From contig JAAUSC010000006.1 in the NCBI GenBank assembly GCA_012031965.1, positions 1 to 64,000 on the forward strand: a stretch of 64,000 bases of DNA, read 5' to 3'. A program made the translations under genes and the position numbers. The stretch is from Scytonema sp. RU_4_4 (GTDB taxonomy: Bacteria > Cyanobacteriota > Cyanobacteriia > Cyanobacteriales > Nostocaceae). Positions within the stretch are counted from its first letter, which is position 1. Every line of letters begins with the position of its first letter. Positions 1 through 64,000 of this stretch are shown here, one piece after another. The notes under the pieces are model-generated. The model was not told where the DNA came from and did no database searches. It saw only the letters and a program-made list of their open reading frames with translations.

Positions 1-530
1 AGGGATGCTGACTGCCATTCACTAATAAGATTTTGTCTATCTTTGTTAGTCAATGCGTCTTTATAGCTTTCTTATTCATTAAAAAATAAAACTTTCACTT
101 GATGTGTCTGCAGATCTTTGACTACCCTATTCGTTCAAGTTAACCCCATAAACTCCGAAAATAGGGAAATCAAAGTGTTCATGAACCCAGGAATAGCCCC
201 ATTAACACTAGCGAGGGGCTTCCAGGGTTAGCTACACGTCACGCGTACGATTAATTAGCTTCCCAGGGCTAATTAAATCTGCAGCTGTCTATCCTTTTCG
301 CCGGGGCTTACGACAGTTGCAGTAGACTCATGCGTCCACTTTCATGACGGCAACTGACCTTATTATGTTACACAAGACAAATCAAACGCAAGCTTTAGCA
401 AGCTTTGATAGCACCTTTTACAGGTGTATATATTGCTATGAGCAGCTGCTCCTCCAACCGGAGTGTAGTTTACGGTTAACCCCCATCTCGTTCAGACCCA
501 AAGACTCATTCTTGCGGTGGAGGTAAAGTC
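1..530. other. No convincing gene; two small hairpins
   Basis: I see no supported gene here. An open frame at 344-526 has no ribosome binding site and no recognisable domain. Two imperfect palindromes are visible: one at about 252-273 (aattagc/gctaatt arms) and one at 281-323 with 11-base arms differing by one base. They may be remnants of dispersed repeats. The segment lies upstream of the decayed ABC transporter and could once have held its promoter. Confidence 0.4.
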
Positions 531-985
531 ATGACATCAGAGTTTTCACAACAGCAGCTGTGTCAACAACTTGCTACAGCTTTTGACCAAACTGTTTCAT
601 AACAGGAACAGCTTAGAGTGCATCGCACAGGTAGAAATCGTAGAACCAGCACCCATAAAACAGTTTTGGCAAACAACAGACAGTATTGCAGGAATATATT
701 TCGTTCGTCGTAACAAAGTCAGACTGTTGGATAGCGCGGAGAACTTAATCACAACTTACAGTACAGGTTCCTTGTTTGGAGAAGTCACCTGTTTCCAGCA
801 CTAGACTTTGTCTCATATATCGCCAAAGCTTCAAGCAACCTCAAGCTTTGCTATCTCAAACAAGAGAAACTGCAAGCATTAAAGGTGGTGGGATGCTTTC
901 TGGCGGACAACCTCAACGTCTGGCGATACGCGAAGCGTCAAGCCTCCGGCTTATCGCCCGCGCATTGCTGGGTAATCTTTGATTC
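531..985 (+). pseudogene. Decayed peptide-export ABC transporter with cyclic-nucleotide-binding-like N-terminus
   Basis: Remains of a large ABC exporter lie in several frames. At 531 an ATG opens a short frame (MTSEFSQQQLCQQLATAFDQ) that stops near 600. The next frame (571-804) resembles a cNMP-binding fold ending in YSTGSLFGEVTCF. After a frameshift the reading continues as DFVSYIAKASSNLKLCYL. From about 892 the ABC signature region appears (LSGGQPQRLAI, then ARALLGN). The peptidase and membrane domains and the Walker A box are missing, so most of the gene has been deleted. In cyanobacteria, exporters of this build sit beside double-glycine precursor peptides, which fits the three peptide genes downstream. 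The fragment cannot make a working transporter. Confidence 0.65.
923..957 (+). repeat. 27-bp small repeat inserted inside a HIP1 site in the ABC signature motif
   Basis: The stretch starts gcgata and ends tatcgc. Removing 27 bases leaves the HIP1 octamer GCGATCGC and restores the ordinary protein motif LAIARALL. With the insert the reading is LAI, nine extra residues (REASSLRLI), then ARALL, still in frame. A related start (gcgatacgc) recurs at about 1044. This looks like a small palindromic dispersed repeat that landed in a HIP1 site. Confidence 0.6.
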
Positions 986-1684
986 TGAATTTTCCATGAA
1001 GCCAGATCACATCTTACAAGATTTCGTTGCGACAACGAGTGGTGCGATACGCCTTTAGGCGTCTGTCCTTATCTAATTTGGGTATAAAAAATTTTTCAAC
1101 CTATGTTGGATAAGCAGTTACGCTCTCAGAATCTATCAATAGTTGTTTTCTGAATAATTACAGCAACAGCTAGAAACACTAGAAATATTGACTATGTTAG
1201 ATTCCAATGCTCATCTTCAAGCATCAGAAAATGTGTTGATGCAGGCTTAGATTCAGTTATCGATTAGTCGCCATAAAGTTAAGGGGATTTGTTTTTTACA
1301 TCAAGAGAAAAATTTTTCAAACTATTCCTTTAAGGCTTTAATAGGCTAATTTTTGAACAAAACCGAGGTGATTGTTATGAGATTTTTTTAAAAAAGATTT
1401 TATTAAAAATTGACTTTTGAGATGAAAAATATCGTCTCAAACATAAATATATGGTTTATCTAATTGAGGCAATCCATATCTTTATGCTGCCTACTTTCTT
1501 CCTGTTTTTATTTATAAGAAAAAACCTACGAAAGGCAACAAAAAACAAATTTTTTATAATAAAATTTGATGAAAAAATAGCCGCCGTCGTTGAAGAAATA
1601 TGCTAGATTAATACACGTAATCAAATGGATTGTTTGATTACAAAAAAGCAAAAAGTGAAAACTCGTAATTCCGAGGAGAATCAT
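986..1684. other. Long non-coding or decayed stretch; possible HlyD-like remnant at 1160-1260
   Basis: No intact gene is visible. Around 1160-1290 one frame reads as a short heptad-rich helix (QQQLETLEILTMLDSNAHLQ), meets a stop, then continues IQLSISRHKVKG. This recalls the coiled-coil hairpin of a HlyD-type membrane-fusion protein, the usual partner of peptide exporters, but the stretch is too short to be sure. From about 1300 to 1620 the DNA is very AT-rich. It probably holds the promoter of the peptide genes, but I cannot point to clear -35 and -10 boxes. Confidence 0.35.
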
Positions 1685-1921
1685 ATGATTATTACAGACA
1701 TTTCTCACATCGAAATTGCTACTGAATATAATCAAATTCAAGGTGGATTTGCATCATCTAGTGCATATGCTAATGCATATGCTAACGGTAAGAACTTCGC
1801 TGTCACAAATACCAGCACTTATACAAGTGCAAGTTCTGGAAGCCACTACTACTACCCCTACTACTACAGCTACCCCAACAGTGCTTCCTCAAGCTCATCC
1901 TCAAGCTCCACTGCTGCATAG
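1685..1921 (+). CDS. Double-glycine leader peptide 1, Ser/Tyr/Ala-rich core
   Basis: A 78-residue product. I chose the ATG at 1685 because a strong Shine-Dalgarno (gaggag) lies just upstream and because the paralogue at 2462 starts the same way; a further-upstream frame from 1625 is possible. Leader: MIITDISHIEIATEYNQIQ ending in GG at residues 20-21, the classic cut site of C39-peptidase exporters. The core has no cysteine. It runs FASSSAYANAYANG, a Thr/Ser stretch, a Tyr/Pro block (YYYPYYYSYP) and a poly-Ser tail. The leader and core pattern is shared with the genes at 2021 and 2462. I infer an exported peptide of the cyanobacterial bacteriocin-like class; activity is unknown. The neighbouring exporter is dead, so export would need a transporter elsewhere. 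Confidence 0.75.
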   Translation: MIITDISHIEIATEYNQIQGGFASSSAYANAYANGKNFAVTNTSTYTSASSGSHYYYPYYYSYPNSASSSSSSSSTAA

Positions 1922-1963
1922 GTGGAACTTTGCTGAGAGGCATTGTAAATAGAAAAGGAAAAA

Positions 1964-1994
1964 TCGCTGAAAGTTGTTTAACAACTTTCAGCGA
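1964..1994 (+). terminator. Perfect 14-bp stem-loop between peptide genes 1 and 2
   Basis: Arms 1964-1977 and 1981-1994 are exact reverse complements with a 3-base loop (tta). No T-run follows, so it may act as an attenuator or RNA-stability hairpin rather than a full terminator. It ends 26 bases before the next start codon, just upstream of that gene's ribosome binding site. Confidence 0.6.
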
Positions 1995-2020
1995 TATATC
2001 TGCTTGAAAAAGGAGAAATC

Positions 2021-2323
2021 ATGAGTGGATTAAAAATTGTTGACCTAAGCTTTTTTGAAACTGAACTTCCGAGTCATACTCAAGTGTACGGAGGACTTCA
2101 AATTGGACTGACTGTCACCTCACCCACAAGCAGTGTATCAACCTTTGCTGCCTCTGATTCAACTTCAGATTACAACATATCTTATTCCTTTGACCCCGCA
2201 ACTGGCCAGTATAGCTATAGCATTGACTATGGATATAAATACGCTGTTGCTGGTGCTGCTGCTGGTTCCGCTGCTAATGGACCTACTTACACCACTGCTT
2301 ATGCCAGTGCAAGTGTTTCATAA
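2021..2323 (+). CDS. Double-glycine leader peptide 2, Ser/Ala/Tyr-rich core
   Basis: A 100-residue product starting at ATG 2021 with an excellent ribosome binding site (aaaggagaaatc). The leader MSGLKIVDLSFFETELPSHT continues QVYGG, with GG at residues 25-26. It shares the I/V-x-DLS-x-x-E pattern with the other two leaders but is more diverged. The core lacks cysteine and is rich in Ser, Thr, Ala and Tyr (YNISYSFDPATGQYSYSIDY, then Ala/Gly-rich). The composition suggests a flexible or beta-aggregating secreted peptide. Function unknown; it is likely co-transcribed with the genes at 1685 and 2462, with hairpins between them tuning levels. Confidence 0.7.
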   Translation: MSGLKIVDLSFFETELPSHTQVYGGLQIGLTVTSPTSSVSTFAASDSTSDYNISYSFDPATGQYSYSIDYGYKYAVAGAAAGSAANGPTYTTAYASASVS

Positions 2324-2351
2324 AGCTTGTTTTACCAAGTTTTAGTTTAAG

Positions 2352-2401
2352 AAGCTATTGGATAAAAGCTCCACAAAACACGTGATTTTATTCAATAGCT
2401 T
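2352..2401 (+). terminator. Stem-loop after peptide gene 2
   Basis: Arms 2352-2367 and 2386-2401 match at 15 of 16 positions around an 18-base loop, followed by ttct. Terminator-like or attenuator-like. Its sequence is unrelated to the hairpins after genes 1 and 3. Confidence 0.5.
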
Positions 2402-2461
2402 TTCTGTGACGTTGACAGCAACTCAGACTAATCAACTAGTCATTCTCAGGAGAACAATATC

Positions 2462-2659
2462 ATGATTATTAAAGACTTGTCTCACGTAGAAATTGTTCCT
2501 GAAGAAGCAAAAGAAGTTCAAGGTGGATTTCAATATTCTCCTTCCCAAGCAAACGCGGGTGCATTTGCATTTGCATCTGGGAGTGACTTTGCTCGCACCA
2601 TTACCATAACTTATACCGATGCAAGATCCTACTCAAACCGTATCTCTTATTCTAGTTGA
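2462..2659 (+). CDS. Double-glycine leader peptide 3, short Ser/Ala/Phe-rich core
   Basis: A 65-residue product from ATG 2462, with aggag 10 to 14 bases upstream. Leader MIIKDLSHVEIVPEEAKEVQ ends in GG at residues 21-22 and closely matches gene 1 (MII-x-D-L/I-SH-I/V-EI). The core reads FQYSPSQANAGAFAFASGSD followed by FARTITITYTDARSYSNR. Against gene 1 it keeps the order A-x-A-x-G-x-x-FA-x-T-x-T-x-TYT, so the core is paralogous too. No cysteine. Inferred to be an exported peptide of unknown activity. Confidence 0.72.
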   Translation: MIIKDLSHVEIVPEEAKEVQGGFQYSPSQANAGAFAFASGSDFARTITITYTDARSYSNRISYSS

Positions 2660-2674
2660 GATACCATAGGGGCT

Positions 2675-2707
2675 GAGGAAGCGGTTGCTGACAGCAACCA
2701 CTTCCTC
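2675..2707 (+). terminator. Terminator-like stem-loop after peptide gene 3
   Basis: Arms 2675-2689 and 2693-2707 match at 14 of 15 positions with a 3-base loop (gac), 16 bases past the stop codon. Only a weak T-run follows. It plausibly ends the peptide cassette transcript. Confidence 0.55.
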
Positions 2708-2786
2708 TTGAATAAAACCAAAATGAAAATAATTAATCATTTTGGAAAAACGGATATTTTATTTCTTGGAAGTTCCTAATGTCGTT

Positions 2787-3761
2787 TTATGGAATAAAAC
2801 GAGTTTCCTCTCTATCCCACTCCACACCTTGACAAAAGTCATCTATCCAATTAACTAAATGACTCGTGCTTGCAGGTGGTGGATTCACTTGGTTATGAGC
2901 ATCTTTTTGTGGAGTTGTCACAAGTCTACCTTTGCTTTCCATCTTTGTAGCCAACCCAACAGATGAAACAGCTTTGCTTTCCACTTCGCTAGCAATGACT
3001 GCAGCTGATGACACAAGTCTACTTTTGCTTTCCCCATCAGAAATCGCAACCGCAAGTAATGACCTATGTTTGCTTTTATTTTCCAACTGTGTAGCAAGGT
3101 CAACAGATGGTACAGATTGACTTTTGTTTTCAAATTTTGTAGAGAAAAACGCAACCAAGGGTATAAACTGGCTTTTGCCTTCTAGTTGAGTGCTAGTAAC
3201 TGTCATCAAAGGCATAGAGTAGCTGTCCATTTGAGTGCTAGCAACTTCCACAGCTTGTACGCATTGACTGAGACTTTTCTCCTCACTAGCAGTTGTAGCA
3301 AAAGTCAAATGTTTACACTCGCTAAGCGTTTGAAAAGGAACTGCGCTAGTCACTGCAATAGATGGTACAGGTTGGTTGTTGTTTTCTTTTTCTACAGTAA
3401 CGAAACTGGGAGTTACAGGCTGATGATCGGGTAAAGTCTGGAGAGCAGACTCACAGTTCAACTCACTTTCAGCTACAGAATCTACTGATTCTACTAAGTG
3501 TAAGTGCTCCTCAGGATTAAAGTTAAGACCTAAAGCGACAACAATCTGATCAGGATCGTTGTTGAGTTCCAAAATAAAAGGCAAAACTTCTTCAAGCTGT
3601 GGTTCCAAAACAGACAAAGTTGCCAATATAAAACCAGAGTTCGGGCGACGCTCACCATCGTAAGTTCCCCAAACTCTCGTTTTTACCAGCCATGAACGAT
3701 TGTTGTAGTAGTAACTCACCCACTTAAGTTTCAAAGACTGACGTAGCTGCTGAATATTCAT
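2787..3761 (-). CDS. DUF5331-like protein with C-terminal degenerate repeats
   Basis: A protein of 324 residues from ATG 3761; the longer frame from 3785 would use TTG. The first 90 residues (MNIQQLRQSLKLKW, later YDGERRPNSGFILATLSVLE) match the product at 37998-38797 between chlL and chlN, so this is a paralogue of that cyanobacterial family of unknown function. After residue 100 the sequence becomes low-complexity and contains imperfect repeats of about 19-23 residues of the form E-x-K-S-x-x-V-x-S, roughly residues 155-285. The end has a distinct Trp-containing tail (LVNWIDDFCQGVEWDREE). No membrane segment. The gene stands alone with the ferredoxin gene just upstream on the same strand, 62 bases away. 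Function unknown. Confidence 0.7.
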   Translation of the reverse strand: MNIQQLRQSLKLKWVSYYYNNRSWLVKTRVWGTYDGERRPNSGFILATLSVLEPQLEEVLPFILELNNDPDQIVVALGLNFNPEEHLHLVESVDSVAESELNCESALQTLPDHQPVTPSFVTVEKENNNQPVPSIAVTSAVPFQTLSECKHLTFATTASEEKSLSQCVQAVEVASTQMDSYSMPLMTVTSTQLEGKSQFIPLVAFFSTKFENKSQSVPSVDLATQLENKSKHRSLLAVAISDGESKSRLVSSAAVIASEVESKAVSSVGLATKMESKGRLVTTPQKDAHNQVNPPPASTSHLVNWIDDFCQGVEWDREETRFIP

Positions 3762-3823
3762 AATCAGATGTCTCGCTTCGGTCAAAAAGAGTGCAGATTT
3801 CTATAAATTGTTAATAATGAACT

Positions 3824-4153
3824 TTATCCCTGTGGATGAAACCGATAATAGAGCATCTGTGTCACTCTTTGACTACCGCGTAAATGTTGTTCTACCAGTA
3901 GAGGTACTTCATTTGGATGAACACGACTGTACCAGACCATATCAGGTAGTACCAACACCATTGGTCCATTACCGCATTGTCCCAAGCAGCTAGAACCAGT
4001 GACAGTCACTTCAAGAGTTGCTAACGCTTCAAAAGCCGCTAATACCTTTGCTGCACCTTGTTTGCGACAAGTGCGATTTTGGCAAACACGAACGCACTTA
4101 GGGGAAACAAGTGACGTTGCTGGGGAGTCAGAGGATGGAGATATACTTTCCAT
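3824..4153 (-). CDS. Thioredoxin-like [2Fe-2S] ferredoxin domain protein
   Basis: 109 residues. The cysteine pattern is CVRVCQNRTC near residues 21-30 and SSCLGQCGNGP near 55-65, as in the thioredoxin-fold [2Fe-2S] ferredoxins related to NuoE. Such proteins carry an electron-transfer cluster in the cytoplasm; the partner is not evident here. It lies between cysK and the DUF5331 paralogue, all on the minus strand, so co-transcription with cysK is possible (68-base gap). The last 20 residues are family-variable. Confidence 0.82.
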   Translation of the reverse strand: MESISPSSDSPATSLVSPKCVRVCQNRTCRKQGAAKVLAAFEALATLEVTVTGSSCLGQCGNGPMVLVLPDMVWYSRVHPNEVPLLVEQHLRGSQRVTQMLYYRFHPQG

Positions 4154-4221
4154 TTGTCATGTGTCAGTTGTCATTTCAGTGTTAGTTGTTGGGTGTTCTA
4201 TAATGCTTTTCACTTCAATGA

Positions 4222-5196
4222 CTAATCTAGAGAAAGACCTTTTGATTCCAACCATTCACGGTTGAAGATGCGCGACTGGTAACGGGAACCGCTATCACAC
4301 AAAATGGTGACGATAGTGTGTCCTGGTCCCATTTGTTTTGCTAAAGCAACGGCTGCAGCAACATTTATACCGGTAGAGCCACCCATGAATAAGCCATCTT
4401 TCCGCAGTAACTGATAAACAACCTGTATGGCTTCGCGGTCATCAATCAGGATGGCGTCGTCAGTAGGTGCATCTTCCATGTTAGCGGTGATACGACTGTT
4501 ACCGATGCCTTCGGTAATAGAATTGCCTTCAATCTTGATTTCGCCTGTTTTGATATAGCTGTAAAGTCCGCTTCCCTTTGGATCTGCAACAATGCATTTG
4601 ATTGCTGGGTTTTTCTCTTTCAAATACATTGCTACGCCTGCAAAGGTTCCACCAGTTCCTGTTGAAGCCACCCAAGCATCAACTTTACCATCTGTCTGTG
4701 CCCAAATTTCTGGTCCTGTGGTTTCGTAATGAGCACGTCGGTTTGCTAAGTTATCAAACTGATTTGCCCAAATGGCATTTTCCATCTCGCTAGCGACTCT
4801 ACCAGAAAGTTTGACGTAGTTGTTAGGATCTTTGTAGGGTACAGCGGGGACAGGGCGAACTTCTGCGCCTAATGCCCTCAAAGCATCCATCTTCTCTTGG
4901 GACTGTGTGTTAGGAATTATAATCAAGCATTTATAGCCTTTGGCGTTGCATATATGTGCCAACCCAATGCCAGTATTACCAGCTGTTCCCTCTACTACTG
5001 TCCCACCAGGTTTGAGTAAACCTTTTTCTTCGGCATCTTGAATAATGTAAAGTGCTGCCCTATCTTTAACGGAACCACCAGGGTTGAGAAATTCTGCTTT
5101 ACCAAGAATGTCACACCCAGTTTCTTCACTAAAGCTGTTTAAACGAATAAGTGGTGTATGACCTACAGTATCTACAAAGCCGTTTTTGATATCCAT
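4222..5196 (-). CDS. cysK: Cysteine synthase A (O-acetylserine sulfhydrylase)
   Basis: 324 residues, the family's usual length. A fold-type II PLP enzyme joining sulfide and O-acetylserine to make cysteine. The PLP lysine is K44 in [10 protein letters not shown]. The substrate loop [12 protein letters not shown] and the phosphate-binding glycine loop near [10 protein letters not shown] are both present. Starts at ATG 5196. The C-terminus ([14 protein letters not shown]) is typical of the cyanobacterial form. Cystathionine beta-synthase-like relatives share this core, but the lack of a CBS domain and the length favour CysK. Confidence 0.92.
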
Positions 5197-5644
5197 GTTT
5201 AAACTTAATTGATGAAGACTATGCTTTTGGCATCAGATAGTTTCAACTAGACGTAACTCCAACAGGCGTGACGCTTTATTGACCCTATACTGATTTTAGA
5301 GAGGTCTTTGTTCTAAGATTAAGGCTTTCCCCCAACAGACTCAAAAATTTTCATGCCGTCAACCACCAATTGCAGTGTCGTGCTAAATCCTACAGCTAAA
5401 GTGCAGCAATATAAGACTTAAATTTTTATAAAAATTCTGAAAATCATTTTTTCTATCTATAAAGATTTAGTAAAGATTTTTGGGCGATGACACGTATAAT
5501 TACTGACAAAAACTCTTGTTAATATCTTCATTAGCCCATGTTATAGATGTTTCACAGGAAATGATATAAAGGGTGTGATACCTCACCAATCAATTAAAAT
5601 TTACACTTAATTTCTCAGGCTACGTCTTTTAAATAGCACATATC
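5197..5644. other. Divergent intergenic region between cysK and the hybrid kinase
   Basis: 448 bases with no gene. It must hold the outward promoters of cysK (minus) and the histidine kinase (plus). The part from 5400 to 5540 is AT-rich. I cannot identify a binding site with confidence. Confidence 0.5.
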
Positions 5645-7726
5645 ATGCTTCGCATACTCCTAATTGATGACAACTTTGATGATCACCTGTCGATAACACG
5701 GCAACTAGAGCAAGAATTTTCTCCAATAGAGGTCACCTCTATTAATGCTAAGAGTTTTGAGGAAGCGCTAACAGCAGGTAATTTTGATATCGCAATCACG
5801 GACTATTGTCTAAACTGGACTGATGGCTTAAAGGTTCTCGAAACCATTAAAGCTAGATATCCAAAGTGTCCTGTCATTATGTACACTGATAACGGCAACG
5901 AAGAAGTTGCTGTCTTGGGCATGAAGTCTGGGCTGAGTGACTATGTTTTAAAGGGAAAGCTTTGGTTGCTTGTGATCGCAATTAGGGAAAGTTTAGAAAA
6001 GCAGACATTACTGCACGAATATGCTGTTGCTGTTGAGCGATCGCAAGTTAGCGAAGAGCGTTTAGAACTGGCAATGAAAGCTGCTAATTTGGGTACCTGG
6101 GACTGGAATATGGTAACCGGTGAAGTGATTTGGTCTGAAAATCACGAACAATTATTTGGTTTACCTTCAGGAAGCTTTCTAGGAAATTATGAAGCATTTA
6201 TTTCCTATATTCATCCGGAAGACAGAGAAACAATTACTCAAGCTATTACCCATGCCTTAAAAACAAAAACTGACTACAACAATGAATTTCGCGTTGTTTG
6301 GTTTGATGGAAGTATTCATTGGATTTTAGGAAAAGGTAATTTTTACTATCACGATACGGGTAAACCTGTGCGCATGATAGGAGTGGTGTTGGACATCACC
6401 GAGCGTAAGCAGCGGGAAGAAGAACTAGAGCAAGCAAATCGCTTAAAAGATGAATTTCTTGCGATTGTCTCCCACGAACTTCGCACTCCTTTGAACGCAA
6501 TTCTAGGTTGGGCACAGTTACTACGTAGCCGCAACTTTGATGAAGCAACTAGAAATCATAGTCTAGAAATTATTGAACGCAGTGCCTTTCAACAAAATCA
6601 GTTAATTAATGACATTCTCGATACTTCTCGCTTGATGCGAGGGCAAATGCATCTGTGTGTATCTCCTATTAATCTAGTAAACGTAATTGAGAACGCTCTT
6701 AATACTGTACAGTTATCAGCCCAAGCAAAATCCATTACTTTGGAACCCTCACTAGAGCGCTCAGTTGCAGTGGTGATGGGAGACGAAAATCGCTTGCATC
6801 AGATTATTTGGAATTTACTTTCTAATGCAATTAAATTCACCCCTTTAGGGGGACGGGTTACAGTGAAGCTGTTAATTAGTACTGAGTTAAACTCTTCTGA
6901 CTCACTCACGCCAGTCCGCTCAACGGAACGGACAGTTTCTTCCAGAGGGTTTTTCTCCTCCGTTAGCGGTAGCTCCATCCTACCTTTCAAGAACGTCTAC
7001 GGCGAACGGGAAGCATTGTCCTCGGAAACTTCCGCACGCGGCTGGCTCCTCAAAACTCAGTACTCAGCACTGATTCAAGTCAGCGATACTGGTGAAGGTA
7101 TCAGTCCTGAGTTTCTACCCCACGTGTTTGACCACTTTCGCCAAGCTGACAGTACAACGACACGTTCTAATAGCGGGCTTGGTTTGGGATTAGCGATTGT
7201 TCAACAACTCGTGGAATTGCACGGAGGCACAGTTGCAGCAGAAAGTCAAGGAAAAGGAAAAGGAGCAACTTTTACTGTCAAGCTGCCACTTTTAGAAATG
7301 AATACACAGGAGCCAAAAGTCAGTCGTACACAAATTTCTCATCACTCACAGTTCAATGACGTGCAAATCCTAGTGGTTGATGATGATAGTTCTACTTTAG
7401 AACTACTGGAAGAAATTTTGCAAGGCGCAGGCGCAAAGGTGATAGGTGTTGCATCCGCCAGTGCAGCTTTACAGGTTTTGGAAGAACTCAAATTTGATGT
7501 ACTCATTAGTGACATTGGAATGCCACACACGAGTGGTTACGCTTTGATTCGTCAAGTCAGACTTAACGAGGTGGGGCAAACACAGAGAATTCCAGCCGTT
7601 GCACTCACAGCTTACAGCAGAGAACAAGACAAATTCGAGGCACTAGAGGCAGGATTCCACATTTTCTTGCCCAAACCAGTGAACCCTGTAGAATTAATGG
7701 GTGCAATATCTAGCCTTTTGGAATGA
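5645..7726 (+). CDS. Hybrid sensor histidine kinase (REC-PAS-HisKA-HATPase-REC)
   Basis: 693 residues, cytoplasmic, no membrane segment. Order: receiver domain (about 1-115, LLIDDNFDDH and phospho-Asp in ITDYCLN); PAS/PAC (about 135-258, ending DITERKQREEELEQAN); HisKA with SHELRTP, His277; HATPase with N-box NLLSNAIKFTP, G1 DTGEGI and G2 GLGLGLAI; a second receiver (LVVDDDSSTLELLE, phospho-Asp in ISDIGMP). A receiver first, then a kinase, suggests input by phosphotransfer or response to another kinase. Between the N-box and G1 lies a 50-residue low-complexity insert (about residues 418-470), encoded by a dispersed repeat, where the family normally has a short lid connection. The gene stands alone. 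The signal is unknown. Confidence 0.88.
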   Translation: MLRILLIDDNFDDHLSITRQLEQEFSPIEVTSINAKSFEEALTAGNFDIAITDYCLNWTDGLKVLETIKARYPKCPVIMYTDNGNEEVAVLGMKSGLSDYVLKGKLWLLVIAIRESLEKQTLLHEYAVAVERSQVSEERLELAMKAANLGTWDWNMVTGEVIWSENHEQLFGLPSGSFLGNYEAFISYIHPEDRETITQAITHALKTKTDYNNEFRVVWFDGSIHWILGKGNFYYHDTGKPVRMIGVVLDITERKQREEELEQANRLKDEFLAIVSHELRTPLNAILGWAQLLRSRNFDEATRNHSLEIIERSAFQQNQLINDILDTSRLMRGQMHLCVSPINLVNVIENALNTVQLSAQAKSITLEPSLERSVAVVMGDENRLHQIIWNLLSNAIKFTPLGGRVTVKLLISTELNSSDSLTPVRSTERTVSSRGFFSSVSGSSILPFKNVYGEREALSSETSARGWLLKTQYSALIQVSDTGEGISPEFLPHVFDHFRQADSTTTRSNSGLGLGLAIVQQLVELHGGTVAAESQGKGKGATFTVKLPLLEMNTQEPKVSRTQISHHSQFNDVQILVVDDDSSTLELLEEILQGAGAKVIGVASASAALQVLEELKFDVLISDIGMPHTSGYALIRQVRLNEVGQTQRIPAVALTAYSREQDKFEALEAGFHIFLPKPVNPVELMGAISSLLE
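6900..7053 (-). repeat. Dispersed repeat embedded in frame in the histidine kinase ATPase domain
   Basis: Read on the minus strand it begins gaggagccagc, contains a cttcccgttcgccgt core and ends gactggcgtgagtga. The same three blocks in the same order occur inside recO (59362-59475), and the edges recur in the element at 17676-17961. The kinase frame stays open through it. This is a member of a small repeat family in this genome. Confidence 0.6.
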
Positions 7727-7917
7727 GAGGAGTCAAGCAATTCAAAATATGCTCTGTGATATGCTCTGCGGTTACGCTACGCGCAATTTCGTAGCTCCTC
7801 CCTTAGGAAGCACGAGGAGAAAGTGCAGCGTCAGCGCACAGCGCCCCCCGAATCGGGCGAATGCGAGTGCGACCAGAGCGGTATTCAGTTTTAGCTTTTA
7901 GTTTTTAGTTTTTAGCC
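7727..7917. repeat. Repeat-rich spacer after the hybrid kinase
   Basis: A mosaic of short palindromic pieces (ctctgcggttacgctacgcgc, then gtcagcgcacagcgcc) followed by repeated ttttagttttt units near 7890-7915. It looks like clustered small dispersed repeats typical of filamentous cyanobacteria. No gene seen. Confidence 0.45.
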
Positions 7918-8550
7918 TCATTTCCCTGTTTCCTCTCCTTCCTTTTGACGGGACTCCAACAATATGGAGACAGCAATTACGGTAGCTAAAATCAGCAACG
8001 CCAAGAGTGCAAATTGGCTAACCCAAGCAACTAATTGTTCTAAGGAAACGATTCTTCCAGCAAAAAAAGCGAGTGTCACCATAGCACTAGCCCAAGCGAT
8101 CGCCCCAGCCAGATTGTATATCAAGAATTTGCCGAAGGACATCTCAACAATTCCAGCAAGTGGGGCTGCGAAAACTCGCAGCAAAGCTAAAAAGCGCCCA
8201 AAAAATACTGCTTTAGAAGCATTTTCACTAAATTGTTCTTTTATATTCAAAAGTCTCGCTTCGGAAATTCTAAAAAAGCTACCCAGGCGCACAAGCAAAG
8301 ACCAGCCACCAGTTCTACCAATCCAATAGCCACAGATACCTCCTATAACAGCACCTGCAATGGCGTTACTCAGAACGAGCCAGTAGTTGAGCTCCTTACT
8401 ACCAGCAAGAAACCCACCCACTAAGGTAACGGTTTCACCTGGAAGAGGAACGCCTAGATTCTCCAACAATATTCCCAAAAAAATTGCCCAATATCCATAT
8501 TCATGAGCAACTTTTTGGATGTTTTCTAGCGATATGAACTCAAGGGACAT
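7918..8550 (-). CDS. DedA family membrane protein
   Basis: 210 residues from ATG 8550. Shows the DedA/VTT signature: ENLGVPLPGETVTLVGGFLA early, then GYWIGRTGGW and a conserved FFGRFLALLRVFAAPLAG. About four to five hydrophobic segments place it in the inner or thylakoid membrane. DedA proteins are thought to be lipid scramblases or flippases, for example for undecaprenyl phosphate or phosphatidylethanolamine; which lipid applies here cannot be told. Single gene. The C-terminus is charged (ESRQKEGEE). Confidence 0.88.
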   Translation of the reverse strand: MSLEFISLENIQKVAHEYGYWAIFLGILLENLGVPLPGETVTLVGGFLAGSKELNYWLVLSNAIAGAVIGGICGYWIGRTGGWSLLVRLGSFFRISEARLLNIKEQFSENASKAVFFGRFLALLRVFAAPLAGIVEMSFGKFLIYNLAGAIAWASAMVTLAFFAGRIVSLEQLVAWVSQFALLALLILATVIAVSILLESRQKEGEETGK

Positions 8551-9004
8551 CCAGCACCGTTATCTTTACAAATTTTTACTTTTCTTCTATGTTGACTCTT
8601 TTTTGGGCGAGGTGTCAATTGCGCATTTTACAAAAATCCGGAATTCATAGCCAAAAATCAATGGTAACTATTGATTCATGACTATGGATTGGGTAAATAC
8701 CACATCCGTACACTTACTGGGACATAACAATTTCTTTTTATAAGAAATTTATAAATTGATGAGGAAATTGTAAAAATTTGATAAAAGATACGGTTACTAC
8801 CGAAATTGTCATATAGTTATGCCTATATTGGGTAAAGTCAAGACAAATTATACGGCATAAATACTGAAAATATCTGTCTTAACCGCATCGCTGCCAGTTC
8901 TTAGCTACCTGAGTGAAGCAGCATTTTTTGTGGTTAAAAAGAAATCAGTAGCTGTGTCTGTTTTTTGCTTTTTTGTAAAGTGTTTCCACTACCCAGTTAA
9001 ATTC
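8551..9004. other. Divergent intergenic region between dedA and the STAS gene
   Basis: 454 bases without a convincing gene. An in-frame GTG at 8930 would lengthen the STAS protein by 25 residues, but this extension is hydrophobic and unlike the family. The rest is AT-rich and must hold divergent promoters. Confidence 0.45.
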
Positions 9005-9331
9005 ATGACTATCACACCAGAATATCAAGTCGTTTTGTTTCAACCCGAAGGACGCATAGATTTACAGGGTGGTATGGCTCTGAGCGAAAAGATGGCTGCC
9101 GTGCTTCCTCAACGTAATCAGCTCTGGGTTATTGACCTAGCCAAAGTTGATTTCATGGATAGTTCTGGGTTGGTTTCCCTAGTTAAAGACTTAAAATCGG
9201 CGCGTCAAAGCGGTTGTCGCTTGGTTCTTTGCAATGTTCAAGCTCCTGTCAGGTTAATTTTGGAATTGACCCAACTGGATTCAGTGTTTGAAATATTTCA
9301 CACTTATGAAGACATTTTCACAGTTGTTTGA
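9005..9331 (+). CDS. STAS-domain anti-sigma-factor antagonist-like protein
   Basis: 108 residues from ATG 9005. A single STAS domain with the motif VDFMDSSGLVSLV; the Ser after Asp is the site phosphorylated by switch kinases in the SpoIIAA/RsbV family. Such proteins work in partner switching with a serine kinase/anti-sigma factor and a PP2C phosphatase; neither partner is adjacent. It resembles the STAS half of the fusion protein at 49810 (FMDSSGLGALVSNLK), so both may belong to cyanobacterial regulatory switches. Confidence 0.85.
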   Translation: MTITPEYQVVLFQPEGRIDLQGGMALSEKMAAVLPQRNQLWVIDLAKVDFMDSSGLVSLVKDLKSARQSGCRLVLCNVQAPVRLILELTQLDSVFEIFHTYEDIFTVV

Positions 9332-9406
9332 AATACTCTACACTTAACAAATACATTTTCACCTTTGTTCAAGAAAAAATTTTAGTGAAAGTAGCCTGAA
9401 ATCCTA

Positions 9407-10153
9407 TTAGGCTACGGGAATGATTGTTAAGTCGAGTATTGGCTTTGCTGTCAGGCAGTACCAATGGCAAGTGAATAAATCTGGCCTCTGTACGCCAATG
9501 CTAGCCAAAGCAGGTGCAGTGGGAAATGGCCAAAGACGGTCAAAACAAATTTCACTCTTTTCTAGTCCAAACTGCACCAAATACGTAGCTGGTGGTGCTG
9601 ATAAAAATTGCAGGAGATCATGTGCCATTTCATATAGCTTTTGACGCAAAGCATCTGATAAATGGAGCGGCTGGTCATAAGTTAAGTCGCACAGCAACAG
9701 ATTGTCTGGTAACTTTTTGCTATTGAATTCCTCTGCTAAAGTAATAACTTCACCATAGAGAGGTCCTTTAACCGTCAGTACTACTGGTAACCAATAACAA
9801 CCATCGCCAGCTGCCACTTGTATGTGCTGTGCTAGTTGTTGACGTAACCCAGGAACATCTCGACAAGCTTTAATAACTCCTTCAAACGGCAGTACCAAAT
9901 TCTCTGGCACACAGAGGGTTAAAGGGCAATAAATAATCTCCTGCGATTGAGAACAAGTGTGTGGGTCCCAGGATTTCAATCCTACCCCTTCGTCCTTAGA
10001 TGTCAGATCATTCACACTAACAACCTGCACAGAGGTTGCTTGCGTAGCATCTTCGGCGATCGCCATCTCTATTGCTGATACAATCCTTCTTATGATGGGA
10101 GAATCTGTCATTTCTCTCCCATCAGACTCGACCACTATTAACACTTTACGCAT
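9407..10153 (-). CDS. Conserved cyanobacterial protein of unknown function
   Basis: 248 residues from ATG 10153. I do not recognise the family. It begins like a Rossmann or flavodoxin-type beta strand (MRKVLIVVESDGREMTDSPI) and has regular alternating hydrophobic stretches, so it is likely a soluble alpha/beta protein. Several cysteines are scattered without a metal-site pattern. The start overlaps the end of the coiled-coil gene at 10146-10703 by 8 bases, so the two are translationally coupled and probably act together. Confidence 0.65.
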   Translation of the reverse strand: MRKVLIVVESDGREMTDSPIIRRIVSAIEMAIAEDATQATSVQVVSVNDLTSKDEGVGLKSWDPHTCSQSQEIIYCPLTLCVPENLVLPFEGVIKACRDVPGLRQQLAQHIQVAAGDGCYWLPVVLTVKGPLYGEVITLAEEFNSKKLPDNLLLCDLTYDQPLHLSDALRQKLYEMAHDLLQFLSAPPATYLVQFGLEKSEICFDRLWPFPTAPALASIGVQRPDLFTCHWYCLTAKPILDLTIIPVA

Positions 10154-10703
10154 TTTGCGTGGAAATATTATTTTGAGAGGATGCTACGCGCTTAAAATTC
10201 GGCAAATCTATACCACTGTGAGAAGCAGTGCGGGTTTTTAGGGCAAGACGGTAACTGACACTTTGGAGTTCTGCCTGCAGTTGGCGATTTTCGCGCTGTA
10301 GCATTGCTACTTTTTCCCTGACTGGAGTCATGCGTTCTTCAAACTTACGACGATAAATTTGAGGCAACTCTTGTACAACCTGCTCAAGCATCCGACTGCG
10401 GTCTGTCAGTTCTTGCACAGACTGTCGCAATTGATAAATCTCAGCGTCACGCGCTGAGATTTGCTCTTGATAAAAGGTCACCTGCTGTTCCACAGCTTGT
10501 AGTTGTTCTCGTAATTCTTGTAGCTGAGTCAGATAACGCTCAGATACTTCTGGTTGGGACATAAAGTTAGTGTTGCCCTTAACCAGTCGAAAGAGTTCTT
10601 GAGACAGTTGTTGAACGAGTTGATCCCGAAGCTGCAATTCTTGGCGTAGCTTCGATGCTTCTGCGGAGAGAGCTTGAATAGTAGAGGTATCATTTTGGCT
10701 CAC
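10146..10703 (-). CDS. Coiled-coil protein of unknown function
   Basis: 185 residues from a GTG start at 10703. Nearly the whole protein up to residue 150 is heptad-rich with Gln/Glu/Leu (LRQELQLRDQLVQQLSQELF; LREQLQAVEQQVTFYQEQ), predicting a long coiled coil; the last 35 residues look disordered. No catalytic motif, signal peptide or membrane segment. First gene of a two-gene operon with the overlapping gene downstream. A scaffold or cell-structure role is possible but only inferred. Confidence 0.65.
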   Translation of the reverse strand: MSQNDTSTIQALSAEASKLRQELQLRDQLVQQLSQELFRLVKGNTNFMSQPEVSERYLTQLQELREQLQAVEQQVTFYQEQISARDAEIYQLRQSVQELTDRSRMLEQVVQELPQIYRRKFEERMTPVREKVAMLQRENRQLQAELQSVSYRLALKTRTASHSGIDLPNFKRVASSQNNISTQNA

Positions 10704-11173
10704 AGTGGCTTACAGCTCCCATTCAGAATATTTTCCTTTTTTATGTACTACTGCGGCAATTATGCGTTTGTCAATTGACATATTTTTATATGTAAAACTG
10801 GCGAGGTTATTTGGCTGAACCCGCTTCATTTGATTTGTCTATACGGTAGCTTTAGGCGCTCCCTATTATACCTTATGTTTAAGATTATGTTAAAAAAAAG
10901 TCTTATCGTCGCTAGCCCCTAAGGGGGCGCTGCGCAGACGCTCCTGGGTGTCGGGTCTGGGGAACACCCCGCCCCAGGAGCAATGGGGTTTAAAACCCCA
11001 CTGTCTTTTACGGTGTCTTCGATTAGTTGGGGTTTGAATCCCCATAAGCATCGAACCCTATCCCCTACACCCTGTTCAAGCGCCCGGGATACATATACGC
11101 GGCTTATTTCCTCTGACTTCACCAGAAAGTTGAGGACAATAAAGCCGCGTGAAGAATTCATGAATCAAACCCT
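10704..11173. other. Repeat-rich intergenic region downstream of rpsF
   Basis: 470 bases without a gene. Holds the palindromes ggggtttaaaacccc (about 10984-10998) and ggggtttgaatcccc (about 11029-11043), a G/C-rich mosaic at 10910-10980, and a stem-loop at 11097-11150 (acgcggctt/aaagccgcgt arms) close behind the rpsF stop codon. The last may protect or end the rpsF transcript, but it has no clear T-run. Confidence 0.45.
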
Positions 11174-11500
11174 CTAGGCAGCTGGAGTTACTACCTCAGC
11201 TTGTAGCTCTTTGACCTCTTGCTTCATCGTCAGGTAGCGAATCACTTCCTCACTCAAACGCATGGAGCGCTCCAAAATAGCAATGATATTGCCAGGACCA
11301 GTGTAATTCATCTGTATGTAAATGCCATCTCTTTGCCTGTTAATTTCATAAGCAAGACGACGTTTACCTCGATTTTGAATCTGGATATTGTCTGCTCCCT
11401 GTTCCCGTAGCAAGTTCTCATATTTAGCGATCGCTTGCTCTACCTGTTCATCATTCAGGTCAGGACGGAGGATGTACATTGTTTCGTAAACTATTTGCAT
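11174..11500 (-). CDS. rpsF: 30S ribosomal protein S6
   Basis: 108 residues. I chose ATG 11500 ([20 protein letters not shown]) because aaggagag lies 6 bases upstream and because S6 proteins start this way; a longer frame to 11578 has no such support. Shows the S6 core: [15 protein letters not shown] and [10 protein letters not shown], then the helix with [14 protein letters not shown]. Binds S18 and 16S rRNA in the small subunit platform. Acidic/Ala tail (EVVTPAA). In many bacteria rpsF sits with ssb and rpsR; here it stands alone, as in other cyanobacteria. Confidence 0.95.
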
Positions 11501-12209
11501 GGTTTTGCTCTCCTTATGGACGATATGGCTGCTGATGTTAATTTGCATGGGTGTCGCTATTGACGATACCAACACCAATCAACATCTCAAGCAACAAGGA
11601 ACTTTTTGACGTTTTCCCCTGCAATAGAATTGCCGGGATACTTTCTCACTCAGTGGGAATTCTTCATCCTTTTCCCGAGCAAGTTACACAGATTGGTCTG
11701 TGGAGAAATCATCTCCCTGACGACAGGGAAATGCTCTGAGATCATTTTTAACCTTTCCGTTTTGCTTCCCCAATGCCGTGCAGCGCATCGTAAGTAGAAG
11801 TCATGTTTAAAAACGGACAAAACTTTTATTTGTGCTATTTGCACTTCCCTGATTTTATCACGGGCAATGAATGACCCGACGCTCTTATCCTGAGCAATAA
11901 AATGACAGGGCTTACGGGCTTCCATTATCGGTTGAAAAACTTTATTCGTCTTCCTGAGTTGGCAGAATTAAGGCTTTTTCGCCACAACTTTGACAAATGC
12001 CTACTTTAAAGATTTTTACCGACATGTATTGTATGACAAGTACGAAAGTGTACTTACTTACTATATCTTGAGTAAAAGATATAGGTTTTTGTCCTTTCCC
12101 GTCAGGTTTTATAATCTTACCAGCTTTTCATTTTTATGCTTCGCCAAATCGCTCATTGAAATATTGCACAGTGACGGTTTGATTGCACAAAAGGGTACTG
12201 GTCAAGGTT
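11501..12209. other. Intergenic region between rpsF and the FAH-family gene
   Basis: About 700 bases. Open frames here (for example 11650-11925 minus, 11990-12283 plus) have no ribosome binding site, domain or typical composition, so I see no gene. An inverted repeat tatatctt/aagatata lies near 12062-12083. It must hold the divergent promoters of rpsF and the hydrolase. Confidence 0.45.
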
Positions 12210-13019
12210 ATGGCGCAACGGTATGTGCGAGTTCAAAATCCAGAAGGGCAAGTATACTACGGCTTGCTACAACTTTCTCTTAAGGTGCATGTGCTAGATG
12301 CTCCACCTTGGCTGCAAGGACAACCCACTGATTTCATTTTGGAACCAGAAAGTTATCAAATCTTGGCTCCTTGCGCTCCTTCTAAAATTGTGGCAGTAGG
12401 CAAGAATTATGCAGAGCATGCGGCAGAAATGGGAACAGAAGTACCCCGCGAGCCTTTGCTCTTTATGAAGCCATCCACGTCTATCATCGCTTCGCTGGAA
12501 GAAATTCAGTATCCATCGCAGTCGCAACGGGTGGACTATGAAGGAGAATTAGCGCTAGTCATTGGCGATCGCACTATCAACTGTACACCAGCAGAGGCTC
12601 AAACAAAAATTTGGGGTTACACCATTGCTAATGATGTGACAGCACGGGATTTACAAAAACGGGATGGTCAATGGACGCGAGCTAAAGGTTTCGATACGTT
12701 CTGCCCTTTAGGACCGTGGATTGTCCGAGAAGTCAGCCCCGGAGCCAAATTGCAGACTTTTTTGAATGAGGAGACAAATCCTGTACAATCTGCCTGTATT
12801 GACCAGATGGTCTTTCCCCCAGATTTTCTCGTCTCCTACATCTCTCAGGTGATGACGCTACTACCGGGAGACGTTGTACTGACGGGTACGCCGTTAGGAG
12901 TAGGCCCCTTACATCCTGGCGATCGCGTTCGTGTGGAAATTGAAGGTATTGGTCGCTTAGAAAATACCGTGACAATTAGGCAAAAGGTACAAGATAATAC
13001 ATCGACAAGTCAGACCTAG
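12210..13019 (+). CDS. Fumarylacetoacetate hydrolase (FAH) family protein
   Basis: 269 residues from ATG 12210; the frame is open to 12183, but MAQRYVRVQNPEGQVYYGLL is the natural start. The FAH domain begins near residue 60: KIVAVGKNYAEHAAEMG, then metal-binding YEGELALVIG (acidic residues) and GYTIANDVTARDLQ, KGFDTFCPLGPW and LTGTPLGVGPL. Family members hydrolyse or isomerise beta-diketo acids, or decarboxylate oxaloacetate, in a Mg-dependent way; the substrate here is not known. Stand-alone gene. A heptamer repeat follows the stop codon. Confidence 0.88.
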   Translation: MAQRYVRVQNPEGQVYYGLLQLSLKVHVLDAPPWLQGQPTDFILEPESYQILAPCAPSKIVAVGKNYAEHAAEMGTEVPREPLLFMKPSTSIIASLEEIQYPSQSQRVDYEGELALVIGDRTINCTPAEAQTKIWGYTIANDVTARDLQKRDGQWTRAKGFDTFCPLGPWIVREVSPGAKLQTFLNEETNPVQSACIDQMVFPPDFLVSYISQVMTLLPGDVVLTGTPLGVGPLHPGDRVRVEIEGIGRLENTVTIRQKVQDNTSTSQT

Positions 13020-13033
13020 TGCCGCTGGCGTTC

Positions 13034-13061
13034 GTCAAAAGTCAAAAGTCAAAAGTCAAAA
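13034..13061 (+). repeat. Tandem heptamer (gtcaaaa) x4
   Basis: Four exact copies of gtcaaaa just past the FAH-family stop codon. Short tandemly repeated heptamers of this kind are a hallmark of filamentous cyanobacteria. Copy number is likely variable between strains. Confidence 0.75.
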
Positions 13062-13153
13062 GGCTGATTCTGTGGGTTTTTCGTTGCTTTGGAATGGTAG
13101 CTTTATTTCCGCCGTGACGTACTAGTATCATTCTTAGATACTAGTTTAAGGAT

Positions 13154-13357
13154 TTACCAAGTTAAAGCAATAATACTTAATGCTAGTATCAATCCACCTA
13201 TAGAGTAGTAAAAAACACTTGCTCCTCTATCACCAAACCAACTCCTGACTTGTCTGACTTGCTCACTTTGCCAATAGTAATCTGGCTTTAAGCGAGTCAT
13301 GACAATCAAGCAAATGCTTAGAAGATAGCAAATAGGGCACAGAAGCAATTCACCCAT
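13154..13357 (-). CDS. Small two-helix membrane protein, possibly Imm17-like
   Basis: 67 residues from ATG 13357; the frame extends to a TTG at 13369. Two hydrophobic helices (LLLCPICYLLSICLIVM and YYSIGGLILALSIIAL) flank a basic, aromatic linker YYWQSEQVRQVRSWFGDRGA. The arrangement, with G-x-RGA-x-x-FY before helix two, reminds me of small Imm17-type membrane proteins, but I hold this loosely and see no toxin partner. Its neighbour on the same strand is the Tic20-like gene. Probably real because of its clean membrane topology. Confidence 0.5.
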   Translation of the reverse strand: MGELLLCPICYLLSICLIVMTRLKPDYYWQSEQVRQVRSWFGDRGASVFYYSIGGLILALSIIALTW

Positions 13358-13435
13358 TCGCTTATTCAAACTTCTAAATCAAACAATTCAGTGCCAACCA
13401 GTCTCTCAAAGGAATCAAACACTACGATTACTATC

Positions 13436-13948
13436 TTAGTCACGAGTTCCCGTGTAAGCGGCTTGGGAGATGAGGGGGATTTCAGCGTAGAGTCCTCTTA
13501 CGGCTTGAACAACACTATATATAGATGCACTCACAACCGCCAGAAAAATCAAGGTGACCACCACATTCCCAAACAAAGGTACTGATATTGACGCACCTTG
13601 TTGCACGATACTTATAAGTTGTAGAATTGCCATGCACAAATAAGTAAATATAGATAGCAAAAGAGCTTGCAAGGTATGGAACCGAATAAGGTGTTGAACT
13701 TTTTCGTTTCTTACCACAAGAAGATACAGAGCAAAGAAAACGACAAAATCCGCACCTATAAATGGTATCAATTGATTTAAATATTTATACAGTTGCATAA
13801 CAGGAATCAGAGGCACGTACAGCCATTCCAGAAAGGGGAACTGTGAAAATAAGAAGAAGCCAAATGCATAAACTTGAATTAAAGGCAAAATATAAGGCAA
13901 GCAAGACAAAAGACGATTTTGAACTGTGGTGCTTCCCCGCCAAGCCAT
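13436..13948 (-). CDS. Tic20-family membrane protein
   Basis: 170 residues from ATG 13948 (MAWRGSTTVQNRLLSCLPYI), with ggag upstream; the longer frame to 14077 lacks support. Four hydrophobic segments with the Tic20/Ycf60-like order: LLSCLPYILPLIQVYAFG, PFLEWLYVPLIPVMQLY, a third around FVVFFALYLLVVR, then VRFHTLQALLL-like (LIRFHTLQALLLSIFTYL) and a C-terminal pair. In chloroplasts Tic20 is part of the inner-envelope import channel; the role in cyanobacteria is not settled. Membrane-located. Confidence 0.82.
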   Translation of the reverse strand: MAWRGSTTVQNRLLSCLPYILPLIQVYAFGFFLFSQFPFLEWLYVPLIPVMQLYKYLNQLIPFIGADFVVFFALYLLVVRNEKVQHLIRFHTLQALLLSIFTYLCMAILQLISIVQQGASISVPLFGNVVVTLIFLAVVSASIYSVVQAVRGLYAEIPLISQAAYTGTRD

Positions 13949-14036
13949 CTTGATTTCTCCTGTTGTTAAACAATTGATGTTACTATGCCAAGGATAACGC
14001 AGGTGAGTAGATAGAAAAAATAAACATAGGTGTTGG

Positions 14037-14234
14037 TCATTCAATATTGGCAACTCGAAAACCCATGACACACTCATACTGGTCTGGCTGCTGTTCAGTC
14101 AGTTTGCGAATTGCGTGACCGCATAGCAGCTTACCTTGACGCCACCGGGGTTGACCGCTTCCATCAGCAAGTAAACAAGATTGACATACCTGTTGAGGAG
14201 CAAAAATTTGATTATCCATGAGAATCACTAGCAT
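14037..14234 (-). CDS. Small cysteine-containing protein of unknown function
   Basis: 65 residues. The ATG at 14234 has a perfect-looking ribosome binding site (aggaggg, 6-base spacing), a good sign that this is a real gene. Contains CQSCLLADGSGQPRWRQG, then LLCGHAIRKL and YECVMGF: a C-x-x-C pair plus two single Cys and a His, which could bind zinc or iron. I do not recognise the family. It lies 88 bases upstream of the Tic20-like gene on the same strand. Confidence 0.6.
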   Translation of the reverse strand: MLVILMDNQIFAPQQVCQSCLLADGSGQPRWRQGKLLCGHAIRKLTEQQPDQYECVMGFRVANIE

Positions 14235-14264
14235 CTAATCCCTCCTGTTAAGTAAGGACTGATC

Positions 14265-14391
14265 ATGACCCACATATACCCAGGGGGAGAACACTGGTAA
14301 GGGTGACAAGAAATGTTGTCGCATCCGTTACATTCTTGTCTGTTACCCTTTGCCCAACCTTCCATGCTCACTTTGGAAGAATGTGGGTCAT
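14265..14391. repeat. Foldback element with 11-bp perfect ends
   Basis: Ends atgacccacat (14265-14275) and atgtgggtcat (14381-14391) are exact reverse complements. A second, imperfect inverted pair lies inside (gggtgacaagaaatg near 14306, cattcttgtctgttaccc near 14331). The 127-bp nested palindrome looks like a small non-autonomous element. It fills much of the 344-base gap between the small Cys gene and the pentapeptide gene; I see no gene in that gap. Confidence 0.5.
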
Positions 14392-14578
14392 TACAATCTC
14401 ATCAAAATTTTTCTGTGGACTTGAGTTTATTGTACGTTGGTTCTTTGATTTTGTAGTAAAAAGTAATACATAAATTAATTTATGAACCATTAAGCAATAA
14501 AATGTTCTTCGGTTAGAAAATTTGCAGGGGAATATGTTAGAGGAAAAGGGTAGTTTTCCTTTGAACACAAACACTCTG

Positions 14579-15334
14579 TTATCCTAGACTCTTATTATCA
14601 AGTTTTGTTGAATCGTTAATTTTGACACCATAAAGGTTAGCAAGGTTCAGAGAAGCATTGCTGAGATTAGCACTGCGGAGGTCAGCATTACTGAGGTTGG
14701 CACGGTTGAGATTAGAAAGGTTGAGGTTTGCACCGCTGAGGTTTGCACCACTGAGGTTTGCACCACTGAGCTTAATACCACCAAGATAGGCACCACTGAG
14801 ATTAGCACTTTTGAGACTCGCACTATCGAGATTGGCAAGGCTCAGGTTCGCATTTCTGAGATCGGTACTTTTAAGGTCAGCAGCAAGAAGGTTAGTACCA
14901 CTGAGATCTGCACTATTGAGGTCAGCTTTACTAAGCTTGGCAAGGCTGAGGTTTGCACCACTGAGGTTTGCACCACTGAGGTTTGCACCACTGAGGTTTG
15001 CACCACTAAGATTGGCAAGGCTGAGGTTTGCGTCACTGAGGTTTGCGTCACTGAGGTTTGCACCACTAAGGTTGGTACCGCCGAGATTGGTACCGCTAAG
15101 GTTTGCCCCTCTTAGGTCAGCATTATCAAGCTTTGCACTATTGAGATTGGTGCTGTCAAGCTTGGCATTGTTGAGATTGGCGCCACTGAGATTAGCGTTG
15201 AATAAGTTGATACCACTAAGGTTTGCACCACTGAGGTCTGCTCCTGCAAAGTTTTCAGCAGACAAGTTATGGGTTTGTGCTTCGTCAACGCGCTGGTTCA
15301 AGTTTAGAACTTCTTGGAAAGATTCTTTAGCCAT
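14579..15334 (-). CDS. Pentapeptide-repeat protein
   Basis: 251 residues from ATG 15334. After a 27-residue lead, about 40 tandem pentapeptides of the A(D/N)LSG type (ANLSGANLSGANLSG) run almost to the end, predicting a right-handed quadrilateral beta-helix with a stacked Leu core. No signal peptide or membrane segment. Some members mimic DNA and bind gyrase; in cyanobacteria many are of unknown function. At the DNA level the repeats have a strong 15-base period, with several near-identical copies (14950-15060), so copy number is probably unstable. The opposite strand is also open because of the repeat and is not a gene. Confidence 0.9.
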   Translation of the reverse strand: MAKESFQEVLNLNQRVDEAQTHNLSAENFAGADLSGANLSGINLFNANLSGANLNNAKLDSTNLNSAKLDNADLRGANLSGTNLGGTNLSGANLSDANLSDANLSLANLSGANLSGANLSGANLSGANLSLAKLSKADLNSADLSGTNLLAADLKSTDLRNANLSLANLDSASLKSANLSGAYLGGIKLSGANLSGANLSGANLNLSNLNRANLSNADLRSANLSNASLNLANLYGVKINDSTKLDNKSLG

Positions 15335-15428
15335 AGCGCAACTTTGACCGATGTAGATACACTTTTGGTTGGGTCATATCTATACTTTTAGCATTATTAT
15401 TTGTTCGCTAAAAATTGTAAAGGATGAG

Positions 15429-16382
15429 TTATTTCTGTCTTAGTAGCTTAAGCAACGCTTGCTTAATCACCTCACTCACCAACTGATTTCCCTGCAAGTT
15501 AAGATGGATGTGGTCTTGATACAAGGCTTTGGGGTCTTGGTTTGAGTTAAAGATTGGTAGAAAATCTACGTAAGTAATTTGTTGCGTTTGACAAAATTTA
15601 GTCAGGCGCTGACGTGCTATGACTTCGTAATCGCGGGGTCCAGGCTCACCAACTTCTCGGAACAAGGGAGTCATGACAAGAAGGAATTGACTATTTTCCT
15701 GACGCACAAGTGCTTGGATTGTGCCAATTGCTTCTAGATTAATACCAACTCTATCGCCCTCTTCATTTTGCACTGCTTCTATTTCTGGTATTGGCGTTGG
15801 CTTGAACACGTAACGTTGAAAGACTTCCACCAATGCTAAAGATGGTTGCTTGTCTGGGTAGTTGCGATCGCGTCCTACAAGTAAAGAGGTGGGGACTGTT
15901 GCAAAAAGATCATCTGTGTTGATGAGTAACACGACTGCTTGAGCATTGAAACGACTAAATTTCTGCAAATAAGCTAATTCATTTCTTGGTCCCCAAGAGT
16001 TAGCTGAAGCATTCATCACTTCTACTTGTTGAAAAGAACTAGCAACTGCTGAAGTTAAGGAACGCGTCATAAAGCTAGAAATCGTATTATTCTGGTCTGT
16101 CCACCAACCGCCATTAGCAATGGAATCTCCCAAAAGTAGCACCCGTAGAGTAGATGGTAAAGGCGTCTTGGATATTGGTTCACTCCGCATTGAATATTGA
16201 TTAATCTCAATGCGATGACCAAAGCGACGGGTGCGTTGGTTAGGAGCTAACAAATAACCAATCTGCTCATCTGGAATGTATGTTAGGGGATTGCCAAACC
16301 CGAACAGCAATCTTAATCCTACCTCTATCACTAGAAACAATCCGATAAGAACCACTAAACTGATAACCAGCGCCACTTTCAC
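15429..16382 (-). CDS. SGNH/GDSL-type hydrolase, membrane-anchored
   Basis: 317 residues from a GTG start at 16382, with agga 8 bases upstream. An N-terminal hydrophobic helix (VALVISLVVLIGLFLVIEVG) acts as signal anchor. The catalytic Ser lies in LLLGDSIANGGW (block I); ASANSWGPRNELAYL gives a block II/III-like region, and DHIHLNLQGNQLV holds the Asp-His pair (block V). The catalytic part probably faces the periplasm. Family members remove acyl or acetyl groups from sugars or lipids; an alginate O-acetyltransferase-like role is also possible. Nothing nearby fixes the substrate. Confidence 0.82.
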   Translation of the reverse strand: MKVALVISLVVLIGLFLVIEVGLRLLFGFGNPLTYIPDEQIGYLLAPNQRTRRFGHRIEINQYSMRSEPISKTPLPSTLRVLLLGDSIANGGWWTDQNNTISSFMTRSLTSAVASSFQQVEVMNASANSWGPRNELAYLQKFSRFNAQAVVLLINTDDLFATVPTSLLVGRDRNYPDKQPSLALVEVFQRYVFKPTPIPEIEAVQNEEGDRVGINLEAIGTIQALVRQENSQFLLVMTPLFREVGEPGPRDYEVIARQRLTKFCQTQQITYVDFLPIFNSNQDPKALYQDHIHLNLQGNQLVSEVIKQALLKLLRQK

Positions 16383-16532
16383 TTGTTGAATCCTGAATTC
16401 TAAATTCTGTATATTTTACACTCAGTAACACTCGTCAATGGCGCTTTTCAATTGATTGAAATATATATTTGATGTAGGATGGGCAATGCCTATTCTAAAA
16501 GTATCAAAGTGTTAGTAAGCTATGGCATCTAG

Positions 16533-16769
16533 TACCAAACAACCTCCGGTAGTGGAATTAATACCCCTCCCAATCAACCCCAAGAACTAGCAGACTTAAT
16601 CCTGGAATTATCCCAGCAACCCGAACCAGTGATAAGAATGGGAGAAAAAGCCCGTCAATTGTATGAAAGTCAATATAAATTTGAACGTGCATTGAAGGAG
16701 TATGAACAGCTACTATTTGCTTGCAAGGATAGACAAGAACCCCGAATTCTAGCCAAGAATTCAGATTGA
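16533..16769 (+). pseudogene. C-terminal remnant of a GT4 glycosyltransferase
   Basis: The frame from 16533 to the TGA at 16767 reads like the last 75 residues of a WcaI-type glycosyltransferase: SGSGINTPPNQPQELADLIL, then MGEKARQLYESQYKFERALK and EYEQLLFAC. It aligns with the end of the intact gene at 51258-52571 (VPPEKPKALAKAILDL, QYAFEQALTQYESLFYS). No start codon or N-terminal part is present, and a stop codon precedes 16533, so only the tail survives. Confidence 0.7.
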
Positions 16770-16792
16770 AAAGCGAAAACCTGACAAAGAAG

Positions 16793-17131
16793 TCAGGGAT
16801 ATATTTCATCACCAAAATTATCCTCTAAAAATACTTCTTCTATATCCCTTGCACCATGAATGACTCGCAAAATTTCAACAACCGAATCAATCTCCTGGTA
16901 AAAAATAATATATTTTCTGAATCCCTTTATCGCCTGTTGTCGGACACCAGATAGACTTGGGTGAGAAAATTGACATAATTTTCCCATTCCAGGCATTTTT
17001 CCCAATTGTTTAAAAGTCTCTTCGGCTGAACGTAAAAATTCGTCAGAAACCTCCAGGTTATCCTCCCCAATATATGTCGCCAACTCAATCAGATCACGGA
17101 TAACTTGGGGTCGCTTTCTTACCTCACCCAT
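16793..17131 (-). CDS. parE: ParE-type toxin of the RelE/ParE superfamily
   Basis: 112 residues from ATG 17131. Typical ParE order: DLIELATYIGEDN at the start, FLRSAEETFKQLGKMPGMG in the middle, then KGFRKYIIFYQEID and VEILRVIHGARDIEEVF. Known ParE toxins poison DNA gyrase. The start lies 5 bases past the stop of the antitoxin gene, as in an ordinary toxin-antitoxin operon. Slightly long at the C-terminus (EDNFGDEIYP). Confidence 0.88.
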   Translation of the reverse strand: MGEVRKRPQVIRDLIELATYIGEDNLEVSDEFLRSAEETFKQLGKMPGMGKLCQFSHPSLSGVRQQAIKGFRKYIIFYQEIDSVVEILRVIHGARDIEEVFLEDNFGDEIYP

Positions 17132-17136
17132 AATGC

Positions 17137-17391
17137 TCAACTCAAACCTTTTCGCTTTGCAAGTTTCTCCCGCACAGCTTGACGAACATCCTCCCAATCT
17201 TCATCAGTCATCTGTGTTGCAGTTCCCGAATTCAAACCTTCCAATAACATCGCTTCCACATGTTCAGTAGCCTTGCGCTTGCGATCTAGTCGCACCAACT
17301 CACGAAAATACTCGCTCACACTACCGTAGCCTCCCTTTGCAACCTGTTCTTCCACATAAGTTCGCATAGACTCAGGTAGAGATATATTCAT
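17137..17391 (-). CDS. parD: ParD-type antitoxin (ribbon-helix-helix)
   Basis: 84 residues from ATG 17391 (an ATG three codons upstream at 17400 is an alternative). The N-terminus MNISLPESMRTYVEEQVAKG followed by GYGSVSEYFRELVR is the CopG/ParD ribbon-helix-helix that binds DNA as a dimer and represses the operon. The acidic, helical C-terminal half (MTDEDWEDVRQAVREKLAKR) should wrap the toxin. It precedes parE by 5 bases. Together they form a complete type II toxin-antitoxin pair in an accessory zone. Confidence 0.88.
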   Translation of the reverse strand: MNISLPESMRTYVEEQVAKGGYGSVSEYFRELVRLDRKRKATEHVEAMLLEGLNSGTATQMTDEDWEDVRQAVREKLAKRKGLS

Positions 17392-17675
17392 GCTTTTCAC
17401 AGGTATTGCAACCTCAACTCTGGATAAATCATGGCATACTTTGCCATTTTATGCCAGTTAATCATTGCAAGCGAGGGTTCAAACTCGCTCCAGTACGCCC
17501 AGTGGACAACCATAGCACTGAACGCCCACAATCTCTTAACACTCGCCAAAATGACTCTGACTCCTCACCCCTCAAAGACACCACAACAGGCGTAACCACA
17601 ACCCCACGACTACCAAGAACGATCGCAGCAATAGCCCCTAAACCCCTTGCAAAGTAAGAGCTTTCGTTCTTACAT
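17392..17675. other. Gap upstream of the toxin-antitoxin pair; possible decayed coding on minus strand
   Basis: No gene can be supported. On the minus strand a frame reading FARGLGAIAAIVLGSRGVVV and then WLSTGRTGASL ends near 17466. It has coding-like composition but no start, and the MITE-like element cuts it off at 17676. I could not match it to a family. A plus-strand frame over the same stretch looks like its shadow. Confidence 0.3.
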
Positions 17676-17961
17676 TATAGCGGTTCTCACTTCGGTGTAA
17701 TACAGTCGTCACCTCACCCCGCATTTGAGTATCGCAAACGCTCCCCTCTCCGTGAGTTCGGAGAGCCAGTGCGTTGGGGAGCCAGCGCGTTGCGGAGGTT
17801 AAGCGGAGGCGGAGCGTCTGGTGGCTCCGCTCCGTTGTAGCGACTGGCGTCGGCAAAGCCGACTTGTAGACGCGTAGCGGCTTCCCGTAAGGGTAGCACC
17901 TGGCGTGAGGGGTTGGGGGTGAGGTTGAAAAATGTACTTCATGCAAACGAGAACCGCTATA
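17676..17961. mobile_element. MITE-like element with 13-bp perfect terminal inverted repeats
   Basis: The ends tatagcggttctc (17676-17688) and gagaaccgctata (17949-17961) are exact reverse complements, enclosing 286 bp with no transposase. The interior is a GC-rich mosaic of smaller repeats (gccagcgcgttg, gcgactggcgt, cggcttcccgtaagggtagc). These are the same blocks found inside recO and the kinase gene. It is likely a non-autonomous element mobilised in trans. Confidence 0.6.
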
Positions 17962-18095
17962 TATTAGCGATCGCTATGGTTACTTCCCCCAAAAGATTAC
18001 TGATTTGAAAACCGCACCAGGCGCTCCAGAACGCAGAGAAAATACGCTTCGCTACCAGAGGTAATTTTAGATTGGAATCCCTTTGAAGCAAGAAT

Positions 18096-18147
18096 CCCAC
18101 GGCTTTTGTTAAACTGAGCGTAGCGATAGTTTAACAAAAGCCATGGG
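18096..18147. repeat. Long hairpin, 20-bp stem with one mismatch
   Basis: Arms 18096-18115 and 18128-18147 pair at 19 of 20 positions around a 12-base loop (gagcgtagcgat). It ends 14 bases before the start codon of the small membrane gene at 18162. It may be a repeat element or a 5' regulatory hairpin that shields the start; no T-run follows. Confidence 0.6.
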
Positions 18148-18161
18148 AGTGTCAACAAGCT

Positions 18162-18302
18162 ATGTCCGACTTAAATCGAGGAATTATGAAATTTGAGGGC
18201 GCGGATTCCCCAAAAGCCGTCACAATATTTTCCGTATTGCTTTTAGGGTCAATTATTGCGCTTATCATTTGGGCACTGCAAGTCGCCTACGCAGTTCAGT
18301 GA
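18162..18302 (+). CDS. 46-residue single-helix membrane peptide
   Basis: ATG 18162 to TGA 18300, MSDLNRGIMKFEGADSPKAV followed by one hydrophobic helix (TIFSVLLLGSIIALIIWALQ) and VAYAVQ. The short soluble N-terminus plus a single helix is the build of small thylakoid subunits (PSII, cytochrome b6-f, NDH-1). I could not assign it to a named subunit. It is likely real: the charged-then-helix pattern is clean and it stands in an otherwise gene-poor stretch behind a strong hairpin. Confidence 0.6.
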   Translation: MSDLNRGIMKFEGADSPKAVTIFSVLLLGSIIALIIWALQVAYAVQ

Positions 18303-18331
18303 CTGACTCCTAGTATGATTTGGTAGGTAAG

Positions 18332-18529
18332 TTAAACCCATTTCTTCATCCACCCTACGGATTCAGCACTTCCTTCAAGTCGCTTAACCCGTAGGGGCGG
18401 AGTATTAAACCAGTCGTATAGACTTAATGACAGATTCTCACGAGTGACGTCCTCTATATCTTTCCTGATAAAAGCTTTGTCAAGCATGTAAAAGAAGACA
18501 GCGGTAATGAGGGTTGCCGTCACAGCCAA
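18332..18529 (-). CDS. Small possible membrane protein or gene fragment
   Basis: 65 residues with a non-ATG start (TTG) near 18529. One hydrophobic stretch (VTATLITAVFFYMLDKAFI) is followed by a charged part (RKDIEDVTRENLSLSLYDWF) and a Trp-containing tail. No ribosome binding site stands out. It could be the end of a decayed membrane protein gene. Low certainty. Confidence 0.3.
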   Translation of the reverse strand: MAVTATLITAVFFYMLDKAFIRKDIEDVTRENLSLSLYDWFNTPPLRVKRLEGSAESVGWMKKWV

Positions 18530-18626
18530 GTATCTATGATAGTGATGTAATGACGATTAAGAATAATTATTAAATTTAGGGTTTGAGATCTTAGGTGCAA
18601 AAGACATCTAAAATCCGAAAGTAAAA

Positions 18627-21524
18627 ATGCTTGAACTTTGGGGTATTGTAATTGTTTTCATAGTCTGCCCTCTGTTAGGTGCTCTACCGCTCATTGCTTG
18701 GCTCACTCAAGCTATAACAGGACGGCAACTAGCACAAATTGGTACAGGTAATATTAGTGTTTCATCTGCTTTTTACCACGGTGGTACGCTGGTTGGAATT
18801 CTGGCAGTTTTCTCTGAAGCTATCAAGGGTATTGCCGCAGTCTTGCTAACCCGTGCTTTCTTTGGAGAGGAATCAGCTTGGGAATTAGTTGCTCTGATTG
18901 GTTTGGTATTAGGTCGATATTTGGCGGGTAAAGGAGCTGGTACGACTAACGCTCTCTGGGGATTTATTGTACATGATTCCCTTGCGGCAGTCTTTGTTTT
19001 GTTACTTGCAAGCGCAAGTTTCACCATTGTGCGCTCCAGACAGCTGGCAAAATTTGGAATTTTAGTTCTATTCCCTTTGATTGTAGCGCTTCTGCATTAT
19101 GAAGACCCAGCTAGAATCGTTGCTGCTGTTGGTCTTGCTGGATTACTCGCCTGGATTTACAAACAAATTCCTGATGACTTAAATCTTCCTGTTGAAGAAG
19201 CACAAAAGGAGTCACAAGCAGCATTTAAATTTTTTCGTGGTAACCAAGATATTCTGACTCTAGATGATGAGTTGGATGCTGCTGTTGTGGGACAAAAAGC
19301 AGCTCGATTAGCTGAAATGAAACGATGGGGTTACCCAGTACCAAAGGGGTGGCTCATTCCTCCGTACGAGAACCCTGAACCGTTGATAGAAATGCTTCAG
19401 CCTTCAGAGTTATTACCGTTTGTGGTGCGTTCCTCAGCAATTGGAGAAGATACAGAACTTGCTTCCGCTGCAGGACAGTATGAAACGGTTTTGAATGTGA
19501 CAAGTAAACAGGAGTTGCGAGATGCGATCGCCCGCTGTCGATCCTCATACGATAGTCAAAGCGCAATACAGTACCGGCGCGATCGCGCTTTATTTGATGC
19601 AGCAATGGCGGTACTGATTCAACAACAAGTTCAAGGTGTCTATTCTGGCGTTGCTTTTACTCGCGATCCCATTACCAAACAAGGTGATGCCATTGTCATC
19701 GAAGCTTTACCAGGAAACGCTGTTGGTGTTGTTTCCGGACGAGTGACGCCTGAGCAATATCGCGCTTATGTGTTTGAGACAGATCATTTCACTTCTATTC
19801 AATTAGAAGGTCAGGGGAATGTACCAGCAGCCTTAATCAAACAAGTGGCATATCTATCTCGACATTTGGAAGAGCGCTACCACGGTATTCCTCAAGATAT
19901 AGAGTGGACATATGATGGTCAAACTCTTTGGGTATTGCAAACTCGACCCATAACCACCCTACTACCTATATGGACGCGCAAAATTGCTGCAGAGGTGATT
20001 CCTGGACTTATTCGCCCATTAACTTGGTCGATTAATCGTCCTTTAACTTGTGGCGTCTGGGGAGGAATTTTTGCATTGGTACTGGGTCAACGCGCTGTTG
20101 GGTTGGATTTTAACCAGACGGCGACACTGCACTATTCGAGATCCTACTTTAATGCCACCCTACTAGGAGCAATTTTCCGCCGCATGGGTTTACCTCCTGA
20201 AAGCTTGGAGTTTTTAACTAGGGGAGCAAAAATGAGTAAGCCTCCCATAAAAACCACATTGCGGAATTTACCAGGTCTAGTGCGTTTGCTGCTCCGGGAG
20301 TTTTGTCTATCACTGAATTTTAACTGGGATAATCGCAGGCGCTTTGTTCCAGCGTTGTCTGAGTTAGGTCAAGAACCTGTAGAAAACCTCGACCCTGCAA
20401 GACTGTTGGCAAGAATTAACTTTATTCTGGAGTTACTTCGCCGTGCAACGTACTACAGTATATTAGCTCCGTTGAGTGCGGCGTTGCGACAAGCTATCTT
20501 TCAGGTCAAGGATGGGGAGATTGATAACAGTCAGACCCCGGAGGTAGAGGCGTTACGAGCAATTCAAGATTTAGCTGTAAATGCTAGACAGATCTTAGCT
20601 GAGTTTGACCCGGATAAAGTGTTTGAGCAGTTAGCACAAACCCCCGAAGGGCAAGAGATTCTAAACAAGTTCGATAAATTGCTGCAGCGTTACGGTTATT
20701 TGAGCGAAGTGGGAACTGACATTGCTGTTCCAACCTGGAAAGAAGAATCACAGGCACTCAAGCAGTTGTTTGTACAATTCATACAGACAAATGAACCACC
20801 AAAACACCAAAATCGTCAAGGGAAAAGCAAGAGGAACAGAGGGTTTGTACAAAAGCGTGTGAATCTTAAAGGGCGAGTGACAGAGGTTTATTCTCAACTT
20901 TTAGCTGAGTTGCGCTGGTGCTTTGTAGCGTTGGAACAAGTTTGGTTAAAGTCGGGCTTACTTGAACAACCAGGAGATATCTTTTTCTTGGAGTTTGAAC
21001 AAGTGCGGCGTCTTGTTGAAAGTTTTGAACCTGATTTTGTCGAACAGTTGCAGGATTTAGTACAACTGAGACGCACACAACTTGCACAAGATAGTCAACT
21101 CAATCCAGTACCCCTTTTAGTCTACGGCAATAATCCTCCCGCATTCCCTTTCCGAACTACAATCCCCGTACCTGACCATGTTTTACAAGGTATTCCTGCT
21201 AGTCCTGGACAAGCAGAAGGACGGGTTAAGGTGTTGCGGAATTTACAGGATGTTGCGGATATAGATCAAGACATCATTCTGGTCGTACCTTACACAGATT
21301 CTGGTTGGGCACCTCTGCTCGTTAGAGCTGGAGGATTGATTGCTGAGGCAGGTGGACGACTTTCTCACGGGGCAATCATCGCTCGTGAGTATGGTATCCC
21401 TGCTATTATGGATGTTAAAGGTGCTACATGGTTATTGCAAGATGGTCAAAAAGTACGGATTGATGGGTATAGAGGTATTGTAGAAATATCCAACGACTTA
21501 AGACCTGACTTGAGAGCAGAATGA
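18627..21524 (+). CDS. Fusion of a PlsY-like membrane domain with a PEP/pyruvate-binding phosphotransferase
   Basis: 965 residues. Residues 1-200 contain several membrane helices and resemble glycerol-3-phosphate acyltransferase PlsY: GTGNISVSSAFYHGG stands where PlsY has its GSGN loop, and LGRYLAGKGAGTTNALWGF where PlsY has a GGKG motif. From about 205 a PEP synthase-type nucleotide-binding domain follows (GQKAARLAEMKRWGYPVPKG, VVRSSAIGEDTELASAAGQY, DIEWTYDGQTLWVLQTRPIT). The C-terminal swivelling domain carries GGRLSHGAIIAREYGIPA with phospho-His914. The C-terminal two-thirds resemble rifampicin phosphotransferase and PEP synthase relatives. The acceptor is unknown; a lipid or membrane substrate is an attractive inference. 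The PlsY motifs are partly altered, so acyl transfer is not assured. Confidence 0.82.
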   Translation: MLELWGIVIVFIVCPLLGALPLIAWLTQAITGRQLAQIGTGNISVSSAFYHGGTLVGILAVFSEAIKGIAAVLLTRAFFGEESAWELVALIGLVLGRYLAGKGAGTTNALWGFIVHDSLAAVFVLLLASASFTIVRSRQLAKFGILVLFPLIVALLHYEDPARIVAAVGLAGLLAWIYKQIPDDLNLPVEEAQKESQAAFKFFRGNQDILTLDDELDAAVVGQKAARLAEMKRWGYPVPKGWLIPPYENPEPLIEMLQPSELLPFVVRSSAIGEDTELASAAGQYETVLNVTSKQELRDAIARCRSSYDSQSAIQYRRDRALFDAAMAVLIQQQVQGVYSGVAFTRDPITKQGDAIVIEALPGNAVGVVSGRVTPEQYRAYVFETDHFTSIQLEGQGNVPAALIKQVAYLSRHLEERYHGIPQDIEWTYDGQTLWVLQTRPITTLLPIWTRKIAAEVIPGLIRPLTWSINRPLTCGVWGGIFALVLGQRAVGLDFNQTATLHYSRSYFNATLLGAIFRRMGLPPESLEFLTRGAKMSKPPIKTTLRNLPGLVRLLLREFCLSLNFNWDNRRRFVPALSELGQEPVENLDPARLLARINFILELLRRATYYSILAPLSAALRQAIFQVKDGEIDNSQTPEVEALRAIQDLAVNARQILAEFDPDKVFEQLAQTPEGQEILNKFDKLLQRYGYLSEVGTDIAVPTWKEESQALKQLFVQFIQTNEPPKHQNRQGKSKRNRGFVQKRVNLKGRVTEVYSQLLAELRWCFVALEQVWLKSGLLEQPGDIFFLEFEQVRRLVESFEPDFVEQLQDLVQLRRTQLAQDSQLNPVPLLVYGNNPPAFPFRTTIPVPDHVLQGIPASPGQAEGRVKVLRNLQDVADIDQDIILVVPYTDSGWAPLLVRAGGLIAEAGGRLSHGAIIAREYGIPAIMDVKGATWLLQDGQKVRIDGYRGIVEISNDLRPDLRAE

Positions 21525-21759
21525 AACTTAGTCCTCTTCTGAAAACATGTTTTTATAACAAAGACGTTAGTCGTCAGAATCTGTCATGAATTCTGTGCGA
21601 CTGGGGAGCTAGTCCTGCAGGAAGCGAATATAATATGGTACAGATTATTATATAAGTATTAAAATTAAGACAAGAAATCGAGAGTTATCATCTCACGCAT
21701 CTTCGCTACCAAACAAGGCAATCCAAACTTATTGAGAAATTGCTCCCTAAAGACAAGGC

Positions 21760-22539
21760 ATGCAAAATCCAGGCAGATCACAGACAACAGGGCTGAGTTT
21801 AGAGCTTTTTCATGTTCAAACCGACACTCCTCTGGAGTTACCGCTTAATTTTTCTACTATTAGCATTGGCAAGCCGAAAGATAAAATCATGCCTGATATT
21901 AATGTTGCAAGCTTACCAGATGCTAATTTTGTTTCTCGACTTCATGCAGAGATTCAGGTAGAAAAAAATACTTACTATATCGTTGATTTGGGCAGCGTCA
22001 ATGGTACATATCTCAACAATATCAAGCTAGATCCAAAAAAGCGCTATCCACTTAAGTTTGGAGACAAAATAGACCTAGGTCATGGGGGTAAAGTCACATT
22101 TATATTTCTACAAAAACAAGAAGTCGTTACTCCATCAGAGAATACTATACTAAACAATCCACCCACAGTGATTCAGATTGAATTGGTTGCGAACACAAAG
22201 CAATCTAAAATGGAAAGTTTTACCAAGTTTCTGGGCTTGGTGCTGATGATTACAGGAATTTTGATTTTAACAGTGAATATTCAGATTAGTACTTCTATAC
22301 GTATTCCTGGTGTTCTTTTATGTATAGCAGGAGTTTTAGTCCTGACCTGGCGTCGTAACTACCGTAATTTAGCATGGTTTTTGATGGCGCTAGGAATTAC
22401 AATCATGTTTTTTACTAGTAATGCCTTTGCGCCAGTATCTCTTGTCGCTATCCTCGCATCTTGTGCCTTATTAGTCGCTGGATGTCAACTATTTACTACA
22501 GGGAAAATATTGAACTATAGTTTGCGAAGAAATTATTAG
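21760..22539 (+). CDS. FHA-domain membrane protein
   Basis: 259 residues. An FHA phosphothreonine-binding domain spans about residues 15-125: ISIGKPKDK, SRLHAEIQVEKN and DLGSVNGTYLNNIKL, including the conserved Ser-x-x-His and Asn-Gly. Four hydrophobic helices follow from about 155 to 250 (FLGLVLMITGILILTVNI onward). So a cytoplasmic FHA sensor is tethered to the membrane. FHA proteins read Thr phosphorylation by Ser/Thr kinases; no kinase lies nearby. The lipid kinase gene follows on the same strand after 278 bases. Confidence 0.85.
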   Translation: MQNPGRSQTTGLSLELFHVQTDTPLELPLNFSTISIGKPKDKIMPDINVASLPDANFVSRLHAEIQVEKNTYYIVDLGSVNGTYLNNIKLDPKKRYPLKFGDKIDLGHGGKVTFIFLQKQEVVTPSENTILNNPPTVIQIELVANTKQSKMESFTKFLGLVLMITGILILTVNIQISTSIRIPGVLLCIAGVLVLTWRRNYRNLAWFLMALGITIMFFTSNAFAPVSLVAILASCALLVAGCQLFTTGKILNYSLRRNY

Positions 22540-22817
22540 AGAAATACTTAGATATCATAAAGCTTTAGCCAGTCATGCACAAGTCATGTCTAAAGATAGG
22601 TGATTTTTTGCTATAGTATAGCTGTTAAAGAAATTTATACATAAAACTTTAAGTAGTAATCAGATGTATAAAATAACTCTAATAAAATATTTAGCAATAA
22701 ACAGATTTAGCACTTAGTTATAATCACTGTAACACTAAAAAGATAGAAGAAATTTTCACGAAAGTGTATACCAGAAGTAGATAATTCGAGGTATATACTG
22801 CAAAAAAAACACGGCAA

Positions 22818-23696
22818 ATGAGACATCGCGCACTACTGCTCATAAATCGTCAAGCTCGCCAAGGACAAAATTGCCTACCTGAAGTGGTTCACTGTCTGGA
22901 GGAGCTGGGCTTTGATTTGATTGAGGAGGACACTCAACAACCACAACATTTATACGAAGTCATTATCCGCTACCAACATGAAGTTGACATAGTTATCGTT
23001 GGTGGTGGAGATGGTACTCTCAATGCTGCGGTAGATGCTTTGGTAGAAACGCAGTTACCTTTAGGAATTCTCCCTCTAGGAACTGCTAACGACTTAGCTA
23101 GAACTCTAGGAATTCCGAATTCTCTCCCCGAAGCTTGCAAAATTATTGCCAATAATCAGGTACGACGTATTGATTTGGGGTGGGTAAATGGTAAGCACTT
23201 TTTCAATGTAGCAAGTTGTGGGCTGAGTGTGAAAATTACGCAGCGACTAACGAAACAAGTCAAGCGTCGTTGGGGAATACTCGCTTACGCGATCGCTGCG
23301 TTACAAGTGATTTGGAAATCTCGACCTTTTAGCGCAGAGATTTGTATCAATGGCACATCTATTACGTCAAAAACTGTGCAAATTGCTGTAGGTAATGGTC
23401 GATATTATGGTGGTGGTATGACAGTTGTTCATGATGCCACAATTGATGACCAAAGGTTGGATTTGTACAGTGTGGAAATTCAACACTGGTGGCAAATTAT
23501 CCCTTTATTACCTGCCATACGAAGAGGACGACATATTTTTTCGCGTGGTGTCCGTAATGTCAGTGGTCAAGAAATTAAGATTCATACACGCAAACCACGC
23601 CCTATTAATACAGATGGTGAAATTACAACCTATACTCCTGCCCACTTTCGTGTTATTCCTAGTGCTTTAGCTGTGTTTGTACCATCACATAAATGA
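22818..23696 (+). CDS. YegS/BmrU-type lipid kinase (diacylglycerol kinase catalytic domain)
   Basis: 292 residues. The nucleotide-binding motif VGGGDGTLNAAVDAL and the following LPLGILPLGTANDLARTLG are diagnostic of the DAGK catalytic family. The N-terminal LLINRQARQGQ is the usual first strand. It phosphorylates a lipid hydroxyl such as diacylglycerol or phosphatidylglycerol; the exact substrate is unknown. Soluble, peripheral to the membrane. An ExoD-family gene follows 75 bases downstream on the same strand. Confidence 0.9.
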   Translation: MRHRALLLINRQARQGQNCLPEVVHCLEELGFDLIEEDTQQPQHLYEVIIRYQHEVDIVIVGGGDGTLNAAVDALVETQLPLGILPLGTANDLARTLGIPNSLPEACKIIANNQVRRIDLGWVNGKHFFNVASCGLSVKITQRLTKQVKRRWGILAYAIAALQVIWKSRPFSAEICINGTSITSKTVQIAVGNGRYYGGGMTVVHDATIDDQRLDLYSVEIQHWWQIIPLLPAIRRGRHIFSRGVRNVSGQEIKIHTRKPRPINTDGEITTYTPAHFRVIPSALAVFVPSHK

Positions 23697-23771
23697 TGAA
23701 TACTAAACCATAACTCATGAATAAGTCAGTTAGAAGATAGGACATTTCATATCTCATAATTCATTATTACA

Positions 23772-24377
23772 ATGCAGCTAAAATTTTCCCAAGATATTAA
23801 GTTTCTGCTGCAAAGATTAGCCCAACAACCACTCAGTCTTGGCGATATTCTGGCAGGAACCTCAGAACGTGGTTTTAGCTTGGTCATTACATTATTGGTT
23901 TTGCCATTTATGTTTCCTGTTCCACCTGGATTAACTGGACCCTTTGGTGGTGCTTGCTTGATATTATCAGTACAGATGGCTTTGGGAAGGCGATCGCCTT
24001 GGCTCCCCAAAAAAATTGCTACATATAAATTTCCCCGTCCTTTTACTCAAATAATTTTAAAAAACCTACAAAGAATCACCAGGATTTTAGAAAAAATTAC
24101 CCGTCCTCGATTAGCAAAAGTAGCAGAAAACCCTTTGACTTGGCGATTCAATGGGTTTTGTATCTCTTGGTTAGCAATTTTACTCATTTTACCAATTCCT
24201 CTTACCAATCCCATCCCTCCAGTAGGAATATTACTCTTAGCAGTAGCCACTATAGAATCTGACGGTTTATTGATGTGCGTTGGCTACGTTTTCACGGTTT
24301 TGACGACTCTATTATTTGGATTCATTTTTTATGCTTTGTGGATGGCTCCCAATTTATTGCCACAATTTTTCCATTAA
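23772..24377 (+). CDS. ExoD-family exopolysaccharide biosynthesis membrane protein
   Basis: 201 residues. Begins with a soluble helix (LAQQPLSLGDILAGTSERGF) and then hydrophobic segments (FSLVITLLVLPFMFPVP; GGACLILSVQMALGRRSPWL; WLAILLILPIPLTNPIPPVG), the pattern of ExoD. ExoD was named for effects on rhizobial exopolysaccharide production and alkali sensitivity; the biochemical role is unknown. Likely co-transcribed with the lipid kinase. Confidence 0.82.
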   Translation: MQLKFSQDIKFLLQRLAQQPLSLGDILAGTSERGFSLVITLLVLPFMFPVPPGLTGPFGGACLILSVQMALGRRSPWLPKKIATYKFPRPFTQIILKNLQRITRILEKITRPRLAKVAENPLTWRFNGFCISWLAILLILPIPLTNPIPPVGILLLAVATIESDGLLMCVGYVFTVLTTLLFGFIFYALWMAPNLLPQFFH

Positions 24378-24440
24378 TTTGTTAAGACTGGATGTAGGAT
24401 TGTCAAGATGTAGAAAAAATCAGAATCTCATACAGCAGTG

Positions 24441-24471
24441 AAATAAAAAACCCTCAGCCACAGACTGAGGG
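24441..24471 (-). terminator. Rho-independent terminator for the Uma2 gene
   Basis: Read on the minus strand, the 7-bp stem ccctcag/ctgaggg (24451-24471) is followed by a run of T (24441-24450). It lies about 200 bases beyond the stop codon of the Uma2 gene at 24669. Confidence 0.7.
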
Positions 24472-24668
24472 AGCAATTAGGGTGCATCTACCATCTCTGT
24501 ATCCGCCATGAGTCTGTGTGCATCAGGAAGAATAAAAAAGTATTTCGTTGTTGTTTCCAGCAAGATTTCCTGCATCAGCTTTAGATGACATTCCCATAAA
24601 ATTCTTCACACCCAGGTAAGCAATTCAAGATTTGGTAGACTGGCTACGAGATATTTGATCTTGAATCC

Positions 24669-25244
24669 CTAAGCATCTAATGATATTTTCGCCTTTTGAA
24701 ACACCTGTTCAGCAGTAAATTCCAATCCCTCAAATAGAGAATCTGTAAGTAATTCCTCTCCCATATAAGTCTGGGGTGCTGCATCCGGGTAAAAAACGGT
24801 AATGCTTCTAGCTTTACTATCTACCACCCAAACCCGCAACACCTTAGCGTCTAAATAGTCTTTTGCTTTAGCAGCCATTTGTCCAAAGGTTTGTCCTGGC
24901 GAAATGATCTCAATGACCAAATCGGGAGGAACAGGACAAGCTTCGTCTTCATCCCAGTCGGCGGGTAAACGTTCATAAGAAATGTACAATAGGTCGGGTG
25001 TTGGCACCCAATCTCGCCCGTCACGAGTTAATGTAATTGCCCATTCTGGACAAACTTCTCCCCGTCCCTCACACCACTGCTCAATTAGATACAGAAGGAC
25101 GCGGGTTAGCTTGGAGTGAAAAAACTTGGGTGACATTTTAGGAATTGCCTGACCATCAACCAGTTCGTAAGTGATATCTCCGTCGCCTGGGGGAAGATTC
25201 AGGAACTGTTGTAAGGTCAGTTGATTGTTGGCTTGGAGTATCAT
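24669..25244 (-). CDS. Uma2 family (DUF820) putative endonuclease
   Basis: 191 residues from ATG 25244; a further 13 codons upstream to 25283 are repeat-derived. The PD-(D/E)xK-like fold shows as YELVDGQAIPKMSPKFFHSK, PTPDLLYISYERLP and PPDLVIEIISPGQT, with acidic residues D and E at the expected places. The C-terminal strand reads RVWVVDSKARSITVFYPD. Very abundant and expanded in cyanobacteria; activity is inferred from the fold only. A second member lies at 35457. A heptamer repeat sits just upstream of the start. Confidence 0.88.
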   Translation of the reverse strand: MILQANNQLTLQQFLNLPPGDGDITYELVDGQAIPKMSPKFFHSKLTRVLLYLIEQWCEGRGEVCPEWAITLTRDGRDWVPTPDLLYISYERLPADWDEDEACPVPPDLVIEIISPGQTFGQMAAKAKDYLDAKVLRVWVVDSKARSITVFYPDAAPQTYMGEELLTDSLFEGLEFTAEQVFQKAKISLDA

Positions 25245-25270
25245 GGCGCAGATCAATCCCCTTCGGGGAA

Positions 25271-25298
25271 ATTCAAAATTCAAAATTCAAAATTCAAA
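25271..25298 (+). repeat. Tandem heptamer (attcaaa) x4
   Basis: Four exact copies of attcaaa between the Uma2 gene start and aroB. Short tandemly repeated repetitive element of the cyanobacterial kind. Confidence 0.75.
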
Positions 25299-25353
25299 AT
25301 TATACTAATATGAACTACCCCTGGTTACTTGGTTGAAGCAGGAGGTAGTTCAT

Positions 25354-26484
25354 TCAGTTAAATTGCATTCCCTGCAACACCTCTTGGATAGTATCTGATG
25401 GTACTTGGTCAGTCACCGTCACGATACCTATTTGCGTAGGCAAGACAAATCGCACTTTACCAGCTTGAACTTTCTTATCGACTTGCAAAGCTTCAATAAT
25501 TGCCTCAATATCTACCCCAGATGGTAACTGAGTTGGTAAACTTGCTTTTTGAATCAGAGCGTCTTGACGTTCAGCTTCTTCCTTTTGCCACATCCCCAGT
25601 TTGACAGCAATCTGTCCTGCTGCGACCATGCCAATGGCAACTGCTTCACCATGATTCACGACTCGATAACCTGTTAAACTTTCTACTGCATGCCCAATGG
25701 TATGACCGTAGTTGAGAATTGCCCGGAGTCCTGCTTCTTTTTCATCCTTACCAACAACATCGGCTTTTGCTTGACAAGAACGGATGAGAATAGATTCAAT
25801 CAATTCAGCTTTAATGTAGCGTAGTTGATCTAAGCGTTTACTCTGTTCCATTTCGGCAAATAATTGAGCATCCCAAATCACGCCGTACTTAATAACTTCT
25901 GCCATTCCAGCACGAAATTCACGAACAGGCAAAGTTTTCAACACCTCTGGATCAATTAAAACCAAGCGTGGTTGATGGAACGCCCCAATCAAGTTTTTGC
26001 CTTGGGGATGATTGACACCAGTTTTGCCACCTATTGCTGCATCTACCATTGCCAAAAGTGATGTTGGCACTTGTACAAAGTTAATTCCTCGCAGCCAAGT
26101 AGCAGCAGCAAAGCCAGTCATATCCCCAATGACTCCTCCCCCTAAAGCTACCATAGTCGAGGAGCGTTCTATGCGGTTTAAGAGCGCGGTATCGTAAATT
26201 TTCTGCACGGAGCTGAGGGTTTTGTAGCGTTCACCTGCGGGTAATGTGCAGCTGACAACTTCAAACCCAGCAGCTTCCAAAGATGTTAGTACCCTTTCGC
26301 CATAGTGTTTAAAAATAGTCGGGTTAGAAACCAGCAGGACTTTTTTGCCCAGCTTCAGATTGCTCATCATCTCGCCCAGTTGATCTATGCTAAGCGGCGT
26401 GTTCACCGCTTGCGGGGCTGTTCCTTGCCCAATCGCAATCTCATAAGACTGGTGTGGTAGATTTACGTTAATAATTGAAGCCAT
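25354..26484 (-). CDS. aroB: 3-Dehydroquinate synthase
   Basis: 376 residues from ATG 26484; the longer frame from 26490 would use TTG. Second step of the shikimate pathway: converts DAHP to 3-dehydroquinate with NAD and a divalent metal. Motifs: [20 protein letters not shown] (NAD-binding), [20 protein letters not shown], and metal ligands in [15 protein letters not shown] and [10 protein letters not shown]. Length and motif order match the family. Stand-alone gene, cytoplasmic. Confidence 0.95.
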
Positions 26485-26667
26485 AACCAAACCCCAAACA
26501 AGCGCCCGACGGCTGTATTCTACAGCATGAACACTCCTTATTCCGGATGTGAGACGCTTTATGGTTCAATTTTATCAACATTATCCCTCTCTAAAAAATT
26601 GGTGAGATAGGTAGGGGGCATGAGGTACACTTATCAATTGCTTGATAACTGATAACTGGTCACTGTT

Positions 26668-27048
26668 TTAATTTGTAGTCTCTTGAATCACTTGACCAGG
26701 ACCGTTAATCTCAACGGACTTGTTACCAGATCCGTCAACAGAGATGCGGAATAAGCGTTCACCTTCAGATGTGGTATAACTTGTCTGTTGATCTGAATTT
26801 TGAACTTGGACAGGAGCAGCATTCAATTGCAGCTTGTTCGTTTTCCTGTCAAAAACATTCATCCGCGTCTGGGTTCCTTGGCGAAAAACCCTTACACTAT
26901 AGTTTGGTGTCTGAAAGGTAGTGACCGTCGTTTGTGGTGTAGTGGCGGTGGTAGAGGGTTTCTTGACTGTTTGCGCGACAACAGTACTAGGTTCAAACCC
27001 TAACCCACTAATAACCAGCAAAGTGCTAGCAATTAAAGCGTATTTCAT
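26668..27048 (-). CDS. Exported protein of unknown function
   Basis: 126 residues from ATG 27048. A clear signal peptide (MKYALIASTLLVISGLGFEP, likely cut after VVAQ near residue 25) precedes a Thr-rich linker (KKPSTTATTPQTTVTTFQTP) and a small beta-rich domain (YSVRVFRQGTQTRMNVFDRK). Probably periplasmic. I do not recognise the family. It is divergent from petL, with about 180 bases between the starts. Confidence 0.65.
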   Translation of the reverse strand: MKYALIASTLLVISGLGFEPSTVVAQTVKKPSTTATTPQTTVTTFQTPNYSVRVFRQGTQTRMNVFDRKTNKLQLNAAPVQVQNSDQQTSYTTSEGERLFRISVDGSGNKSVEINGPGQVIQETTN

Positions 27049-27225
27049 AGTCGTAAGTTGCTATTTCTATAACGTAGTTATAACTACAAGGAATTTTGAT
27101 TAATTGTAACTATTAAGTCTCTCTTCTTATAGGGTAACTCAAGAAAGGTTCAAGAAATATTTTTATTGAGCACTTCATCTGTAAATGATTCAATAATATT
27201 TATAAACGATTATGGAGAAACCTCG

Positions 27226-27321
27226 ATGTTTGGTGTCATTGCTTACTTAATCTTCTTAGGTCTGTTTTTTGGTCTCGCTGTTGGGTTACTTTTCGGTCTT
27301 CGTGCTATTAAGCTGATTTAA
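27226..27321 (+). CDS. petL: Cytochrome b6-f complex subunit PetL
   Basis: 31 residues (MFGVIAYLIFLGLFFGLAVG, then LLFGLRAIKLI). A single hydrophobic helix with a basic C-terminal end matches the cyanobacterial PetL pattern (x-FFGxAxG-[LI]-[LI]-F-x-[LI]-[RK]-x-[IAV]-KLI). PetL is a peripheral small subunit that stabilises the thylakoid b6-f dimer. The ribosome binding site ggag lies 9 bases upstream of ATG 27226. Stand-alone gene, followed by a long-stem hairpin. Confidence 0.85.
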   Translation: MFGVIAYLIFLGLFFGLAVGLLFGLRAIKLI

Positions 27322-27335
27322 TTGCTTTTTTGAAG

Positions 27336-27398
27336 TCTCACGCAAAGGACCAAGACGTTGAGGAAAACTTTGCGCCTTTATCGCACCTTTGCGTGAGA
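27336..27398. terminator. 13-bp perfect stem between convergent petL and bioB
   Basis: Arms 27336-27348 (tctcacgcaaagg) and 27386-27398 (cctttgcgtgaga) are exact reverse complements around a 37-base loop, followed by tttttat on the plus strand. It lies between petL and the end of bioB, so it can end transcription of petL and perhaps of bioB. It also looks like a dispersed repeat. Confidence 0.55.
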
Positions 27399-27401
27399 TT
27401 T

Positions 27402-28412
27402 TTATCCAACAACAGCTTCCATAGGAGCTTTGTGTTGACCAACAAAAGGAGAACGCGCCTCTAGACCAAGTAAATTTAGCATTTCATGGTCAGCATCGTA
27501 TCCTGGACAGGGAGTTGTCACAGTTAACATATGCCCATTGTCACTGGAAAAGATAGAATTAGCTCCTGCTAAGAAGCATAAAGCCTGTTCTACCTGCGAA
27601 AGTCTGGCTCTACCTGCACTAAGACGAATATCAGAAGCAGGGATTATAATACGTGCTGTGGCAATCATTCGCACCACATCCCAGATGGGAACATCAGGTT
27701 GATTTTCCAAGGGTGTGCCTTGAACTTGTGAGAGAATGTTAATTGGTATTGACTCTGGATGTGGATGCAGGGTTCCCAGAGTATGCAGCATAGATACGCG
27801 ATCATCCACGCTTTCGCCTAAGCCGAGAATACCGCCGGAGCATACAGTCACATTTGTCTGTCTGACATTGTTGATTGTATTGAGGCGATCGCCGTAAGTT
27901 CTGGTTGTAATGATAGTGCTGTAGTAGTCCTCTGAGGTATCCAAATTGTGGTTGTAGGCATAAAGCCCTGCTTCTTCTAAGCGTTTTGCTTGTGCTTGGG
28001 TTAGCATACCTAAGGTGCAGCAGACTTCCAAACCCAATGCTGTGACCTCTTTAACCATGTCCAACACTTGCTCAAATTGCGAGTTATCGCGCACCTCTCG
28101 CCAAGCAGCGCCCATACAGACACGACTGACTCCACTTTCTTTTGCCTGTTGGGCGATACTAACGACTGTTTCTTTTTCTAAAAGTGCTTGTGCCTTGACC
28201 TCGGTTTTGTAGCGGGAGGACTGGGCACAGTAGCTACAATCTTCTGGACAACCCCCTGTTTTGATAGATATCAGCTTACAGACTTGTATCTTGCTTGGGT
28301 CATGGAATTGGCGATGCACGCTAGCAGCTTGATAGATCAACTCTAGCAATGGTGTATCATATACATCACGTATTTCTGATTTTTGCCAATCGTATCGTAT
28401 GACTACTGACAT
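27402..28412 (-). CDS. bioB: Biotin synthase
   Basis: A radical SAM enzyme that inserts sulfur into dethiobiotin. The C-x3-C-x2-C motif is CPEDCSYC in [16 protein letters not shown]. Other signatures are [37 protein letters not shown] and [11 protein letters not shown], plus R in SAGRARL as [2Fe-2S] ligand. I chose ATG 28412 ([14 protein letters not shown]), with aaagg upstream; open frame reaches 28469, so up to 19 more residues are possible. Downstream of other bio genes in many bacteria, but alone here. Confidence 0.95.
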
Positions 28413-28552
28413 TCCCATACCTTTATAAGATTTTTGCATAATTTTAGCTCTTTGTGAAGTCTTAACCAAACGATGTTGGTCATACAGAAACCCTCGCTGC
28501 TGTTAAATTATGAAGGGTGGATAATACTTTTGGAACAAATATTCAGTCGTCT

Positions 28553-29125
28553 ATGGAATTGCAACTGCCAAATATTACAACAGAATGCTTATTATTAAGG
28601 CTAGCAAAAAAAGAGGACATCCCTACAATCCTCAAATTTTATACTGAAAACAGAACATATCTGACTCCATTCTCTCCTCTTTTGTTTGATAACTTCTTTA
28701 CAGAAAAGTATTGGCAAAATCGGGTAGAGAAGAACTATTTAGAATTTCTTAATGATATATCATTAAAATTATTTATTTTTTCTAAAACTAATCAAAAAAA
28801 CATTATTGGATATATCAACTTTGCTAATTTTGTCAGAGGAGTCGCTCAGTACTGTAATGTAGGATACGGTCTTGCAGAAGCTGAACAAGGAAAGGGTTAT
28901 ATGACAGAAGCACTGCAAGCAGCTATTCACTATGTATTTCAAGACTTAAACATGCACAGAATTATGGCAAATTATATACCTCACAATCAGCGCAGTGGTA
29001 ACTTACTGAGAAGATTAGGATTTGTCGTGGAAGGCTATGCCAGGAATTATTTATTAATTAATGGAAAATGGCAAGACCATATTCTTACAAGTCTTATCAA
29101 TTCTAACTGGCGGGCAAACCCATAA
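28553..29125 (+). CDS. GNAT N-acetyltransferase, RimJ/RimL type
   Basis: 190 residues from ATG 28553; a GTG at 28517 gives 12 more. The RimJ-like layout is clear: TTECLLLRLAKKEDIPTIL at the N-terminus, GYGLAEAEQGKGYMTEAL for the acetyl-CoA loop (Q/R-x-x-G-x-G/A), then HRIMANYIPHNQRSGNLLRR and LGFVVEGYARNYLLINGKWQ. It acetylates an amino group, classically the alpha-amine of a ribosomal protein; the substrate here is unknown. The Lys/Asn-rich middle is somewhat AT-rich. Confidence 0.88.
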   Translation: MELQLPNITTECLLLRLAKKEDIPTILKFYTENRTYLTPFSPLLFDNFFTEKYWQNRVEKNYLEFLNDISLKLFIFSKTNQKNIIGYINFANFVRGVAQYCNVGYGLAEAEQGKGYMTEALQAAIHYVFQDLNMHRIMANYIPHNQRSGNLLRRLGFVVEGYARNYLLINGKWQDHILTSLINSNWRANP

Positions 29126-29206
29126 ACTTTTAAACATCAAATTAAAGGATTTCAATCCCAACAGAACAACACCTCACAACAATTTTGGATAACTGGATAA
29201 ATAGTA

Positions 29207-30664
29207 ATGACTTTGGCTGAAACTCTAAACAACACAAATTCTACCAATCCTTTTCTCTGTCTCCGCTACGAAAGAGCCCTTGAATCACTGGGTGACGACT
29301 ACTACGATGAAGTCGCCGCTGCTGAATTTCCCCAACATATCCTGCGCTGGCGTAATGATGCACTCCTACCCCGCTTAGGACTAAACCCGCAATTCGTAAA
29401 AGACGAACATTTTATCTGTGCTTTTGGGAAATTTGAGAAACGAAAACCACTTTTGGCACTGCGTTACCACGGTTATCAATTTGGTGAATACAATCCTTTT
29501 TTAGGCGATGGTAGGGGCTTTCTCTACGGACAAGTACGCGGTATTGATGACGAACTCTACGACTTCGGGACTAAAGGTTCCGGTAAAACTCCTTACTCCC
29601 GTGGTGGTGATGGGATGTTAACACTCAAGGGCGGGGTACGGGAAGTTCTGGCTGCGGAAATGCTACATCACATGGGTGTACGTACTTCACGCTGTTTAAG
29701 TATGATTGAAACAGGCTTATCCCTTTGGCGAGGTGATGAACCTTCTCCTACCCGTTCCTCAGTGATTGTGAGGATGGGGCGATCGCACATTCGATTTGGC
29801 ACTTTTGAACGACTACACTATTTGCGACGTCCAGATTTGACTCAAAAGCTATTAGACCATGTTATTGAGCAGTATTATCCATATTTAATCAACGAAGAAG
29901 ATAAATATGCTCTTTTTTACGCAGATTTAGTCAAACGGACAGCAGAACTCGTAGCACAATGGATGGCAGCTGGTTTTTGTCATGCAGTGTTAAACACAGA
30001 TAATATGTCAATAACAGGGGAAAGTTTTGACTATGGTCCCTATGCATTTATTACCAATTATCAGCCTTACTTTACCGCTGCGTATTTCGATTATTATGGA
30101 CGCTACTGTTATACTCATCAACCGGGTATTTGTAAGTGGAATTTAGAAACACTCCAAGACGCGCTCAAGGCTGTTATTAATCTAGGTGATATGCAGGCTG
30201 GATTGGCGAGATTTGATGAGCATTATCAGAGTGAGTATAAAACTTTAATGTTGAAGAAGTTGGGTTTGGAACAACTCTCCCATCCAGAAGCTGATGAACT
30301 TTTAAATCTTACGATTCAATTTTTGCAAGATAGCCAAGTTGGATATCATCAGTTCTTTTACGAAATGGCTCACACCTTTTCATTAAAATGGCGAGATGAA
30401 CCAGGCTTGATTCTGGTAGATTCAAATCTTGTACCAGCATCAGGGGTGTCAGAAGTGTTTGATAATTTCTGTATCTTATACCATAAAATATTAAATAATT
30501 TTGACCCTGAGGAAATAGATAGCATTGTCCAAACTCTAGCTCGTCATAATCCCAAAACTGTCATACTTAAACCAATGATTGAATCAATTTGGGAATCCAT
30601 TGTTCAAGAAGATAATTGGCAACCTTTTTATGAGTTAATTCAGTGTATTCAGTGTGCAAATTAG
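29207..30664 (+). CDS. selO: Protein adenylyltransferase SelO-like (YdiU/UPF0061 family)
   Basis: 485 residues, usual length. A pseudokinase fold that transfers AMP to Ser/Thr/Tyr of other proteins in the oxidative-stress response. Motifs: [40 protein letters not shown] and [20 protein letters not shown] in the N-lobe; [20 protein letters not shown] holds the catalytic Asp-Asn and metal Asp. The C-terminus differs from the E. coli form (no visible SUDL/selenocysteine end). Stand-alone; the RAYT/REP cluster follows. Confidence 0.92.
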
Positions 30665-30750
30665 AGAAATGAACTGCCTTGAATTCAGAGTCATAACCTG
30701 GGTTTGATATAACTTACATATTTGGGATGCTCCCTGATTTATTCTCGTTT

Positions 30751-30802
30751 CTCGTTCCCAGGCTGAGCCTGGGAATGCTCAAAAAAGAGGCTCCGCCTCT
30801 TA
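30751..30802. repeat. REP palindromes upstream of the RAYT gene
   Basis: Two adjoining hairpins: cccaggctgagcctggg (30757-30773) and agaggctccgcctct (30786-30800), bordered by ctcgtt and tatgctca. The same words recur downstream of the transposase at 31393-31612, so they are probably its REP substrates. Confidence 0.7.
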
Positions 30803-30824
30803 TGCTCACACCTTTGCTTAATCT

Positions 30825-31358
30825 ATGGGTCGTTCTCGTTACCAATTTTTAGAAAACCAGCCTCATTTTCTCACTTGCACAGTTGTTAACTGGATTGCTG
30901 TATTTAGTAAGCCAGACTTAGCTCAAATCCTTCTCGACTCATTAGATTTTCTACAACGCCACCAGCGTCTAGCTTTGCATGGTTATGTGATCATGGAAAA
31001 CCATCTTCACTTAATTGCATCAGCTGAAAATTTATCTAAAGAAATAGCGGCGTTCAAGTCCTTTACAGCCAGATCTGTGATTGATTGGTTAAAGGAAAAT
31101 CGGACTGAGTATTTACTAGAACAGCTGAAATTTCACAAGCAGTTATACAAAACTACCCAAGAATACCAGCTTTGGCAGGAAGGTTCACACCCGCAAGCAA
31201 TATTGAGTCAAGAGATATTTAAGCAAAAGTTGGAATATATGCACAATAACCCACTTAGGCGCGGATATGTGGATGATCCTGCTCATTGGCGATATTCCAG
31301 TTACCGCAATTATATGGGTATGAAGGGAGTGTTAGCTGTTGATTTGATTGATATGTAG
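30825..31358 (+). CDS. REP-associated tyrosine transposase (RAYT, Y1 HUH family)
   Basis: 177 residues. The HUH motif is H60-L-H62 in VIMENHLHLIASA, and the likely catalytic Tyr138 is in KQKLEYMHNNPLRRGY. The end (HWRYSSYRNYM) is standard for RAYTs. These enzymes nick single-stranded DNA at REP hairpins and can spread them. Here the gene is bracketed by REP-like palindromes at 30751-30802 and 31373-31620. The frame looks complete, so the enzyme may be active. Confidence 0.9.
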   Translation: MGRSRYQFLENQPHFLTCTVVNWIAVFSKPDLAQILLDSLDFLQRHQRLALHGYVIMENHLHLIASAENLSKEIAAFKSFTARSVIDWLKENRTEYLLEQLKFHKQLYKTTQEYQLWQEGSHPQAILSQEIFKQKLEYMHNNPLRRGYVDDPAHWRYSSYRNYMGMKGVLAVDLIDM

Positions 31359-31372
31359 TTGGAGTCTCAGAA

Positions 31373-31620
31373 GGCTGAGCCTCCTAAATTGCGTTCCCAG
31401 GCTGCAGCCTGGGAACGAGAAAGTTCTTTTCGTTTCTCGTTCCCAGACTCCGACTGGGAATGCCCATACTGAGGCTCAGCCTCACCTTTTAGAAGTAGTT
31501 TCCTCGTTCCCAGACTCCGACTGGGAATGCCCATACTGAGGCTCAGCCTCAAGGAGGTAGTTTCCTCGTTCCCAGACTCCGGCTGGGAATGCCCATACTG
31601 AGGCTCAGCCTCAAGGAGGT
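31373..31620. repeat. REP/BIME-like array downstream of the RAYT gene
   Basis: A symmetric palindrome at 31393-31420 (cgttcccaggctgcagcctg onward) is followed by three direct copies of a 48-base unit at 31437-31484, 31503-31550 and 31565-31612. Each starts ctcgttcccag, has a ctgggaatgcccatactg middle and ends with the gaggctcagcctc hairpin. Copies two and three are spaced 62 bases apart. The unit carries two hairpins, which is a BIME-like arrangement. Confidence 0.8.
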
Positions 31621-31624
31621 ACTA

Positions 31625-34600
31625 CTAAACTTGACTGCGATCAAACAACCACCCATCACCAACAATCTCCTCTAAGCGTTGATTGAGTCGGGGAAGAAAA
31701 TATTCTGGATCATTCAGCCTTTGCTGGAAAATCCAAGTTCCTAACGCTTCGGGTGTTTCGATACTTTGGGCAACTGCTGCCTCTAATATCATCTCCCAGC
31801 CTAAATTTCGTAATTTCTCTAATAGAGAATGCTCTTGAGCTTGCGTAGCGCAGAGAAACATTACAGTTACCCCAAGTAAGACTTGCAATTCATGATCTAC
31901 AGATATTGATTTGTATAAGGCAAAAATTAGACAGATCCTATTTGTTAATGACGCTTGGATTTTTACACACAGCCAAACAGCTTGCGCTAGGTAAACCATA
32001 CCATTACTTTCTGCTGTTAAGCCTAAATTACTTATTACTGTCAGCAGAAGAATATAGCCGCGAACTTGTCCTAGTAATTGCGCTGCTTGCAAACTCAGTT
32101 CTAAGTGCTTAGTTTTATCTCCTGTTTCACCTGCTAAGTCAGCCACATTTACTAGGGTAGCGGCTTTACCATAGACATCACCAATGCGCTCTTTTATTTC
32201 TAAAGATTGCTGTAACAACGCAAAGGCAGTATCGATATCACCTCTTTGGGCGACGATTTGTGCCATGTTGTTGATAATGGTGGCTTTTCCACAGGCATCC
32301 CCGATGTGTTCTATTATTTCCAAAGATTGCTGTAACAACGCAAAGGCAGTATCGATATCACCTTTTTGGGCGATGATTTGTGCCATGTTGTTGAGAGTGT
32401 TGGCTTTTCCATAAACTTTGCCCATGTACTCATATATTTCCAAAGATTGCTGATACTTTTCAAGGGCAGTGTCTATACTGCCCTGTTCGGCGATCATTTG
32501 TGCCATGATGCTAAGGATAGCGGCTTTTCCACTAGCGTCACCGATCCGCTCATATATTTCCAAAGATTGCTGTAACAACGCAAGGGCAGGATTGATGTTA
32601 CCCTGTTTGGCGATCATTTGTGCCATATTGCCCAGAGTGCTGGCTTTATGGATATCATCATCCTCTGGACAAAGTGCTAAAGCTTGCTGATAATGAACTC
32701 TAGCCTTGTCAACTTCACCCAAAAACGCTTCTGCACGGGCAATAGTTCCCAGAATGCGGTGATCTTCTCCTAATGAAATAATTTTTTGGCATAGTTCAAG
32801 TGCCTCGAAATATCGGCTACGATTTATCAATATATTGGCAATCGTATCCCCTATACTGACAGCAATTTCCTGCTCCCTAGCCAACAGTCCCAAGCGCACT
32901 ATCTCCAGTGCTTGCTCTTCCGTGCGTTTGTCAGACTCCTCCCACCAGATTTGATAAATTTTTCTTGCCGCTTGCTGTCGCGTTGTTTGCCACTCTTCCT
33001 CACTCAATAATGGTTCCAGCAAGGATTCTAAAATTGTCGTCACGCGATATTCGGTGGTTTGGGTGGCGTGAGTCGTGGCAGATTCAACTAAGCTGAGGCT
33101 GAGGAGTTTGGGGAGGATTTGACCCCCCCTAGCCTCTTTTAACAAGGGGGGAAGACTGCCCTGCTTTTCAAGGGGGGTTGGGGGGATCTCATAAGATATA
33201 GGCTGAGGAGCGATAGCGTTAATGATTTCGATAGAAACTGGCAGGTGAAACACACTCAACCGCGCCAGAAATTTTCGCTCATCCTCAGGCAACCCACTCA
33301 GCAGCGTCTGCGCCAAAATATTTTCCCGAAACTCCTGCTGCGTATTCTCCAACCGCGTCAACAACTCATCTGATTCTAAACCCGGTTGCTTGACTACACT
33401 CAACAGCCATCTCAACAAGCGGGGATTGCCGTCGGCTATTATAATTATCCGCTGTTCGCGTACCTGTTGCTTAACTTCTTTGTCTAATTCCCGGCAGATT
33501 TTATCAACATCCGCCGGATTCATCGCCGCCAAAGATTCTAAATGCAGCTCGTGCGGTGGTAGGGTATCTTCTTTGAGGTAGCGACAGGTAACAATTAACC
33601 GACTCTCAGCTGCATTTTCCTCCAGCGCCGCACAAATCGCTTCTAAAATCCGGTATGCTTCTGCCGTCATCCGCAGCGAATTATCTTCAATATTCGCTTT
33701 CGGGATGTTTTGCTCAAAATCATCCAGCACCAACAACAAGGGATGCTCAAGTGCTTCAATTCTCTCAAAAAAGTTTTGCAGTCGTCCTTTGAGGGAAACT
33801 TTTGGTTCATTCAGCAATGCGGGCACATCTGCAAATCGCTCAAATTTACTGGAAAGTTTATTGAGTAAGCCTACCTCATCCAAAGGTCCAATTAACACCA
33901 CCCGCTCAAAATTCGGACGCTGTGTCTGGACTCGCGTACACAACCGCGCCGCCAAGGAACTCTTACCCAGTCCACCCATCCCAGCAATAAATACGCCGAT
34001 GTTGTCGCTGGTTTCTCGCAATGCTTGCAAACACCGTTGTAGCGGGCGTCTGCGTCCGACAAATTCCCAGCGATTGGCGACTTTCACAATATTGTTTTCA
34101 TCCAGAAATTCGCTTTCAGGCTGTGTAAATTTCAGCTTCTCACGCCCTTTGCTTCTCAGCGGTGTGACTAATTCTTCAATTTGGCGCGTATCCCGATAAA
34201 TCCGCAACAAATGCCAGTCGGAGCATTCTTGAGCAATCATTTCCTGTTGCGCGGCTTTGACTGCTCCTTCTACCGTCGCCCCCGTTGCCAAAGCTTGATA
34301 AAATGCTTGTGCAGCAATAATACCCGTCCTGTCATACACCGGACGCGCCCAACCTAAAACAACACCCGCCCCCATCTTCACCAAAGCCTGCGCCATTGAT
34401 GGGACTGTTCCCCGGTTTGCGACTTGCCCAGTGTGACAGCCAGAAAGAAAAATCACTCGTGGAAAGCGTCCCCGAAAGGCTTTCGCCAAATCATCCACGG
34501 TAGTTAATTGCACATTCCCCACCTCATCCTCGGTGATGAAGCAGGGCGTATAATCGTTGATTTTTCTGCCTTCTGGCAGCAAACCGCCAAAATATTCTTG

Positions 34601-34678
34601 AGTATAAATTATCCCGTGTCCGGTCAAGTGAAAAACATCAAAATAGTCTTTCTCATAAGATTCCACTAAATTAGTCAA
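31625..34678 (-). CDS. CHAT protease / STAND NTPase / TPR protein, C-terminal part of a frameshifted gene
   Basis: 1,017 residues, read from a TTG at 34678, but the frame is open to about 34730 and joins the fragment at 34690-35268 after one base shift. CHAT protease dyad: His21 in VFHLTGHGII and Cys81 in IFLSGCHTGQ. A P-loop NTPase follows (GMGGLGKSSLA at 233-243; Walker B LLLVLDDFEQN), then a winged-helix-like part, then TPRs of about 40 residues in near-identical copies (LLQQSLEIYERIGDASGKA). An extra 20 residues (PPTPLEKQGSLPPLLKEARG) near 500 come from a dispersed repeat. This CHAT-NTPase-TPR order is found in cell-death and defence-like proteins. The AT content and REP neighbours suggest an accessory location. 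Confidence 0.82.
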   Translation of the reverse strand: MTNLVESYEKDYFDVFHLTGHGIIYTQEYFGGLLPEGRKINDYTPCFITEDEVGNVQLTTVDDLAKAFRGRFPRVIFLSGCHTGQVANRGTVPSMAQALVKMGAGVVLGWARPVYDRTGIIAAQAFYQALATGATVEGAVKAAQQEMIAQECSDWHLLRIYRDTRQIEELVTPLRSKGREKLKFTQPESEFLDENNIVKVANRWEFVGRRRPLQRCLQALRETSDNIGVFIAGMGGLGKSSLAARLCTRVQTQRPNFERVVLIGPLDEVGLLNKLSSKFERFADVPALLNEPKVSLKGRLQNFFERIEALEHPLLLVLDDFEQNIPKANIEDNSLRMTAEAYRILEAICAALEENAAESRLIVTCRYLKEDTLPPHELHLESLAAMNPADVDKICRELDKEVKQQVREQRIIIIADGNPRLLRWLLSVVKQPGLESDELLTRLENTQQEFRENILAQTLLSGLPEDERKFLARLSVFHLPVSIEIINAIAPQPISYEIPPTPLEKQGSLPPLLKEARGGQILPKLLSLSLVESATTHATQTTEYRVTTILESLLEPLLSEEEWQTTRQQAARKIYQIWWEESDKRTEEQALEIVRLGLLAREQEIAVSIGDTIANILINRSRYFEALELCQKIISLGEDHRILGTIARAEAFLGEVDKARVHYQQALALCPEDDDIHKASTLGNMAQMIAKQGNINPALALLQQSLEIYERIGDASGKAAILSIMAQMIAEQGSIDTALEKYQQSLEIYEYMGKVYGKANTLNNMAQIIAQKGDIDTAFALLQQSLEIIEHIGDACGKATIINNMAQIVAQRGDIDTAFALLQQSLEIKERIGDVYGKAATLVNVADLAGETGDKTKHLELSLQAAQLLGQVRGYILLLTVISNLGLTAESNGMVYLAQAVWLCVKIQASLTNRICLIFALYKSISVDHELQVLLGVTVMFLCATQAQEHSLLEKLRNLGWEMILEAAVAQSIETPEALGTWIFQQRLNDPEYFLPRLNQRLEEIVGDGWLFDRSQV
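32176..32610 (-). repeat. Near-identical 120-bp tandem repeats encoding TPRs
   Basis: Units at about 32206, 32326, 32446 and 32566 share long identical words such as caaagattgctgtaacaacg. Their period of 120 bases equals one 40-residue TPR unit. The similarity at DNA level points to recent duplication or gene conversion, so unit number may vary. Confidence 0.75.
33121..33190 (-). repeat. C-rich dispersed repeat inside the CHAT-NTPase gene
   Basis: On the minus strand: atccccccaaccccccttga, a short middle, then ccccccttgttaaaagaggc. Runs of C and a ccccccttg core are typical of a widespread cyanobacterial repeat usually found between genes. Here it is translated in frame as PPTPLEKQGSLPPLLKEARG. 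Confidence 0.65.
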
Positions 34679-34689
34679 TTCCTGAACCG

Positions 34690-35268
34690 CTAGCTTTCCT
34701 CTACAATCAAAGCTAGCGGTTGGTCTTTAGTTGCTTGCAAAATATTCGTTTCTTCCCGCTCATAATCAAGAACTGGCTTGATATCTTCCGGCGAAGTCGC
34801 CATGAACAGCAACCGCAACGGACGATTTTGCACGCCAGCCACATTCGTATTACGCTGCTGCACTGAACGCACAGGCAATACTGCTATATCTTGCCTTTCC
34901 AGTAAAAACCCTGTGCCATCATGTAGCAATTCCCACGGCAAATGAGCGAGTCCCAACGCTACCCGTTGTGTTTCCGGGTTCAACCCCTGCGCTTCGCTGG
35001 TTTGAATCAAATCCAGATATATCGTCTGTTCTTCAGCCTCATCCAACGCCCTTCTCAGCCATCCTTGCTTACCATCTATCCATTGGTAAAGTTGGCGTCC
35101 TATCTGGATAAGTAAGGGCGGGCGATCGCCCTTATGGGAGTAGTAATTTTGCTCACACAAGTCAATGAGTATACCTAACTCTGCTTTATCCAGAGAGCGT
35201 GAGCCATAATCACAGCGTAGTTCAAAAGTTTGCTGTTGACTGAGGGCGAAGGTGAAAGTCAGGGGCAT
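34690..35268 (-). CDS. CHAT-NTPase protein, N-terminal part before the frameshift
   Basis: 192 residues from ATG 35268, ending LALIVEES then TAG. The pattern LGLAHLPWELLHDGTGFLLE followed by LRLLFMATSPEDIKPVLDYE is the front half of a CHAT domain; its catalytic His and Cys lie only in the downstream frame. A one-base deletion (or two-base insertion) near 34680-34700 (around aggaaagctagcggtt, minus strand) would join both frames to about 1,210 residues. So this is either a broken gene or an assembly error; a programmed shift is less likely, as I see no slippery heptamer. Confidence 0.75.
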   Translation of the reverse strand: MPLTFTFALSQQQTFELRCDYGSRSLDKAELGILIDLCEQNYYSHKGDRPPLLIQIGRQLYQWIDGKQGWLRRALDEAEEQTIYLDLIQTSEAQGLNPETQRVALGLAHLPWELLHDGTGFLLERQDIAVLPVRSVQQRNTNVAGVQNRPLRLLFMATSPEDIKPVLDYEREETNILQATKDQPLALIVEES

Positions 35269-35456
35269 GACTTGAATGTGTTGATTTTACAATTAGTTTC
35301 ACTGTGCCACTACTGTATTCCGGATGAGTTTTGCAGACGCGCCTTATACTTAAGGGACTTCTAATAAAAAAATATCCAACCTGTAGGTGGTGCGTTAGGC
35401 GAGACGCCGTAACGCACCCTACTATCTGGTAACTGGTAACTGATAACTGGTAACTG

Positions 35457-36047
35457 TCAATCAACTTCTACCTCAAAATCAACCTTATCGTAAATATCTG
35501 CTAGCGAAATTTGAAAAGGAACGGAAGCAAGTGACAGCATCCCATCACCATTTTCATACTCACAAAACAGCCATTGATGATTATCCGTTTTGAAATACTT
35601 CTCAATATGCATCGTGTACTGGTCGATCAGAACATATTCCTGAAAGCTGGAGATGGTTCGGTAAGCTGCAAATTTCTCATCTTTATCATAACTTCTGGTA
35701 GATTTTGAGAGTACCTCAGCAATCATCAACGGGTTTGTGAGGGTGTCTCTCCGTCCTTCAGCAAATTCAAGTTGTCCTGCAATAACCATCACATCAGGAT
35801 AAGTGTGAATTCGCTTTTGGGGAATCCAAAGCCGTTGATCGGTGACAAAGACTCGATAAGGCTGACGCTTTAAGGCAAAATTTAGGGCTGCGGAAAGGTT
35901 GCCAGCAATCTGGTTATGATTGGGTGTACCACCTGTCACAGGGATGATTTCTCCATCAATATATTCATGGCGTTCCTCTGAATTGACCTCTAGTTCTAGA
36001 TATTCTTCAGATGAGTAGTTGCGTTGCTCCTGTGCTTGCACGATCAT
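35457..36047 (-). CDS. Uma2 family (DUF820) putative endonuclease
   Basis: 196 residues from ATG 36047. Fold signature: YSSEEYLELEVNSEERHEYI, DGEIIPVTGGTPNHNQIAGN, then YPDVMVIAG and NPLMIAEVLSKSTRSYDKDE with the acidic active-site residues, and EYVLIDQYTMHIEKYFK. It differs much from the copy at 24669, so it is not a recent duplicate. Activity inferred from the fold. Confidence 0.88.
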   Translation of the reverse strand: MIVQAQEQRNYSSEEYLELEVNSEERHEYIDGEIIPVTGGTPNHNQIAGNLSAALNFALKRQPYRVFVTDQRLWIPQKRIHTYPDVMVIAGQLEFAEGRRDTLTNPLMIAEVLSKSTRSYDKDEKFAAYRTISSFQEYVLIDQYTMHIEKYFKTDNHQWLFCEYENGDGMLSLASVPFQISLADIYDKVDFEVEVD

Positions 36048-36223
36048 GAAAGTTAAACCCCCAAGATTTTGAGTTTGTGATTCATGTAGGCGATTTCATT
36101 TAGGCGATCGCCTTGAAGGCGGCGGCTTCCGCATCGCCTTCTCTGCTTATATCAATTTCCGTCTAGCTGCGGATATAGCGAGATGGGGGAGAAATAACCA
36201 ATGATTATCTTGACTTTTGACAA

Positions 36224-36478
36224 ATGACTAAAAAACAAAAATTTCCCTACCTACTCGGTTCTAAATGGACGGCGCAACAAAAAGTCGATGGCTGGCGACA
36301 TTTCCGAGTTGTGAACCGCAAAAATCAAGGTAAATGGGTCTATGCCGAGATGGTAGCAGCTTGTGATCCCAATGTTCGTTTCTGGATCAACGCAAAATTG
36401 TTACAAGACCGTTCTCAGTGGGAATCTGGCTGGCAATCCTTGCAAGAGATGAATTCACAGCAAGAAGAGGTTTCTTGA
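36224..36478 (+). CDS. TIGR02450-type tryptophan-rich small protein
   Basis: 84 residues. KFPYLLGSKWTAQQKVDGWR, then HFRVVNRKNQGKWVYAEMVA and WINAKLLQDRSQWESGW: the five Trp and the LGSKWTA start are characteristic of this family of unknown function, common in cyanobacteria and some proteobacteria. Cytoplasmic. Ribosome binding site weak. Stand-alone. Confidence 0.85.
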   Translation: MTKKQKFPYLLGSKWTAQQKVDGWRHFRVVNRKNQGKWVYAEMVAACDPNVRFWINAKLLQDRSQWESGWQSLQEMNSQQEEVS

Positions 36479-37101
36479 ATAGACTTGTTTTATTAGCATA
36501 AAACTCAGTAGATTTTGATATTTGAGAAAAAATTTAACCTATATGTAATCTGTAATAATTTTTTACATTATTCCAATTGACCTGTCACTCATGGGCTAGA
36601 AGCCCAAGACTTTAACAATTCAAAATGGACTGCGTCCCGCTGCGCTAACAAAATTCAAAAATAAGTGAGTCCACTAATTGTAGGGTGTGTACTACTAGTT
36701 AATCAATCGGTGAGCTAGAGGTGAGTAGTGCCCACCTTACTTACCGTCTTTCCCAAGAGGAATACGGTTTCATATACGTCTTTTTAATGAAAACTATAGA
36801 TACAGAAGGATTTTTAGCTTTTTGTTTTTTGTAACTCTTTTTATAAAAAGTGATTATTAAGAAATAAAATATTTTTGTTTGAGAGATTCAAAAGCGATTG
36901 ACAATAATCAACAGTCAAATTCTTCTCATTAAGCCATAATTCACTTGATAGAACTCTAATAGACTTGACAACCCCCTTTATTTTCTGTGTAATTTGCACA
37001 ATAATGACACTCACGAGACCTCACATATCGCCCTCTCAGGCTAGGTGAAGGTAAGTGTTTGAGCCACGAGTTTGACAAAAAGCTATAAGAGGCAAACAAC
37101 A
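36479..37101. other. Upstream region of the chlL cluster
   Basis: 620 bases without a gene, AT-rich from 36770 to 36960. It should hold the promoter and 5' leader of the chlL-DUF5331-chlN transcript. A small symmetric sequence (gtaataattttttac, 36552-36566) resembles but does not fit the NtcA spacing. I see no other recognisable site. Confidence 0.4.
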
Positions 37102-37968
37102 GTGAAACTAGCAGTTTACGGAAAAGGCGGTATCGGGAAATCCACAACAAGCTGTAATATCTCCGTCGCCCTAGCCAAGCGCGGTAAGAAAGTACTGCAA
37201 ATTGGTTGCGATCCCAAACACGATAGCACCTTCACCCTGACCGGGTTCTTGATTCCAACGATTATCGACACTCTCCAAGAAAAGGACTACCACTACGAAG
37301 ATGTCTGGCCCGAAGATGTCATCTATAAGGGTTACGGTGGTGTGGATTGTGTCGAAGCAGGTGGTCCCCCTGCAGGTGCTGGATGCGGCGGTTACGTGGT
37401 AGGCGAAACCGTGAAACTCTTAAAGGAACTCAACGCCTTTGATGAGTACGATGTTATTCTGTTTGATGTTCTTGGTGACGTTGTTTGCGGTGGTTTTGCA
37501 GCACCCCTCAATTATGCTGATTACTGTCTGATTGTCACCGACAACGGCTTTGATGCTTTGTTCGCTGCTAACCGCATTGCGGCTTCGGTTAGGGAGAAAG
37601 CCCGGACTCACCCATTACGTCTTGCTGGGTTAATTGGTAACCGCACCTCGAAGCGCGACTTGATTGAAAAGTACGTGGAAACAGTGCCTATGCCAGTTTT
37701 AGAAGTTTTGCCTTTGATTGAAGATATTCGTGTTTCTCGCGTCAAGGGTAAGACTTTGTTTGAAATGGCAGAATCTGACTCCTCTTTAAACTACGTTTGC
37801 GATTACTATCTCAACATAGCTGACCAAATTTTGTCTCGTCCGGAAGGTGTTGTACCAAATGATGCCCCAGACCGCGATGTGTTCGCTTTGTTATCCGATT
37901 TCTATCTAAATCCGAACAAACCACAGGTTCCTAATTCAGAAGAGGAATTAGACTTGATGATTGTATAA
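37102..37968 (+). CDS. chlL: Light-independent protochlorophyllide reductase, iron-sulfur ATP-binding protein
   Basis: 288 residues from GTG 37102 ([20 protein letters not shown]), the family's exact length; the frame is open 10 codons further upstream. Nitrogenase iron protein-like: P-loop [10 protein letters not shown], switch regions with [13 protein letters not shown], and cluster Cys in [13 protein letters not shown] and [17 protein letters not shown] dimer that bridges one [4Fe-4S] cluster and passes electrons to ChlN-ChlB with ATP hydrolysis, so chlorophyll can be made in the dark. First of the chlL-DUF5331-chlN cluster; chlB is not in the window. Confidence 0.97.
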
Positions 37969-37997
37969 ATCATCTTAGTTCCAGGATGGGGGACAAC

Positions 37998-38797
37998 ATG
38001 GCTTTTTTGATAGTTTTACAGAGTCTCTAAGGCAAAAGTGGTTGCAATTTTTCCAGGTGAATCGTGACTGGATTTCTTTGCAAATGGAGGTGGAGTCTGT
38101 TTACACTCCAGATGGTGGCAGACGACCACCTTCCTACCTCATCCTAGGAGTCATTAACGCGTTGGAACCCAAGCTGGCGCAGTTAATGCTACCCTTTTCC
38201 AAATTGAATCCTGATGCCGATACTTTGGTTGAGGTGCTTGAGTTAAATTTCGATCCTGATATCGCTCTTGGTAACCGTGTCCTTCCCAAATTACGTATGG
38301 GAAAACATGGGGAAGAGTCGGATATTATATATGAAAACTCAAATGATGAAACGCTGACAAATCCTCAGATAAGTAGTTTTGAGCAACAGAGAATAGCTAA
38401 CAAGTTGGATATGGAAGGTACGCATAAGGAAACTTTAAAGACACTCCATCCAACCAGGGATAATGTTACTAGAGAAAAGGAATTTCAAGCAACCCAAAAT
38501 AGGGTCGGTGATTCCTCATCCAACGAGAAAAATTCAAATAATGAGTTTTACCAAGCACATGACTCAGTTGATGAGTTCGGCAAGCTTTCTTTCGATGAGT
38601 TGAAGGAAGTGGACAGCAAAACTTCCGCAGCAACCGCATCAGATGAAGGTGGGTTTGCTGATGTGTTGTCAGGTGCTTGGGGTGCCGAAACCGCAATCCA
38701 AAAGGAAGAAGCGGATAACGAAATGTTTTTAGGGGAAGAAAAATCATCTGGTTCTCTTGATGAATTAGAGATAGCTCGTCTGTTCCCCAAGCATTGA
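37998..38797 (+). CDS. DUF5331 family protein between chlL and chlN, with apparent 5' frameshift
   Basis: The long frame covers 38042-38797 if a TTG is used, but it stays open upstream and reads GFFDSFTESLRQKWLQFFQV, which aligns with the paralogue at 2787-3761 (SLKLKWVSYYYNNRSW). The natural start would be ATG 37998 (atggctttttt), but its T-run is six long (38003-38008) where seven are needed to stay in frame. So a 1-base deletion or an assembly error is likely. The conserved part ends near residue 95 (ALEPKLAQLMLPFSKLNPDA); the rest is acidic and low-complexity and ends ELEIARLFPKH. Family conserved in this place next to dark chlorophyll synthesis genes; role unknown. Confidence 0.75.
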
Positions 38798-38867
38798 AGA
38801 TAAAAAAATGAAGAATGAAGAGTGAAGAGGAAAAGTCGAAAAATTCTTCTTTCTTCTTTCTTCTTAA

Positions 38868-40292
<1,425 letters not shown>

Positions 40293-40322
40293 TTTCACCT
40301 CTTTTTGTAAGAAATTTCATTG

Positions 40323-40357
40323 GGTGCGTTGGCGTTTGTCGTGGCGCACCTTTTTTT
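40323..40357 (+). terminator. Rho-independent terminator after chlN
   Basis: Stem ggtgcg (40323-40328) with cgcacc (40345-40350), loop of 16, followed by seven T (40351-40357). It lies about 30 bases past the chlN stop codon. Confidence 0.7.
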
Positions 40358-40458
40358 ATTGAACCGCCAAGACGCCTTCGCGTAGCGTGCGCCTGCTGCG
40401 CATAGGACGCAGAGAGGAAGAGAAAGAGCGAGTATTTATAGAACATTCTTTCTTGCTT

Positions 40459-41319
40459 TTAAATTTGGTAACTAATCAGTTTTGCAGAAATAAGTTTAAC
40501 AGGATTGTCAGGTAGTTTAATTTTTACGTCGTTAATTTTTAAATTCGAGTTAACTGACTCTTCTAGTTTTGTTCTGTCTTTTAGCGGAAAAGATAAGTAT
40601 TTACTTTCTCGCATAAGAGCAAATAATCGAAATGTTTGATTTGATTTATAAGGAATACTGAGATAACTATAAACTTTACTAGGATGTTCTATAATCCACA
40701 TACTTCTGATTCTTAAATGAGTTATGCCTAGAGGATCTATGTGATTAACTCGACCTAATTCCTTTGTTCGACTAAAGTCAACTCCTGGTATGGAATTAAT
40801 TCCATCAGCCATTGTATTTCTAATTCTCTCATAAACTTCTCTATTAGCAGCATAACAATCACCATAAATAAACCACAATAAAGTTATTTGATTATTCTTG
40901 TTGATAGTACCAATAGCATAGATGATATCTTTTTCGACCCAATCTTCACATTGACGACAGGTAGATGTTATCATTGGACTATTGGCAAACAATTTTGCTG
41001 ATGGATAAGAACTATTTAATGCAATTTGAGAATTTTCTGAACCTATTTTTTTGATTTCTATGGCATCTCCATTAATTATCATTAAATCTGGAGGATTATT
41101 TTGATTGCCGAAATAGGAGAATTTTTGTTGATACACCTCATTTTTTCTATTTTCATCGCTAATATTTAGTGTATTAGCAAACATATCTTTAATAAAAGCT
41201 TCTAGAGGATCTCCTACAGCATTAATCCTATTTAGACTGCGATAAAAACTAGTTATATTCGTAATTTTGTTATCACTAGAGTTACTAATATTTTGTATCG
41301 CTTGAAGAATATTTGTCAT
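40459..41319 (-). CDS. NgoPII-like type II restriction endonuclease
   Basis: 286 residues from ATG 41319. PD-(D/E)xK site: NPPDLMIINGDAIEIKKI. Other blocks recalling NgoPII: SFYRSLNRINAVGDPLEAFI, NSSYPSAKLFANSPMI, CRQCEDWVEKDIIYAIG and ELGRVNHIDPLGITHLRIRS. If it keeps NgoPII specificity, it cuts GGCC; this is inference. Lies 37 bases behind its methyltransferase on the same strand. AT-rich coding with many Asn/Ile/Lys, unlike the flanks, so it was probably acquired by transfer. Confidence 0.85.
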   Translation of the reverse strand: MTNILQAIQNISNSSDNKITNITSFYRSLNRINAVGDPLEAFIKDMFANTLNISDENRKNEVYQQKFSYFGNQNNPPDLMIINGDAIEIKKIGSENSQIALNSSYPSAKLFANSPMITSTCRQCEDWVEKDIIYAIGTINKNNQITLLWFIYGDCYAANREVYERIRNTMADGINSIPGVDFSRTKELGRVNHIDPLGITHLRIRSMWIIEHPSKVYSYLSIPYKSNQTFRLFALMRESKYLSFPLKDRTKLEESVNSNLKINDVKIKLPDNPVKLISAKLISYQI

Positions 41320-41356
41320 TTTTTGATAGACTTCCAAACTTTAAATTAGCTTGAGA

Positions 41357-42403
41357 CTAAGCTGTGCCGGAAAAGTCTTCTTTTTTGTGTTTTTTTATCT
41401 GAATGTAATTTAATAAATCTTCCTTTATGGTTTGTGCCAAAGCATAGCTAAAATTAACAGGCACAGCATTACCAATCATTTTGTATGCGGGAGATAAATT
41501 GTCATAGTAAAAGATAAAATTATCAGGAAAAGTTTGAATTCTTGCACATTCTCTAATAGATAATCTTCTATAAGTATGCGGTGAATTGGAGTCAAAAATC
41601 CACTTGTCTTTTCCAATATGAATCATTTTACTTGCTTGTGGGTGAATTGGGGCATGACGACCATTAGCTTGAATTGTAAAGGAGGGTTCATCCCAAAGAC
41701 GAACTCGGTTTCTTGACATATATATGCTGGAAAATCCTCCTAGCATATACTCATGGTTAGGAATGAAACAATATTTTGAGTTTGTTTGATTTTTCTCTTT
41801 AGCAGGTAATGCTAAATCTTTTAAATCCCATATGGCTTGTCTTAATGTAGGAATAGGATGTTTCCGAGCAATTATATCAAAGTCAAATTCCTTTCCTAAA
41901 TCAACATGGTAGCCAATAAAAATGACTCGCTTTCTATCTTGAGGAACATTGTAATTTAATGCATTTAGCAACTTATAATAAACATTGTAACCAGCTTCTT
42001 CAAAAGCAGCTATTATGTTTACTATTGCTTGAGAATGTTTTTTATGCAGCATGCCAGAAACATTTTCAGCTAAAAAGAATAAAGGTTGTTTTTCTTTCAA
42101 AACACGAATGTAATCAAAAAAAAGCTGACCCCGTTCGTCGTCAATGCCCTTTTGAGCACCAGCTTCACTCCAGCTTTGACAAGGTGGTCCACCGATAATA
42201 CCTACACAATTTGGTATCTCTGTCAAAGGAATTTTTCTAATATCCCGTTTGTCAAGAAAAGTATTTGGATGATTTCTTTTATAAGTCTCCCAAATGTCTT
42301 TATCAAATTCGTTCGCCCATACAACATTAAACCCTGCTTGGGAAAAACCTAAATCGAGTCCCCCACAACCAGAAAAAAGAGCAATAATATCAAGCTTTTC
42401 CAT
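41357..42403 (-). CDS. DNA (cytosine-5) methyltransferase of a type II R-M system
   Basis: 348 residues from ATG 42403. C5-MTase motifs in order: I ALFSGCGGLDLGFSQAG, IV GGPPCQSWSEAGAQ (catalytic Cys), VI FLAENVSGML, VIII VPQDRKRVIFIG, X AYKMIGNAVPV. Short target-recognition part between VIII and IX, as in single-specificity enzymes. The partner nuclease suggests GGCC methylation. The M gene comes first and the R gene follows, a common protective order. AT-rich, likely horizontally acquired. Confidence 0.93.
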   Translation of the reverse strand: MEKLDIIALFSGCGGLDLGFSQAGFNVVWANEFDKDIWETYKRNHPNTFLDKRDIRKIPLTEIPNCVGIIGGPPCQSWSEAGAQKGIDDERGQLFFDYIRVLKEKQPLFFLAENVSGMLHKKHSQAIVNIIAAFEEAGYNVYYKLLNALNYNVPQDRKRVIFIGYHVDLGKEFDFDIIARKHPIPTLRQAIWDLKDLALPAKEKNQTNSKYCFIPNHEYMLGGFSSIYMSRNRVRLWDEPSFTIQANGRHAPIHPQASKMIHIGKDKWIFDSNSPHTYRRLSIRECARIQTFPDNFIFYYDNLSPAYKMIGNAVPVNFSYALAQTIKEDLLNYIQIKKHKKEDFSGTA

Positions 42404-42718
42404 TCAATCACCAAAAAAAGGTTTACTGATTGACATTCTTGCAAAAAATATTTTAGCTATTGTATCGTCACTTGTCATTGCTGTACTACTGGCGGCCCTT
42501 CACAGGGCGGTACTGTATCAGTTTATAAGCAATACTGTTCGGTTAAGCAAATCAGGTAGTGCTGAAACTATTGAAATTTCGTTGTCTATGGTGTCCCAAA
42601 AGGGCTTAACCGAGTAGTATTGAGTTAATAAGTTGCTTTTTAGCAAAAAGAAGGTAACCACTTCACAACAAAAGCTATTTTAAGTTAGATAAGAAGATAG
42701 TATATTAGCCCAAATACT
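42404..42718. other. Divergent intergenic region beside the R-M operon
   Basis: 315 bases. Holds the start region of the methyltransferase (minus) and of the membrane protein gene at 42719 (plus). The middle contains a GC-rich palindromic piece (ggcggcccttcacagggcgg near 42490-42510). No gene seen. Confidence 0.4.
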
Positions 42719-43894
42719 ATGAGACATGAGCAACAGCAGGATTTAGAGTCTACTTCTGCTCAAGAACCAACGACATCAGCTGATGCTAAACAAAATTCTC
42801 AGGAAGTAGAAGAAAAAGTATCTTTTAAACAAAAGACGGAGCGCATTACAGCTTGGAGCGAGTTTATTAAGTCAATAACTCCCTTTATATGGGCTGTTGT
42901 CATTATCATTGTTCTGATTCCCTTACTAGGTAAAGCTTTAATAACAGGTTCATCTCCTGAAAAACTAGGAGATTCAAGTAAGAATCCGAATCAAGAAGTG
43001 AGTGTAGTCGTCCCACAAATACCCAAAGATATTGACCAAGCACTCGTTACTGCTCTGACAAATGCACATTCTCAATCAGAGACTTTTGCTTCAGAACAAT
43101 TAGATAAATGGGTTGAAGAATTGATGACGCGTGTTGATGATAGTTTTTTTGATTGGTATTTTAATTACTTCAATCAAAAGAAGATGGAGCTAAGCGCTCC
43201 TTTTCTGTGGTTACATTCAGCAGTTATTCATTGGACAAATGAAAAGAAACCTTCTCCAGGACAAGCAGTAGCTGAAAAATTGACTGAGGATTTTCAAACA
43301 GAATTTGCTAAGCGTGTCCTCAGACCTAAAATTGCACAGATGGAATTTGAGAAAATCACAAGAGATAGTATCAATTTATATCTTGCAGAATTGGGTAAAA
43401 ATATTTCTAATATTCAAAGCAGTTATAAGATTCCCCAGGGAGATTGGGAACGTTATCTTGGTGATATTGCGGTGACTATCAATGATATGGAAGGAAATAT
43501 TTCTAATATATCATTGAAGGTTTTGACTGGTGGAAGTACTTACCTACTTGCAAAAGCAATGATTCCAACAGTGACAAAGGTAGGAAGTAAAGTTGCCGTA
43601 TCCTTTGCTGGAAAAGCTGGTGCAAAAATGGCAGCAAAGACTGGTGGTGTCGTGGCTGGAAAAATTGGAGCACAGTTATTAGATCCTATTGTAGGTGTAG
43701 GTATAATAATTTGGGATGTTTGGGATTATCATCATACAGTTGCGGTCGAAAAACCAAGATTACGAGAGGCTATTTACGATTATTTGAAACAAGTCAAATT
43801 TTCTCTGCTAGAAAACCCAGAAAATGGCATCATGGTAGCAATTAATCAAGTAGAAAATGGCATTTTGAAGTCAATTAAAATATCTGCCCAATAA
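42719..43894 (+). CDS. Membrane protein of unknown function next to the R-M system
   Basis: 391 residues. Acidic, disordered first 50 residues (LESTSAQEPTTSADAKQN), then a membrane helix (about 54-75, TPFIWAVVIIIVLIPLLG), then a long helical soluble part with many Trp/Phe (DDSFFDWYFNYFNQKKMELS) and a second hydrophobic Gly/Ala stretch (KVAVSFAGKAGAKMAAKTGG, then VGVGIIIWDVWDYH). I do not recognise it. It is divergent from the methyltransferase gene and has a similar AT-rich composition, so it may have arrived with the island. A defence or immunity role is speculation. Confidence 0.7.
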   Translation: MRHEQQQDLESTSAQEPTTSADAKQNSQEVEEKVSFKQKTERITAWSEFIKSITPFIWAVVIIIVLIPLLGKALITGSSPEKLGDSSKNPNQEVSVVVPQIPKDIDQALVTALTNAHSQSETFASEQLDKWVEELMTRVDDSFFDWYFNYFNQKKMELSAPFLWLHSAVIHWTNEKKPSPGQAVAEKLTEDFQTEFAKRVLRPKIAQMEFEKITRDSINLYLAELGKNISNIQSSYKIPQGDWERYLGDIAVTINDMEGNISNISLKVLTGGSTYLLAKAMIPTVTKVGSKVAVSFAGKAGAKMAAKTGGVVAGKIGAQLLDPIVGVGIIIWDVWDYHHTVAVEKPRLREAIYDYLKQVKFSLLENPENGIMVAINQVENGILKSIKISAQ

Positions 43895-43919
43895 ATGGGA
43901 ACATTTACTATTATTGGTT

Positions 43920-44954
43920 TCAATAACAGGCTGAGTTTTTCAAAGAGAAAGAATCAATAATTATTTTCTTATCCATCACTGCCAACATAACCGATAAATC
44001 TGGGTAAACTCTTTCTGTTAAGTTTAGCTCTTGAGTCACAATATCAAAAGTTTTTCCCTGTAGTATCTGATAACCTATTTCCATAACTTCAGCCCAGGTA
44101 ATATCACTTTCAATATAAGCTTTAGCTACAGTACTAAGTAGGTCTTGATATTGATTTCCCTCAGCTTTTGTCATCATGGTGTGTGGAATTTCAAAGATTT
44201 TATCAAAGCTGTGATACCAAGATTTTGCCTGCTGTTCAATTGTAGCTTTAGAAAAATCTTGCAATTCACTGTGGTTAATGGCTTGGTCGTTCTCACTATA
44301 AATAGTAAACATAGGCACTGCTAAATTATTTTTCACTCTCTCAATAATTTCTTGACCCATATCTAAAAAAATGCGCAGTGCAGGAATGCGGAAGCCCTCA
44401 TAGCCAAAATTGGCTGGATGCTCTTTATTAAGCCATTCATAATAAATTGGAAGAACTTCCACAATAAAATTTACAATTGCATTATTACCGCTTATGTAAG
44501 GAGCAAATAATAAAGCTTTCTCAATTGATTGAGGATGTTCCAAGGCTAACCAAGCTGCCAAATTTCCACCTGTGGATAACCCACCAACTATCACTTGCTG
44601 TCCTAAACTTTGTGCAACCTTCAACCACGAAAGTGCAAACTCTTGATAAATTTCGCGTTCGGTTGGTAGAGGAGGAGGATTATCTCCATTCCAATTTCCG
44701 GCGACTCCGTGACCTGGCTGTAAGGGCACCAAAACATTGTAACCAGCGTCAAATAGTTTTTGTCCTATTGGTTCATACTGATAAGGACCAGCAGTAAATC
44801 CATGAAAAAAAAGGCAAATTTTTGAAGTTGGATGTGGATGAAGAAAAATTTTTGATCGACAAGCATCATTTCTTATTGGTAGAGTTTCCTCAGTTGAGTT
44901 GACTTGTTGAATGATGGCTGCTTTTGTTGTGGAATAGTCAGATATATTTGACAT
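43920..44954 (-). CDS. Alpha/beta hydrolase
   Basis: 344 residues from ATG 44954 (MSNISDYSTTKAAIIQQVNS); an extension to 45035 has no support. Core: CLFFHGFTAGPYQYEPIG (oxyanion part), VGGLSTGGNLAAWLAL with nucleophile Ser in G-x-S-x-G, acidic residue in YSENDQAINHSEL, and a likely catalytic His in FEIPHTMMTKAEGN. Resembles carboxylesterase/monoacylglycerol lipase-like enzymes. No signal peptide. Substrate unknown. Moderately AT-rich, like its neighbours in this island. Confidence 0.85.
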   Translation of the reverse strand: MSNISDYSTTKAAIIQQVNSTEETLPIRNDACRSKIFLHPHPTSKICLFFHGFTAGPYQYEPIGQKLFDAGYNVLVPLQPGHGVAGNWNGDNPPPLPTEREIYQEFALSWLKVAQSLGQQVIVGGLSTGGNLAAWLALEHPQSIEKALLFAPYISGNNAIVNFIVEVLPIYYEWLNKEHPANFGYEGFRIPALRIFLDMGQEIIERVKNNLAVPMFTIYSENDQAINHSELQDFSKATIEQQAKSWYHSFDKIFEIPHTMMTKAEGNQYQDLLSTVAKAYIESDITWAEVMEIGYQILQGKTFDIVTQELNLTERVYPDLSVMLAVMDKKIIIDSFSLKNSACY

Positions 44955-45500
44955 ATTTATATAGATTAAAGTCACTATTTTTTTTAGTACAAGCCATACT
45001 TTATTTGAATCTGCTATTGGACGTATTGAAATCAATAACTATCAACCAGTTATCAGTACACAGTACACAGTTGCTTGATAATTCTATGGCTGACGCCACG
45101 GCTGCGCCTAACGGGTTTGCTAGAGCATCGGTCCATTAGTCAAGCAGGAGGGCTAAAAAACCCGGTTTCTGTCGTTGAAAGGACTAATTTTTCGTTGAGT
45201 CAACGATAAAGTTACCAGGTTTTTGGGATTACTGGACTGATGCTCTAGTCGCCAGGACGCGGGAAACCCACCTGCTGCGCTGGTTTCACTGTGTACTGTT
45301 TGAACCCACAAACCTAATGGCTTAGGGTAACGCTAGGAAGTCATCAATTTGTACGTTTAAAGTCATTTTTTTGACAAAAAATTTGTACGTGGATAACAGA
45401 AGATAAGAGAAAAGAAGGTAGCAATGGCATTCTATGCTCCTACCCCTGGCAGGTTAAACTAGGTCTGATAACAGCCGCTCTGTTAACATATGAGGCTTTT
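44955..45500. other. Repeat-bearing intergenic region
   Basis: About 545 bases without a gene. It contains the nested foldback element at 45120-45248 and copies of gtacacagt/actgtgtac near 45055-45070 and 45288-45298, which are themselves inverted and may be the outer ends of a larger 250-bp element. The promoter of the YbjN-like gene should lie in 45300-45500. Confidence 0.5.
45120..45248. repeat. Nested foldback element
   Basis: Outer arms 45120-45135 and 45233-45248 pair at 15 of 16 positions (ctagagcatc core). An inner imperfect pair (aaaacccggtttctgtcgttga against tcaacgataaagttaccagg) makes a long folded structure. The acccggtttct word is a very common dispersed sequence in filamentous cyanobacteria. 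Confidence 0.6.
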
Positions 45501-46058
45501 ATGGCAGTAAATCTGCAACAGATTGCTTATTACTTAGACAACTTGGGTTGGGATTACCGTATTGACGAAGAAGCAGAACGTCTTGTCACAGGTGTAGAAA
45601 GTGATAACGTTGAAGACTTCTTGATTGTTGTCCAGCTGGACGAGGGAGGAAAATTTTTCCGACTATTTGCACCCCAAGTGCTTGCAGGGGTGAGTAATCA
45701 TCCTTATAAAGCTGCGATTCTTCAGACGATGCTTTCTATTTCCTGGGAAACCAAAATGCTGCAATGGGAGTATGATCCATCAGATGGAGAAATCCGTGCG
45801 ATAATTGAGTTTCCCGTAGAAGACTCGATTATCACGGAAAAGCAATTTAACCGTTGTTTACATGGGTTAATTCAGCTTGTTGATTCTGTGGCTATACCCC
45901 GTCTGATCGCGGTGATGGAAACAGGTCGTGACCCAGGGAATGTAGAACTTGGTGAGAGAATTTTACTCAGCATTCAAGAACAGGCTCCTGGATTGCTAGA
46001 ACTTTTAGAAAAGGCGATGGAAGCCCGTAAAAGAAGGGGAAGTTTTCCTGGCGAATGA
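45501..46058 (+). CDS. YbjN-like (type III secretion chaperone-fold) protein
   Basis: 185 residues from ATG 45501. The fold pattern is helix, beta sheet, helix: LQQIAYYLDNLGWDYRIDEE, then FLIVVQLDEGGKFFRLFAPQ, then LQTMLSISWETKMLQWEYDP and GEIRAIIEFPVEDS. It matches the YbjN/chaperone-like fold seen in many cyanobacterial proteins of unknown role. Cytoplasmic. A DUF3318 gene follows 75 bases downstream, possibly in one operon. Confidence 0.72.
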   Translation: MAVNLQQIAYYLDNLGWDYRIDEEAERLVTGVESDNVEDFLIVVQLDEGGKFFRLFAPQVLAGVSNHPYKAAILQTMLSISWETKMLQWEYDPSDGEIRAIIEFPVEDSIITEKQFNRCLHGLIQLVDSVAIPRLIAVMETGRDPGNVELGERILLSIQEQAPGLLELLEKAMEARKRRGSFPGE

Positions 46059-46133
46059 GCCGAATCGCCAGTGAAATCGCTATACTCCAAAGTGATACCC
46101 TCAATATACTGAAGTTTTCTAGGGCTGGATATT

Positions 46134-46778
46134 ATGACATCCTATGTAACCTCCTCTGCTAAAGCAGAAATGAGTGAACTACGGCGGTTAAAGGGCTTAC
46201 TACCACCGGAATTGCAGAGCTGGGTCACGGTTGAAGGTACGACTGAGGTTAATCCACCTATGATCCGGTGCGAAGAAATTGGCAAAGACCAAGTCGAAAT
46301 TCAAATCGACTTGGCAAAATGGGATTCACTGGCGATGGATCAGCGTAATTTATTATTTTGGCACGAAGTAGCCCGCGTTCAAAATGACACAATTCCCAAA
46401 GATGGTTGGGAAATGGCGGCTCTGGCGATTGGTTTAGGCGGTGCTGTCGGTGAGTTGTGGGTACAAGATGGATTGTTGCTAATATTAGCTGTAGCTCTAT
46501 GCGGAGTTTCCGGCTGGCGACTTTATCAAAAGAATAATGGCGAAAAGCAATTAAAAGAATTAGTGGATGCCGATGATAAGGCGATCGCCCTAGCAACTCG
46601 TTTCGGTTATACTCTCCCTAATGCCTACAAAAGTCTAGGGAGCGCCTTGAAAACTCTTATTGACACAACACCCAGCAAACGCCAGCGGTCTAAATACGAA
46701 GCACGGCTTTCTGCTCTTAAGCGTAGTGCCAATAAGGCAAAAGCGAAATCTAAGAATATGGATGAGGGCGGATTTTAA
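46134..46778 (+). CDS. DUF3318 domain protein
   Basis: 214 residues. Conserved cyanobacterial family of unknown function: MSELRRLKGLLPPELQSWVT, DLAKWDSLAMDQRNLLFWHE, VARVQNDTIPKDGWEMAALA, then one or two hydrophobic stretches (AIGLGGAVGELW; LLLILAVALCGVSGWRLY). The W-H-E-x-A-x-x-Q pattern resembles a metalloprotease helix (HE) but lacks the second His, so I do not claim protease activity. Basic tail rich in Lys/Ala. Confidence 0.85.
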   Translation: MTSYVTSSAKAEMSELRRLKGLLPPELQSWVTVEGTTEVNPPMIRCEEIGKDQVEIQIDLAKWDSLAMDQRNLLFWHEVARVQNDTIPKDGWEMAALAIGLGGAVGELWVQDGLLLILAVALCGVSGWRLYQKNNGEKQLKELVDADDKAIALATRFGYTLPNAYKSLGSALKTLIDTTPSKRQRSKYEARLSALKRSANKAKAKSKNMDEGGF

Positions 46779-46860
46779 CAGTTATCAGTTACCAGTTACC
46801 ACCAATCAGTGATCAGTTGTCAATGAATAATGATTTGATAACTGTGTACTGTGTACTGAT

Positions 46861-48390
46861 TTAACGATGACATCGCCGTTTCTGCGATGAACCGTTGGAC
46901 TGAGTAACATTAGCCCAGCAGTTAACGTTGGTTCTAGGATTCTTTGGTGCGACAAATTTACCAAGTTCAGTCGGACTCACCTTGAATGAGTAAAGGAACC
47001 CAGGAATTAACTTTTGACCATCTGGGCATCCACTGTCAATAGCTCTCTTGCTATAGACGCTACCATCGGTACTCGTACAAATATCAAACTGAGTGGTGGA
47101 ATCGTCTTCTTGAGTCACACTAAAATCATTGTCAGTACCAATTAGGAGCGCGTAGGAACCGTCCTTGAGTCGAGGACCAATCACAAGACCCTCCATTTTT
47201 TCTGCTATCTTTGTCCAATCACCTGGATTCTGAGGACTCAAAGCTGCAGCAATATCCAGAAATAAAGATTTACTAACTGGGTTGACACTTGCGGGTAGTG
47301 TGTTGGTGTCTTGTGCCAAACTGATCCCGCTGACATCGGTTGCATCCGTTAGATCGATTTTGTAGACTCGCTTACTCGCTACAGGTGGTGGTGTCTCGGT
47401 AGGATCACTCACTAATTCATTCAGTGCATCCACCCCAAACCCGCGATTATCTCTTTCTAAAACTAAGAATTCTTTATCATTGAGAGCAGTAATAGAACTG
47501 ATACCAATGTTACGCCCTTGAGAATTTGCCCCAAAATCATCATCTTCTCCAGAAATACGCTCATTAATTTCTGCTAAACTTTCTAACTGATAGATATATT
47601 GGGCCGTACTTTTGCCGGTTTTTGTCTCAAATTCTACTATCCTCAAATTGCGACTGCGCCGCCCATCTGGTGAACCCTCGTTCACCAAGGGATCTTGTAG
47701 CATAGCATAGAGTTTGCGACCATCTGGGCTGAGAGTCAACCCTTCAAATCCTCGATTATCTTGGCGTCCAGTGGTAATGGTTGGACGAGCATCGGCATAG
47801 TTAGCATTGCCATTAGCTTCTTTGGGAATTAAATTCTCTGGGATGGTAAACGCTCGTAAAAATGATCCATCTGGTTTGAATTCATAGATAGAGGGACCAT
47901 ACTCATCAGAAACGTAGAAATGACCATTAGGACCAACAGCAAACCCCTCTGGATCGAAACTCAAACCAAGGTTCCTTGCATCGCCATTGAGCAACGTGGG
48001 GTTTAATCCATTAAAATTTTGACCATCTTTTGTGAATGCAATCGTTTTTAGTACTTTAAAGTTGGCAATTGCCCCTGTCTTGGGATCAACATCTAAAGAA
48101 AATTTCTGCACTCGTGTATTGTATGAGATTTTGCCACCACCAGGACCGCGATCGCTCAACGCGTAGTATACATTATTGAAGCGGTCATAGTAGATCTCTG
48201 AGAAAAATCCCAAACGATTGACATTGGCGCTGTTGCCACTAGAAGGGTATAAATCTGTACTTTCACCAGGGATAGAGAGGGTATTGGTCAAAGAAATACC
48301 ATATGCTGATGTTGTGTATCCTGTAAGAGTTACAGAGGACATTATCAACGAGCAGCTAAGGAGTGAAAACAAGTGTCTTGCTTGAATCAT
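46861..48390 (-). CDS. Exported phytase-like esterase (esterase-like activity of phytase family)
   Basis: 509 residues from ATG 48390. A signal peptide (HLFSLLSCSLIMSSVTLTGY) suggests export. A beta-propeller-type domain shows repeated motifs such as GLSFDPEGFAVGPNGHFYVS, GFEGLTLSPDGRKLYAMLQD and KEFLVLERDNRGFG; these D-x-E-G-F/L signatures are typical of the phytase-like esterase domain. Acts on phosphate or ester substrates outside the cytoplasm; the true substrate is unknown. Ends in a Cys-containing, basic tail. Confidence 0.85.
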   Translation of the reverse strand: MIQARHLFSLLSCSLIMSSVTLTGYTTSAYGISLTNTLSIPGESTDLYPSSGNSANVNRLGFFSEIYYDRFNNVYYALSDRGPGGGKISYNTRVQKFSLDVDPKTGAIANFKVLKTIAFTKDGQNFNGLNPTLLNGDARNLGLSFDPEGFAVGPNGHFYVSDEYGPSIYEFKPDGSFLRAFTIPENLIPKEANGNANYADARPTITTGRQDNRGFEGLTLSPDGRKLYAMLQDPLVNEGSPDGRRSRNLRIVEFETKTGKSTAQYIYQLESLAEINERISGEDDDFGANSQGRNIGISSITALNDKEFLVLERDNRGFGVDALNELVSDPTETPPPVASKRVYKIDLTDATDVSGISLAQDTNTLPASVNPVSKSLFLDIAAALSPQNPGDWTKIAEKMEGLVIGPRLKDGSYALLIGTDNDFSVTQEDDSTTQFDICTSTDGSVYSKRAIDSGCPDGQKLIPGFLYSFKVSPTELGKFVAPKNPRTNVNCWANVTQSNGSSQKRRCHR

Positions 48391-48697
48391 GTGTAAGATA
48401 CGAAAGAATGACGAATAACTTTTTTCAGCATCTGACTTTCGTATTAAGAATAAGTTAACTTCTAGTGATGTTATATTTTTGACATCAAAAATTTATACTA
48501 TTGGATTTTTGCTTGATAATACTTTCATAAAGTGATTGGTAGTTAGTGGTGAATAGGACAATTGATGACTAATGACTAACGCGTTCACATTTTTACTGTC
48601 ACAGTGTCTTACACGTAAAAAATCTGTGATCCCTGACTACTCCCATTAATCAACAAAAACAAGGACCACAGATTTGTAGGGGATAATGCGTCAAAGG
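48391..48697. other. Intergenic region between queE and the phytase-like gene
   Basis: 307 bases holding the terminator of queE (48616-48675) and the promoter of the phytase-like gene near 48400-48500 (AT-rich). No gene seen. Confidence 0.5.
48610..48675 (-). terminator. Rho-independent-like terminator of queE
   Basis: On the minus strand, arms 48675-48663 and 48632-48620 (aaatctgtg core) pair at 12 of 13 positions around a 30-base loop, and a T-run follows (atttttt). It lies about 25 bases beyond the queE stop codon. Confidence 0.55.
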
Positions 48698-49495
48698 TTA
48701 AAGTTGATTCAGTATTTTATGGGTTTGAGGAACAACACGTACATACTTAACAGAACGCTTCATCATAGCTTGCCAATTTAAGACTTGACTGGGAGAGGGA
48801 GCAAGCACAGGCGGTTGCTTGAACGAAACGGGATCATCTAATGGTGTGACAGGTTGTAGAAATACTGGGATAGATGGATTGATAGATGCTACCAATTGAG
48901 CTGAATGTTCTAACTCAGTGGGATCTGTTGTTTGAGAAACAATTATTTTGATAAAAACTTCCACTTGTGATGTCCAACAAAGCTGGAGAAATTCTGCGTG
49001 TTCTCGCCAACGATTTTCGCCACTTGTACTAGGCAGTTTGAAATCCATTCCCACAGAGTCTATGTAGGGTAGTATGGTATTTAGTTGTTCTGGGCGATGT
49101 CCACCAGTTTCCAAGTATATAGGTAAACTTGTCATTGAGCGTACTTGGGGTAAAAATTCTACCAAGAAAGGGGTGTGTAGAAGTGGTTCACCGCCCGTTA
49201 AGCTAATGGTATCGTGTAGACAAGGCAGATTTTGCCGCTCAACCCATTCTAGTAACATGGGTAACGAAACAGGATTCGAGTAAATTTCAAAATCACGTAA
49301 TCCAGGGGTTTGCTCTATCCTACAAGTAGCGGGTGCATTCCAAGTATGTGTACTATCGCAAAAGTGACAGCGCAAATCACAAAGAGCAAAGCGAATGAAA
49401 ATCTGACGTGTTCCCACATTCAGTCCTTCCCCTTGTATGGCGGAAAAGACCTCTATCAGGCGTGCGGTAGGTGTAACAGTAGTCTTAACAGTCAT
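48698..49495 (-). CDS. queE: 7-Carboxy-7-deazaguanine synthase
   Basis: 265 residues from ATG 49495; the frame is open far upstream but that part is repeat-derived. Radical SAM enzyme of the queuosine/preQ1 pathway, converting 6-carboxytetrahydropterin to CDG. Radical SAM motif CDLRCHFCDS (C-x3-C-x2-C), preceded by VFSAIQGEGLNVGTRQIFIR; then TISLTGGEPLLHTPFL and LPIYLETGGHRPEQL. Ends with PQTHKILNQL. Stand-alone; other que genes are not in the window. Confidence 0.93.
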   Translation of the reverse strand: MTVKTTVTPTARLIEVFSAIQGEGLNVGTRQIFIRFALCDLRCHFCDSTHTWNAPATCRIEQTPGLRDFEIYSNPVSLPMLLEWVERQNLPCLHDTISLTGGEPLLHTPFLVEFLPQVRSMTSLPIYLETGGHRPEQLNTILPYIDSVGMDFKLPSTSGENRWREHAEFLQLCWTSQVEVFIKIIVSQTTDPTELEHSAQLVASINPSIPVFLQPVTPLDDPVSFKQPPVLAPSPSQVLNWQAMMKRSVKYVRVVPQTHKILNQL

Positions 49496-49809
49496 GTGAT
49501 GATAGCAACAAGTATGTGCTACTTTGGCACAAAAGCAAGAATGCTTTTCACTAAAGAAGTATGAAGTATGAAGTATAAAGTATGAAGATACGGCAAAAGT
49601 GAGAAATATAAAGTAGAAAGTCAAGAATAAAATATGAAATACTTTAATTTCTTACCCTTTATCCTTTCTTGACATACATCATCATTTGACACTTCAAACT
49701 TTAGTTAGCTTCTTGTTCTATTGTGAATCGTCAGGTGACGATATTCACTCTTAACCGAAGTAACTATCGATTCGCTTGGACTAAATAGTGTTTGGCAGAT
49801 TATATTGAC
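49496..49809. other. Intergenic region with heptamer repeats
   Basis: 314 bases between divergent genes queE and the STAS-sugar transferase. Contains the heptamer array at 49556-49590. Promoters of both genes must lie here. No gene seen. Confidence 0.5.
49556..49590 (+). repeat. Tandem heptamer (gaagtat) x5, last two degenerate
   Basis: Three exact gaagtat units followed by aaagtat and gaagata. Cyanobacterial short tandem repeat, 60 bases upstream of the queE start; it lengthens the spurious upstream frame of queE. Confidence 0.7.
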
Positions 49810-50826
49810 ATGGCAACGAAAGTGCAGGGTTTCATGACTAGCCAACCCAAAGAGGTAAATTTTCCGGTGACCTTCTCAAATGATACGACGATTGTGCAGG
49901 TACCCGCGCGGTTGAGCGTGCTTGAGGCTGTAGCCTTTAAGCAAACCTGCCAAGAAATAACTCAGACAAATCCCGATACAAAACAAATTATCATTGACTT
50001 TCACCAAACGACTTTTATGGATAGTAGTGGTTTAGGTGCCTTGGTCAGTAATTTGAAAATTGCTCAGGAAAAAAATATAGAATTTATACTACGGAATGTG
50101 ACCCCTCAGGTTATCTCAGTCCTTAACCTGACTGGACTGGATAAAGTTTTTTCTATTGAGTCTCAAGGGGAAACACCATCAAAGAGTCAATCAGAAGAAC
50201 TACCAACGACACATCCTTCTGTTCGTTCTTGGACGAAACGGTTTATAGATGTAGTTGGATCACTAGTCGGTTTGATTATTACAGGAATTTTGTTTATCCC
50301 TATTGCTACTGCTATTAGACTCGATAGTCCCGGTCCAATTTTGTTCAGTCAAGTCCGTTGTGGTTGGATGGGTAGACGCTTTCGGATTTGGAAATTCCGC
50401 TCAATGTATATTGATGCAGAAGCTAAAAAAGCCGAACTAGAAAAACAGAATCAGGTTCAAGGTGCATTTTTCAAGATAGACAACGACCCACGAATTACTA
50501 AAGTTGGGGGCTTTTTGCGTCAAACCAGCTTAGATGAACTACCCCAATTTTGGAATGTTTTAAAAGGAGAGATGAGTTTAGTAGGCACCAGACCCCCGAC
50601 ACCAGATGAAGTAGAGCGCTATGAAGTTCCAGAGTGGCAACGTTTGGATGTGAAACCAGGAATGACCGGAGAATGGCAGGTGAATGGACGGTCTACTATC
50701 CGTAAATTTGAGGACGTTATTCGCCTAGATTTACAGTATCAAAAAAACTGGAACTTAATGTACGATTTGAAGTTAATTTTTAAAACAGTCGCTATCTTAT
50801 TCAAGAAAAACAGTGGCGCTGTCTAA
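49810..50826 (+). CDS. STAS domain fused to a priming sugar transferase
   Basis: 338 residues from ATG 49810; TTG 49792 and ATG 49834 (with caggg upstream) are alternatives. Residues about 15-115 form a STAS domain with the phospho-acceptor motif FMDSSGLGALVSNLKIAQ. After a linker (SKSQSEELPTTHPS) a sugar-phosphate transferase of the WbaP/WecP kind begins: KRFIDVVGSLVGLIITGILF membrane helix, RLDSPGPILFSQVRCGWMGR, FRIWKFRSMYIDAEAKK and SLVGTRPPTPDEVERYE. It would load a sugar-1-phosphate onto undecaprenyl phosphate at the membrane, starting an exopolysaccharide. The STAS part suggests on/off control by Ser phosphorylation. A glycosyltransferase gene follows. Confidence 0.9.
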   Translation: MATKVQGFMTSQPKEVNFPVTFSNDTTIVQVPARLSVLEAVAFKQTCQEITQTNPDTKQIIIDFHQTTFMDSSGLGALVSNLKIAQEKNIEFILRNVTPQVISVLNLTGLDKVFSIESQGETPSKSQSEELPTTHPSVRSWTKRFIDVVGSLVGLIITGILFIPIATAIRLDSPGPILFSQVRCGWMGRRFRIWKFRSMYIDAEAKKAELEKQNQVQGAFFKIDNDPRITKVGGFLRQTSLDELPQFWNVLKGEMSLVGTRPPTPDEVERYEVPEWQRLDVKPGMTGEWQVNGRSTIRKFEDVIRLDLQYQKNWNLMYDLKLIFKTVAILFKKNSGAV

Positions 50827-50914
50827 ATGTATTTTTAGGGTTGTAAAAAAGTCAGACTGTCGTCAAGCCACTTGACTTCTTCACGACAAAATTTAAAGAA
50901 CTAAGATTTAATTT

Positions 50915-50938
50915 CCTGGCACTCATGCCAGGTTTTTT
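50915..50938 (+). terminator. Rho-independent terminator after the STAS-sugar transferase gene
   Basis: Stem cctggc (50915-50920) with gccagg (50927-50932), six-base loop, followed by six T (50933-50938). About 90 bases after the stop codon. It separates this gene from the glycosyltransferase at 51258, so the two need not share one transcript. Confidence 0.75.
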
Positions 50939-51257
50939 ATTGTCATAAATCTACTGATAGTATACGCAAATTAAACTTGTTAGGTATTTTAATATAACAA
51001 TAAGTAATAGAATAATTACTTATGTGATTTTCATGATACAAGAATTTTATATAGCTATTGACGAGTCATAGAAATACTAACCCCACTCATCAAAAGTTGC
51101 ATCAGACTTTACTCAATCTTCAATGAAAAATGACTGATATACACGGCATTTGAGGAGAAAATGCATATATAAACTCGCACAAGTGCGGAATAAGGTTGGC
51201 AACAAATGTTGTCATAGACAAAGACACCGGGGTTGTTCAGACTCAAACTAATTTGCT
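50939..51257. other. Promoter region of the WcaI-like gene
   Basis: About 320 bases, AT-rich in the first half. No gene seen. It follows a terminator, so an independent promoter for 51258 is expected here; I cannot fix its boxes. Confidence 0.45.
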
Positions 51258-52571
51258 ATGCGTATTTTGATTTACTCTTACAACTACTACCCAGAACCAA
51301 TAGGCATTGCTCCTTTGATGACTGAATTAGCAGAGGGATTGGTCAAGCGTGGACATCAAGTACGCGTAGTGACTGCTATGCCCAACTATCCAGAGCGTCG
51401 GATATACGAGAGTTATCGGGGTAAGTGGTATGTGACTGAGTACAAGAATGGGGTTCAAATCCAGCGCAGTTATGTTTGGATTCGTCCGCAACCCAACTTA
51501 ATAGACCGATTACTCCTAGATGCGAGTTTCGTAGTGACAAGCTTTCTTCCAGCCCTGCGAGGTTGGCGTCCAGATGTCATTCTCTCAACCTCACCATCCC
51601 TACCCGTTTGCTTACCAAGCGCCCTTTTAGGATGGCTCCACAACTGTCCTGTCGTCTTAAATCTTCAAGATATATTGCCAGAAGCTGCGGTACACCTTGG
51701 TTTATTGAAGAACAAATGGGTCATTAAAGTTTTTGCAGCGTTAGAAAAATTCGCTTACCGCAGTGCGACGAAAATTAGTGTGATTGCTGATGGGTTTGTA
51801 GAACATTTGCACAGAAAGGGTGTAGCACCTAGCAAAATTGTCCAAATTCCTAATTGGGTCGATGTCAATTTCATCCGACCTCTACCAAAAGAAAATAACG
51901 CTTTCAGAGCAGCTTATAACCTAGATGGCAAATTTGTGGTGCTATACTCTGGCAATATTGCCCTTACTCAAGGTTTAGAAACCGTTGTTAAAGCAGCTTC
52001 TTTATTACGGCATATCCCAGATATGACCTTTGTCATTGTAGGGGAAGCAAAAGGTTTGCAACGATTGCAAATGGCTTGCAACGAATGCGGAGCAGATAAC
52101 GTTTTGCTAGTACCTTTTCAACCCCGCGAAAGTTTGCCAGAAATGTTGGCAGCTGCGGATGTTGGTTTGGTCGTGCAAAAGAAAAATGTCATATCTTTCA
52201 ATATGCCATCAAAAATCCAAATATTGCTCGGCAGTGGTCGGGCATTAGTCGGATCTGTTCCTGGTAATGGTACAGCAGCAAGAGCTATCGAACAAAGTGG
52301 TGGTGGAATTGTTGTTCCTCCAGAAAAACCCAAAGCTCTAGCAAAAGCAATTTTGGATTTGTACAATCACCCAGAAAAAGTCAAAACTTTAGGGTATAGT
52401 AGTCGCCAATTTGCCGTTGAGCAATATGCTTTTGAACAAGCATTAACTCAGTACGAGTCTCTGTTCTACTCAGTGATGGCTGAAGCTTCAGCAATTGAGC
52501 CATTAGTTAATATGTTTTCTGAAAAACACGTCCTCCTAAGAGCTAAAGAATCTGGAGTGAAACTTCGTTAG
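51258..52571 (+). CDS. WcaI-like family 4 glycosyltransferase
   Basis: 437 residues from ATG 51258. GT-B fold. The N-terminal MRILIYSYNYYPEPIGIAPL and TELAEGLVKRGHQVRVVTAM are the WcaI-like start; NLQDILPEAAVHLGLLKNKW in the middle; donor-binding half with VVLYSGNIALTQGLETVVKA, FNMPSKIQILLGSGRALVGS and the Glu/Gly-rich GGGIVVPPEKPKALAKAI. Probably adds a sugar to the lipid-linked exopolysaccharide primed by the enzyme encoded upstream. A C-terminal remnant of a related gene sits at 16533. Confidence 0.9.
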   Translation: MRILIYSYNYYPEPIGIAPLMTELAEGLVKRGHQVRVVTAMPNYPERRIYESYRGKWYVTEYKNGVQIQRSYVWIRPQPNLIDRLLLDASFVVTSFLPALRGWRPDVILSTSPSLPVCLPSALLGWLHNCPVVLNLQDILPEAAVHLGLLKNKWVIKVFAALEKFAYRSATKISVIADGFVEHLHRKGVAPSKIVQIPNWVDVNFIRPLPKENNAFRAAYNLDGKFVVLYSGNIALTQGLETVVKAASLLRHIPDMTFVIVGEAKGLQRLQMACNECGADNVLLVPFQPRESLPEMLAAADVGLVVQKKNVISFNMPSKIQILLGSGRALVGSVPGNGTAARAIEQSGGGIVVPPEKPKALAKAILDLYNHPEKVKTLGYSSRQFAVEQYAFEQALTQYESLFYSVMAEASAIEPLVNMFSEKHVLLRAKESGVKLR

Positions 52572-52637
52572 AATAAAATTATATATTTACCACTAAACTC
52601 TATTCCTGCCACACGCCTTCATTGTAAGAGTACAGCT

Positions 52638-53234
52638 ATGCGCGAAAAAGTCTTAGCCTGGTTGAGCGAGAATGTTCCAGTTCCCAGAGTGAAACACATT
52701 CTCAGGGTTGAGCAAATGGCAATGGATCTCGCGGATCATTACAAAGTGACTCGAGAAAAAGCTGCAATGGCAGGGTTAATGCACGATTTAGCAAAATATT
52801 TTCAGCCACAGAAACTTTTGCAAATGGCACAGAAAGAGGGATTGGAAGTAGATGAAGTGATGGTAGCAAATCCCCATTTATTGCATGCAGATGTCAGTGC
52901 TATTGTCGCAAGAGAGACATTTGGTGTAGATGATGAAGAAATTTTACAAGCTATTGCCAACCACACTTTAGGTAGACCAGGTATGAGTCTGCTATGTAGT
53001 ATCGTATTTTTAGCAGATAGTATAGAGCCAGGACGAGGCGACACCCCCCAGTTGCAAGTATTAAGACAAATTAGCTGTCAAAATATTAATCAGGCTGTCG
53101 CTTTGACCTGTGACTATACTCTCAAATTCTTGATCGAGAGTTCTTGTTTGGTTCATCCGCGAGTCATATTTACGCGCAACTGGTTCCTACAAAGGTGGAA
53201 AGCCAAACAACCGATTGTACAACAAACCGTATAG
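52638..53234 (+). CDS. yqeK: YqeK-type HD phosphohydrolase (Ap4A hydrolase)
   Basis: 198 residues. HD-domain metal motif: VKHILRVEQMAMDLADHYKV, GLMHDLAKYF (His-Asp), LHADVSAIVARETFG and AIANHTLGRPGMSLL. YqeK proteins hydrolyse diadenosine tetraphosphate symmetrically. It stands immediately before rsfS, as in many bacteria, so it is likely in one transcription unit with rsfS and the CGLD27 gene. Confidence 0.92.
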   Translation: MREKVLAWLSENVPVPRVKHILRVEQMAMDLADHYKVTREKAAMAGLMHDLAKYFQPQKLLQMAQKEGLEVDEVMVANPHLLHADVSAIVARETFGVDDEEILQAIANHTLGRPGMSLLCSIVFLADSIEPGRGDTPQLQVLRQISCQNINQAVALTCDYTLKFLIESSCLVHPRVIFTRNWFLQRWKAKQPIVQQTV

Positions 53235-53350
53235 ACACCTGTTTTTTTTGTTAGTATTCAAAAAAACCGATTCTCGCAGTTGCAATTCGATAAGTTGTGC
53301 GTCAGTCATTGTAAAAAATTATTACAAAAAAATACAGCAGCTGAGGTTTA

Positions 53351-53812
53351 ATGTCTGACTATTTCCAAGCCAATTTCCCAAGACAATCAGTCGCAGTGAC
53401 AAACAATCTGGTAGGAAGCTCACTGGTTGATACCAACGATGTGAGTGGAAAAATAGCATTAAAAGTCGCCGAAGCGGCATCAGACCGCAAAGCAGGTGAT
53501 ATTCTACTCCTAAGGGTAGCAGAGGTCTGTTACCTGGCAGATTACTTTGTGGTGGTGACGGGCTATTCAAGGGTACAGGTTAGAGCGATCGCCGACGCAA
53601 TTGAAGAAAAAGTCAAACAAGAGTCGCAAAGGCGTCCCCTGCGAGTAGAGGGAAAATCTGAAGCAAGTTGGATAGTACAAGATTATGGTGAAGTCATTGT
53701 TCACATCATGTTGCCTCATGAACGGGAGTTTTATAATCTAGAAGCGTTCTGGGGACATGCGGAATGTATCGAGTTTTCAACTTCCGTAGATGCTGAGGGT
53801 AAACCAACATGA
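53351..53812 (+). CDS. rsfS: Ribosomal silencing factor RsfS
   Basis: 153 residues from ATG 53351. The RsfS/Iojap fold shows as AASDRKAGDILLLRVAEVCY, LADYFVVVTGYSRVQVRAIA, RVEGKSEASWIVQDYGEVIV and HIMLPHEREFYNLEAFWGHA. It binds L14 of the large subunit and blocks subunit joining in starvation. The first 40 residues are an extension before the domain. Overlaps the next gene by 4 bases (ATGA). Confidence 0.94.
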   Translation: MSDYFQANFPRQSVAVTNNLVGSSLVDTNDVSGKIALKVAEAASDRKAGDILLLRVAEVCYLADYFVVVTGYSRVQVRAIADAIEEKVKQESQRRPLRVEGKSEASWIVQDYGEVIVHIMLPHEREFYNLEAFWGHAECIEFSTSVDAEGKPT

Positions 53813-54309
53813 TCAAATCTTCGGTCTCAAATTGCCCAGTTCCCACTGAACAGCAACCACTCAATGAGTACGAAGAGTTAAAATCCTCCTGGCTGTTTCG
53901 TGACTGTACCCTAAATTGGCGTGGATATATCACAAAAATCGCGTGGATTTGGGGAATCTGGTGGTTGATAGCAGGACCAGTCGCAGCAGCAAGCTTTCCC
54001 CCACACAAGCAAACTGCACAGTTTATTCTGTGTAGTTTAGCAGGAGCAAGTGTGGGGATCGTACTTGTACTAGTACGGTTATATTTGGGTTGGTCTTATA
54101 TTCGCGATCGCCTGATGAGTCCAATCATCTTTTATGAAGAGTCAGGATGGTATGACGGTCAAACTTGGATGAAACCACAGGAAGTACTGACACGCGATCG
54201 CCTCATTGTTTCTTACTCCATAAAACCAATTATTAGTCGGCTGCAAATTACCTTTGGTGGCTTGGCTGTGTTGTTCGTTGCTGGTACGATAGTTTGGCAT
54301 CTAGTGTAA
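53809..54309 (+). CDS. CGLD27-like (DUF1230) membrane protein
   Basis: 166 residues. LNEYEELKSSWLFRDCTLNW is the family start; two to three hydrophobic segments (IAWIWGIWWLIAGPVAAASF; FILCSLAGASVGIVLVLVRL; LQITFGGLAVLFVAGTIVWH) and a WSYIRDRLMSPIIFYEESGW loop follow. In plants and algae CGLD27 is a conserved photosynthesis-related protein whose biochemical role is not settled. Translationally coupled to rsfS by a 4-base overlap. Confidence 0.9.
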   Translation: MIKSSVSNCPVPTEQQPLNEYEELKSSWLFRDCTLNWRGYITKIAWIWGIWWLIAGPVAAASFPPHKQTAQFILCSLAGASVGIVLVLVRLYLGWSYIRDRLMSPIIFYEESGWYDGQTWMKPQEVLTRDRLIVSYSIKPIISRLQITFGGLAVLFVAGTIVWHLV

Positions 54310-54409
54310 ATAGTTAGAAGTTAGGAGTTAAGAGGTAATCGGTAATAGCTCCTAACTCCTAACTGAAAACTGATAACTCATAACTCAAAAAGGTGGTAAA
54401 TTTTAACCC

Positions 54410-55363
54410 ATGACAATGGGAAAACGAACACAAGCCGCCGCATTAGAAGCCAGGTTACTGCGTGAAGGCATTATAGAATCAAAGCATACCGTCCAAGCTG
54501 CCGTGTGTGACGAACGGGGGCGCGTGCTTTCCGTTGCTGGAAACGCCGAAACTGCCACATTTATCCGTTCCGCACTCAAACCATTTCAGGCACTTGCTGT
54601 AACCAGCACAGGGACTTTAGAACGCTACAACCTGAGCGATAAAGACCTAGCGATTATCACAAGTTCCCATAAAGGAACAATAGAGCAAGTCAGACAGGTA
54701 TTTAATATACTCTGGCGAGCTGATGTAGACCCTTCAGCACTCCAATGTCCAATTCCAGAAGGTAAGCGCAGTCGTTTGGAATACAATTGCTCTGGTAAAC
54801 ACGCAGGGATGCTAGCCGTTTGTCAACAATGCAATTGGTCGTTAAATAACTACTTACAGCGCAAACACCCAGTGCAGCAGCTGATTCTAGCCAAAGTATC
54901 AGAATTACTGCGAATGCCAGCAGAGGAATTCATCAGCGCTCATGATGACTGTGGCGCACCCACATATTTGATGCAACTCGGTCAAATGGCGTCATTGTAT
55001 GCTCAGCTTGCTTCTCGTAGCAGTTTGGACATGGAGCGTATTGTCCGTGCTATGACTCATCACCCAGTGATGGTGGCTGGAGTTGGAGAATTTGATACGG
55101 AACTGATGCGTTTAGCCCCTGGAGAACTCGTCAGTAAAACTGGTGCTGAAGGAGTACAGTGCATTGCCAGATTGGGTGAGGGCATGGGATTAGCAATTAA
55201 AGTTATGGATGGAGCAAAGCGAGCAAAATATGCCGTCGCCATTCACTTACTCAAGCAGTTGGGCTGGATTAATCCCAGCGTTGCCGAAGCGTTGTCAGAA
55301 ACATTTATGAACCTCGGTAAATACAAGCGTTTAGAAGTTATTGGAGAATTATCGATTTTATAG
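54410..55363 (+). CDS. Asparaginase (Rhizobium-type asparaginase II family)
   Basis: 317 residues. Conserved blocks: FIRSALKPFQALAVTSTGTL, AIITSSHKGTIEQVRQVFNI, EYNCSGKHAGMLAVCQQCNW and DDCGAPTYLMQLGQMASLYA, with HHPVMVAGVGEFDTELMRLA and VSKTGAEGVQCIARLGEGMG. These match the family of inducible asparaginases rather than type I/II of E. coli or the cyanophycin-linked Ntn type. Hydrolyses L-Asn to Asp and ammonia. No signal peptide. Stands 100 bases after the CGLD27 gene, before the tRNA. Confidence 0.88.
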   Translation: MTMGKRTQAAALEARLLREGIIESKHTVQAAVCDERGRVLSVAGNAETATFIRSALKPFQALAVTSTGTLERYNLSDKDLAIITSSHKGTIEQVRQVFNILWRADVDPSALQCPIPEGKRSRLEYNCSGKHAGMLAVCQQCNWSLNNYLQRKHPVQQLILAKVSELLRMPAEEFISAHDDCGAPTYLMQLGQMASLYAQLASRSSLDMERIVRAMTHHPVMVAGVGEFDTELMRLAPGELVSKTGAEGVQCIARLGEGMGLAIKVMDGAKRAKYAVAIHLLKQLGWINPSVAEALSETFMNLGKYKRLEVIGELSIL

Positions 55364-55393
55364 TTGCCAAATTTCTGACTTTGTTGTTATACT
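55364..55393 (+). promoter_or_regulatory. Sigma70-type promoter of the initiator tRNA
   Basis: TTGCCA (55364-55369) and TATACT (55388-55393) separated by 18 bases, 19 bases upstream of the mature tRNA 5' end at 55413. The spacing and boxes are good for a strong tRNA promoter; the -35 overlaps the last bases of the asparaginase stop region. Confidence 0.55.
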
Positions 55394-55412
55394 GAGGAAA
55401 GTGAAAAGACGA

Positions 55413-55489
<77 letters not shown>

Positions 55490-55502
55490 AATGTAAATAA
55501 AG

Positions 55503-55544
55503 ACAAAACCCTGCAATTGTAAAAATCTGTGGGGTTTTGTTTTT
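55503..55544 (+). terminator. Terminator after tRNA-fMet
   Basis: Arms acaaaaccc (55503-55511) and gggttttgt (55532-55540) pair perfectly, followed by tttt. Standard rho-independent end of the tRNA transcript. Confidence 0.7.
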
Positions 55545-55549
55545 GAAAA

Positions 55550-56197
55550 ATGAGTGCAATCTTAACTTGTCACAAACAGGATGTACTCGCGCCGATGACA
55601 GAGGATAATGTTGACCCCATTTCAGAGATAGTTAGCTCACGCCAACGAGCCTTTGCCCTAGATGACATTTGTGCCTCCGTGTGCTCTCTTGCAACCGTAG
55701 CAGTTGATGGATCTCCAAGAACACGCGTTATGAATCTTAATGGAATCTCTGGGCGTTCGTTTGAACTTCATTGCAGTGAGCAAAGTGGGAAATGGCAAGA
55801 ACTCCTGCATAGTCCTGCCTATGAACTATTACTCTGGTGGCCTAGCGTAGCACGACAGTATAGAATTCGGGGAGAGTTAGAGATTATGCCTCAAGCCCTA
55901 GTCGAAGAAAGCTGGTTGCGCGCTCCCTACTTATTCAAGCTCCTTGATCGTTTCTACCAGGAGTGTCAGCCACTTGGTTCAAAGCTGCAAAACCACCAGG
56001 TGCTGCTCTCATCCATAAACAACCTGAAGACGAAATATCCCAACGAGCAAGATGTTCCACCTCCACAGCACTTGAGAGGCTTTTACTGTAAAGCTAGCTG
56101 GATTGAGGCTCTTTACATTGATAATCTTCGCCTTCATCAAAGGCATTGCTATTTATACACCAACAATCATTGGCGTCACGAGCTACTTGTTCCCTAA
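55550..56197 (+). CDS. Pyridoxamine 5'-phosphate oxidase family protein
   Basis: 215 residues from ATG 55550 (ATG 55598 also possible). FMN-binding split-barrel: SLATVAVDGSPRTRVMNLNG, then CSEQSGKWQELLHSPAYELL, LWWPSVARQYRIRGELEIMP and a C-terminal GFYCKASWIEALYIDNLRLH. True PdxH has a more basic C-terminal signature (R-x-x-x-W-x-x-x-R-L-x-P); here it ends WRHELLVP, so it may be a PdxH-like flavin oxidase of another substrate, as is common in cyanobacteria. Confidence 0.85.
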   Translation: MSAILTCHKQDVLAPMTEDNVDPISEIVSSRQRAFALDDICASVCSLATVAVDGSPRTRVMNLNGISGRSFELHCSEQSGKWQELLHSPAYELLLWWPSVARQYRIRGELEIMPQALVEESWLRAPYLFKLLDRFYQECQPLGSKLQNHQVLLSSINNLKTKYPNEQDVPPPQHLRGFYCKASWIEALYIDNLRLHQRHCYLYTNNHWRHELLVP

Positions 56198-56306
56198 AAA
56201 CGACCGTATGTAAAGAAAATATTGTGCATCCGCCAATTGGATTCGGAGAAGTGGGGTTTTGATATATCCTGAAAAAGAAACCAGCATAGCGCGGAGAATC
56301 ATAGTT

Positions 56307-56846
56307 GTGAAGTTGCAGCGACCGATTTTAGTGGGAGGATTGGGACTGTCCTTTTCTTTGTGGATGTTACAAAATTTGCACGATTCAATGGTGCAGGTGG
56401 GTGAATTTAGTTTATTGAGTCTGTTAGCCCTTGGTGGCGGTTTGTGGTTATTAAAGTTAAATCGTACTCAAGATAGTTCTCAACTGCTAAATAGTGCCCC
56501 TGTAGATCGTGCAACAGTGGAAGGTACCATTACTAAAGCTGAAGCCGTGGTTAACCAACTCGCACAAGAAACAGAAAATCATCAAACTGTAGAGACATTG
56601 CGAGAACAAGTTACCCATCTGACGGCTGAGTTGGATAGACAAGAGATGATTGCTGCTGTCACTGGTGGCAAATCGGTAGGTAAAACGACCTTGATTGAAG
56701 TCTTAAAATCTACTTGGTGCCAGAATTCCGTACAATTTCAAGAAACACCACCTTTGTTTGTAGAAGCAGGCGAAAAGTCAGACGCTGATGTTTTGACACA
56801 AGCAAACAAATCTGATGTTGTCTTGTTCCTGACAATGGTGATTTAA
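56307..56846 (+). CDS. Membrane-anchored GTPase, N-terminal part before a frameshift
   Basis: From GTG 56307 (MKLQRPILVGGLGLSFSLWM), with ggag upstream. Two hydrophobic helices up to residue 50, a coiled stretch (ENHQTVETLREQVTHLTAEL) and the P-loop VTGGKSVGKTTLIEVLKSTW (G1). It then reads SDVVLFLTMVI and stops at 56846. One extra A near 56834 (acaat to acaaat) would continue as TNGDLTDSEFQSLQQLK, so a single-base deletion splits the gene. The other half is at 56930-57751. Confidence 0.8.
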   Translation: MKLQRPILVGGLGLSFSLWMLQNLHDSMVQVGEFSLLSLLALGGGLWLLKLNRTQDSSQLLNSAPVDRATVEGTITKAEAVVNQLAQETENHQTVETLREQVTHLTAELDRQEMIAAVTGGKSVGKTTLIEVLKSTWCQNSVQFQETPPLFVEAGEKSDADVLTQANKSDVVLFLTMVI

Positions 56847-56929
56847 CAGATTCTGAATTTCAGAGCTTACAACAGCTAAAAGTAGTTAATCAAAGCACAA
56901 TTCTGGTTTTTAATAAACAAGACCAGTAT

Positions 56930-57751
56930 TTGCCAGATGAACGCGTGAGTGTATTGCAGTCGCTGAAACATCGGATACCCTCAATTGTCGTGGCGATCGC
57001 AGCGTCTCCCAGTCCGATTAAAGTACGCAAGCATCAAGAAGATGGTTGTGTGCAAGAGTGGCTGGAGGTACCAGCACCAGACATTCAACAGTTGACGCAG
57101 CAGTTGGGTGAAATGTTGACACAGCAAGGACAGCAGTTGGTATGGGCAACTACAATGAGGAAAGCCTTATTGCTGAAAGCTGAAGCGAAAAACTTGCTGA
57201 ATGGAACTAGACGCGATCGCGCTGTCCCAGTTATTGAACAATACCAGTGGATCGCTGCTGCTGCTGCATTTGCCAACCCAGTACCAGCGCTTGATATCCT
57301 AGCAACAGCGGCAATTAATGCCCAAATGGTTATGGATTTGGGTGGTATCTATCAGCAAAAATTTTCCTTGGAACAAGCGCAAACTGTTGCTGGAACAATG
57401 GGAGGTTTAATGCTGAAACTGGGTTTGGTGGAACTGTCTTCCAAAGCAATAAGTACAGTGCTCAAAAGTAACGCTATCACCTTTGTTGCTGGTGGCTTGG
57501 TGCAGGGAGTCAGTGCAGCTTATCTGACTCGCATAGCAGGTTTGAGTCTAGTCGAATATTTTCAACAGCAGGAAGTCGCTATTCATTCTGGAACAGCTTT
57601 AAATCTCGACAAGTTACGGCAAACTTTGCAAAGCGTATTTCAACAGAACCAGCAAATGGGTTTATTACAAAGTTTTGTCAAGCAAGGTGTGAAGCATTTA
57701 ACGCCACAAGCACAGCAGTCACAACTTATCGAATCTGAGATAACCGCTTAG
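56930..57751 (+). CDS. Membrane-anchored GTPase, C-terminal part after the frameshift
   Basis: The frame is open from about 56837 and includes ILVFNKQDQYLPDERVSVLQ, whose NKQD is the G4 guanine-specificity motif. Then a DUF697-like C-terminal domain with hydrophobic helices (AAAAAFANPVPALDILATAA, TVAGTMGGLMLKLGLVELSS, ITFVAGGLVQGVSAAYLTRI). No start codon with a ribosome binding site precedes it, so it is almost certainly the second half of the gene starting at 56307. Family role unknown; membrane-associated dynamin/Era-like GTPases are the nearest idea. Confidence 0.8.
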   Translation: MPDERVSVLQSLKHRIPSIVVAIAASPSPIKVRKHQEDGCVQEWLEVPAPDIQQLTQQLGEMLTQQGQQLVWATTMRKALLLKAEAKNLLNGTRRDRAVPVIEQYQWIAAAAAFANPVPALDILATAAINAQMVMDLGGIYQQKFSLEQAQTVAGTMGGLMLKLGLVELSSKAISTVLKSNAITFVAGGLVQGVSAAYLTRIAGLSLVEYFQQQEVAIHSGTALNLDKLRQTLQSVFQQNQQMGLLQSFVKQGVKHLTPQAQQSQLIESEITA

Positions 57752-57962
57752 CCTTGGTAAGCTGGAAATCAAAGCTACACAAACAAAGTCCGCCGATACA
57801 GACTCAACTTTCCTAAAGCTGTTCAGGCGGGTTTTGTCTGTAGAGGTATGATTGGTGCTGATAAAGTTCAGATAAAAAACTTAAAAATTTATGATTTAAT
57901 TTATCCAAATAGTTTTAAATTTTTTTATAAAGGTTAATAATTAATCATTGGCAAAAGAGGCG

Positions 57963-58640
57963 ATGGCAGCAGACTATACAGACATTGATATTTCGCCATT
58001 TATAGATCACGCCCTGCTCATACCAACAGCTACCTCAAAGGAAGTTGAACAATGGTGTGAAGAAGCAGACAGATTTCATTTTGCGGCGGTTTGTGTCTAC
58101 CCGACTCATGTGAAGCAAGCCGCAGAACTTCTCCACGGTAGAAAACCCAAAGTTTGTACAGTCATTGGCTTTCCTACTGGGGCGACGACTTCGGCGACGA
58201 AGTTGTATGAAGCTCAAGAAGCAGTGGAAAATGGTGCCACAGAGTTAGATGTGGTTATAAACTTGGGCTGGTTAAAATCAGGCAAAACTGACAACATACA
58301 CCAGGAAATTGCCGAAATATGTGAAGAGACTGGGCAAACGGTAAAGGTTATCTTAGAAACTAACCTCCTGACGGATGCGGAAAAAAGACTCGCCGCAGAA
58401 GTCTGTATGGATGCTGGAGCCGCATTTCTCAAAACGAGTACTGGTTGGAATGGCGGTGTCACAGTAGAGGATGTCCGGCTTTTGAAAGAAGTCGCACGAG
58501 AGAGGGTTGGAATTAAAGCCTCAGGAGGTATTCGCAGCATCGACCAAGCTCTAGACTTAATTTTAGCAGGTGCTACTAGATTAGGGACTTCTCGCAGTAT
58601 TGATTTGCTTCATCAGCGCGATAGGCTGGAAAAGAGTTAG
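57963..58640 (+). CDS. deoC: Deoxyribose-phosphate aldolase
   Basis: 225 residues from ATG 57963, with agagg 3-7 bases upstream; TTG 57948 would add five codons. TIM-barrel class I aldolase: [72 protein letters not shown] and the Schiff-base Lys in [19 protein letters not shown]. Cleaves deoxyribose 5-phosphate to glyceraldehyde 3-phosphate and acetaldehyde. recO follows after a repeat-bearing gap (58665-58730). Confidence 0.93.
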
Positions 58641-58767
58641 TAGTCATTTGTTCTACCCAAAGACTGCGCTCAGCACCCTACAGGGTCTACGGGAAGCCGC
58701 CCGGAGGGCGTCTATGTCTTTTGTCTAAAGCTAATGCTCACGACTAATAACTAATGACTAATGAGTA

Positions 58768-59778
58768 ATGAGTAAAACGTACAAAGCAACTGGAATTAAT
58801 CTTAAAGCTCAGGCTCTGGGAGAATCAGACAGACTAGTGACAATTTTGACACGAGAGTTTGGTCTCATTCGAGCAGTCGCCCCAGGCTCACGCAAACACA
58901 ACTCCAGTCTTGGTGGTAGAAGTGGAGTGTTTGTAGTCAATGAGTTACTGATTGCCAAAGGGCGATCGCTCGATAAAATCACTCAAGCGCAAACGATAAA
59001 ATCTTATCCCGGTCTTGCTAAAGATTTGGGAAAGCTGGCTGCTAGCCAGTATTTAGCAGAAATCGTACTATATCAGGCGTTAAGCGAGCAACCCCAAGAA
59101 GAATTATATGAGTTACTAAACGAACATCTCAGTCGTTTAGAGGCTTTATCTAGCACCGAAAAATTAAACGTAATAGCACATCTGGCTCATGGGGTATTTC
59201 ACCTTTTAGCTTTGGCTGGACTCACTCCCCAAATACAAATTTGTTGTCTGAGTGGACACTCTCTCATACCAGATTTTACAGACCCAACTTGGCAAGTAGG
59301 ATTTAGCATACCAACAGGTGGAATAGTTTGCCTAAGTGCTTGGGAACGCCTGAAGGAGGAGGTGAGGAGCCAGCACCGTGAGCAGGTTTCCCAACTTGTA
59401 GACCCCCTCCGGGCGGCTTCCCGTTCGCCGTTAGGCGTTCCGAAGGAAAGGGTAGCGACTGGCGTGGAGATGAGGAAGCAAAATCCTCCTCATCTTCACC
59501 ACTCCCCTGCTACTGTTAAAGAAAGACCTGTCAACTACCAAACTGTTATTCATCGGCAAGAAATACCAGTCATATCGAGCCGCTTGAATGCGACAGAACT
59601 TGCTATACTCCAGGATCTGTCGCAACCAGAGTTCATTCAAGATGTAGCCAGAAATGATGGCTGGTTATCCGTTGAGCAAATTTTGCGTCAGTATACTCAG
59701 TATCACTTTGGTCGCCCTATTCGCTCCGCTGCTTTAATAGATTCTTATTTTGCTGCCAACCATGATGCAACCGTCTGA
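58768..59778 (+). CDS. recO: DNA repair protein RecO with a repeat-derived insert
   Basis: 336 residues, longer than most RecO (about 240-290). N-terminal OB domain: [40 protein letters not shown]; helical domain with zinc-like Cys only partly kept ([15 protein letters not shown]). Residues about 198-237 ([20 protein letters not shown] and on to GVEMRKQ) are an in-frame dispersed repeat (59362-59475). The conserved end [10 protein letters not shown] is intact, so the protein may still work. It mediates RecA loading in the RecFOR pathway. Its end overlaps the MFS gene by 17 bases. Confidence 0.9.
59362..59475 (+). repeat. Dispersed repeat embedded in frame in recO
   Basis: Starts gtgaggagccagc, holds cggcttcccgttcgccgtta and ends gcgactggcgtggagatgag. 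The same blocks lie, inverted, in the histidine kinase gene (6900-7053) and in the MITE-like element (17676-17961). Frame is kept, adding about 38 residues. Confidence 0.65.
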
Positions 59779-61414
59779 TTTGGATACAAAAATCCTGCCG
59801 TTGTCACAAAGTTACACTAGAAAACAGAATAAGGCATCAATGCCTAAAGTCACAAATCATTCAAATGTTCCAAGGTCTTTACCTAGTCATATTCACTTCC
59901 ACGAGATGGGAAAAGACTTTTCTGGAAATCATAAAAATGACACATCGAAAATCCTAAAAACTGATGTTACTAACCATGAACAAAAAGCAGGAAATCAATT
60001 AAGCTGTAGCTCGGCAAATGGTAAAAGTAGTGCTTTAAAGTATAATACGCAAGCAGCAAGCGCCACTGTAGCGAAAACAGCAGATATAGTAGGAGCATCT
60101 GGTTCAAGTGGAAAAGCGACATCAGGGGATGAACAAGAGCAAGGGTTTTTGCCGATACTAAAAAACCCCAATTTTTTGGCTCTTTGGGGTGGTCAAGTCT
60201 TCTGTCAACTGGCAGATAAAGTCTATCTAGTTTTAATGATAGCCATCATTAACACTCAGTTTCAAACAAGCGATCAGAGCATTAGTGGTTGGGTATCAAC
60301 GCTGATGATGGCTTTTACTATTCCCGCAGTACTTTTCGGTTCAGTCGCCGGTGTGTTTGTGGACCGCTGGTCAAAAAAAGCGGTGCTGGTCGCAACAAAT
60401 ATTTGGCGTGGCATACTGGTTTTAGCAATTCCACCAATACTGTGGTTAACTCATGATTGGCAACCAGTTGTGGGAGTGTTACCAGTAGGTTTTGGTATCC
60501 TTCTGGGAGTGACTTTCTTGGTTTCTACGCTGACACAGTTTTTTGCACCAGCAGAACAAGCAGCAATTCCTTTGGTCGTGAAAGAGCAGCATTTACTTTC
60601 GGCAAACTCACTGTACACGACAACAATGATGGCGTCAGTCATCGTCGGGTTTGCTGTGGGAGAGCCATTGTTAGGACTAGCAGACCAACTATGGTCGCAA
60701 TTAGGTGGTAGTTATGGACTAGGCAAAGAACTTGTCGTGGGTGGTAGTTATGCGATCGCCGGACTCATTTTGTTGCTGCTTGTCACTCATGAAAAACCTC
60801 AACAACCAGAAAAACAATCGCCTCACATTTTTACTGACTTACAAGATGGTTTCCGTTATCTCAAAGAAAATTATAACCTTCGCAATGCGCTTATCCAACT
60901 TATCATTTTGTTCTCTACATTTGCGGCATTAACCGTTTTAGCCGTTCGCATGGCAGAATTAATTCCTAACTTGAAAGCTTCCCAATTTGGCTTTTTACTA
61001 GCAGCAGGAGGCGTTGGTATTGCTCTTGGGGCAACTCTTTTAGGTCTATTTGGTCAGCGCTTCTCTTATAACCAGTTAAGTCTATGTGGATGTTTCGGTA
61101 TGGCAGTATCTCTTATCGGTCTATCCATATTTACTAAACAACTATGGATCGTCCTGCTTTTCATAACACTGTTAGGTGTCTTTGGGGCATTGGTGGGTAT
61201 TCCCATGCAGACAGCTATCCAAACAGAAACCCCGCCAGAAATGCGTGGCAAAGTCTTTGGTCTACAAAACAACGTGATTAATATTGCTCTGTCCTTACCC
61301 TTAGCACTAGCAGGCGTCGCAGAAACCTTTGTCGGATTACAGATAGTGTTTTTGGTATTAGCTGCGATTGTCTTTTCAGGCGGTATATTGACCTGGTATA
61401 CCTCTTCTAGGTAG
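59762..61414 (+). CDS. MFS transporter with long hydrophilic N-terminus
   Basis: 550 residues from ATG 59762, overlapping the end of recO. Residues 1-125 are soluble, Ser/Lys/Asn-rich and look disordered. Then about twelve helices: [40 protein letters not shown] (motif A-like, G-x-x-x-D-R-x-x-K-K), [16 protein letters not shown], and the second-half [20 protein letters not shown]. The build resembles the drug/macrolide-efflux-like MFS group (MefA/LmrP-like); substrate unknown. The N-terminal extension is unusual. Confidence 0.88.
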
Positions 61415-61785
61415 CTATTAGATAAAAAGAGTTAATATTCAGCTTTCTACAACCGATTTTTTACTGAAAACTTCTGTTTTTATGGTAGACTTACCTCAGT
61501 ACTAAATTCTCACACACTTGCTGGGGATCAATCTGAAATTTAGCTAGACGTTATATGTAACGTCTAGGAAAGTTGTTATAAAATAATATAAATGAACAAC
61601 TGAAAAGCAAGGTAAGCAAAACCAAAAGTCTACTACCTGTGGAAATGTACATAACTTTTCTACAAAGTGACAGTCAGTTTGGTTTTTGTTAAGTGAAAAA
61701 CCAGCAAGTAAAGCGAGACAAAGGACTAATAAAAAAGGACAAAAAGCTAATATAATAAACTCGCTTTCCTGATAGCTAACAAAGA
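61415..61785. other. Intergenic region before the GT4 gene
   Basis: 371 bases without a gene. Contains a perfect 9-bp palindrome at 61545-61566. The GT4 gene promoter should lie between 61570 and 61785. Confidence 0.45.
61545..61566. promoter_or_regulatory. Perfect 9-bp inverted repeat, possible operator
   Basis: tagacgtta (61545-61553) and taacgtcta (61558-61566) with a 4-base centre (tatg). The dyad spacing fits a dimeric regulator, but it could equally be a short RNA hairpin. No T-run follows, so it is not a good terminator. Confidence 0.4.
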
Positions 61786-62937
61786 ATGCGTATAGCCTGG
61801 ATTGGAAAAAAATCGCCCTTTTGTGGCAATGTCACCTATAGTAGAGAAATTACAAATGCCTTGCTAGACCGGGGACACCAAGTTAGCTTTCTCCACTTCG
61901 CACAAGAAGAATCAGACCTGGAGGACTGGCCTAATTGCCAGGAAGTCACCCTACCCTTCATTTACAAGTCCCAGGTTTACACAATTCCAACTTTGAGAGC
62001 GACTAAGGTTTTAACTCAGTCGCTGCGACGCATTAAACCTGATATGGTCCACGCTTCTCTGACCCTATCTCCCCTTGACTTTGTTTTACCCGAAATTTGT
62101 GAGAAACTGAAATTGCCTCTGGTTGCGACTTTCCACACACCGTTTGCTGGAAAAGGTGCAAAACTGGTATCAGGAACACAACTTTTGGCTTATCAACTCT
62201 ACGCACCCTTTTTGGGTAACTATGATCGCGTGATTGTATTTTCTCAAATTCAACGAGAATTATTGGCTCGCATGGGTGTGCAGGAAAAAAATATCGCTGT
62301 CATTCCGAACGGTGTGGATGTTGAGAAATATTCCCCTGGTCATTCCGAAGTCAAAGAAGAATTTCGATCTGAACGTTTGTTTGTTTACCAAGGTCGGATT
62401 GCTCCAGAAAAAAATGTTGAATCCCTCCTCCGTGCTTGGAAACAGGCACAGATGGGACCAAATAGCAAATTGCTTGTTGTTGGCGATGGTCCCTTGAAGC
62501 CTTCTTTAGAGCCATTTTACGGTTTGGAGTACAACGTTATTTGGTTAGGATTTGTTGCCGATGAACAACGACGAATCGAAATTTTACGGGGAGCAGATGT
62601 ATTTCTTTTACCCTCATTAGTAGAGGGATTGTCTCTTTCTCTGTTAGAAGCAATGGCTTGTGGACTTGCTTGTATAGCCACAGATGTCGGTGCAGATGGA
62701 GAAGTCCTGGAGAAAGGAGCTGGTGTTATTCTTAACACAAAAACAACACGCTCTCAATTGAGAACTCTCTTACCACTATTCCAAGATCATCCTGAATTAA
62801 CAACTTTACTAGGGCAAAAAGCTAGAAAGCGAGTATTAGAACAGTATACTCTCAGTGGCAACATTACTCGACTTGAAGAACTTTACACCAAAGTTTTGGA
62901 ACAGCGACGACGTGTACCACTAAGTTGGGGAGCTTAG
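61786..62937 (+). CDS. Family 4 glycosyltransferase
   Basis: 383 residues from ATG 61786. GT-B fold: MRIAWIGKKSPFCGNVTYSR, REITNALLDRGHQVSFLHFA; acceptor side FHTPFAGKGAKLVSGTQLLA; VIPNGVDVEKYSPGHSE; donor side VYQGRIAPEKNVESLLRAWK, LLVVGDGPLKPSLEPF and the E-x7-E motif in PSLVEGLSLSLLEAMACGLA. Members make lipid or surface sugars; the acceptor here is unknown. It does not look like SqdX at the N-terminus. Confidence 0.88.
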   Translation: MRIAWIGKKSPFCGNVTYSREITNALLDRGHQVSFLHFAQEESDLEDWPNCQEVTLPFIYKSQVYTIPTLRATKVLTQSLRRIKPDMVHASLTLSPLDFVLPEICEKLKLPLVATFHTPFAGKGAKLVSGTQLLAYQLYAPFLGNYDRVIVFSQIQRELLARMGVQEKNIAVIPNGVDVEKYSPGHSEVKEEFRSERLFVYQGRIAPEKNVESLLRAWKQAQMGPNSKLLVVGDGPLKPSLEPFYGLEYNVIWLGFVADEQRRIEILRGADVFLLPSLVEGLSLSLLEAMACGLACIATDVGADGEVLEKGAGVILNTKTTRSQLRTLLPLFQDHPELTTLLGQKARKRVLEQYTLSGNITRLEELYTKVLEQRRRVPLSWGA

Positions 62938-63008
62938 AGGGGACAGGATACAGGGAAAAACCTGTAACCTATCACCTTGCTGCTTGTAGCAGACGACAAA
63001 TTGGTGAG

Positions 63009-64000
63009 TTAGAAATTGTAGCCAATTCCTAGCATCAGCCCGACATCAGTGTCATCTAGGAAAGCTGCATTTACAGAACCCGTTAATGTAAATCTTCTAC
63101 CTAAAGGCACATCTACACCGCCAGAGAGAAGGAAAGCAACATCAGCATCATCGCTCGTTTCAATAGCGACGCCAGCACCTATGTAAGGAGCTATATTAAA
63201 CCCTTGTCCTGATCCTCGTTGCGACAGGTCAAAGGAAATGGGCACTAGAACGATAGGATCATCCCCAAACACTGCTGAAGGTCGCACCGATATGTTTCGT
63301 GTCAACCCAATTTTACTGAAGGCTGCAAAGTTTCCTTCAGCAAGAGCGGAATCTCCACCTAACCCAATATTGCCACCAACCCCAATATAGCTGGAAACAC
63401 CACGAGTGGCTCTACCTGGCGTAATATCATCTCCACCATTCTGTGTTTTGAGACTCACATCAGACGGTATGAGAACTTGGTTAATCGCATGAATCACACC
63501 GTTGCTTGCTTCGATGTTTGGCTGAATCACACTCGCATTGTTCACTGCAATTTGATTACTACCACCATTGACTTTAACGTTTAGGGGTAAGCCCTCAACG
63601 GTTTTGAGATTGCCAGCCACAAGTTTATCAGCATTAAAGTCACCAGATACCACATGGTATCTCAAAATTTTAATCAGTATTTCTCTGTTCTCTGGCTGCT
63701 GTAATCGTTGTAGGGTTTCTTGAGGCAAAGCAGCAAATGCTTCATTGGTTGGAGCAAAAACAGTATACGGACCTGGTTGTTGTAGAATGTCCGCTAGACC
63801 TGCTGTCTTCAATAAAGAAGTTAGGGTTGTAAAAGAACTACTAGAAGCAGCAACGGATACAATGTCTGTGTTAGTTGGAGTACTAGCAGTGGTTCTACCT
63901 ACGATATAACTAGCAGCGGCAACATTGTTAGGAAGAGGTTGCACTTGTCCTAGTCTAACTAAAGCTTGATATAAATGTGCTGCTGCTTCTGCACGAGTGA
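63009..64000 (-). CDS. SLH-fasciclin-beta-barrel protein, 5' end beyond the window
   Basis: The frame continues past 63944 to the window edge and reads TRAEAAAHLYQALVRLGQVQ, the end of an S-layer homology repeat, so the gene is partial. A fasciclin domain follows: FTTLTSLLKTAGLADILQQP, GPYTVFAPTNEAFAALP, LRYHVVSGDFNADKLVAG, and GVIHAINQVLIPSDV. The last 140 residues are Gly-rich amphipathic strands ending in GIGYNF (terminal aromatic), as in outer-membrane beta-barrels. So it is likely an outer-membrane protein with a cell-wall-binding and an adhesion domain. Confidence 0.85.
   Translation of the reverse strand, partial: TRAEAAAHLYQALVRLGQVQPLPNNVAAASYIVGRTTASTPTNTDIVSVAASSSSFTTLTSLLKTAGLADILQQPGPYTVFAPTNEAFAALPQETLQRLQQPENREILIKILRYHVVSGDFNADKLVAGNLKTVEGLPLNVKVNGGSNQIAVNNASVIQPNIEASNGVIHAINQVLIPSDVSLKTQNGGDDITPGRATRGVSSYIGVGGNIGLGGDSALAEGNFAAFSKIGLTRNISVRPSAVFGDDPIVLVPISFDLSQRGSGQGFNIAPYIGAGVAIETSDDADVAFLLSGGVDVPLGRRFTLTGSVNAAFLDDTDVGLMLGIGYNF

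Follow-up and report, generated by a model that had tools for sequence, protein, structure and literature searches.

Architecture of the Three-Gene Cassette

The window, meaning the whole 64,000-nucleotide stretch that was analysed, comprises positions 1-64,000 of contig C367, which is 69,909 bases long and belongs to a 7.3 Mb genome. Among named relatives, Brasilonema and Scytonema hyalinum stand closest to this genome, which is most likely itself a Brasilonema. Close to the start of the window lie three short genes (Table 1), each preceded by a good ribosome binding site and encoding a small precursor with a double-glycine (GG) leader (MIITDISHIEIATEYNQIQGG, MSGLKIVDLSFFETELPSHTQVYGG, and MIIKDLSHVEIVPEEAKEVQGG for genes 1, 2, and 3). 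The predicted cores that follow the GG are 57, 75, and 43 aa long and begin FASSSAY, LQIGLTV, and FQYSPSQ, respectively; they contain no Cys and are rich in Ser, Ala, Tyr, and Thr. The genes, their ribosome binding sites, the GG leaders, and the Cys-free cores had been proposed in an earlier sequence-only reading and were found where it had placed them. That reading had also proposed that genes 1 and 3 are paralogues in their cores as well as in their leaders, and this holds (54% identity in residues 1-54, E 5.6e-8). Family alignment places gene 2 in a second precursor family.

Searches with the three peptides returned no match in Pfam or PADLOC, a single match below cut-off in NCBIfam (E 0.14), and four weak matches in a PDB sequence search (best E 0.09). 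The NHLP and Nif11 leader models of NCBIfam and Pfam did not match the precursors, the combination of Cys with Ser/Thr that marks a lanthipeptide core is absent from all three, and Rfam gave no match over window positions 1-6000 at E ≤ 0.1. The inverted repeat upstream of gene 1 is partially retained in relatives, as judged by eye, and could possibly serve as an operator or as a 5' UTR hairpin of that gene. At the contig edge, window positions 1-268 recur at 99% identity on another contig of this genome, C51.

Table 1. Features of the cassette and of the decayed genes upstream (window coordinates).
Feature	Position	Strand	Description	Basis
Long-type PCAT remnant	531..881	+	N-terminal cNMP part (aa 1-115), two frames	tblastn to PCAT of L026 (S. 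hyalinum), three pieces 62-74%, E 3e-26
PCAT ATPase remnant	866..1015	+	aa 910-950, iterated repeat inside	tblastn 60%, E 4e-7
HlyD gene remnant	995..1053	+		blastn 81-83% over 59 bases to HlyD of L023, L024, L025
PpiC rotamase remnant	1049..1261	+	C-terminal part (aa 197-260)	tblastn 59-74%; blastn 73-79%
Inverted repeat	1617..1641	+	9-bp perfect, GTAATCAAA-N7-TTTGATTAC; 43 bases before gene 1	Sequence and alignment
Ribosome binding site of gene 1	1673..1678	+	GAGGAG	Sequence and alignment with relatives
Gene 1	1685..1921	+	78 aa GG precursor; leader 1685-1747, core 1748-1918	Sequence, paralogue and family alignments
Hairpin 1	1963..1995	+	15-bp stem, conserved 5' element of gene 2	Folding against shuffles, alignment
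Gene 2	2021..2323	+	100 aa GG precursor, second family; leader 2021-2095, core 2096-2320	Alignment
Hairpin 2	about 2350..2401	+	After gene 2; arms 2352-2367 and 2386-2401	Folding, alignment
Gene 3	2462..2659	+	65 aa GG precursor, gene 1 paralogue; leader 2462-2527, core 2528-2656	
Hairpin 3	2675..2707	+	After gene 3; terminator-like in three relatives	Folding, alignment

The sequence-only reading had also placed one strong hairpin behind each gene. Their strength holds, as none of 200 dinucleotide shuffles folded as well as hairpin 1, 2, or 3 (z -6.1, -3.6, and -4.9), and relatives carry hairpins behind the same genes, with the exceptions that other sequence is inserted between gene 1 and hairpin 1 in three genomes (G002, G004, and G005) and that hairpin 3 is different in a fourth (G011). 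Hairpins 2 and 3 do follow genes 2 and 3, but hairpin 1 is assigned to the 5' region of gene 2, because its distance to the gene 2 start is constant among relatives at ~24-26 nt whereas its distance to gene 1 varies. The pattern of hairpin 1, GCTGAAAG...CTTTCAGCGATAT, occurs exactly in five of 59 genomes, the window genome included, and all eight matches lie at the cassette locus. No U-run follows its stem on the + strand, and it is therefore more likely to serve gene 2 as a processing or stability element than to be a terminator. Hairpin 3 is accompanied by a U-run in three Brasilonema relatives, where it looks like a terminator. Covariation in hairpins 1 and 3 amounts to one both-side change each, no better than in shuffles, and is too sparse to serve as proof of RNA function. 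The deliberate tuning of transcript levels or stability that the sequence-only reading had suggested for the hairpins thus has their conservation in its favour but no support from covariation.

A Widespread Core Family with Alternating Residues

All three genes occur in the same order in four genomes of Brasilonema and Scytonema (G002, G004, G005, and G011), and a search of 59 genomes, the window genome included, gave matches to gene 3 in 11 (E ≤ 0.01). Across the order, a profile of genes 1 and 3, built from 15 rows, finds matches in 49 of 290 genomes and 30 of 125 genera (E ≤ 1e-4); homologues retaining leader and GG, which the sequence-only reading had named as a check, thus exist well beyond the window genome. 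Random in-frame variation of the cores, which the same reading had held would speak against it, was not found: most cores of the family retain the order A.A.A.G..FA.T.T.TYT.A, core indels among close relatives are whole codons, and Cys is present in only two of 70 family cores. The mean composition of whole cores is 20% Ser, 18% Ala, 11% Tyr, 9% Thr, and 8% Gly.

The cores display a strong alternation of residues. Among the first 32 residues of 42 cores with mutual identity below 60%, identities at a spacing of two residues number 290 where shuffling predicts 132 (z 15.5), and at a spacing of four 247 where it predicts 122, while identities at spacings of one and three are depleted. The z values are overstated, as the sequences are related and the cores were chosen by a model trained on such cores; a lag-2 z of 11.0 is still reached by 29 cores whose identity to the model rows, and among themselves, is below 50%. 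In the leaders of these proteins the trend is reversed (z -3.9), and controls show little (z 2.4 for 38 other small GG open reading frames, z 2.9 for 200 random segments of neighbouring proteins). Cores of the gene 2 type alternate as well (z 7.3, 19 cores), and each window core is singly significant at lag 2 (P 0.01 or less), although some family cores are without alternation when tested singly. Such a pattern suggests that the core would form a strand-turn-strand unit with one Ala face and one Thr face, apt to stack. AlphaFold2 models are of low confidence (pLDDT 48 and 38); the gene 1 strands that they place at 23-32 and 42-51 match the alternation, at a confidence too low to count as evidence.

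Export Machinery in Relatives and Its Remains in the Window

In Scytonema hyalinum (locus L026) the cassette forms part of a complete system in the order PCAT (a peptidase-containing ABC exporter, with cNMP, C39, and ABC domains), HlyD, PpiC rotamase, genes 1, 2, and 3, and a convergently transcribed gene for a PEP-CTERM protein. The HlyD and rotamase genes are whole there and at the Brasilonema loci L023-L025. The loci of 20 of the next-best 21 genomes matched by the genes 1/3 profile, several of them cut by contig ends, carry a PCAT in 17/20, HlyD in 17/20, HetP in 17/20, the rotamase in 18/20, and a PEP-CTERM protein in 12/20. HetP identity was checked against NCBIfam for two precursor-locus proteins (L031 and L142) and three proteins of hetP loci.

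These loci have the architecture of the group I/II "bacteriocin" clusters of Wang et al. (2011), which are described as carrying SurA and, above all in group II, HetP (PMC3140520). The likeness extends to the long-type PCAT (cNMP-C39-ABC), HlyD, SurA-type rotamase, HetP, and GG precursors of the relatives' loci, and to the leaders, which resemble the motif KIxDLxYLEx10GG given in that paper for HetP-type precursors (PMC3140520). Two differences stand out. The paper reports very little core conservation, whereas a single alternating core family spans many genera here, and the long-type PCAT that S. hyalinum retains at this locus is not present in the window, where GG precursors are found but PCAT, HlyD, and rotamase are only fragments. 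The cassette can be placed among the group I/II GG-peptide systems as a variant that has been orphaned of its export genes and whose core type is unusual and well defined.

The fragments, which the sequence-only reading had missed, lie at 531-1261 in an order collinear with the ancestral one; their frames change, long segments are deleted, and a repeat has been inserted. This interval is what is left of the cassette's own export genes. Window positions 18-880 match L026 at 70% of nucleotides, and positions 39-880 share 81% identity with the beginning of a further exporter gene set, on contig C73 of the window genome, which makes sequence exchange between these two exporter copies possible. The repeat inserted in the PCAT remnant, at ~921-960, has copies in 7/7 genomes of the genus.

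Loss of the local PCAT is paralleled in G002, G004, and G005, where PCAT survives only as fragments and HlyD and the rotamase are retained. The window genome encodes four long PCATs without internal stops, called long by frame length and N-terminal match, each with an HlyD (contigs C332, C256, C345, and C302; the HlyD adjoining the C256 PCAT matches in two pieces). Since the local machinery is decayed and these four sets are present, the peptides, if made, are probably exported in trans by one of the four. A fifth long PCAT, on C73 (L082), has an internal stop; beside it lie an HlyD, a rotamase whose match is split over two frames, and two GG precursors with cores of a different type.

Precursors standing apart from an exporter are found at six further loci as well as in Brasilonema: a precursor and a PEP-CTERM gene, with no exporter in the stretch, occur at L128, L129, L131, L132, and L133 (Nostocales) and at L145. 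The PEP-CTERM protein of L026 (7268-8107, + strand) passes the PEP-CTERM domain cut-off, and those neighbouring the precursors of L142 and L136 give family matches below cut-off only. No PEP-CTERM protein was matched at the Brasilonema cassette loci L023-L025, and more distant copies lie elsewhere in the window genome (C141 and C272). Genome-wide, PEP-CTERM matches number 0-6 per genome in 20 genomes. PEP-CTERM proteins are linked to envelope polysaccharide, and the neighbour points to a role at the cell surface. The term PEP-CTERM does not occur in PMC3140520.

A Probable Role as Secreted Matrix or Envelope Peptides

The closest functional counterparts are the EbfG1-4 proteins of Synechococcus elongatus PCC 7942, tandemly encoded GG peptides reported to enable biofilm formation, whose efficient secretion requires the C39 cysteine of PteB (PMC4997328). 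EbfG1-3 are described as amyloid-prone or amyloid-forming and EbfG4 as a protein of both cell surface and matrix (PMC9981879). The sequence-only reading had stated that no characterised product with such cores was known and so overlooked these proteins. The likeness is one of kind, drawn from the published description of EbfG: both sets consist of several small GG-leader proteins encoded by tandem genes. Mature EbfG reportedly has no homologues among other cyanobacterial proteins, which counts against the parallel (PMC4997328). Amyloid formation and PCAT-dependent secretion are reported for EbfG; of the cassette peptides it is the alternation of the cores that is shown.

On balance, the evidence leans toward the products being secreted, self-assembling peptides of the matrix or envelope, belonging to a long-PCAT system, EbfG-like, and exported in trans if at all. 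The C39 peptidase of a PCAT would cut the precursors after the GG, PCAT and HlyD would release the cores outside the cell, and the alternating β-strands of the cores would then assemble into envelope or matrix material, as EbfG does; in the window strain, export would proceed through one of the four other long PCATs with HlyD. A structural role is likely. The earlier suggestion that the cores look self-assembling or surface-coating gains from the β-strand pattern and from the PEP-CTERM neighbour at 12 of 20 loci, while self-assembly itself is still inferred. Cyanobacterial GG peptides have mostly been filed as bacteriocins; the core family described here bears a structural β-strand signature, and its occurrence across many genera, together with the frequent PEP-CTERM neighbour, argues for envelope or matrix use.

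The decay of PCAT, HlyD, and rotamase to rubble also invites the reading that the cassette is a dying relic, which would have ceased to yield an exported product once its exporter was lost and would now be subject to drift. Selection on the precursors is weak to modest (omega ~0.6), and among the three PCAT-less Brasilonema alone constraint is not significant (2dlnL 1.29). Gene 3 is without a match in two congeners (G001 and G006), and in B. bromeliae (L027) it is truncated past its leader. Against such drift, the three frames of the window are intact with ribosome binding sites and hairpins in place, and over five taxa omega = 1 is rejected for the three genes joined (2dlnL 8.15); singly, genes 1, 2, and 3 give 3.02, 5.08, and 0.69, of which only gene 2 passes. 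With Brasilonema relatives the precursor block shares 79-86% identity, compared with 73-78% for the longer pieces of rubble, whose HlyD and rotamase counterparts are still genes in the relatives compared. Furthermore, omega = 1 is rejected for both HlyD and rotamase of the three PCAT-less Brasilonema (2dlnL 7.0 and 17.9), as expected of purifying selection, and their constraint without a local PCAT points to a PCAT acting in trans. A relic is accordingly judged unlikely. In B. bromeliae (L027 12020-13216), the gene 3 leader continues after its GG region into foreign sequence, and the next open reading frame reads, by eye only, like a group II intron reverse transcriptase.

The name given to the clusters by Wang et al. 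would make these bacteriocin-like antimicrobial peptides, in keeping with the C39 exporter, the GG leaders, and the cluster type (PMC3140520). The Cys-poor, Ser/Ala/Tyr-rich, alternating cores argue against this, as do the outcomes of the Pfam, PADLOC, and NCBIfam searches given above and the report that EbfG, a functionally tested cyanobacterial set of this sort, serves biofilm formation (PMC4997328). An antimicrobial role is considered improbable.

A Possible Link to HetC

The cassette also bears on HetC of Nostoc/Anabaena PCC 7120, which is likewise a long PCAT encoded beside hetP (PMC10986499, PMC4133259). According to these papers, no membrane fusion protein is found near hetC and the HetC substrate is unknown; one of them notes that HetC homologues elsewhere do have a membrane fusion protein. 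In phylogenetic trees, 19 PCAT rows from 18 HetP-bearing precursor loci (clade B) form one clade with HetC-type PCATs, supported at 100/100 with two HetC rows and at 100/99 in a re-sampled set with eight; these HetC rows were named by their position beside hetP without a full HlyD and by a length of 1043-1078 aa. By these trees HetC groups with clade B. The exporters of Scytonema, Brasilonema, and the window genome stand apart as clade A, so that the exporter beside the cassette in relatives differs in clade from HetC. A position of HetC nested inside clade B was considered and set aside: bootstraps favour it, with B alone as a clade in 0% of 200 trees, but B as a single clade survives the AU tests (p 0.19 and 0.33).

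Contig C21 of Scytonema hyalinum carries both systems in one run of ~18 kb, comprising hetC, a short HlyD, hetP, rotamase, clade A PCAT, HlyD, rotamase, genes 1-3, and the PEP-CTERM gene. A clade B-like rotamase (57-62%) lies downstream of hetP at L196, L227, L228, and L234. Thirteen intervals before hetP were examined, eight of them with hetC in place. An open reading frame of 208-336 aa that matches the clade B HlyD model is present in 11 of the 13 and in six of the eight with hetC; eight of the 13 intervals come from loci fetched for a match to this very frame, and five were found through HetP. Among the latter five, three contain the HlyD-like frame and two (L195 and L196) fall below threshold, the frame of L196 resembling that of L192 (E 9e-8). 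Ten of the frames match at E < 1e-9, and shuffled frames gave 0 matches. The frames of ~236-336 aa belong to L192-L194, L227-L231, L233, and L234. The N- and C-terminal parts of the model are joined in five, and in four of these five (L228, L229, L230, and L233) most of its middle is absent. Three score 69-89 bits against the clade B model and 22-31 against that of clade A (best domain), and pairwise omega among five is 0.41-0.60. This short HlyD-like protein is a candidate membrane fusion protein for HetC, and the interval before hetP is a concrete place to look for the one that HetC is missing.

It is tentatively proposed, and with considerable doubt, that the cassette belongs to a widespread class of secreted, structural, β-alternating peptides whose ancestral locus comprised PCAT, HlyD, HetP, precursors, and rotamase with a convergent PEP-CTERM gene, and that the hetC-hetP locus descended from it. 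The exporter would have been kept as hetC, HlyD would have shrunk, losing most of its coiled-coil middle in several lineages, and a clade A exporter set would have taken over the peptides. If this is true, HetC would carry into the periplasm an envelope peptide of this class or a descendant of one, and HetC-type exporters would gain a candidate ancestral cargo, a question that PMC10986499 names as open. The HetC connection is the part of this analysis most worth following.

That the cassette peptides themselves are signals of cell differentiation carried by HetC-type exporters is very improbable, since, despite the 100/99 grouping of PCATs from HetP-bearing loci with HetC-type PCATs and the single run with hetC and hetP in S. 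hyalinum, the PCAT adjoining the Scytonema cassette is of clade A, the cores are long and repetitive for signals, and neither a family search nor a protein query found HetP in the window genome. In four Brasilonema loci (L192, L193, L194, and L235), no full hetC lies upstream of hetP within the stretches seen, and hetC may have been lost or moved in these strains. Short fragments of hetC are present upstream of hetP at L193 and L235.
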